This document shows positions 1-24,051 of a stretch of 24,051 nt of DNA, piece after piece. Source of the stretch: a virus; the IMG/VR virus record IMGVR_UViG_3300040801_002547, positions 1-24,051 of that record; one strand, given 5' to 3'. The notes beneath the pieces are model-generated. The model was not told the DNA's origin. It did no database searches and was given only the letters and a program-made list of their open reading frames with translations. Every line of letters begins with the position of its first letter. Position 1 is the stretch's first letter. Position numbers and translations under genes: made by a program.

Positions 1-1069
1 TAGGGGGTGCTGCAAATACAACTGACTGATTATGAAACGCAATAGAGATGTTATGATCGTCAGCCAACAATAATTGCGCACCATTTGGAATCGCTGCTGA
101 AATGTTTTGGCGTGCGCCAGATATCACAATAGAAGGATTAACAGGAATAATCGCATTCCCTGCACCATCGGATATGACATCATCAGTAACGACAAATTGA
201 GCACGTTGTTGTAATGGCTCATAAGTTAACGGATTAACCATGAACACACCCGCACTGTCATCAATTTCGATGCTGTCACCTTCTCTGAAAACAAGACTTG
301 ATGCAACAACGCCAGATACTTCAATAGTATTTCCTGAAACAATCGGGCCATTGGTTACTGTACCGCCTAACTTAAATCCAGTTGGAGGCGCGCCCCCTGC
401 TTCCCCATCACCTGCAATTTGACGTGTCAAGAAATTTGTCTTGAAAAAGTCAAATCCAGATAAATGACCAATAAACCCATCCATCAAAGCGCCTCTATTG
501 ACAGTCATATTGAAACTATCTTTTAAGTCACTGGAAAGATTCGCTGATACTCTGGGTGCGTTTGAAAAATAACGGTTGCCGTCTTCAGGGATACCAAGCT
601 CTGTCATATATGCATCAGCAAGTAAAACAGTGTCAAAATCAACAGGAACACCCGGTGTGCCCACTGCTTGATAGGTTTGCTTTTGAAAGTTTTCAGTTGC
701 AATGAATTTTTCAACGTCATTCGCCAGTGCTTTAGCACGTGGGTTAAGCATCATATCAAGATAGGGCTTATCGCGTGCTCTATCAAAAGTTAATTCTAAA
801 CCTGAAAACTCAACCATGGTATGAAATTGAGTATCAACAGTTAGAGGACGAATGACCTGGACACGCGCTTCAGCAGTAGCAGAGGCACCGCGACCTGATT
901 TATATCGCTCTTCAAGTCTATAGTTTAATGTTTGCCCTGTTGCATATTTAAGATTTTTGAAATCCCCTTCAAGATTTCTGTTAGCAACTTTAGCAAATGA
1001 TAAATAGTTGACGTATCGAATAAATACTTCATTCAATACATAATCGGTAGTTCTAAAAACGTTACTCAT
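1..1069 (-). CDS. P22-type major capsid (coat) protein, 3'-truncated by window edge
   Basis: The frame opens at an ATG at 1069 (MSNVFRTTDYVLNE) behind a TTGGAG ribosome site and stays open for 356 codons to the window edge, so the C-terminus is missing. It builds the icosahedral shell together with the scaffold protein encoded just upstream. Order and content fit the P22 gp5-like coat family: an early segment describing an ordered N-arm (FAKVANRNLEGDF), a Thr/Asp/Arg-rich beta region (residues about 60-100), then the long helix-like stretch LNPRAKALANDVEKFIATENF typical of the spine helix of HK97-fold coats. A Gly/Val/Thr-rich segment follows (around residues 230-275) where P22 carries its insertion domain. 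The family call rests on recognised pattern plus its position after terminase, portal and scaffold, not on a search. Confidence 0.85.
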   Translation of the reverse strand, partial: MSNVFRTTDYVLNEVFIRYVNYLSFAKVANRNLEGDFKNLKYATGQTLNYRLEERYKSGRGASATAEARVQVIRPLTVDTQFHTMVEFSGLELTFDRARDKPYLDMMLNPRAKALANDVEKFIATENFQKQTYQAVGTPGVPVDFDTVLLADAYMTELGIPEDGNRYFSNAPRVSANLSSDLKDSFNMTVNRGALMDGFIGHLSGFDFFKTNFLTRQIAGDGEAGGAPPTGFKLGGTVTNGPIVSGNTIEVSGVVASSLVFREGDSIEIDDSAGVFMVNPLTYEPLQQRAQFVVTDDVISDGAGNAIIPVNPSIVISGARQNISAAIPNGAQLLLADDHNISIAFHNQSVVFAAPP

Positions 1070-1108
1070 GGCTTACGCTCCAATAAAGTTAATCATTAAT
1101 TTTATTGT

Positions 1109-1198
1109 CACGCGGGAGACTGTATACACGCGATTTTAAGATGGGTGCGGAATCCATACACGCAGTGAAAAAATATGGGAGCGGAAACCCTTACACGC
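1109..1198. repeat. Three imperfect direct repeats upstream of the coat gene
   Basis: Read on the minus strand, three copies begin with GCGTGTA. They start at 1198, 1163 and 1131, giving steps of 35 and 32 bp. The first two share a second block, TCCGC(T/A)CCCAT, so each is a 23-24 bp unit (1175-1198 and 1141-1163). The third (1109-1131) is degenerate, keeping GCGTGTA and CTCCCGCG. They fill most of the noncoding gap between the scaffold terminator and the coat ribosome site. A binding site for a regulator of coat transcription is the natural reading, but no good sigma70 -35/-10 pair is seen with them. Confidence 0.6.
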
Positions 1199-1224
1199 TT
1201 TTTTATAATAATAGCACATTTTAG

Positions 1225-1252
1225 ATAAAACAAAAGCCGCTATAAAGCGGCT
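1225..1252 (-). terminator. Rho-independent terminator after the scaffold gene
   Basis: A perfect 6-bp stem, AGCCGC/GCGGCT (1235-1240 and 1247-1252), encloses a 6-nt loop. On the minus strand it is followed by a T-rich tract (TTTGTTTTATC). It sits 36 bp after the scaffold stop codon and before the coat gene, so it would cut transcription between scaffold and coat unless read through. Confidence 0.8.
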
Positions 1253-1287
1253 CATGCTAGATAATAATAAAATAAGGAAGGATCACA

Positions 1288-2154
1288 TTAACGATTATGA
1301 CTAAACTTTTGCTTTGCGTCAAGCATAATTAAATCATCAATATTTCGCGACTCATCCGATCTATCGGACATGTCACCCGTTACACGCGAAATGGGCTTAG
1401 GTGCTTTGCTAGTCGGTTTTGATTTTTTCATGCGCTCCTCAAGCCTGCCGATTTCTGTCATCTGCTGATATGGATCGGAAAGCTTTGATATTCTATCCAG
1501 TTCAGCACTATGATTTTTTGCAGCTGCATAAAAAAACGCGGCGGGGTCACGCATGGAACGACTCGCTAAAACCATCGGATCGGTAAGCTGTTTATTTCCC
1601 ACCACTTCTATAAAATCATCAAATCTTTGCATGCCTTGAGAAAATTTTTGTTCATAATCCTGCATCGCCGCCTGTTCACGCTGCATTTGCTGCTCTTGTG
1701 CTTGACGTTGTTTTTCTTGTTGCTCTTCTTGTGTAATTTCTTTATAAGTATGAGCAATAAAATCTTTGAGTTGCTGTTGCCAATTACCTTCAGCATTCCT
1801 GTCATATTCAAAGCCCGCCTGCTCAGCTTGTTGTTTTTGCTCTTGAGTAGGCTTGTTACGCTCCATCCGATCCATGCGCTCACGAACAGCACGATTAATA
1901 CGCTCGTTTACTTCATCTTCAGTGTATGTTTTCGGCTCTTGTTTTTTGATGGGGTTGCCGTACTCATCACTATCACCATCGTCATTGTCATTTTCTGGCT
2001 CAGGCTCAGACTCAGACTCAGGTGCACTTTTAGGCTCTGGGGATTCTGGTGCTTCAGGTTCAGGATCAGGGGCACGCTCAGTCTCAGGCTTATGCTCTGG
2101 CTCTGGTTGCGAATCTGGATTAAGTAATAACTCATCTATTGATTGTAGTGTCAT
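1288..2154 (-). CDS. Capsid scaffolding protein
   Basis: This 288-residue protein should guide coat assembly into procapsids and then leave or be recycled. It is very hydrophilic. Residues about 15-60 are an acidic, low-complexity Pro-Glu-Ser tract (PEPE, SESEPE) coded by repeats of a CTCAGG/CTCAGA-like hexamer. A charged helix (EDEVNERINRAVRERMDRMER) follows, then a Gln-rich coiled coil at about 130-170, and a basic C-terminal end (MLDAKQKFSHNR) where P22 scaffold binds coat. Length is close to P22 gp8 (about 300). It lies between portal and coat, as expected. The ATG at 2154 has an AAGGACG ribosome site. Sequence similarity in scaffolds is low, so the call leans on position and composition. 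Confidence 0.8.
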   Translation of the reverse strand: MTLQSIDELLLNPDSQPEPEHKPETERAPDPEPEAPESPEPKSAPESESEPEPENDNDDGDSDEYGNPIKKQEPKTYTEDEVNERINRAVRERMDRMERNKPTQEQKQQAEQAGFEYDRNAEGNWQQQLKDFIAHTYKEITQEEQQEKQRQAQEQQMQREQAAMQDYEQKFSQGMQRFDDFIEVVGNKQLTDPMVLASRSMRDPAAFFYAAAKNHSAELDRISKLSDPYQQMTEIGRLEERMKKSKPTSKAPKPISRVTGDMSDRSDESRNIDDLIMLDAKQKFSHNR

Positions 2155-2187
2155 TGTTTGCGTCCTTTTGTTGTTTTAAATATACTA

Positions 2188-4233
2188 TCATTTCAAATGC
2201 GTTAATATATCGACCAGATTCTTGCTATGCGCAATTTCTCTGTCAGTTCTTGTTTTATTCATTTCAGCCTCATAGCGCATCGTCTGTGTTTCAACATCAA
2301 CGCCCATTTGTACCCGTTCATTTTCAAGTTCAGCCATTTCCATTTCCATATCATGCTGCATCTTAGCGTATTTCAATTGAAGTTCAGCTTTCTTTAACTG
2401 TAATTCTTGCGCTTGCAATTGCTGTTGCTGCTCTTGTGCAATTTGCTGAGGATCGGGTTGCTGCTCTTTTTGCTCGATTGGCTTACCTGTTTTACCTGCT
2501 TGAATAATTTCAGGCGGTACAAGCGTTTTAAGTCTATTTTTAATTTCTATATTATTAGATAATGGCAGATTATCAGCATACAAATCAGCAATGATGTTAA
2601 ATAATTGAGGATTAGCCTGCATCACCATTTGCAGCGATTCCATGGCTTGTTGCTTTTGACCCTCAAAACTTGCACCCGGCATCAACTTAACTTGGAAACT
2701 GCCTTTCGTGATATCATTCTCAACCATTTGCCCATATTCATCCATTTGCCGATTGATAACAATTTCTTGCAATCCCTCATCAGGCATCATCAATTTAAGT
2801 ACGCGCTCGGTATCATACACCCTCGGAATCATCTCGTTAATAATCATGCCACCCGCTGCAATGGCGCGATTGATTGACGTAAAGACAGGATAAGTTGTAT
2901 AGCTCCCCTGCCGTGTTCTTGCGTCAACCGCAGCGCCTGACACTTCCTGACCTTGTTGACCAAGCCTTGCTGCATACAGTCCAGTGCTTGTGTAAATGTC
3001 ATTCATTGCTCGTTCATATTGCGTTAACAATGATTGTGACAACTCTGGCGGCCTTAATTGCTGTGGAATCTGTCCAGAATCCACCTCATCATAAAATAAT
3101 GCCCCATTAATTGAACCGGGATCGCGCCAAATCTGTTGAGTATCCGGTGCGCGTGCGTTGCCACGCGGCATGATGAATTGATCCCACCTGGACACTTTAA
3201 GCATATAAGCCGATTGCGTACCCAAATAGTTAAGATATCTCTGAGAATCAAGCGCATCTTGAAAGAACGATTTACAAACCTGTTTACCTGATTTGTCATA
3301 ATATGAATTCTGATCGACAAAAACAACGGGCAACAAATCAGAAGGAAACTCACCATCATCAACAATGTAATCGCCAATAATTCGATAATGTTTTACTTTA
3401 AATCTATCCAGCGAACGTGAGTCTTCAATCCGAACCGGCATACCGTTATATATGTAATAATTACCCAGCTCTTCATCTTCTATTAACTCCATTTCTAACT
3501 CATCAAACTCTTTTTGAGTTAGCGTGTCGCCCGTTGATAGTTGTATCAATGTCTCTTTGTAATATTCGCGTTTATAATAATCAAAAACAGTAATCGCATC
3601 ATCATCAGCAAAGTTTAAATTTTCATATTCTGACGGCATGTTTTCAGTTTGTTCATCAACTTTTTTACCGTAAAGCGCGCGCACTTTCTTACGTGACATG
3701 CGCTCACTGGTTCCCGCAAACATACCATCGATTTTAGAATCATCAGCTGCTGATGCATCCCAAAAACAGCGCGTTGGATCTTTAACAGAATGCATTGTAA
3801 TTTCTTGATCGAAACTTCTATCATTTGCATAACGGGTTGAAAATGAGTAAGCACCAAAACCACCAATAATCGCCTGTTTCGCAGCATTTTGATATACACG
3901 TTTAGCATCGCTACCCAGCGCAATATCTTTAACTAAAACCGCGCGAATGTTAGCAACCTGCTCACTGCATGAACTGCTCGGAACAACTTCCAGCTGTGGC
4001 GTATTTTGCTGCTGTTCACCCAACAAACTATTAGCAAGCGGTGCCAGCTTATTGAACACTAAGGCTTGTTTTTTATAAGTCGCAAGCAATTGAACCTCGT
4101 CATCAGTCCACATTTGACCCATGACGAACTCAGTAAAAAAATGGTAATTATCTATGTTGCGCTTGAAATAACCGCGCCACGCTTCATAATTTTTTCGGCA
4201 CTCACTTGCTAGTTTTTCGTCACGTTTAGCCAT
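2188..4233 (-). CDS. Portal protein, P22 gp1-like
   Basis: A 681-residue portal (P22 gp1 is about 725), the dodecameric ring through which DNA is packaged and ejected. The N-terminus (MAKRDEKLASECRKNYEAW) is helical and followed by a WTDDEVQ segment and the NKLAPLANSLLGEQQQN stretch typical of this family (NR/NKI...VNxxxGxxxQN). The central part contains the RxxDPxxCFWDASA-like motif (KDPTRCFWDASAADDS) and a wing/stem region with SGAAVDAR at about 450. The last 110 residues are a Gln/Glu-rich coiled coil, which in P22 forms the barrel inside the head. It lies 33 bp upstream of the scaffold gene and 34 bp after the large terminase gene, so it is part of the same operon. Start ATG at 4233 with a short AGGA site. 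Confidence 0.9.
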   Translation of the reverse strand: MAKRDEKLASECRKNYEAWRGYFKRNIDNYHFFTEFVMGQMWTDDEVQLLATYKKQALVFNKLAPLANSLLGEQQQNTPQLEVVPSSSCSEQVANIRAVLVKDIALGSDAKRVYQNAAKQAIIGGFGAYSFSTRYANDRSFDQEITMHSVKDPTRCFWDASAADDSKIDGMFAGTSERMSRKKVRALYGKKVDEQTENMPSEYENLNFADDDAITVFDYYKREYYKETLIQLSTGDTLTQKEFDELEMELIEDEELGNYYIYNGMPVRIEDSRSLDRFKVKHYRIIGDYIVDDGEFPSDLLPVVFVDQNSYYDKSGKQVCKSFFQDALDSQRYLNYLGTQSAYMLKVSRWDQFIMPRGNARAPDTQQIWRDPGSINGALFYDEVDSGQIPQQLRPPELSQSLLTQYERAMNDIYTSTGLYAARLGQQGQEVSGAAVDARTRQGSYTTYPVFTSINRAIAAGGMIINEMIPRVYDTERVLKLMMPDEGLQEIVINRQMDEYGQMVENDITKGSFQVKLMPGASFEGQKQQAMESLQMVMQANPQLFNIIADLYADNLPLSNNIEIKNRLKTLVPPEIIQAGKTGKPIEQKEQQPDPQQIAQEQQQQLQAQELQLKKAELQLKYAKMQHDMEMEMAELENERVQMGVDVETQTMRYEAEMNKTRTDREIAHSKNLVDILTHLK

Positions 4234-4267
4234 TTTTGAAATCCTGTTTTCTCAGTATCTATATATA

Positions 4268-6850
4268 TTAAGTGAAACCCGTTCTTGCAGCAACAGGCGC
4301 AGTATTCACGGGAATTTGATTTTGTGTGATTTGTGCGCCAAACGAAAATGTTAACGCTAAACTATCAGCGCAATCAGGTGAACGAATATTGCGCTTCTTA
4401 GCATCTTCTTTTGACTCAATCAACAACTGACCTGTACTTTTATATTTATAACTCAAGCCACATAAATCAGATTGCAAGTCTTCACTATCCGGTATATCAA
4501 CACCTAAATCATTCAAAAACCAGTCGCGCATCGTTGCCCATATTTCTGCCCGTGTATTTGCATAGCGTTCAGTGTCGCGCGGCTTCTTAGCAACGTTGAC
4601 ACCAACTACAACATGTTGGTAACCCATTTCATGAAGTCTATCAACAACGCCAGCCCCAATGCCAATGGAGTCAATAAACACTTTTTGCGGCGACTCTTTG
4701 TCGATAATCATTTTAACTTTTCCGGCTAACTCCATAGTATCAATACCCTGCCACGTCTGTAAGTCAAACGCTTTTCGCCCACGTCTTCTAATGATTGCGC
4801 TTCTATCTGTTCCTGATCGGGCAGGATCGACACCGATTACTAACCCCGCATCCGTTTCAACAGTGTTTGCCCGCGCACGCTCAACCGCTTGTTTATTGAT
4901 AAAGCTATCAGTAATTGAATTAAGAAAAGCGTCGTCATCAGTGCAATTGTGAACCAATATACCTTGCGCATCAAAAACATGATTTTCATTATCTATAGTT
5001 AAGTCATAAACATACTGCATTCCATTTTCTTTTATCTGTACAACCTTATCTTTAAATTCAATGTTGTTTGCTTTCCTTCCAACATTTTCTTGAGTATTCC
5101 ATGTATTAACTCTTGATTGTTTTCTATAACTTATAAATCCTATTTCATCCATGAATTTAATTGCTTCATTCTTTCTAAGAGCTAATTCATTGCCCGTATA
5201 AGTATGTTTATCATTACCTGCAATTTTTTGTGCATGTGTTCTTTTACAAGTTATTCCAAACCCCAAAAGCAACAACTGTATATCTTTTGCAAAACATTCA
5301 TACTTTGAAAAAAATTTAACCGTTGGATATTTTTTTCCTACAAAACCATCCGCATCAAATAATCCGGATAAAAAACTTTTAATCACATTTTTTGGACTTT
5401 TCCAAATGCAATCAGGAACACATACTTTTCTTTTTGTGTAATTTTTTTTAGTATGATCAACTATCTCGATAATACCTAGTTGTAAAAATATTTCTTTTAA
5501 ATTTATAGATCCGCATCTTAATTCTGTTCCATTGTTAGAAATTTTTCTTTCTATTAATTGCAAACCAAAAAGCTTATGAGTTAAATTTCTAACTTTTTTT
5601 ATTGAATTAATATCATTTTTAGTAAATGCAAAAGATAAAACATTTCCACTGTAACTGCCATCACCCATAAAATAACCTAAAAATAATCCTAATTCTTCTG
5701 TTATTTGAATTTTAAGATCTAAACATGGAAATGTTTTTAATTTTACAGTATGTTGTTTTTTTGAAAAATTAGGAATGGATAAATCTATAAAACTATTAAT
5801 AGATTTTGACGCTTCAACAAAATTATTGTTTGTTGAAATTCTATGATCTAAAGTACATTTTAAAGTATAACCCATATATGTTTGAAGTTCTATTGTCTGT
5901 TTATAACCAGACATCCAAGCTTTTTTTATACAACCGGTATTTGCAGACATACCGGCTTTAACTTCACAAATTGGCAAAATACCTGAGTCTGTACCTACAC
6001 GCTGGTCACCCACAATACACGGGTATTCTTGTGAGAAACTTCTGGCTTTCTGATCGTCATCACCATCCATATCTGAAAGCTTAATTCTACGCCATGCCAA
6101 ATGCTTTGTTGTTAAGCCATTGGCACCATATAACTGTAACCACGTCTGTTCCTCAAGCGTCGGCACAAAGCCATCATCATTCGCTGTGTATTCATCTTGC
6201 CAAAACCATGGCACAAATATAGCTTGCCAGTGCGATTGCCCTGACTTTGCAGCTTGCCAGTCTCGATAAAAGTCATTTGTTACGCCGTTAGCTGTCGACT
6301 CTTTTATCTTTTCAGTGCCCTCGATGTCAGCAACCGTGTTTTCAAGACCTTTTTTAATGTCAGCAGTGTTTTGATAAAAAGCATATTCTGATAAGTGTAG
6401 CAGCTGGTTTGTTTGCGAGCGACCAACGTCACCGCTTCCAGCCGTACCCACACGATAGCCTGACTCTAACGGCTTGCCAAACGTTAAGCGATTGTGACTG
6501 TCTTGTGTCGCTTTCGGAGCAAGCCCATCGGGCAAATTCTTGTAATAGCGTTTTGTGATATCAAACAAGTTGCGCGTTGCGTCGCTGTGATGCGTTAAGA
6601 TAAAAGCTTGTGTGCCTGGCTTAGTTAAAACTTGATGTAAAAAGCGAGATTGTACATAAGTTGAACATCCTTGTTGCCTTCCTTTCAGAATCAGCGCCCT
6701 AACCATGCCCGTTGCTTTGCGCTGTTCTTCAAGTCTCTGATGGATATACAATTGAGCGCGATTAAGCTTAAACGGCACTAATCGACCGGACTTGTCAGCG
6801 ATATGATAAAAAGAAGGGGCAAATTGAAGTAAGTCCAAAACGTCAATCAT
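4268..6850 (-). CDS. Terminase large subunit interrupted by an intein
   Basis: This protein of 860 residues is predicted to splice to 502, close to P22 gp2 (499). N-extein (residues 1-277) is the packaging ATPase, with the P-loop-like LKGRQQGCST (55-64), a Walker-B-like LLHLSE (150-155) and the coupling motif STANG (185-189). C-extein (636-860) is the RNase-H-like nuclease, with VIGVDPARSGTD (671-682), KVFIDSIGIG (723-732) and SPDCADSLAL (824-833) supplying the acidic metal ligands. The intein breaks the conserved QEYP/C junction and Cys636 is the +1 residue. The start overlaps the small terminase stop by 8 bp, implying translational coupling. Without splicing the two enzyme domains would be separated by 358 residues, so packaging probably depends on splicing. 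Confidence 0.95.
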   Translation of the reverse strand: MIDVLDLLQFAPSFYHIADKSGRLVPFKLNRAQLYIHQRLEEQRKATGMVRALILKGRQQGCSTYVQSRFLHQVLTKPGTQAFILTHHSDATRNLFDITKRYYKNLPDGLAPKATQDSHNRLTFGKPLESGYRVGTAGSGDVGRSQTNQLLHLSEYAFYQNTADIKKGLENTVADIEGTEKIKESTANGVTNDFYRDWQAAKSGQSHWQAIFVPWFWQDEYTANDDGFVPTLEEQTWLQLYGANGLTTKHLAWRRIKLSDMDGDDDQKARSFSQEYPCIVGDQRVGTDSGILPICEVKAGMSANTGCIKKAWMSGYKQTIELQTYMGYTLKCTLDHRISTNNNFVEASKSINSFIDLSIPNFSKKQHTVKLKTFPCLDLKIQITEELGLFLGYFMGDGSYSGNVLSFAFTKNDINSIKKVRNLTHKLFGLQLIERKISNNGTELRCGSINLKEIFLQLGIIEIVDHTKKNYTKRKVCVPDCIWKSPKNVIKSFLSGLFDADGFVGKKYPTVKFFSKYECFAKDIQLLLLGFGITCKRTHAQKIAGNDKHTYTGNELALRKNEAIKFMDEIGFISYRKQSRVNTWNTQENVGRKANNIEFKDKVVQIKENGMQYVYDLTIDNENHVFDAQGILVHNCTDDDAFLNSITDSFINKQAVERARANTVETDAGLVIGVDPARSGTDRSAIIRRRGRKAFDLQTWQGIDTMELAGKVKMIIDKESPQKVFIDSIGIGAGVVDRLHEMGYQHVVVGVNVAKKPRDTERYANTRAEIWATMRDWFLNDLGVDIPDSEDLQSDLCGLSYKYKSTGQLLIESKEDAKKRNIRSPDCADSLALTFSFGAQITQNQIPVNTAPVAARTGFT
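4946..6019 (-). other. Intein with LAGLIDADG homing endonuclease inside terminase
   Basis: This in-frame element covers precursor residues 278-635 (358 residues). Splice block A begins with Cys278 (CIVGDQRVGTDSG). Block B has TLDH (333-336). Block F/G is HVFDAQGILVHN followed by Cys636, giving the standard terminal His-Asn/Cys. Between them lie two dodecapeptide motifs, LGYFMGDGS (391-399, Asp397) and LSGLFDADG (494-502, Asp501), of a LAGLIDADG endonuclease. All key splice and nuclease residues are present, so both activities look intact. DNA of the intein is visibly more AT-rich than the flanking extein; for example 5401-5460 has about 27% G+C against about 55% at 6421-6480. This supports recent arrival. 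Confidence 0.95.
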
Positions 6851-7301
6851 TTTTTTTGATTGTTATATCACCGTTAAGGATTTTTTCTAAAACAGAATTT
6901 TGTGATGACTGCTCATCAGCGTCAGGCTTGTTGTAAATTTTGGGCGCTAATTTTGTAGCCATCCATTTTCGCGTATCAATTCGAAGCTTTGCACGTTGAA
7001 CAAATTCAATATCACAAATTTCATCGCCGTCTTTGCTAAGCTTCATATCACGCGAAGAATCATCAGCAATATCAATGCATTCTTCTGCTAAAAGCTCGGC
7101 CTGGAAACGCTTTGCTTCCATGTAGCGTTCCGAAAAGACAGAATTTTTAAAACGCCAGTTATTAATTGTGTCAGCAGCGGGCAAGTCTGGATACATGCGA
7201 ATTAATGCACGTATCCCCACCGGATGAGTAGCAATCAACTCACAAATGCGCTCACCAAGCTCATCTGTATAAATTGTTGGACGACCACTAACCTTGCTCA
7301 T
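6843..7301 (-). CDS. Terminase small subunit, Sf6-like
   Basis: This 152-residue protein should recognise the packaging start site and load the large terminase. The pattern GRPTIYTDELGERICELIATHP, then DTINNWRF, a helical FSERYMEAKRFQAELLAEECIDIADD, and finally RAKLRIDTRKWMATKLAPKIY matches the helix-turn-helix and oligomerisation core of the Sf6 gp1-type small terminase family (Sf6 gp1 is 140 residues). The C-terminal tail (after about 130) is polar and would contact the large subunit. It starts 2 bp after the preceding small gene, with AGGGTAAG as ribosome site, and its TGA overlaps the large terminase ATG. Confidence 0.9.
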   Translation of the reverse strand: MSKVSGRPTIYTDELGERICELIATHPVGIRALIRMYPDLPAADTINNWRFKNSVFSERYMEAKRFQAELLAEECIDIADDSSRDMKLSKDGDEICDIEFVQRAKLRIDTRKWMATKLAPKIYNKPDADEQSSQNSVLEKILNGDITIKKND

Positions 7302-7303
7302 AA

Positions 7304-7489
7304 TTACTTACCCTGAACATCACGTTTAGCAGCTTTCATGCTACTAGGGCATTTATGATTCGCTCTGTCAGACATATCATGGCGGCCTGTCATTTTATTC
7401 TGCTCACGTACCATTTTTGAATGAAAACTATCTGCTTGATAGTGACCAGCAGCCAAACCCTCATCATACGCAGCTTTTAATTTGTCCAT
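7304..7489 (-). CDS. Small hypothetical protein upstream of terminase
   Basis: This 61-residue basic protein of unknown function begins MDKLKAAYDEGLAAGHYQA and ends with a Lys/Arg-rich tail (MKAAKRDVQGK). No known fold is recognised. Two Cys/His residues (HKC) do not make a clear metal site. The start has a good AAAGGAG ribosome site at the right distance, and only 2 bp separate it from the small terminase gene, so it is co-transcribed with packaging genes. A role in packaging or head assembly is possible but only by location. Confidence 0.7.
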   Translation of the reverse strand: MDKLKAAYDEGLAAGHYQADSFHSKMVREQNKMTGRHDMSDRANHKCPSSMKAAKRDVQGK

Positions 7490-7593
7490 CCTAGAGACTC
7501 CTTTAATTTGATAATTATGTTCATAGTATATGACAAATATTGCTGCAAAGCAAAATCGTTGTCAACATCTGCATCATATGCGCGAAAAGTCAT
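7477..7593 (-). CDS. Possible 38-residue leader gene of the head operon
   Basis: A short frame runs from an ATG at 7593 (MTFRAYDADVDNDFALQQYL) to a TAA at 7477. It overlaps the next gene's start by 13 bp. A GGGGA ribosome-like site lies 5 nt before the ATG. The peptide is acidic at the start and amphipathic at the end. Overlap with the following start would allow translational coupling. No relative is recognised, and a chance frame of this size cannot be excluded. Confidence 0.4.
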   Translation of the reverse strand: MTFRAYDADVDNDFALQQYLSYTMNIIIKLKESLGWTN

Positions 7594-7755
7594 TTTTATC
7601 CCCATTTTCTGTTGATAACTAAGTGGATAACTGTATTTTGAACTGACAGACACTTAATGTCAAAAAAAACTCAATAAACCTATTGCACTATAACCTAAAT
7701 AGTGTATAATGCATTTTGTAACTAACGATAATAAAGAAAATGGGTTTGAACTAAT
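7594..7755. promoter_or_regulatory. Divergent intergenic region between head operon and plus-strand pair
   Basis: This noncoding stretch separates the minus-strand packaging operon from the plus-strand gene pair. It holds the plus-strand promoter described separately, a TGACA/TGTCA inverted repeat (7644-7648 and 7658-7662) and two 9-mers one base away from a DnaA box, TGTTGATAA (7610-7618) and AGTGGATAA (7622-7630). On the minus strand TTGACA (7658-7663) overlaps the inverted repeat, but the matching -10 (CAAAAT after 17 bp) is weak. A head-operon promoter is therefore only suggested. Confidence 0.4.
7683..7710 (+). promoter_or_regulatory. Sigma70 promoter with palindromic operator filling the spacer
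   Basis: TTGCAC (7683-7688) and a perfect TATAAT (7705-7710) are separated by 16 bp. The spacer is almost wholly an inverted repeat, CACTAT-N7-ATAGTG (7686-7704), overlapping the -35 and abutting the -10. A repressor bound there would exclude RNA polymerase. It drives the gene at 7756. The sequence differs from the 15023-centred operator, so a different regulator is expected. Confidence 0.75.
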
Positions 7756-8070
7756 ATGAGAAATTTAAAATATGCAATTGCTGGTGCATTGGAGTCAATT
7801 AACATTGAATCCATTATTGATTTTGGAGCGGATTATTTTGGTAGTTTTGAATTTGATGAAGGGTCTATAGGCTTAAGCGATCCGGATTGGGAATGTTACA
7901 CATGCGGTGAATTGGGGCAACAAATTAATTTAGATATTGAATTACTTAAAAAAAGACTCATTGCAATAGAAGACAATGATGATAATACAGACTTTGAATG
8001 TTTAATTGATGAAATACATGATGAAGTATTAAAGCAGTTTGATTTTAATGAGGTGATGAACAATGAATGA
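7756..8070 (+). CDS. Acidic hypothetical protein, first gene of plus-strand pair
   Basis: This 104-residue, strongly acidic protein (many Asp/Glu, few Lys/Arg) has no recognised domain. It contains a CYTCGELG segment, a possible half of a metal site, and a helical acidic C-terminus (DEIHDEVLKQFDFNEVMNNE). It is transcribed from the promoter at 7683-7710 and overlaps the next gene by 8 bp, so the two are probably made together. The ribosome site before the ATG is weak (GGGT about 12 nt upstream). The acidic character would suit a small binding or DNA-mimic inhibitor, but that is speculation. Confidence 0.75.
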   Translation: MRNLKYAIAGALESINIESIIDFGADYFGSFEFDEGSIGLSDPDWECYTCGELGQQINLDIELLKKRLIAIEDNDDNTDFECLIDEIHDEVLKQFDFNEVMNNE

Positions 8071-8470
8071 ATTAGAAAAAGCACAATTAAAAATAGAAAG
8101 ATTTTGTGAATGGCTGCAAAAAAATACAGGTAACCATGTATGCTTTGAAGTTGAACACTGGTCTTTTAAACCAACATCTTGGAAAGTAATGTTATGGTCT
8201 CAAAAACACGGTAAACACATCTATTTTAACTCTCTTAAAGATTTTTTTAAAACGGTTGATATTTTCATTGGAAACATTGATTTATTTTTCAGTGATCATC
8301 ATTGCGAAACATATAAAGATTATAAAAATTTAATGTTTCAAAACCTGCCGTTTTTCAAGCGCGCTTTAGAATGTTTTAAAATGTCAATTGATGATTATAA
8401 AACAAGTGATAGCACATTAAAACATTCAATTTATCAACTTGCTTTGCGATTAGAAGAAAATGAATATTAA
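8063..8470 (+). CDS. Hypothetical protein, second gene of plus-strand pair
   Basis: This 135-residue protein has no recognised family. It is rich in aromatic residues (Trp, Phe, Tyr, His), for example HWSFKPTSWKVMLWSQ and FKTVDIFIGNIDLFFSDHHC, with a C-terminal helical part ending QLALRLEENEY. It looks like a compact soluble alpha/beta protein with no signal peptide or membrane segment. A GAGGTGATG ribosome site lies inside the end of the preceding gene. These two genes are the only plus-strand genes inside a minus-strand block and have their own regulated promoter, as accessory (moron) genes often do. Confidence 0.75.
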   Translation: MNELEKAQLKIERFCEWLQKNTGNHVCFEVEHWSFKPTSWKVMLWSQKHGKHIYFNSLKDFFKTVDIFIGNIDLFFSDHHCETYKDYKNLMFQNLPFFKRALECFKMSIDDYKTSDSTLKHSIYQLALRLEENEY

Positions 8471-8484
8471 TATATGACCTTCAG

Positions 8485-8502
8485 GCGCGCATTTAAGCGC
8501 GC
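8485..8502. other. GC-rich hairpin between convergent genes
   Basis: GCGCGC (8485-8490), a loop ATTTAA, then GCGCGC (8497-8502). The stop codon of the minus-strand gene lies in the loop and base of the hairpin. There is no T-run on either strand, so it is not a canonical Rho-independent terminator, but it could slow converging transcription. Confidence 0.5.
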
Positions 8503-8696
8503 TGACAAACAAAATCCTGACATCCCTGGCTTACCCATACATTGATAGCGTCCTCAAGCTCAGCACGACTTATCTTTTCATTTATCAAATCTTGCTTATC
8601 TTCTTTAGATAATAATTTCATTGAAATATCAACTGGTGCAACATCATAACGTTGTGCAATCTCAATAATCCATTTTTTTATTAACTTAATATCCAT
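8493..8696 (-). CDS. Small hypothetical protein next to the iteron array
   Basis: This 67-residue frame is read from the ATG at 8696 (MDIKLIKKWIIEIAQRYDV), which has an AAAAGG ribosome site. The frame could open 20 codons earlier at 8756, but that extension enters the iteron DNA and lacks a ribosome site, so the shorter start is preferred. The product is helical, with a helix-turn-helix-like rhythm (IIEIAQRYDVAPVDISMKLL), and ends VWVSQGCQDFVCQRA. Its function is unknown. It lies between the presumed origin and the plus-strand pair, so a small DNA-binding role at the origin is possible. Confidence 0.6.
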   Translation of the reverse strand: MDIKLIKKWIIEIAQRYDVAPVDISMKLLSKEDKQDLINEKISRAELEDAINVWVSQGCQDFVCQRA

Positions 8697-8890
8697 ATTT
8701 AGCCTTTTAGTATGTATTTTAATTATATAGATTACAAATATATCACGGGGTGACACCTGGTGACACCTATTAATTTTAAAAAAATATAGGTGTCACCTCC
8801 TACAACCCCCGCCACCATTGAATTGGTGACACCTGTGACACCTGTGACACCATTTTCGGAAGACTTTCATAATTTTAACGTTTATCTTTG

Positions 8891-8911
8891 TATATATATA
8901 TATATATATAT
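8891..8911. repeat. (TA)10 tract in the iteron array
   Basis: About ten TA steps in a row, flanked by other AT-rich DNA (8870-8935). They sit between the left iteron cluster (8749-8851) and the right one (8936-9097). This is the most easily melted DNA of the region and a candidate unwinding element. Confidence 0.65.
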
Positions 8912-8953
8912 TAAAAACCCTTTATATAGAAAATAGGTGTCACAGGTGTCACC

Positions 8954-9019
8954 TTTTAAAAAAAAGCCCATGAATAAAGGGCTGTAAGGGTGACACCTAA
9001 AAAAACTATAGGTGTCACC
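8954..9019. repeat. 66-bp direct repeat, copy 1
   Basis: It is identical by eye to 9032-9097 (period 78 bp; the 12 bp between are one further iteron plus TT). Each copy holds a T-run/A-run, a GCCC...GGGC hairpin, and a facing pair of iterons. Confidence 0.85.
8958..8983 (-). terminator. Terminator-like hairpin in repeat copy 1
   Basis: On the minus strand a 5-bp AGCCC/GGGCT stem (8965-8969 and 8979-8983) with a 9-nt loop is followed by eight T. It would stop minus-strand transcripts crossing the origin. Confidence 0.55.
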
Positions 9020-9031
9020 AGGTGTCACCTT

Positions 9032-9097
9032 TTTTAAAAAAAAGCCCATGAATAAAGGGCTGTAAGGGTGACACCTAAAAAAACTATAGGTGTCACC
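9032..9097. repeat. 66-bp direct repeat, copy 2
   Basis: Second copy of the 8954-9019 unit, without any mismatch seen by eye. Perfect identity points to a recent duplication or to active homogenisation. Confidence 0.85.
9036..9061 (-). terminator. Terminator-like hairpin in repeat copy 2
   Basis: Same 5-bp stem and eight-T tail as at 8958-8983, displaced by 78 bp. Together with the hairpin at 9115-9142 it makes three successive minus-strand stops after the primase gene. Confidence 0.55.
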
Positions 9098-9114
9098 TCA
9101 TTAGATTTTTTTAT

Positions 9115-9142
9115 AAAAAAAAAGAGCTAATTTAGCTCTTTT
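9115..9142 (-). terminator. Terminator at the end of the early minus-strand operon
   Basis: An 8-bp stem AAAGAGCT/AGCTCTTT (9121-9128 and 9134-9141) with a 5-nt loop has nine A on its left (T-run on the minus strand) and TTTT on its right. It lies 22 bp after the primase stop codon and closes the early operon; it could act in both directions. Confidence 0.8.
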
Positions 9143-9163
9143 GATTTAATGTGAGTTTTATTT

Positions 9164-10945
9164 TTACAATATATGTTTGGGGATCTTGTAAACTTTTCCT
9201 TTTTTTGTTTTTTGTTTTTCAATATTCATTTTTTTTAAGATGCTTCCGATTTTAGTAGAGTTTGCACGATTAATAACAATATTTAATTCTTTACATATTT
9301 CAGTTGAAGTTTTCCAAAAAAAGCATGGTTGATTCCAGTCATAGCTTGTCATTAACAATTCTGCGATGGGATCGATCATTTTCATATCTTGTTGGCTTTC
9401 TTCTAATAGCGCTAACTCGCTGTCATTTAAATAAGGTTTTGCACCGGCTTGATATAATTCATACGCTGCCCGCCAGACTTGTTGCATATCGAGATTATGA
9501 TTTAAATTGATATTATCTATTAATGATATTGTCCACCAACGGCGGTTTCCGGTGTCATCAACTAAAAAGCGATCTTCATTAACAGTAGCAATAAAAACTG
9601 TTTGCCGGGGTACTCTCATGCTGTTTTTGGCATACGGTATGCGATAAACATCATAACTGAGGGTTATAAACGATTTTAATCGAGCAATATCTGATTTTCT
9701 GAAAGTCCCGTCCAGCTCGCCCAATTCTGTGATAAAACTTTCTGTAGCTTGTTTTATTGAATCAACAGATTGAACATCTAAAAGATGTCCAAGTTTTGAT
9801 GATTGCTTGATTGGGCAAAGATGTTCAACAAAAGATGTTTTTCTAACCCCCTGATTTCCTTTTAAAACTAATACGCCTTGTTGCGTAAAGTCATTGTCAA
9901 AAAGCACATACATGGCCTGTATCATCCAGGTTAATAATAAATGCTGAGACATTTCAGGGTTTTCACATGGTAATATTTTTAAAAATTCATAAATAATTTC
10001 GGGCGACTCTAAGGGCTTAGATAAAATCCAGTCTTTAACAGGATGGTAAGAGTTTAATTGGCATATTGCGGTTAATTGTTGATTGACGTAGGTTCTACTG
10101 ATTCCATTTAATATACATAAATCCTCAACGATATTTAAAATGCTATTATCAGAATCATTTTTATAAACATTAAAATCATATGCGTTAAATTCTCGTTGTT
10201 TTGTCATTTCATTATAATGACAATAAATATTATAATATTTAAGCAAGCATTCTAAATTTTTGGTTGTAGAAAGCGGTTTGTCTTTATCATTTAAATGAAT
10301 AAAATTAATGTTTTTTTCACTTTGTGTACTGTAATCAACAGCGTTTTCAATAGCTTTATGACATTCTTGCGATAAAAAATCAGATTCTATTTTATCTATT
10401 TTTTCACTTGATAAATCTGCTAAATCCCATCCTTTTGTCGTTATAAACTCAGGTAACTTTACAATTTTCACTGAATTAGAAAAATGATGAAGCCGGCTGG
10501 CAAGAACATCCATGGCTTTAAAACCTGGACTGTCGTTGTCAGGCCATAAAATAACATCTCTGTTTGCTAAACAGGAAATATTCGCATGTTTAGCAGCGGA
10601 ACTGCCGCCAAGCCAGGATACTGTTACATATTGCGGGAATTGATTTAAACAAAAGTCAGCAGTTTTTTCACCTTCAACGATTAAAACTTGAGCATGGGGG
10701 AATTTGCTTAATAAGTGTTCATTATAAAGTGGTTTGGTGCCGTATAACGTTATTTCAAGTTTTGGCGCTTTAAAAATAACATTATTGTTTTTATCAACAT
10801 ATCCCGGCAGTATTTTTTTTGATTTTCCATCTTTTGAATTACTTCGATAAGTAAATCCTACAAACTGGTTTTCATAATCAAAGTATTCCCAATATGTTTT
10901 ATTTTTTTCTTTAAATTGTTTGTAATTTATTTTATCATTAGGCAT
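9164..10945 (-). CDS. TOPRIM primase - VirE-family helicase (replication initiator)
   Basis: This 593-residue replication protein combines two units. A TOPRIM fold has VEGEKTAD (90-97) and the acidic WPDNDSPGF (134-142) with a following DLADL (174-178). A VirE-family P-loop ATPase has GNQGVRKTS (363-371), ITELGELD (405-412), VPRQTVFIATVNE (445-457) and TGNRRWW (465-471). No N-terminal zinc ribbon is seen. The last 55 residues (STEICKELN...STKIGSILKKMNIEKQ..KGKVYKIPK) read as a winged helix, a likely DNA-binding end for the iterons just downstream. It would open the origin and prime replication. The ATG at 10945 has AAGGA; it is the last gene of the early minus-strand operon. Confidence 0.9.
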   Translation of the reverse strand: MPNDKINYKQFKEKNKTYWEYFDYENQFVGFTYRSNSKDGKSKKILPGYVDKNNNVIFKAPKLEITLYGTKPLYNEHLLSKFPHAQVLIVEGEKTADFCLNQFPQYVTVSWLGGSSAAKHANISCLANRDVILWPDNDSPGFKAMDVLASRLHHFSNSVKIVKLPEFITTKGWDLADLSSEKIDKIESDFLSQECHKAIENAVDYSTQSEKNINFIHLNDKDKPLSTTKNLECLLKYYNIYCHYNEMTKQREFNAYDFNVYKNDSDNSILNIVEDLCILNGISRTYVNQQLTAICQLNSYHPVKDWILSKPLESPEIIYEFLKILPCENPEMSQHLLLTWMIQAMYVLFDNDFTQQGVLVLKGNQGVRKTSFVEHLCPIKQSSKLGHLLDVQSVDSIKQATESFITELGELDGTFRKSDIARLKSFITLSYDVYRIPYAKNSMRVPRQTVFIATVNEDRFLVDDTGNRRWWTISLIDNINLNHNLDMQQVWRAAYELYQAGAKPYLNDSELALLEESQQDMKMIDPIAELLMTSYDWNQPCFFWKTSTEICKELNIVINRANSTKIGSILKKMNIEKQKTKKGKVYKIPKHIL

Positions 10946-10970
10946 GTTAATATCCTTATATTAATGTTAG

Positions 10971-11030
10971 TTAGTCAATGCGCCACGCGCACGCCGCCTC
11001 GGTGCTGGTCACACTTGGGCGGCTTTCCAT
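10971..11030 (-). CDS. Possible 19-residue leader peptide in a GC-rich island
   Basis: A 20-codon frame (M-E-S-R-P-S-V-T-S-T-E-A-A-C-A-W-R-I-D, stop) occupies a 60-bp patch with 38 G+C (63%), in a neighbourhood that is far more AT-rich. GCCGCC (10993-10998) and GGCGGC (11018-11023) form a hairpin with an inner GTG/CAC pair. The opposite strand is open too, from an ATG at 10979. No strong ribosome site is seen. It lies 25 bp before the primase start. It could be a leader peptide, a gene remnant, or a structured RNA element. Confidence 0.35.
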   Translation of the reverse strand: MESRPSVTSTEAACAWRID

Positions 11031-11067
11031 ATTAACTTTTATTAAATGTTTGATCAAAGTAAATTTT

Positions 11068-11163
11068 TTATTTTAAACTGACTAAATAAAACCCCCAAAG
11101 CATGAATGCTAAAAACGGCTGGCCAATATAAAATAAATATATCATTACAAGTAAAACTATCAT
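11068..11163 (-). CDS. 31-residue membrane microprotein
   Basis: A frame from ATG 11163 to TAA 11068 encodes MIVLLVMIYLFYIGQPFLAF followed by MLWGFYLVSLK. It is almost entirely hydrophobic, with a Gly-Gln-Pro turn in the middle, so it is one long or two short membrane segments. It starts 3 bp after the stop of the preceding gene, with GGGA about 8 nt upstream. Too short for family assignment. Membrane peptides of this kind are common in phage early operons; the function is unknown. Confidence 0.6.
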   Translation of the reverse strand: MIVLLVMIYLFYIGQPFLAFMLWGFYLVSLK

Positions 11164-11166
11164 ATA

Positions 11167-11400
11167 CTATTCCCGTTCATTGAAAATTGTGTCCGATTTC
11201 GATTGGGCACTTTTAATATAGATTTCACCACAATTCATACAAACCATGTCATTATTTTTATCCTCACAATAGTTATCGATAAGGGATTTGATTTTTAATC
11301 TAAGATCAAATGTAATATCAGGGTTTACACAACAAGACCTATAAGCCTCATTAATGCAATTTTTAATATTTATTAACTCGTCTTTGGTAAAGTCATTCAT
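11167..11400 (-). CDS. Small cysteine-motif protein, paralogue A (MNDFTKDEL family)
   Basis: This 77-residue protein starts at ATG 11400 ([16 protein letters not shown]). A GTG four codons earlier is also open but has no better ribosome site. It is clearly related to the gene at 12079-12285: both begin MNDFTKDEL, share KIKS(L/M)IDNYCE and end with a CxxC pair (VCMNC here). The cysteines suggest a small metal-binding knuckle. Its start overlaps the preceding gene by 8 bp. The function is unknown; proteins of this kind occur as several copies in phage early regions. Confidence 0.8.
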   Translation of the reverse strand: MNDFTKDELINIKNCINEAYRSCCVNPDITFDLRLKIKSLIDNYCEDKNNDMVCMNCGEIYIKSAQSKSDTIFNERE

Positions 11401-11572
11401 CTGGCGTACCACATATCATTTCCTTAAGTTTCTCTTTCGCATAACCCAATCGATGCGTACGGTTATCATAATCGATTAGCTTAGGTTTCCAATCAAGATA
11501 CCAGTCGCCAATGATGGCGCATATTTCGTTTTGTTGATCCTCTGTTAAACTTTCGATTCCTTTATGTTTCAT
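11393..11572 (-). CDS. 59-residue hypothetical protein
   Basis: A frame from ATG 11572 (MKHKGIESLTEDQQNEICAI) to TGA 11393 is chained by an ATGA overlap to the gene before and an 8-bp overlap to the gene after. This leaves no gap and strongly supports it being real. The product is mixed-charge and helical, with a Trp-Tyr-Leu-Asp-Trp stretch in the middle and LGYAKEKLKEMICGTPDE at the end. No domain is recognised. Confidence 0.75.
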   Translation of the reverse strand: MKHKGIESLTEDQQNEICAIIGDWYLDWKPKLIDYDNRTHRLGYAKEKLKEMICGTPDE

Positions 11573-11736
11573 TCCACGTCCTTTAATTCTTCTGATTGTT
11601 GTGAGTTTATTCTGTCTAGTAATTGCAATACTTGATACGACTGAATTTCACCAACGAGGCCTTTTTCTCTTAAACTTTCAGCGTAAGTACGGGCAATCGT
11701 CATTAAGGACATAATTTGTTTTTCACTGATTTTCAT
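11569..11736 (-). CDS. 55-residue conserved phage protein (MKISEKQ type)
   Basis: The start at 11736 (MKISEKQIMSLMTIARTYAE) overlaps the upstream microprotein stop as ATGA; a longer frame opening at 11781 is less likely because it covers that microprotein out of frame. The helical pattern and the ending LLDRINSQQSEEL match a small helical phage protein often seen in early regions, with no known role. Its TGA overlaps the next ATG. Confidence 0.75.
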   Translation of the reverse strand: MKISEKQIMSLMTIARTYAESLREKGLVGEIQSYQVLQLLDRINSQQSEELKDVE

Positions 11737-11807
11737 TTCCAAGCACACCACACGACAACGCAAAATATAACGGTTAAACATATTTCATGTATTGCTGAAT
11801 CACTCAT
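11733..11807 (-). CDS. 24-residue membrane microprotein
   Basis: A frame from ATG 11807 to TGA 11733 encodes MSDSAIHEICLTVIFCVVVW then CAWK: a short polar start, one hydrophobic helix with three Cys and two Trp, and a basic end. An unusually strong ribosome site, AGGGGGT, sits 3-4 nt before the ATG. Its stop overlaps the next start (ATGA), so it fits exactly into the operon chain. A single-pass inner-membrane peptide of unknown function. Confidence 0.65.
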   Translation of the reverse strand: MSDSAIHEICLTVIFCVVVWCAWK

Positions 11808-11815
11808 TATACCCC

Positions 11816-12082
11816 CTAAAAACTGCGTGTTGATTTGCATTTCAAAAGCTCAAAACTTGGTTGCATTTCATATCCAGCCATTAAAATGGAATCTTCATTA
11901 TATTCTAAATCTGTTTTTTTCCATGGCGTAGATTGAAACCCTCCGGTTTTTGTGATGAAAACATTATGTTCATCAATTGTTCTATCATCATTCACTCGCA
12001 AATAATGAACTTTGCTTTTAAAGTTTTGACCAAAAAATTTATCGCTTTTATCACACTGTGTTTCTTTTATGTATATTTTCAT
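11816..12082 (-). CDS. 88-residue hypothetical protein
   Basis: The frame begins MKIYIKETQCDKSDKFFGQN and reads as a soluble, mainly beta protein (KVHYLRVNDDRTIDEHNVFI, then TKTGGFQSTPWKKTDLEY). The start is preceded by GAAGGGGA and overlaps the upstream stop as ATGA. No family is recognised. It lies between the paralogue-B gene and the 24-residue membrane peptide. Confidence 0.75.
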   Translation of the reverse strand: MKIYIKETQCDKSDKFFGQNFKSKVHYLRVNDDRTIDEHNVFITKTGGFQSTPWKKTDLEYNEDSILMAGYEMQPSFELLKCKSTRSF

Positions 12083-12285
12083 AAGTCCCCTTCAATTACT
12101 TTTTTACAATCTAAACAAACGGTAATACCAAGTTTTGTATAAATCTCTTCATGCTCGCAATAGTTATCGATCATAGATTTTATTTTATTTTCCAGTGCTT
12201 GCTGCGATACTGTATGGTGAGCAATATATACACCATCCAAAACGGATAACAAGCACTTTAATTCATCTTTTGTAAAATCATTCAT
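12079..12285 (-). CDS. Small cysteine-motif protein, paralogue B (MNDFTKDEL family)
   Basis: This 68-residue relative of the product of 11167-11400 shares MNDFTKDEL at the start, KIKSMIDNYCEH in the middle, and a C-terminal VCLDCKK pair of cysteines. The two differ in the middle, so this is an old duplication within the operon or two separate acquisitions. It is joined by ATGA overlaps on both sides. The function is unknown; a small zinc knuckle is plausible. Confidence 0.85.
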   Translation of the reverse strand: MNDFTKDELKCLLSVLDGVYIAHHTVSQQALENKIKSMIDNYCEHEEIYTKLGITVCLDCKKVIEGDL

Positions 12286-12617
12286 TTATTCACCCCACAT
12301 AAACCCTTAACATATTTCCATTTTGCCTCTGTACTATGCCCATCCCAATTTGGTTCTATTTCTTTTAAATCACCCATATCAAAATTATCCGGCACGTGAA
12401 AAGTTATTTTCCCATAATCTATTGATATAACTCTCGCCCATCCTTTATACTCACCATGAACATACCAGCCACAAGAAGGCTTGATTCCTCTGGCTGCATG
12501 ACTGATGTTGATTTGTAATGCAAGTGTCAACGCAAGCATGTTCCGTTCCCAGTACGCTAGATTTTTCGTGTCTTCTAGCGACATTTGTTCATTCCAGCCT
12601 TTTATATAATCATTCAT
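12282..12617 (-). CDS. 111-residue hypothetical protein
   Basis: The start is set at ATG 12617 ([20 protein letters not shown]), which has GAGG at good distance and overlaps the previous gene by 8 bp; an opening four codons earlier lacks this. An N-terminal helical half ([19 protein letters not shown]) is followed by a beta-rich half with many Trp/Gly ([20 protein letters not shown]) and a final [22 protein letters not shown]. No family is recognised. Confidence 0.75.
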
Positions 12618-12861
12618 TAACAGCCTCATAAGTCATTTCAAATATATCCGCTTTACATGGATAAATTTCGCCCTTCACCCCTTGAATAATATAATCTCCT
12701 TTTATTGCTTGCATATCTCCCTCAAGTGTTTTTATCCAGCATGAGTCATCAGGGTAAGTAACAATATCATTAGATGTAACTTTATCTTGAAACCAGTCTG
12801 GCCGTGGATCAATGTTATATATAAACGCATCAATTATGATTGGGTTTTTACGGTATTTCAT
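12610..12861 (-). CDS. Conserved phage protein of the [11 protein letters not shown] type
   Basis: This 83-residue protein has the pattern of a widespread small phage family: start [12 protein letters not shown], then [20 protein letters not shown] and [20 protein letters not shown]. Members are single-domain, beta-rich and lack a known function. The stop overlaps the next gene, and the start overlaps the previous stop as ATGA. The family recognition is from memory of the motif. Confidence 0.85.
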
Positions 12862-13406
12862 CTATGAAACTCTCCGCATTTTTTGCATTTATGTATTTCG
12901 GTCAGCCCCCCATCATTACTGAAAGGATGGCCATCACTTGCATGCTCACATTCCATCGACACATCATCAGAACATGTCGATATTGCATCTTTTTTTAGAC
13001 AAGTCCAGTATTTGATTTGTGTTTCAATCAAGTCTTCACGTGATTTGAATATATCTTTATCCGTATAAATAACATCTGCATGACCTGCAAGTGTATAAGT
13101 GCCATACTCAGAAGTCTTTATAGTTGTTTTATGAAAACCACCGAGGTTTCCTAGAACCCAGACCTTATCACCTTTATCATACTTAGGCTTTGGCTGCGTA
13201 AGTTGGCGTAGTTTGTCGATAAGCTCATTTATGCTATATAATTTATACTCACCACCTTCAATAAAAAAAGAATAATCATCATGAAAAGAGCCATCCGCAT
13301 AAGCTATAAAATTACTTTGTAATGTAACTAATTCCATACTTTTATTTTCTCTAATTACTTGTTTAAGTAGCTCATGTGCTTCTTTAAGCTTGTTATAATC
13401 AAACAT
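12858..13406 (-). CDS. 182-residue hypothetical protein with C-terminal zinc knuckle
   Basis: Start taken at ATG 13406 ([20 protein letters not shown]); the codon before is a GTG also in frame. A helical N-terminus is followed by an SH3-like stretch ([20 protein letters not shown]), often seen in small phage proteins. The C-terminus has [10 protein letters not shown] and [11 protein letters not shown], together four Cys/His candidates for one zinc ion. Its start shares one base with the stop of the 32-residue membrane peptide. The function is unknown. Confidence 0.8.
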
Positions 13407-13504
13407 CACTTACCCCATATTGCTTGACAAGTCATACCTACAAAAAAACATATAGCCAAAACGCTAAATGCAATACAAAACCATTTTGCGTCATTGTCTT
13501 TCAT
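13406..13504 (-). CDS. 32-residue membrane microprotein
   Basis: A frame from ATG 13504 to TGA 13406 encodes MKDNDAKWFCIAFSVLAICF then FVGMTCQAIWGK: a charged start, a single hydrophobic helix of about 18 residues, and a short polar end. AAAGG lies 8 nt before the ATG. It begins inside the end of the preceding gene and its stop overlaps the next start by one base, filling an otherwise empty gap. Likely a single-pass membrane peptide; the role is unknown. Confidence 0.65.
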   Translation of the reverse strand: MKDNDAKWFCIAFSVLAICFFVGMTCQAIWGK

Positions 13505-13694
13505 TTTTAGACCTTTCCTTAATCCTATCAATAGCCATCATCATGGCATTTAAGACACGATCTTCAAGATAAATCTTGTTATCGCAATGACTGTCTCGAT
13601 GGTCGCCAGTTCTTAAAATGATATGCTCTGGCGTGTGTTCTAAGTACACGCCATCTCCTAAGTAAACATGGTTTGCTTTTTCTTCTGGTGTCAT
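13491..13694 (-). CDS. 67-residue conserved phage protein (VYLGDGVY type)
   Basis: The motif HVYLGDGVYLEHTPEHIILR, followed by KIYLEDRVLNAMMMAIDRI, matches a common small phage family in which a beta hairpin is followed by a short helix. No function is established. Joined by an ATGA overlap to the gene before. Its Cys/His content (RDSHCDN) is not an obvious metal site. Confidence 0.85.
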   Translation of the reverse strand: MTPEEKANHVYLGDGVYLEHTPEHIILRTGDHRDSHCDNKIYLEDRVLNAMMMAIDRIKERSKNERQ

Positions 13695-13852
13695 TCTTCA
13701 AAATCCTCCCATATCCTTTTTAAAATAGATTCATATTGCGCTTTCATATTTGAAATCATGTCGTATTGGGCGTTATTATTTATCGCATGCCAAAATAACC
13801 CGTCCAGATTTCCATAAAAAAACATCATGTCATCACGTAATTTTTGATTCAT
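13691..13852 (-). CDS. 53-residue helical protein
   Basis: A frame from ATG 13852 (MNQKLRDDMMFFYGNLDGLF) to TGA 13691 continues with WHAINNNAQYDMISNMKAQY and ESILKRIWEDFEE. It looks all-helical and is linked by a 20-bp overlap with the preceding gene and an ATGA overlap with the next. No relative is recognised. The chain of overlaps is the main evidence that it is expressed. Confidence 0.7.
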   Translation of the reverse strand: MNQKLRDDMMFFYGNLDGLFWHAINNNAQYDMISNMKAQYESILKRIWEDFEE

Positions 13853-14264
13853 TTTTATAAACCCCTTTAACAGCCCACATTACACACTCTTCAAGTTTAG
13901 TTATGGCCAGGGATTTCTCCCTACCATTGTCAATCATATTTAAATGCTCCTCTAAACTTTCAGCCAGCGACTTAATTTCATTGGCAAAGTCTCTTAAACT
14001 TTCATCATCGCTATATTCTTTTTTAAATGTATCTGTCATTTTTTTTGTATCCAAATATGCTAAATATTTTGTTAATTTATGGCACTCTAACTTGTGCTGC
14101 TCCATAGCAAGTGTTTCTTCATCCCAATCGCATTCAAACAATATTTTTTCAGGACTATGGACATTATATACAATGGTGTTGAATAGATACTTTCGGATAT
14201 CAAAATCGGTTAAAACTACATGCGTGCCGATTTTTGTTATTAATGGATATTTGTTAATAGTCAT
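13833..14264 (-). CDS. Acb2/Tad1-hairpin-domain protein, probable cyclic-nucleotide sponge
   Basis: This 143-residue protein is probably an immune-signal sponge. The C-terminal 55-60 residues, from about SLRDFANEIKSLAESLEEHL through DNGREKSLAITKLEECVMWA to VKGVYKN, show the helical-hairpin signature GREKSLAxTKLEExxxWAxxxI. This signature marks the Acb2/Tad1 hairpin family (anti-CBASS 2 and Thoeris anti-defence 1). Those proteins form hexamers that trap cyclic di- and trinucleotides or gcADPR made by CBASS and Thoeris. The first 80 residues (MTINKYPLITKIGTHVVLTD onward) are an extra, unrecognised domain with a helical end. The ATG at 14264 has AGAGGAA. It is expressed early from the Cro-side promoter, which suits counter-defence. 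Confidence 0.75.
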   Translation of the reverse strand: MTINKYPLITKIGTHVVLTDFDIRKYLFNTIVYNVHSPEKILFECDWDEETLAMEQHKLECHKLTKYLAYLDTKKMTDTFKKEYSDDESLRDFANEIKSLAESLEEHLNMIDNGREKSLAITKLEECVMWAVKGVYKNESKIT

Positions 14265-14287
14265 AATTCCTCTATCTCGTCTCTTTT

Positions 14288-14500
14288 TTATCGATTAACC
14301 CTTTTAGCTTCATAATACGCCCGGCACTCATCTTCACTTTTAAAAACCTGCTCTTTTCCTATTTTGATTTCATCATCATCAGTATCGCCAATTAATGACA
14401 ATCGGCCTTGATGATACCCAAATCCTTTAATAACAAAATTACCGACAATCCCTCGGCCATCCATATACCAAACCATATCTCCTACTTTATGTTTTTTCAT
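14288..14500 (-). CDS. Small SH3-like hypothetical protein
   Basis: This 70-residue protein is read from ATG 14500 (MKKHKVGDMVWYMDGRGIVG), which has AAGGTGAG upstream; a GTG three codons earlier is possible. KVGDMVWY, then GNFVIKGFGYHQGRLSLIGD and a final FKSEDECRAYYEAKR, is the layout of many small phage proteins with a barrel core and a helical end. No function is known. Confidence 0.75.
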   Translation of the reverse strand: MKKHKVGDMVWYMDGRGIVGNFVIKGFGYHQGRLSLIGDTDDDEIKIGKEQVFKSEDECRAYYEAKRVNR

Positions 14501-14557
14501 TTTACTCACCTTTATAAAATTTTGTTTTTTTCAAATAATTACAACAATATCGCTTTA

Positions 14558-14812
14558 TCAAGAGCGATCAGTATACTCATAATTTTTCGGCAAAAATTCA
14601 TCAATTACAGACATCCCAATTAATATTGCATCACTAACATTTGATAAGCCGCCCAAATCATAAACACATTCGCAATACGAACATTTTACACGAACCTCAA
14701 GCGTTCTATTATCTACGTTGTCAATAAACTCTTTGTTAATGACGATTTTGTAATTTTTATACATATATGATTCTTGTTCTTGCCAGTGATTCGGCTGGTT
14801 ATTTTTTGTCAT
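14558..14812 (-). CDS. 84-residue hypothetical protein after cro
   Basis: The frame starts MTKNNQPNHWQEQESYMYKN and overlaps the end of the Cro-like gene by 14 bp; a start 16 codons later (MYKNYKIVINKEF) is possible. A central KCSYCECVYD offers three cysteines, perhaps part of a metal site. The remainder is a short beta/alpha pattern ending VIDEFLPKNYEYTDRS. It is the second gene of the early minus-strand operon. No family is recognised. Confidence 0.65.
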   Translation of the reverse strand: MTKNNQPNHWQEQESYMYKNYKIVINKEFIDNVDNRTLEVRVKCSYCECVYDLGGLSNVSDAILIGMSVIDEFLPKNYEYTDRS

Positions 14813-14975
14813 CAGATTTAAATTTCCCCTGTGTTAATAGTTCAATTTTCTTTTGTGTGTTTGCCGGTATAAAACCATCTTTTTTCCACCGATAAACTGT
14901 ATTGTTGTGAAAACCCAATTCATTGGCCAGCCGGTAACAGGTTTTATATTCTTTTAATAAATCATTAATTGTCAT
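14799..14975 (-). CDS. cro: Cro-like helix-turn-helix repressor
   Basis: This 58-residue protein starts MTINDLLKEYKTCYRLANEL and continues GFHNNTVYRWKKDGFIPANT with QKKIELLTQGK, the fold of P22/DicC-type Cro: a short HTH (residues about 14-30) with recognition helix NNTVYRWKK, then a closing helix. The GAGGG ribosome site is 7 nt before the ATG at 14975. It is the first gene of the early minus-strand operon and lies next to a 16-bp inverted repeat that overlaps its own -10 box and that of the opposing operon. It very likely binds there. The matching CI-type repressor is not in the window. The symbol is by type, not homology search. Confidence 0.85.
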   Translation of the reverse strand: MTINDLLKEYKTCYRLANELGFHNNTVYRWKKDGFIPANTQKKIELLTQGKFKSDDKK

Positions 14976-15000
14976 TTGTTTGCCCTCAACTTAAAAATGT

Positions 15001-15029
15001 AATATACCCTGTTTTGTTGACATTGTAAA
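15001..15029 (-). promoter_or_regulatory. Sigma70 promoter for the early minus-strand operon
   Basis: Reading leftward: TTTACA (15024-15029), 17 bp, then TATATT (15001-15006). The -10 lies within the left operator arm. The first gene is the Cro-like repressor, so it is self-regulated. Confidence 0.85.
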
Positions 15030-15045
15030 CTGTTTAGGGTATATT
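15017..15045 (+). promoter_or_regulatory. Sigma70 promoter for the plus-strand recombination operon
   Basis: A consensus TTGACA (15017-15022), 17 bp, then TATATT (15040-15045). The -10 lies within the right operator arm. It overlaps the leftward promoter in the -35 region, so the two polymerases would compete as well. Confidence 0.9.
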
Positions 15046-15098
15046 ACATTTACGTCATCACTCGGCGTAGTTATATAAACTTAAAAAGAGGAATAAAA

Positions 15099-15521
15099 AT
15101 GTTTGATAAAAAAGTTTTTGAAGAAAGTCAGCAAAAAATTTTGGAAGATAAAGTAAAAACGATTGATGCTATTAATCATCAAATCGCAGAATTTAACAGA
15201 ATTAAAAGTGAGCTTGAGCAACAGGTTTTTGATAGTCTTGAACATGATAAAATTGGCCAAAAAAGTTATATAGTGGGTGAGTATGCTGTAACAATTAAAA
15301 CAGGCGTTAATTATTCGATCAATTTAGAAGAATATGAAGTTTATAAAAATCATTTGTCTGATAGTTTTAACCCAGTTATACAGAAAACAAAATATGAAGT
15401 TAACAAAAAGCTTTTAGAAGAGGCTCAAAAGTATGGCTCTCAAAAAGATTTAGAAACAATTGCTAAGTTTATTACTGAAAAACCTGCTAAGCTTTACGTC
15501 GCTGTAAAACCAAACGCCTAA
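15099..15521 (+). CDS. Coiled-coil companion of the recombination operon
   Basis: This 140-residue protein has an N-terminal coiled coil (MFDKKVFEESQQKILEDKVK and on through HQIAEFNRIKSELEQQ, about residues 10-50), then a beta hairpin (YIVGEYAVTIKTGVNYSI), and a C-terminal helical part ending FITEKPAKLYVAVKPNA. A protein of this layout often precedes a Sak4-type ATPase in phage recombination operons, but no activity is established. The overall shape recalls Mu Gam-like nuclease inhibitors only loosely. AGAGGA precedes the ATG. First gene after the divergent operator. Confidence 0.75.
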   Translation: MFDKKVFEESQQKILEDKVKTIDAINHQIAEFNRIKSELEQQVFDSLEHDKIGQKSYIVGEYAVTIKTGVNYSINLEEYEVYKNHLSDSFNPVIQKTKYEVNKKLLEEAQKYGSQKDLETIAKFITEKPAKLYVAVKPNA

Positions 15522-15530
15522 GGATTAATT

Positions 15531-16292
15531 ATGTCTATACTAGATTGTATAAAAACCACGGGGGTTCAGCCCCCCAGAATCACCCTTTATGGCAAGCCTG
15601 GTGTCGGTAAAACCACGCTTGCCAATCAATTTCCTGAACCACTTTTTATTTTTACAGAAAATCCAGGTTTAACAGATTTAAAGGGTATTGATGTTTCAGA
15701 TAGTTTTGAGCGCGCTTATAAGACAATCAAAGAGTTATTGGCTTTAGATGAATTACCTTTTAAGACTTTGATTATTGATTCGTTAACTCGGCTTGATGCT
15801 TTAATTGTGAGTTATATTATTAGTAAAGAGCAAAATCCTAAAACAGCGACTATTGCATCAAGTTGTGGTGGCTATGGTAAGGGGTATGAGCGTGCAGAAG
15901 GTATTCACATGGCATTTAAAGCGATATGTGATAAGTTTCAAGATCGTGGTGTAACTGTTATTTATATTGCCCATACAGCACTTGTAAAAGATAGGATGCC
16001 TGACACTGATGATTATCAAATCCATAGTATTGAAATGCATCATGACAAAAGTAGAAAAGTTTATATTAATGATGTGGACGCTGTTTTATTTTGTCGTTTA
16101 CGATCATTTGTAGACAATACTGATGGAGGTAAAACGCTGGTTAGAAGTACAAATGACAGGGTAATTGTGACAGGTCTTAATGATATTCATGTCGCAAAGA
16201 ACAGATTTGATTTACCTGCTGAGTTACCCATGTCTTTTAAAGAAATAGAAAAAAACATTCCCTTTTATAATCAGAATAAGGATAAACAATAA
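15531..16292 (+). CDS. Sak4-like RecA-fold ATPase (phage single-strand annealing protein, AAA_24)
   Basis: This 253-residue P-loop protein has Walker A GKPGVGKTT (21-29), Walker B LIIDS (80-84) followed by LTRLDALI, and the late motif HVAKNRFDLPAELPM (220-234). It matches the phage nucleotide-binding family with a RecA-like core that includes Sak4 single-strand annealing proteins. It should pair homologous strands during phage recombination, working with the SSB-like gene that overlaps its stop by one base and with the nuclease after that. AAGGAT lies before the ATG. The family call is strong; annealing activity is inferred from neighbours. Confidence 0.9.
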   Translation: MSILDCIKTTGVQPPRITLYGKPGVGKTTLANQFPEPLFIFTENPGLTDLKGIDVSDSFERAYKTIKELLALDELPFKTLIIDSLTRLDALIVSYIISKEQNPKTATIASSCGGYGKGYERAEGIHMAFKAICDKFQDRGVTVIYIAHTALVKDRMPDTDDYQIHSIEMHHDKSRKVYINDVDAVLFCRLRSFVDNTDGGKTLVRSTNDRVIVTGLNDIHVAKNRFDLPAELPMSFKEIEKNIPFYNQNKDKQ

Positions 16293-16867
16293 TGAGTTTT
16301 TATAAATCGAAATCCGGCATGAAGATGGATGGTTCGGAAGAAGTTTCACATGCTAAACAAATTAAAATTATACCCAATGACACGCATGCAACGGCCAGCA
16401 TTAAAAAATATGAATTAGTCACTAATGATAATGGTAAATATTATCAGTTGACTTGGAAATTATTAGATACTTCTTTTAAAGGGTTGGAAGTTCGACAAAA
16501 CATTAAAGCTTTTGATGCCGATTTAAAAAAAGCGGACAGGGCTGTTAATATGATGATTCGTCTTTTCAAACTGGCCGATTATAAACCTGGCCATGATTTA
16601 CAACCTGAAAATAAAGATTTAGCGCCGATGATTGGAAAAATCTTGGGTATTGTCATTAATGAAATTTTTATACCGGATGCAAATCGGACGATTAATTTTA
16701 TTTCTGAAGTTCATAGTGTCACTGGTTTTGAAACAAAAGATGGCGAACATGTTGCCTATGAAGCAACGCCAAGTTCATCAACTAATTCAAATAATTCTTC
16801 TGTTGATTCTGCATTTAGTCGTAACAACACACCGCCAATGCCAACCGATGATGATATTCCCTGGTGA
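16292..16867 (+). CDS. DUF669 family SSB-like protein
   Basis: This 191-residue protein begins MSFYKSKSGMKMDGSEEVSH and has the beta-rich core of DUF669 (YYQLTWKLLDTSFKGLEVRQ, then AVNMMIRLFKLADY). The last third is a Ser/Asn-rich linker ending in the acidic tip MPTDDDIPW. That tip is almost identical to the DDDIPF tail by which bacterial single-strand-binding protein recruits its partners. It thus likely coats single-stranded DNA and recruits the Sak4-like ATPase, nuclease and helicase encoded beside it. Its ATG overlaps the previous stop. Confidence 0.85.
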   Translation: MSFYKSKSGMKMDGSEEVSHAKQIKIIPNDTHATASIKKYELVTNDNGKYYQLTWKLLDTSFKGLEVRQNIKAFDADLKKADRAVNMMIRLFKLADYKPGHDLQPENKDLAPMIGKILGIVINEIFIPDANRTINFISEVHSVTGFETKDGEHVAYEATPSSSTNSNNSSVDSAFSRNNTPPMPTDDDIPW

Positions 16868-16870
16868 TAT

Positions 16871-17521
16871 ATGGATTTATGTAAAGCAATTAAAGATTTA
16901 CTCTTATCTGAAAAAGATACGCCCCGCGTTTATGTTGGGGCTTCATCCATTGGCCATCCTTGCAAGCGTTCAGTTTGGTATCAAGCACATAATACAATTC
17001 CCGATCAATTAGCATGGCGTACTAAGATAATATTTAAAACAGGCCATCATCTAGAAACAATGTTAATTGATTTAATCAAACAATCAGGGGTTCGCGTTAA
17101 ATGTGAACAGATGCATGTTTGTGATATTGAGTATTCTTTTTTTTCTGGGCATTTAGATTTAGTTGTAAATGATGAGTATGTCGTTGATATAAAATCTTGT
17201 AAAAATTCAGAATTTAATTTGTTTGTTAAAAATGGATTAAAAAAATGGAAACCGCAGTATTACGATCAATTGCAATCATATATGGGCATGACGGGATATA
17301 AAAAAGCAATTTTATTGGCCATTAACAAAGACACTGGGCAGTTACATCAAGAATTAATTGAATTTGATGAATTACATTATGATGTATTAAGACAACGGGC
17401 TAAACATATTTATCATTTACCTGAGCCGCCTGAGCGTATTAATAAAAATGCGACTTTTTATATTTGTCAGATGTGTAGTTATAAAAAGCGTTGTCATTTT
17501 GGAGGCAAGAATGGACATTGA
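16871..17521 (+). CDS. PD-(D/E)XK nuclease, Cas4/exonuclease-like with Fe-S cysteines
   Basis: This 216-residue nuclease has the catalytic core GHLDLVV (93-99, Asp96), VVDIKSC (104-110, Asp106 and Lys108) and QLQSYM (133-138). Four cysteines arranged as in Cas4/AddB nucleases, Cys31 near the start (HPCKRSVWY) and Cys199-x2-Cys202-x5-Cys208 at the end, should hold a 4Fe-4S cluster. It would resect double-strand ends to give the single strand used by the Sak4/DUF669 pair. The Lys/Gly/His tail (FGGKNGH) overlaps the next gene. Confidence 0.9.
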   Translation: MDLCKAIKDLLLSEKDTPRVYVGASSIGHPCKRSVWYQAHNTIPDQLAWRTKIIFKTGHHLETMLIDLIKQSGVRVKCEQMHVCDIEYSFFSGHLDLVVNDEYVVDIKSCKNSEFNLFVKNGLKKWKPQYYDQLQSYMGMTGYKKAILLAINKDTGQLHQELIEFDELHYDVLRQRAKHIYHLPEPPERINKNATFYICQMCSYKKRCHFGGKNGH

Positions 17522-17723
17522 CACCGAAATATTAATTATTATTGTTTCTACAATTGTAGGCGTTTTAAATGGAATGGCTTTAATGCATCGATATTATAAA
17601 GTTGAAGCTAAAAAAATAGCAACCGCCAAACAGCGTTTAAAACGTTATATTGATATAGATGCATTATTATTTGAAATGATTCAGTTAAAACAAGAAATAA
17701 AGAAGTTAAAAAATGAAAAATGA
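17511..17723 (+). CDS. Membrane-anchored coiled-coil protein
   Basis: This 70-residue protein is read from ATG 17511, which has a GGAGG site; a longer frame (from 17448) is only an out-of-frame reading of the nuclease gene. Residues about 6-28 (TEILIIIVSTIVGVLNGMAL) are one transmembrane helix, and the rest (KIATAKQRLKRYIDIDALLF, then EMIQLKQEIKKLKNEK) is a basic coiled coil. It overlaps the nuclease stop and the next gene. Such a single-pass protein within a replication operon might tether replication to the membrane; this is inference. Confidence 0.75.
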   Translation: MDIDTEILIIIVSTIVGVLNGMALMHRYYKVEAKKIATAKQRLKRYIDIDALLFEMIQLKQEIKKLKNEK

Positions 17724-17964
17724 GCTATCAAAAATAAAAACGTTAGAGGAAAGAATTTTAACTTTAGAAAAAGAGTGTAAGCAATGGCGTAATTATTATG
17801 AGCAAATAGAAAAGAAACTTAAACAATTAAGTGATAAACAAAAAAACATTCAAACTTTATATGATTATATGACGCACGTTTCTGAAGAGATACAAAAAAA
17901 AGATAAATTAAATCAAGGAAGCATTACATTGAACCGGATTTCGTCTGATGAAAAAGACACTTAG
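17713..17964 (+). CDS. 83-residue coiled-coil protein
   Basis: Nearly the whole chain is a heptad-patterned coiled coil (ELSKIKTLEERILTLEKECK, then YYEQIEKKLKQLSDKQKNI). It overlaps the membrane-coiled-coil gene by 11 bp and the helicase gene by 17 bp. The two short coiled-coil proteins could pair with each other. No domain is recognised. Confidence 0.75.
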   Translation: MKNELSKIKTLEERILTLEKECKQWRNYYEQIEKKLKQLSDKQKNIQTLYDYMTHVSEEIQKKDKLNQGSITLNRISSDEKDT

Positions 17965-19663
17965 ACCTTATCAGCAAGATGTTTTAAATAAGTTATTATC
18001 CAGACTTAAAGTAAATAGCGATCCTGTTATCGTTAATGCATCGGTGGGCGCTGGAAAATCTTTAATTATTGCTGAATTATTATTAATTGTTGAACGTGCG
18101 GGGTGGCGTGCTTTATGTCTTACAATGAATAGCGAGCTTATCCGACAAAACACACAAACATATATTGAGCAAGGCGGGAACGCAGGTATATTTTGCGCAC
18201 AACTCGGCAGAAAAGATTCATTACAGCCTGTTATTTTTGCCAGTCCTCATAGTGTCGTGCGTTCAATTAAAAATAAAGGTAAATTATCTAACCAACCCAT
18301 GTCATTAATTATTATTGATGAATGTCATAATGTTTCTTATAACAATAAATATTCAATGTATATGCGCATATATAATCATTATGCGATGTTTGCACAAACT
18401 GAAAGACATAAATTTCGTTGTGTCGGCTTGACGGGCACGCCATATCGCGGTAAGTCTATTTCCATTGTGGGTGAAGATTTATTTTTTAAAGAGCAGGTAT
18501 GCGATATATCAACAGCATGGCTGATTGAAAATAATTATCTTGTGCCACCGATTTTTGGCAAACATGATCATGAAATTGATTTTTCTAAGCTTCGCATAAA
18601 AAGTAACGGCCAGTTTGACCAAAAACAACTATCAACAATCGTTGATAAAAATGATAGGTTGACTGCTGAAATTATGCGTGAAGTTGTTTTAACTGTCGAG
18701 TCAGAGCAAAGAAATGGTGCTTTTATTTTTGCTTCAACAAAACGACATTGTCAGGAATGTATCAAATCTTTACCCTCTGGACAAGCGGCCATTATTACGG
18801 GTGATATAACCGGTGATACTCGCAATCAAATTTTAGATGATGCGCGCAATGGAAAACTTAAATATTTAGTTAATATTAATGTATTAACTGTTGGTGTTGA
18901 TATCCCTTTATTTGATACCGTGGTTTTTGTAAGACCCACTGAATCTCTGGTGCTTTATACGCAAGCTATTGGGCGCGGATTAAGATTACATGATGATAAA
19001 CAGGATTGTTTGATTCTCGATTATGCGGGTAATCTTGATCGTAATGGTGATATTGATAACCCCATTATTAATGAAGCCGTTAAACAAAAAGAAAAAGATG
19101 ATCCAGACTATTGCATCCCTTGTATGGATTGCAACACAATGAATAAAGAAACGGCTAGGCGATGTATTGGCATTATTAATGATAAACGATGCGATCATTA
19201 TTTTGAATTTAAAGAATGCCCTGAATGCCAAACTTATAATGATATTGTTTCCAGACAATGTCGTCATTGCAATTGTGAATTAATCGATCCAAATTCTAAA
19301 CTAAACAATGTTGCTCAAAGCAATCAGCGTTACCAATTTGATATTGAACGTGCTAAATATTGGGTTTTAGAAAACGCATATGATCAAACACCCGTTTTTT
19401 ATAGTAAATATATTACTCTTGATGGTTTCGAAATATTTGAGCAGTATATTACTCGCACTCAAAAATCATGCAATATTTTCTGGGGTAAATTTGTAAAAGT
19501 TCAAATAAAAGATTATCAAAAATATTATCCTCATTTGAATTCATTAAGACATATTAAACACATGATTCAATCCGGTGAAATTCTTACCCCGCACAGAGTT
19601 GAATGTATAAAAAAAGGAGAGCGTTATTTTATTACAAAGAAATATATTCAAGAGTCGCTTTAA
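17948..19663 (+). CDS. Superfamily 2 DNA helicase with C-terminal zinc ribbons
   Basis: This 571-residue SF2 helicase has motif I ASVGAGKS (31-38), motif II DECH (124-127), motif III LTGTP (161-165), motif V LTVGVDIP (313-320) and motif VI QAIGRGLR (339-346). After the core come two Cys-rich ribbons (Cys389/392/395/406/415 and Cys424/427/438/441/443), then a C-terminal domain of about 110 residues without a recognised motif. It probably unwinds or remodels DNA during replication and recombination, like UvsW/RadD-type enzymes. It is the last gene of the plus-strand operon and overlaps the 3' end of the convergent VRR-NUC gene by 32 bp. Confidence 0.9.
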   Translation: MKKTLRPYQQDVLNKLLSRLKVNSDPVIVNASVGAGKSLIIAELLLIVERAGWRALCLTMNSELIRQNTQTYIEQGGNAGIFCAQLGRKDSLQPVIFASPHSVVRSIKNKGKLSNQPMSLIIIDECHNVSYNNKYSMYMRIYNHYAMFAQTERHKFRCVGLTGTPYRGKSISIVGEDLFFKEQVCDISTAWLIENNYLVPPIFGKHDHEIDFSKLRIKSNGQFDQKQLSTIVDKNDRLTAEIMREVVLTVESEQRNGAFIFASTKRHCQECIKSLPSGQAAIITGDITGDTRNQILDDARNGKLKYLVNINVLTVGVDIPLFDTVVFVRPTESLVLYTQAIGRGLRLHDDKQDCLILDYAGNLDRNGDIDNPIINEAVKQKEKDDPDYCIPCMDCNTMNKETARRCIGIINDKRCDHYFEFKECPECQTYNDIVSRQCRHCNCELIDPNSKLNNVAQSNQRYQFDIERAKYWVLENAYDQTPVFYSKYITLDGFEIFEQYITRTQKSCNIFWGKFVKVQIKDYQKYYPHLNSLRHIKHMIQSGEILTPHRVECIKKGERYFITKKYIQESL

Positions 19664-19982
19664 TTGCATCATCAGCAGTATAACAAGTTACCGTTTTATA
19701 ACCTTCTTTATCTGCATGCTCTTTAAATTTTTTTTGTTTATCAGATAATTTGTTTAATCCAAACTTCATTTCAAGAAATAACCCATGATATTGCCCAGAT
19801 GGCTTCATAATAAAATAATCATAAACACCAGCTCGAACACCCATCCTTTTTAAAATACGCCCATGCATCGGCGTGCATTTACGCTCATTGGGTATATGAA
19901 AATATAAGTTTTTTAATAAAGGATTATAATTTAGCCAATCAGAAAATTTAATACATTCTAATGTTTCACCACTTAATTTCAT
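19632..19982 (-). CDS. VRR-NUC domain nuclease
   Basis: This 116-residue protein is read from ATG 19982 (MKLSGETLECIKFSDWLNYN), which overlaps the endolysin stop as ATGA; a start 7 codons upstream (20003) is open but less well placed. HGRILKRMGVRAGVYDYFIM, then GLFLEMKFGLNKLSDKQKKF contains the Asp and ExK of the VRR-NUC PD-(D/E)XK family. Family members in phages are structure-selective or junction nucleases. It may trim branched DNA before packaging. It converges on the helicase gene with a 32-bp overlap. Confidence 0.9.
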   Translation of the reverse strand: MKLSGETLECIKFSDWLNYNPLLKNLYFHIPNERKCTPMHGRILKRMGVRAGVYDYFIMKPSGQYHGLFLEMKFGLNKLSDKQKKFKEHADKEGYKTVTCYTADDAIKATLEYISL

Positions 19983-20524
19983 GATACAGCCCGCCGAATC
20001 CATCCGCGTTTAAATACTTTTAATTTTGGGTTTTGTTTTACAATTAATTCATAAAAATTTACACATTGTTTTTTGATTGCTTTTAAAAGTTGTTTTTGCT
20101 GATTCGGTTCGATTAGGTTATTAACGGCACTAATCGTTAAAAATCCGGTGATTCCGTCAACTTTTAATTTATTATTATCAATTGTATTTACTGAGCGTTG
20201 TAGGATACGTCCAGCTTGACGACCCCCCATATTGACACAACAATCAAAATATTTTGCAGCAATTTTATCTGAATCAATTTCATCACATCGATATTTTTTC
20301 CAAAAATAAGTATAATAAATGTCAGTGGCATTTCTTAATTCTAATGCTTCTATATCAAATATATCAAAATTGCCATCTTCATTAATGTCTATTTCATTAT
20401 TTTTTAAAAAGCGTAAACTGATTCCGTATTTTGTAGCACCGCCTGGATCGCTTAAATGATTTACAAAGCCGCCTTCATGCTTCATTGTCTTATTAAATGC
20501 TTTAATCCATTTTTGAGATTTCAT
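19979..20524 (-). CDS. GH108 endolysin (N-acetylmuramidase) with Ca-type loop
   Basis: This 181-residue lysozyme degrades peptidoglycan at lysis. The catalytic motif KHEGGFVNHLSDPGGATKYG (Glu17) is the GH108 signature, and KVDGITGFLT (121-130) belongs to the C-terminal peptidoglycan-binding part of that family. Between residues 46 and 57 lies a DINEDGNFDIFD loop that looks like an EF-hand or dockerin calcium site. No signal peptide is present, so it needs a holin, not identified here. It lies next to DUF1353 and VRR-NUC genes, with which it overlaps (TAATG and ATGA). Confidence 0.92.
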   Translation of the reverse strand: MKSQKWIKAFNKTMKHEGGFVNHLSDPGGATKYGISLRFLKNNEIDINEDGNFDIFDIEALELRNATDIYYTYFWKKYRCDEIDSDKIAAKYFDCCVNMGGRQAGRILQRSVNTIDNNKLKVDGITGFLTISAVNNLIEPNQQKQLLKAIKKQCVNFYELIVKQNPKLKVFKRGWIRRAVS

Positions 20525-20973
20525 TAATTAACCTCATACCCTTTAAACGCTTTTTTCCCAAACAATCTTACTGCCAGCCACATTTTGTTTGCTGTATAAC
20601 CGGATGCTCCTTCAAATAATAACGCATCATAGAATATTTGATCGGCATCTACGCGAGTAATATTTATCATTCCTGAATATAAATAATCATGTAAAATGGC
20701 AGGATAAACATAACTGGATTGCATTGGAGATATAACAGACCATAAGGGCTTTGGGATACTTGCCAAATCCGTTCTAAACCCTTTTTTTATAATTAATTCA
20801 TTCGTATCCACTGTGACTCTAAAATCACCGCATGTTGTATATTGATAAGAAGCCAGAGGCTTAATACAAGGTTTAGTATTAAATTTAATATAATGCTGGG
20901 GCAAAGATTTAGTGCAAGAAAGGACACCGACAAAAAAAATGATTATAAAAATATATATTAACATTTTTCTCAT
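20524..20973 (-). CDS. DUF1353 protein with N-terminal signal or membrane anchor
   Basis: This 149-residue protein has the DUF1353 pattern GFRTDLASIPKPLW (65-78), YPAILHDYLYSG and VDADQIFYDALL. A hydrophobic N-terminus (MRKMLIYIFIIIFFVGVLSC) looks like a signal segment, with the Cys as a possible lipoprotein site (a non-standard Leu before Ser-Cys). DUF1353 proteins often lie beside endolysins. A periplasmic or envelope function in lysis is inferred. AGAGGCACTG precedes the ATG. Confidence 0.85.
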   Translation of the reverse strand: MRKMLIYIFIIIFFVGVLSCTKSLPQHYIKFNTKPCIKPLASYQYTTCGDFRVTVDTNELIIKKGFRTDLASIPKPLWSVISPMQSSYVYPAILHDYLYSGMINITRVDADQIFYDALLFEGASGYTANKMWLAVRLFGKKAFKGYEVN

Positions 20974-20987
20974 CAGTGCCTCTTTTT

Positions 20988-21641
20988 TTATAAAGCTACA
21001 TAATCAACTTGAAGGCTACCTGCCGGAACAACCACACCACTTCCAGCCTTTTCAATTTCAAATGTAACTGCGCCGCCTGCTTCAATAGCAGTATTTGCTA
21101 ATGGTGCAAAATCTTCAGCAACAAAAGCAACCCAATCACCTGTCCCTGTAATTTCTGTTGTAATTGCTGCAATGACTTCAGGATTTGCACCAGCTGCATC
21201 ACGTCTGGCAACCGTTAACGTTGCATAATCAGTGTTATCAGCAGTTAAAGCAGCAGATGGATTATAACGTGCATTCAAGATAATAGCGCCATTGGGTGCG
21301 CTTAAAATTGGTGTTTCAGCAGTGGCAGTTGCTGCCGCACCATCATCACCTTCTTTTGTAAAAGTGATTGATTGAACAGCACCGGACTCAGGTGCGTTTA
21401 AAACTGCTAATGTTTTATCTGACGCGTCTACTGATACAGACATGAAATTTGTACCGTCAGCATTATAAACAAGGGCTGCGTCGCCATCTTTCCATTCAAA
21501 AGCGCCCCCGTTAACGTCTTTAATATTTGCAGCTTGATCGGCAAGGTAAGTACTGCCTAAAACAGTTTCATAATCATCTGTTGTTACAATTCGGACAATT
21601 GCAGGATCAGATCCCCAATCTCTTGTTATACTTGTAATCAT
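20988..21641 (-). CDS. Ala-rich virion-type protein (decoration or fibre-like)
   Basis: This 217-residue, Ala/Thr/Val-rich protein of low charge starts MITSITRDWGSDPAIVRIVT. VRIVTTDDYETV...NGGAFEWKDGDAALVYNADG is a pattern seen in small phage structural proteins. The second half (ETPILSAPNGAIILNARYNP, then AFVAEDFAPLANTAIEAGGA) is beta-rich. It is probably a head decoration or fibre component. Its codon use and G+C are noticeably higher than in the neighbouring endolysin gene. AAGGAG precedes the ATG. No firm family. Confidence 0.7.
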   Translation of the reverse strand: MITSITRDWGSDPAIVRIVTTDDYETVLGSTYLADQAANIKDVNGGAFEWKDGDAALVYNADGTNFMSVSVDASDKTLAVLNAPESGAVQSITFTKEGDDGAAATATAETPILSAPNGAIILNARYNPSAALTADNTDYATLTVARRDAAGANPEVIAAITTEITGTGDWVAFVAEDFAPLANTAIEAGGAVTFEIEKAGSGVVVPAGSLQVDYVAL

Positions 21642-21682
21642 TTTTTAATTCTCCTTAAGGTTCATTTTTTTACTATAACAGC

Positions 21683-21802
21683 TTATTTTTTCTTTTTCAC
21701 TTTTTCAGGAAGTTTTTTACCCTTTGGCGTTTTACTTTCAAACTCTTTGGCAATCTTGGGTTTGTTTGCGTGTAAGTACGCCCTTTGTTTTTTACTTTTC
21801 AT
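21683..21802 (-). CDS. 39-residue basic microprotein
   Basis: A frame from ATG 21802 to TAA 21683 encodes MKSKKQRAYLHANKPKIAKE then FESKTPKGKKLPEKVKKKK, nearly half Lys/Arg. The pattern KQRAYLHANKPKIA..FE..TP.GKKLPE is the small basic phage protein found beside structural genes. It begins inside the end of the Tad2-like gene. Likely binds DNA or acidic proteins in the particle; not proven. Confidence 0.8.
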   Translation of the reverse strand: MKSKKQRAYLHANKPKIAKEFESKTPKGKKLPEKVKKKK

Positions 21803-22070
21803 CGGCATTGTCTAAAATCTCCCAATCCTCAGCCATTAAATCGCCCATTGAAGACAACCAGACACCGACAGAACCGTCTTGATATTTCATGTCTATGTGA
21901 GGGCGATATTTAATTCTTGTACCTAAATCAAAAATACTCAATAATGGCTCACGGTTAACATCAAATTCACTACCGTTAACTAAAAATACAAACTGGTCTT
22001 CACCATTCCAGCCAGCACGCTTTAAAAGTTTGCCGTTCTTAATTTCTTCTAATGCTTCACTAAAATTCAT
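21792..22070 (-). CDS. Tad2-like protein (DUF2829), probable Thoeris counter-defence
   Basis: This 92-residue protein has the complete DUF2829 signature: MNFSEALEEIKNGKLLKRAG, WNGEDQFVFLVNGS, IKYRPHIDMKYQDGSVGVWL and the ending MAEDWEILDN. The family includes Tad2, which binds the gcADPR signal of Thoeris and prevents effector activation. The normal length is about 90 residues. Here it sits in the late tail/lysis operon rather than early. Starting MNF behind an AGGA site. Whether it binds 1''-2' or 1''-3' gcADPR, or another nucleotide, cannot be told. Confidence 0.88.
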   Translation of the reverse strand: MNFSEALEEIKNGKLLKRAGWNGEDQFVFLVNGSEFDVNREPLLSIFDLGTRIKYRPHIDMKYQDGSVGVWLSSMGDLMAEDWEILDNADEK

Positions 22071-22079
22071 TTTTATTCC

Positions 22080-22739
22080 TTATTGATATTCATAAATAAC
22101 AACAATGCCATCACCGCCATTTCCGCCATTAAAGTTACTTGCTGAACCGGATGAACCACCGCCACCGCCAGAGCCCGCTCCGGTTGACGCTGTTCCTGTT
22201 CCAAACACTCCATGACCACCGCCATTATAAAATGAATCGCCACCGTGACCACCATATGCTAGTGCTGCGCTTTTAACACCGACTGCACCGCACCCACCGG
22301 ATAAGTCTATATCTCCACCACTACCAACGCCACCGGCTCCACCATTACCAAATGATACGGCTGTACTTGGTGCGCGAGCTATCCCACCGCCCCCACCCGT
22401 TGCGGAACAAAACGCACCAAAACTCGAAGTGTTACCGGCAGAACCGTTAACAGTACCGCCACTACCGCCAGCACCGCCAGCACCCACTGTAACGGTTTCC
22501 GAAGCGGTAGCAGTGACATCAATTAATTTTAAAGAAGCCCCACCAGCACCGCCACCGCCAGCAGTAGCGGTTTGACCAGCAACCCCAGATACACCGCCAC
22601 CACCACCGCCACCGCCGACAACAATAACTTGAACCTTGGTAATGCCAGCAGGTTTAGTCCACGTGCCACTTGATGTAAATACTTGTACAGATTGCAAACC
22701 TGCACCGAATGTTAAATTTGTTAATGCGCTATTTGCCAT
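22080..22739 (-). CDS. Polyglycine tail adhesin
   Basis: This 219-residue protein begins with a compact lead (MANSALTNLTFGAGLQSVQV, then FTSSGTWTKPAGITKVQVIV), followed by many Gly-rich runs (VGGGGGGGG, AGGGGAGGAS, GAGSGGGGGSSGS) and ends in GDGIVVIYEYQ. This is the layout of glycine-rich phage adhesins built from polyglycine helices, such as gp38 of T-even relatives, in which loops between Gly runs contact the receptor. It follows the tail fibre and its likely chaperone, so it probably binds the host at the fibre tip. Host range would depend on the loops. Confidence 0.8.
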   Translation of the reverse strand: MANSALTNLTFGAGLQSVQVFTSSGTWTKPAGITKVQVIVVGGGGGGGGVSGVAGQTATAGGGGAGGASLKLIDVTATASETVTVGAGGAGGSGGTVNGSAGNTSSFGAFCSATGGGGGIARAPSTAVSFGNGGAGGVGSGGDIDLSGGCGAVGVKSAALAYGGHGGDSFYNGGGHGVFGTGTASTGAGSGGGGGSSGSASNFNGGNGGDGIVVIYEYQ

Positions 22740-22748
22740 GATTTATCC

Positions 22749-23162
22749 TTACCAATTTAATTGTGGCATTTGACTTAAAAATTCTTCAATGCTTATTTGT
22801 TGGTTTGACACTTGTAATTCATATGCTTTTTGCCAGCATTTATCACGCCATTCATTGAAGATTTTTGCTTCTTGAAACCATTTTTCGTTCGTGCTGTATA
22901 GATAACTTAAAATGCTTAACTCACCACTATAATTTTTTTCCATGGCTTTGTTGTTAAATAATTCTTGCAAAACTTCAAAACAATCATTTTCTTGCAATTT
23001 TTTTTGAACTTCAATTGCAGCTTTATGAAAAGCTTCATCGCTTGGTTTTTGGCTTACCCAAGTGATATCAAAATCATCTAACGAAAGATTATCATTGTAA
23101 TCGTTATCGCCTCTAATCGTGTATTCTAAACCCATATAAGATAAAACATGTGATATTTTCAT
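22749..23162 (-). CDS. Probable tail-fibre assembly chaperone
   Basis: This 137-residue protein begins MKISHVLSYMGLEYTIRGDN and ends with WRDKCWQKAYELQVSNQQIS then IEEFLSQMPQLNW. The C-terminal RDxCWxxAYELQ...ISIEEFLSQMPxLxW recalls the end of tail fibre assembly proteins. It lies directly after the fibre gene and before the adhesin, as such chaperones do. The middle is helical and unrecognised. The ATG is 3 bp after the fibre stop, with AGAGGT. Confidence 0.6.
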   Translation of the reverse strand: MKISHVLSYMGLEYTIRGDNDYNDNLSLDDFDITWVSQKPSDEAFHKAAIEVQKKLQENDCFEVLQELFNNKAMEKNYSGELSILSYLYSTNEKWFQEAKIFNEWRDKCWQKAYELQVSNQQISIEEFLSQMPQLNW

Positions 23163-23165
23163 TAT

Positions 23166-24051
23166 TTATACCTCTAGCTCATATACAATAGCAAATGCTT
23201 CAGGGAAAGATGCGCCCGCTATTGTTGATTGTGTTTGAGTTGGTAAGCTTGCATGAAACTGCAATTGATAAGTATGCAATGTTGTATCCCCAGCAACTTC
23301 ACGTCCTTTTAAATTCATGGTATCCGAACTTGTACCTGATAACGAAGTATTTGCAGATTGTATTCTGCCCGTTTGACCAAAAACAATATTTGCTGGTGTT
23401 CCTGTAGTACGTGTTACCCTTACATTTGTGCGTCTATTAGCATTTGAGCCACTAACCCATGAATTTTGTACGGTTGCATAAAAATCTACATAAATTATAT
23501 TGCTGGCGTTAGTAGGGGTAATAGAAACGCTTAAGCTTGAAGCTTGGTAAGTACCAGCCGTTGTCGTATCATCTGTTGAAGACACACCTATTGCATACTG
23601 TACAATTTTAGGTGTTAAAGTTGTCGTATTTTCACTACCACGAAAGTTATAGAAAAACCCACTGGTTGTATCGGTTGACAATAAAATTGGCTTGGATATA
23701 GTACCGTTTGCACTTGGCTCTGTAGCTGTAAGCGCACCTGCAACCGAATCACTTAAGAAATAAACGGTATTCGCGGTTAGCCCTGATAATGTTGTAATTT
23801 CACCACCTAATTGCAAGGTAAAATTATCAACATCAGCAACGGCACTTACAATGCCTACAACTTCTGCATTAGCTGCACTATCGGCTTGAGCTTCTGTATA
23901 AGTATTTGTGCCGTTTGTTCTTAAAACATCACCGACTGAAAAACCATGAGCCACTTGATTGATATCAACAAGCATACCAGTGCCAGAAGTAGCACTTGCA
24001 TCAACATAAGCCTTAGTCGCTGCATCTTGTGGATTAACGGGATCGGCTAAA
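23166..24051 (-). CDS. Tail fibre protein, 5' end outside the window
   Basis: The frame is open to the right edge, so 295 codons of its C-terminal part are seen; an internal ATG at 23975 is not the start. The visible beginning LADPVNPQDAATKAYVDA is the linker repeat common in phage tail fibres. Next comes a beta-rich neck with GVSSTDDTTTAGTYQASSLS, then a Thr/Ser-rich C-terminal domain (RTNVRVTRTTGTPANIVFGQ). Followed by the chaperone and adhesin genes. It forms the host-binding fibre. Confidence 0.8.
   Translation of the reverse strand, partial: LADPVNPQDAATKAYVDASATSGTGMLVDINQVAHGFSVGDVLRTNGTNTYTEAQADSAANAEVVGIVSAVADVDNFTLQLGGEITTLSGLTANTVYFLSDSVAGALTATEPSANGTISKPILLSTDTTSGFFYNFRGSENTTTLTPKIVQYAIGVSSTDDTTTAGTYQASSLSVSITPTNASNIIYVDFYATVQNSWVSGSNANRRTNVRVTRTTGTPANIVFGQTGRIQSANTSLSGTSSDTMNLKGREVAGDTTLHTYQLQFHASLPTQTQSTIAGASFPEAFAIVYELEV

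Follow-up and report, generated by a model that had tools for sequence, protein, structure and literature searches.

The closest described counterparts of the locus analyzed here are the replication origins of SaPI and PICI elements, for example SaPIbov1 and EcCICFT073, which are situated directly 3' of the gene encoding their initiator (Rep or Pri-Rep). As described in three papers (PMC7581432, PMC6092414, and PMC9894130), these initiators are self-loading hexameric helicases that read DNA via their C-terminal domain. SaPI origins, directly downstream of rep, are bound through this domain, apparently by two hexamers (PMC7581432), and their repeats, which have opposite orientations, direct head-to-head hexamers (PMC9894130). 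In PICI origins, an AT-rich region lies between two sets of iterons, and the paper reporting this describes the origin type as common to no other known replicon (PMC6092414). SaPIbov1 Rep is a DUF927 protein, and SaPI5 Rep is a D5_N protein (PMC7581432). P4 offers a second point of comparison. Its alpha protein is a primase-helicase, and its short GGTGAACA iterons, some of which are 9-11 b apart, form one cluster (crr) directly 3' of alpha, but the annotated P4 origin (ori1) is separate from crr, ∼4.5 kb away. Finally, iteron plasmid origins of the RepA/DnaA type consist of short repeats and an AT-rich unwinding element.

The window, i.e. the whole stretch of DNA that was analyzed, is a linear IMG/VR contig of 24,051 b, a fragment of a genome. 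It contains tailed-phage genes (major head protein, scaffold, P22-like portal, TerS, TerL, tail proteins, and endolysin) and is thus not a PICI-type satellite, together with recombination/replication genes (Sak4-like ATPase, SSB, Cas4-like exonuclease, and helicase). The TerL gene (4268-6850, minus strand) is interrupted in frame by an intein that includes a LAGLIDADG endonuclease domain.

The presumed initiator is a VapE-type primase-helicase of 593 aa encoded on the minus strand (9164-10945; PF05272, E = 1.8e-45), for which AlphaFold2 produced a model with a pLDDT of 89. Three modules are predicted, i.e. an N-terminal TOPRIM/T7-gp4-like module, a VapE AAA+ helicase core, and a C-terminal winged helix. 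In structure comparisons of the predicted fold, residues ∼4-205 match T7 gp4/DnaG (Z 13-14), whereas for residues 210-593 the closest solved structure is that of PriRep1 (PDB 7pds, with dsDNA, "similar to D. nodosus vapE"), with a Z score of 26.6 across 380 residues, the C-terminal domain among them, although sequence identity to the window's VapE is only ∼21%; the match to SaPI5 has a Z score of 12.9. The winged helix (aa 526-593; 9167-9370, minus strand), predicted at high confidence, is the presumed reader of the iterons. When this domain was compared in isolation, Foldseek returned no match at E < 0.001, and a second structure aligner returned mostly winged-helix DNA-binding proteins with Z scores of 5-6.5, which speak for the fold class only. 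A search of viral and genome contigs by exact peptide words returned no close relative of the primase.

On the 3' side of this gene, between it and the next gene, noncoding DNA contains 13 copies of GGTG(A/T)CACC (8749-9097), 10 exact and three with one mismatch, the array starting 67 b past the VapE stop. The copies start at 8749, 8759, 8789, 8825, 8834, 8843, 8936, 8945, 8989, 9011, 9021, 9067, and 9089, of which 8834, 8843, and 8936 are the imperfect ones that read TGTGACACC or GGTGTCACA. All are where the original prediction had placed them. Allowing one mismatch, there are 16 matches to the 9-mer in the whole window, a number that none of 100 dinucleotide shuffles equaled (mean 1.5, maximum 6), and no exact pair of 9-mers was found elsewhere in the 24,051-b record. 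The accompanying claims that a (TA)n tract lies amid the repeats and that no gene fits in 8757-9110 were borne out as well, since the tract sits in the 84-b gap between two repeat blocks and no ORF of at least 60 aa lies within 8757-9163. The neighboring ORF (8493-8756) has a GTG start inside the first repeat, and an ATG is available further in. Rfam and tRNA scans gave no match.

The inner parts of the array form its core. An inner triple of plus-strand iterons, GGTGACACC TGTGACACC TGTGACACC, 9 b apart (8825-8851), is opposed to an inner minus-strand pair, GGTGTCACA GGTGTCACC, also 9 b apart (8936-8953), across a spacer of 84 b (8852-8935) that is 83% AT, includes a (TA)10 tract, and contains the least stable 30 and 50 b of the window, making it the presumed unwinding element. 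Counted from the VapE stop, the pair is at 211/220 and the triple at 312/321/330. Beyond the triple, two exact GGTGACACC copies 10 b apart (8749-8767, plus strand) are followed by a GGTGTCACC copy (8789-8797, minus strand) that faces the 8759 copy and belongs to a 19-b inverted repeat (I9). On the VapE side, an outer plus-strand iteron (8989-8997) faces the first of two tandem GGTGTCACC copies (9011-9029, minus strand), and another (9067-9075, plus strand) faces the minus-strand copy closest to the VapE stop (9089-9097). These outer copies lie in a 78-b direct duplication (8954-9031/9032-9109, 90% identical), each unit of which includes a facing iteron pair and, between iterons, a GCCC...GGGC stretch that reads as a hairpin, followed by a T-run on the minus strand. 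A bidirectional terminator-like hairpin (9120-9142) separates the VapE gene from the array. Duplications of this sort have parallels in the 120-b one of P4 crr and in a 79-b one, different in sequence but in the matching place, at another VapE locus (L017).

This anatomy corresponds to that of SaPI/PICI origins in that the array is immediately 3' of the initiator gene, two iteron sets (8825-8851 and 8936-8953) flank an AT-rich spacer, and the repeats have opposite orientations. Because the 9-mer is palindromic except for its center, its orientation has to be read from the central A/T and from the T or A next to the repeat. By its predicted fold, the VapE also belongs to the class of self-loading hexameric helicases with a C-terminal DNA-binding domain. 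The window differs in its iteron sequence and in having a VapE-family initiator, unlike SaPIbov1 or SaPI5 Rep. The original prediction had instead proposed a P4-type model. If the system were bipartite as in P4, the initiator would bind the array as an accessory site comparable to crr, and the actual origin would be elsewhere. Indeed, crr is immediately 3' of alpha, its type 1 repeats (GGTGAACA) are spaced at 9 b, and its direct duplication is rather like that of the window. However, P4 ori1 carries six more type 1 repeats, whereas the 9-mer is clustered nowhere else in the 24-kb window, itself a genome fragment. Moreover, the repeat blocks beside the AT-rich stretch of ori1 have the same orientation, whereas those of the window are inverted across the spacer as in PICI, and alpha is a D5_N/Pox_D5 protein in which no VapE domain was found. 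The array thus resembles P4 less than SaPI, and we consider a bipartite arrangement very unlikely; an origin of SaPI/PICI type fits better. Differences from RepA/DnaA-type origins are also apparent, as the initiator is itself a helicase and both repeat orientations occur in a fixed pattern. A DnaA-dependent iteron origin was rejected, since the DnaA box TTWTNCACA has no match in the window (5.7 expected).

We next compared the array with other viral sequences. Three copies of GTGACACC at 9-b spacing were found in 16 viral contigs. In four of these (L338, L341, L342, and L343), they form a noncoding array with VapE immediately upstream, whereas in the other 12 they are in-frame coding repeats in contigs without a VapE gene. 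The inner triple of the window recurs as such in L341, L342, and L343. Among VapE proteins with this iteron, those of L342 and L343 are the closest to the window's protein (38-39% identity), and their array has the same layout. In L342 (3990-4281), GCCTACAACCCTTACTGGGCTTGAGAT on one side of the inner iteron blocks and its complement on the other form a long inverted repeat. In L017, with a VapE of 24% identity, the exact 9-mer is present ten times directly 3' of the gene. The window's iteron is thus shared, just 3' of VapE, by five independent VapE phages (L342, L343, L341, L338, and L017), and enterobacterial plasmids of 9 kb carry it there as well (see below). A sixth locus (L113) has six exact copies 1.6 kb from VapE. 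A search of phage records for DNA-level relatives of the array found none, and GGTGWCACC at 10-b spacing had five matches, about what we estimate for chance.

A less stringent search, for three 9-mers within 30-b gaps in viral contigs, was discarded as a marker of VapE arrays because it is unspecific, yielding 110 stretches, mostly without VapE, against 38 for the reversed motif. That such triplets, often spaced at 22-23 b, occur in unrelated phage contigs might suggest that a phage repressor or a transcription regulator uses the array as its operator. However, VapE was present wherever noncoding tandem triples at 9 b were found, and the array is downstream of VapE behind terminator-like hairpins, where a promoter scan revealed no excess. 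Considering also that the layout is stereotyped and that the iteron sequence shifts with the VapE C terminus (see below), an operator array is highly improbable, and the reading as an origin is preferred.

To determine how general the arrangement is, we assembled a set of VapE loci drawn from phages and plasmids as well as from viral contigs and genomes, of which 127 remained after redundancy was reduced at 85% aa identity. De novo arrays, for which one 8-mer had to occur five or more times, with both orientations represented, within 500 b around/after the VapE stop, were present in 30 of the 127 loci (24%), compared with 2/115 on the 5' side of the gene, 3/1020 windows elsewhere in the same loci (0.3%), and 0/127 shuffled sequences. 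A sequence-blind geometry test (a tandem pair, 45-125 b, then an inverted tandem pair) was positive on the 3' side in 42/127 loci and on the 5' side in 3/122, as well as in 16/1067 windows elsewhere and 1/127 shuffled sequences, with a median spacer of 82 b. Since the loci share ancestry, redundancy having been reduced by the 85% cut alone, Fisher values for these comparisons are descriptive. The iteron sequence varies by locus (AGGGTAACC in L217, AGTGCAACC in L186, and ACTGACAGT and GGTGGGAT among others), whereas the layout is constant. One tandem block, at 8-10 b, is followed by a spacer, mostly 55-110 b long and mostly AT-rich, by a second tandem block of opposite orientation, and by outer copies that face each other ∼20-22 b apart. 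The mixture of tandem and facing spacing in the window, regarded in the original prediction as not a textbook layout, is therefore the normal layout of the VapE class. Two thirds or more of the VapE loci have no array detectable by these methods, which require repeats that are exact or differ by one mismatch, and for some VapE genes the origin may be of another kind or far away. Arrays 5' of VapE or more than 1 kb from it do exist (L166, L167, L172, and L113). Different iteron arrays are 5' of VapE in phages SFCi1 (L166, 489-765) and Vibrio 1.009.O (L167, 887-1005), and others are near VapE in phages Alexa (L165, 3983-4215) and Persinger (L172, 8011-8214) and in plasmid pTM2 (L161, 5963-6220).

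To ask which initiator region recognizes the iteron, we examined covariation in 35 loci, with the C-terminal region defined as aa 523-593 of the window's protein. Iteron similarity correlates with C-terminal identity when the ATPase core is controlled for (partial Mantel r = 0.22, p = 0.0005), but not with the ATPase core when the C terminus is controlled for (r = -0.02, p = 0.65). An orientation-free version gave r = 0.15 and p = 0.005 for the C terminus, and the middle region gives no correlation. This covariation is significant but modest in size. At the level of motifs, AGGGT/AGGGC-type iterons pair with the wing (K/R)KSNG, and AGTGCA-type iterons with (K/R)R(S/T)NG(V/K) or close to it. 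The N-terminal primase module differs freely among VapE proteins (TOPRIM, Prim-Pol, and PriCT-2). Together with the predicted fold, these findings point to the C-terminal winged helix as the presumed iteron reader.

Natural exchanges on ∼9-kb enterobacterial plasmids, which have a VapE or DUF5906 initiator (L168, L169, L352, and L353), offer a further view. L168 (pSCU-121-2) and L169, from E. coli and Salmonella, have 11 copies of AGGTGTCA past VapE and one small ORF, and no annotated initiator besides VapE. In the plasmids found by a search with the plasmid origin, the DNA downstream of the array is ∼97% identical to L168, and the first 289 b past the initiator stop are 95% identical between L352 and L168. 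Between these shared flanks, initiator and iterons differ together in three plasmid types, i.e. a VapE with 11 copies of TGACACCT (L168), a different VapE with 11 copies of TGTTCCCC (L352), and a DUF5906-type initiator with 10 copies of GGTTACAA (L353/L354). Although the iterons of L168 and L352 are unrelated, their orientation order is identical (-++---++--+) and their distances are nearly equal. L352 retains, at 95% DNA identity, the small ORF that separates VapE from the array, indicating that this ORF is not the specificity determinant. These exchanges also bear on whether the array could be a partition, packaging (pac), or recombination site, associated with VapE by linkage only. Such sites use repeat arrays too, and terminase genes are in the same window, but the position of the array relative to VapE and the co-exchange of iterons with the initiator on plasmids without annotated terminase or partition gene make this the least probable of the alternatives.

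Taken together, the 3' position, the geometry, the joint exchange on plasmids, and the covariation with the C-terminal winged helix best support the original proposal that the array is an origin and the VapE its cognate initiator. The array is very probably the replication origin of the phage, of SaPI/PICI type, at which the VapE would bind and initiate. The original prediction had also proposed cumulative GC skew as a check, which we ran. There is no inflection at the array, and the sole clear switch is at ∼15 kb; because this switch tracks the direction of transcription, and because the window is a linear piece of the genome, the skew is uninformative for the origin. The sign change (∼14800-15100) coincides with a divergence of transcription, and no repeat cluster was seen there.

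By analogy with SaPI/PICI, we infer how initiation might proceed. The C-terminal winged helix of VapE would bind the GGTGWCACC iterons, and the inner triple and inner pair, opposed across the AT-rich spacer, would nucleate one hexamer each, so that two helicases would be loaded head to head and would melt the (TA)-rich spacer (8852-8935). Two opposed hexamers melting this segment are proposed because the SaPI/PICI anatomy is present, the least stable 50 b of the window are in the spacer, and there is no DnaA box. The outer facing pairs may stabilize or regulate assembly, and priming could be carried out by the N-terminal TOPRIM module or by a host primase.

Although this origin type is already known, finding it in a tailed phage that has structural genes of its own, and more widely among phages and plasmids with VapE, extends its range, because the type was described as shared with no other known replicon (PMC6092414) and our literature search found no paper with both VapE and iteron. 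Being seen in tailed phages and small plasmids, the origin type goes with the initiator family and not with satellites. We lean slightly towards the broader view that the VapE initiators of tailed phages, plasmids, and satellites constitute one origin system, in which the geometry is fixed and the iteron, read by the small C-terminal winged helix, diversifies freely. If so, origins would be predictable from sequence, as the iteron varies in step with the C-terminal domain within a fixed layout, and each iteron/winged-helix pair would mark a replication compatibility group of phages, satellites, and plasmids sharing a cell. The rules by which a 70-residue winged helix chooses its iteron could be tested with natural pairs.

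Several of the ∼9-kb plasmids have a gene annotated as tail tape measure and no other structural gene. L168, L169, L352, and L353 look like satellites or phage-plasmid remnants that differ by an initiator-plus-origin cassette, and L354 (CP077066.1, 1-17382), in which one gene set is present twice, looks like a head-to-tail dimer of a 9-kb plasmid.

Follow-up and report, generated by a model that had tools for sequence, protein, structure and literature searches.

Acb2 is described, in the passages of two reviews that bear on it (PMC12043709; PMC10419184), as a homohexamer that binds cyclic di- and trinucleotides, and the same passages report sequestration of cyclic nucleotides for both Acb2 and Tad1. 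The window (the whole stretch of viral DNA analyzed here, which is the full 24,051 bases of its record) contains on the minus strand an open frame for 143 amino acids, from an ATG at 14264 to a stop at 13833, in which a hairpin of this family follows an N-terminal part that is unlike anything searched. The initial annotation of 13833-14264 gave no strand; the plus strand across the interval has many stops, and the GREKSLAxTKLEE..WA-type motifs quoted there are found in the minus-strand translation. The observation of an open frame with a hairpin and an unrecognized N-terminal part is confirmed, and the border falls between residues 75 and 76.

Membership of the Acb2/Tad1 hairpin family, proposed earlier from the C-terminal signature, is borne out by a profile search, in which residues 87-135 (13860-14006, minus strand) match PF24729 (Acb2_Tad1_hairpin) at 57.1 bits against a cut-off of 27 (E 2e-15). 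A profile built from 25 relatives retrieves solved Tad1 chains at E 5.9e-11, "Acb2 homolog 43" at 1e-8, and T4 Vs.4 at 2.2e-4; its values for Acb2 p26 (0.10 and 0.15) are not significant. Among the 25 aligned relatives, positions A120, K123, E125, E126, and W130 of the second helix are invariant, and R115 and E116 are kept in at least 90%. NCBIfam and PADLOC gave nothing useful, and a plasmid search gave two weak matches; among gammaproteobacterial genomes, the window protein finds a match in 1 of 369 (E 1e-4) and PF24729 in 6 of 274.

The likeness extends beyond the hairpin itself: residues 76-143 (13836-14039, minus strand) align end to end with whole free-standing proteins of about 60-80 amino acids. 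In the relative at locus L001, which is 55% identical across the aligned part, the start methionine falls on Met76, and its first residues, MTDVFRKEYK, compare with MTDTFKKEYS here. The hairpin and the short stretch preceding it thus make up one complete Acb2-like unit, which leaves residues 1-75 as the extra part. The N-terminal part had been given as 80 residues lying outside the hairpin; its position outside the hairpin and its lack of recognition hold, but it is 75 residues long, the whole Acb2-like unit beginning at Met76.

By family, the frame would most likely act as a cyclic-nucleotide sponge of the Acb2 type. Its C-terminal unit would assemble as a hexamer and soak up CBASS cyclic di- and trinucleotides during infection; with these ligands bound, CBASS effectors would stay off. 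It is very improbable that the hairpin is not a sponge in this branch of the family, with the widespread short members serving another phage role common to this protein. That function is assigned by homology only would allow such a role, as would the position of a relative in Sinorhizobium phage Aussie, which sits between head-to-tail adaptor and stopper genes, and we know of no functional tests of close relatives of residues 76-143; but the profile matches solved, ligand-bound Acb2 and Tad1 chains, a Tad2-like gene is present in the same phage, and of 77 distinct hairpin loci, 3 have a Tad2-like gene immediately next to the hairpin gene or overlapping it, compared with none of 55 other loci.

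The Tad2-like gene of the window (21792-22070, minus strand) encodes 92 amino acids and matches PF11195 at 79.0 bits against a cut-off of 25, and solved Tad2 chains at 1.7e-17. The phage, which has a P22-like portal and an Sf6-like small terminase, therefore carries members of two sponge families and probably faces more than one defence based on nucleotide signals. Whether or not the 143-residue protein is made, the pairing of an Acb2-type hairpin with a Tad2-like protein suggests that the hosts use several such defences. Tad2-like and hairpin genes occur together at L062 (1789-2192), L008 (675-1246), and L077 (1929-2665), as well as at L149 (669-1240); in Tenacibaculum phage Gundel_1, the hairpin gene is followed after 18 bases by a gene of DUF2829, an earlier name for the Tad2 family. 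It is possible that such neighbours are paired sponge cassettes.

A scan with the portal identifies related phages (L137-L139) at 45% identity; a scan with the primase found no phage relatives, and no match to the window protein was found in the records of L137 and L138. The large terminase of the window (4268-6850, minus strand; 860 amino acids) contains an intein-like insert, with LAGLIDADG_3 at residues 489-571 (56.6 bits) and an Intein_splicing match exactly at the cut-off (35.8); the large terminase of L137 (7320-9641; 773 amino acids) by eye also seems to bear an intein, at a different, earlier position. Two further loci carry unusual hairpins. At 1926-2015 of L153, a phage that has a neighbour gene in common with the window cluster, a hairpin fragment, SQSREISLAMTNLEQSVMWAVKALY, lies in a short frame without the first helix and resembles a decayed Acb2-type gene. 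L051, an Eggerthellaceae metagenome-assembled genome, has three hairpin matches, and the hairpin near 3001-3234 is preceded by a cysteine/histidine-rich piece that weakly resembles HNH_3 (E 0.004-0.007, below the cut-off).

Residues 1-75 (14040-14264, minus strand) are coding, as are the residues that follow: the codon score of the N-terminal stretch is 0.146 bits per codon in frame versus at most -0.11 in each of the five other frames, and the chance of 85 stop-free codons is 0.0006 by Markov resampling and 0.002 from base composition. The description of this part as unrecognized agrees with the searches, none of which gave a credible match. Profile searches of Pfam and PHROGs returned nothing, as did tblastn against 50,697 phage records at E 10; the viral-contig scan gave two stretches, neither a relative, PDB sequences gave one chance-level match (E 0.35), and the fetched loci contain no relative. 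The pairing of residues 1-75 with a hairpin is absent among 43 relatives of the whole protein, and residues 1-75 as a free gene have no relative in viral contigs or phage records, both searches reaching close relatives only. A literature search found no description of a hairpin fusion with this N-terminal part. An SH3-like reading, which a K.G..V.L pattern might suggest, found no support in these results. Two neighbours on the minus strand (14288-14509 and 12858-13409) have in common the stretch GD.VW...IFKS.ED (z 4.3 against shuffles) and are possible paralogues; neither shows likeness to residues 1-75.

Two known sponge families were considered as the origin of residues 1-75. An origin from Tad2, tried because a Tad2-like gene occupies the matching place in L062, gave alignment scores not above those of shuffles. 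In the case of Tad1, residues 1-75 would be its N-terminal beta sheet diverged beyond recognition, and binding of gcADPR would be expected. The length (143 amino acids, compared with 142 for SBSphiJ7 Tad1), the order of the parts, and two short strands predicted at residues 9-12 and 15-18 are all in keeping with Tad1, but in profile comparison only the hairpin aligns, the score with the N-terminal part of Tad1 is matched by 93% and 99% of shuffles (for the Tad1 proteins of SBSphiJ7 and BSP38), and residues 76-90 match the short free proteins and not Tad1; a divergent Tad1 is accordingly held to be highly unlikely. Residues 1-75 would rather be an independent or passenger protein, and the most economical view is that they are an independent small early protein.

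AlphaFold2 with 73 sequences gives a mean pLDDT of 74.8 (38 from the single sequence). Helices 88-108 and 115-140 are predicted at about 96-98, with block means up to 98. A further helix, 49-78, with which the short helix of the hairpin family merges, has a pLDDT near 87 for residues 51-70 but of 65 for residues 71-80. In the stretch 1-40 the block means are 43-51, with values below 50 at residues 1-11, 20-30, and 38-40. As for an antiparallel four-stranded N-terminal sheet of the Tad1 type, the model of residues 1-47 is too poor to judge, and the sequence has no similarity to it. The sole match at E ≤ 0.001 in a viral structure library is a 69-residue "Acb2/Tad1 hairpin domain-containing protein" (3e-4). 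Foldseek found no match in the PDB at E ≤ 0.001, a search in which residues 1-80 were barely tested, and VIA-align against the PDB placed Acb2 chains at Z 6.2 amid unrelated helical pairs scoring up to 7.4; because helical pairs are common, fold searches of the PDB do not discriminate.

The two parts meet in a run of A's. The border reads ACA AAA AAA ATG ACA, with eight A's (14039-14046, minus strand) running into the Met76 codon, whose A is the last of the run. The record has one uninterrupted frame, which depends on this number: when run lengths of 6-10 were tried, only eight yielded 143 uninterrupted amino acids, and with seven the upstream frame ends after 75 amino acids at a TGA that overlaps the ATG of Met76 in a four-base ATGA (14036-14039, minus strand). 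The frame is best explained, with a confidence slightly above even, as two ancestral genes, one for a complete Acb2-type sponge (residues 76-143, a gene of its own in relatives) and one for a protein of residues 1-75 that is or recently was separate, the two frames being continuous because the border run has eight A's. The ancestral layout would most likely be an ATGA overlap. The PF24729 and solved-chain matches, the end-to-end alignment with free-standing relatives from Met76, the 69-residue hairpin protein as the one good viral structure match, and the run-length dependence argue for this explanation, as do three features of layout: in the minus-strand cluster at 11167-14975, 5 of 13 borders are four-base ATGA overlaps; the halves, at 75 and 68 amino acids, compare with cluster genes of mostly 53-88; and in L062 a free hairpin gene lies in an ATGA overlap with an upstream gene of 72 amino acids, the latter Tad2-like. 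Weak support comes from 14 of 77 hairpin genes that have an ATGA together with at least 40 open codons upstream, because 659 of 3986 ATGA sites in hairpin loci show the same upstream opening from any cause.

Other features of the border count against two genes, as does the absence of residues 1-75 as a free gene from the viral contigs and phage records searched. An ATGA arises easily by chance, requiring only an A after ATG, and A/T runs of at least eight are not rare in the window (14 observed, 11 expected). The ribosome-binding site of Met76 is poor, at -3.1 kcal/mol: the starts at the five ATGA borders range from -5.3 to -10.2, 7 of 37 genes are equally weak or weaker, and 38% of 627 minus-strand ATGs score equal to it or stronger. 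Met1, preceded by the Shine-Dalgarno-like AGAGGA (14268-14273, minus strand), has a better site at -5.2. This difference, together with the uninterrupted frame and a predicted helix (49-78) that spans the border, would fit a genuine two-domain sponge, a single protein of 143 amino acids in which the N-terminal part modifies the choice of ligand, the oligomer form, or the partner in the manner of the Tad1 N-terminal sheet; additions before the hairpin are also known from Tad1 and from loci L095 and L039. Such a protein is considered doubtful: the pair of parts lacks a second example among the 43 relatives and in the close relatives reached with residues 1-75, the sequence from Met76 onward is conserved as it is in the free proteins, which would not be expected of an old fusion, the join lies within the A run, and confidence in the spanning helix drops to 65 at residues 71-80.

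Homopolymers of at least eight are described as sites of transcriptional slippage in the relevant passages of one study (PMC3711429), and parts of another report that runs of nine and eleven A's are active in tssM genes (PMC4256274). Because poly-A runs of this length are described as slip sites, the border might reflect a mutation, a transcript switch, or a sequence error. If messages or ribosomes slipped on the eight A's, the joined protein would be made along with the 75-residue protein and a free Acb2-type sponge, and the run might act as a working switch through which one gene supplies two sponge forms that differ in ligand reach or location. The position of the run, with the neighbouring frame stopping at the next codon, would suit slippage, but similar runs lie elsewhere in the window, a run of eight is among the shortest described, and conservation gives no support, the join having no relative in the searched data; both slippage and its use as a switch are thus rated improbable. 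With two ancestral genes, the preferred reading, either the joined protein would really be made by the phage or the record would hold one A too many. The 143-residue protein may reflect a recent fusion, an error in the sequence, or slippage, or it may be a true two-domain sponge, and to speak of a fused domain is less secure than to speak of a hairpin with an unrecognized part. The interpretation in the initial annotation is partly supported: the hairpin family and the unrecognized N-terminal part hold, while a working fused domain that changes ligand choice or oligomer form would be one reading among these.

If the joined protein is real, it would be a further architecture, besides Tad1, that adds an N-terminal part to the Acb2 hairpin, and it would offer a way to test how N-terminal parts adjust ligand choice. 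Otherwise, the locus is a caution that apparent fusions at ATGA borders in A runs need checks at the level of reads.

The frequency of long hairpin proteins is easily overstated. At least 80 residues precede the motif in 15 of 90 distinct hairpin frames, a count that is too high because it takes the first start of each frame; among 14 loci checked, the frames of L031 and L073 contain well-formed starts further in, at the usual place (GGAGG and GAGGAG). Length can also mislead: in Streptomyces phage KimJongPhill, the hairpin protein reaches 134 residues with a C-terminal extension.

Compared with known systems, residues 76-143 resemble the free-standing Acb2-like proteins of PF24729 (for example those of L001, L002, and L062, T4 Vs.4 (PDB 7uq2), and Acb2 (PDB 8h2j)) in hairpin signature, length, and start, whereas the window protein has 75 extra residues in frame before the start methionine. 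Tad1 (SBSphiJ7 Tad1, CbTad1, and CmTad1) likewise consists of about 140 amino acids with a C-terminal hairpin and an N-terminal addition, but the N-terminal part of Tad1 from SBSphiJ7 or BSP38 does not align with residues 1-75. In L095 (zinc-ribbon-like, below the Pfam cut-off) and L039 (with cysteine pairs) the hairpin ends a longer frame that has no ATG start at the usual place, and these additions are short, cysteine-rich, and unrelated to residues 1-75. An addition before the hairpin is thus not new in kind, and the protein of the window, if truly joined, is one more and a different such addition.
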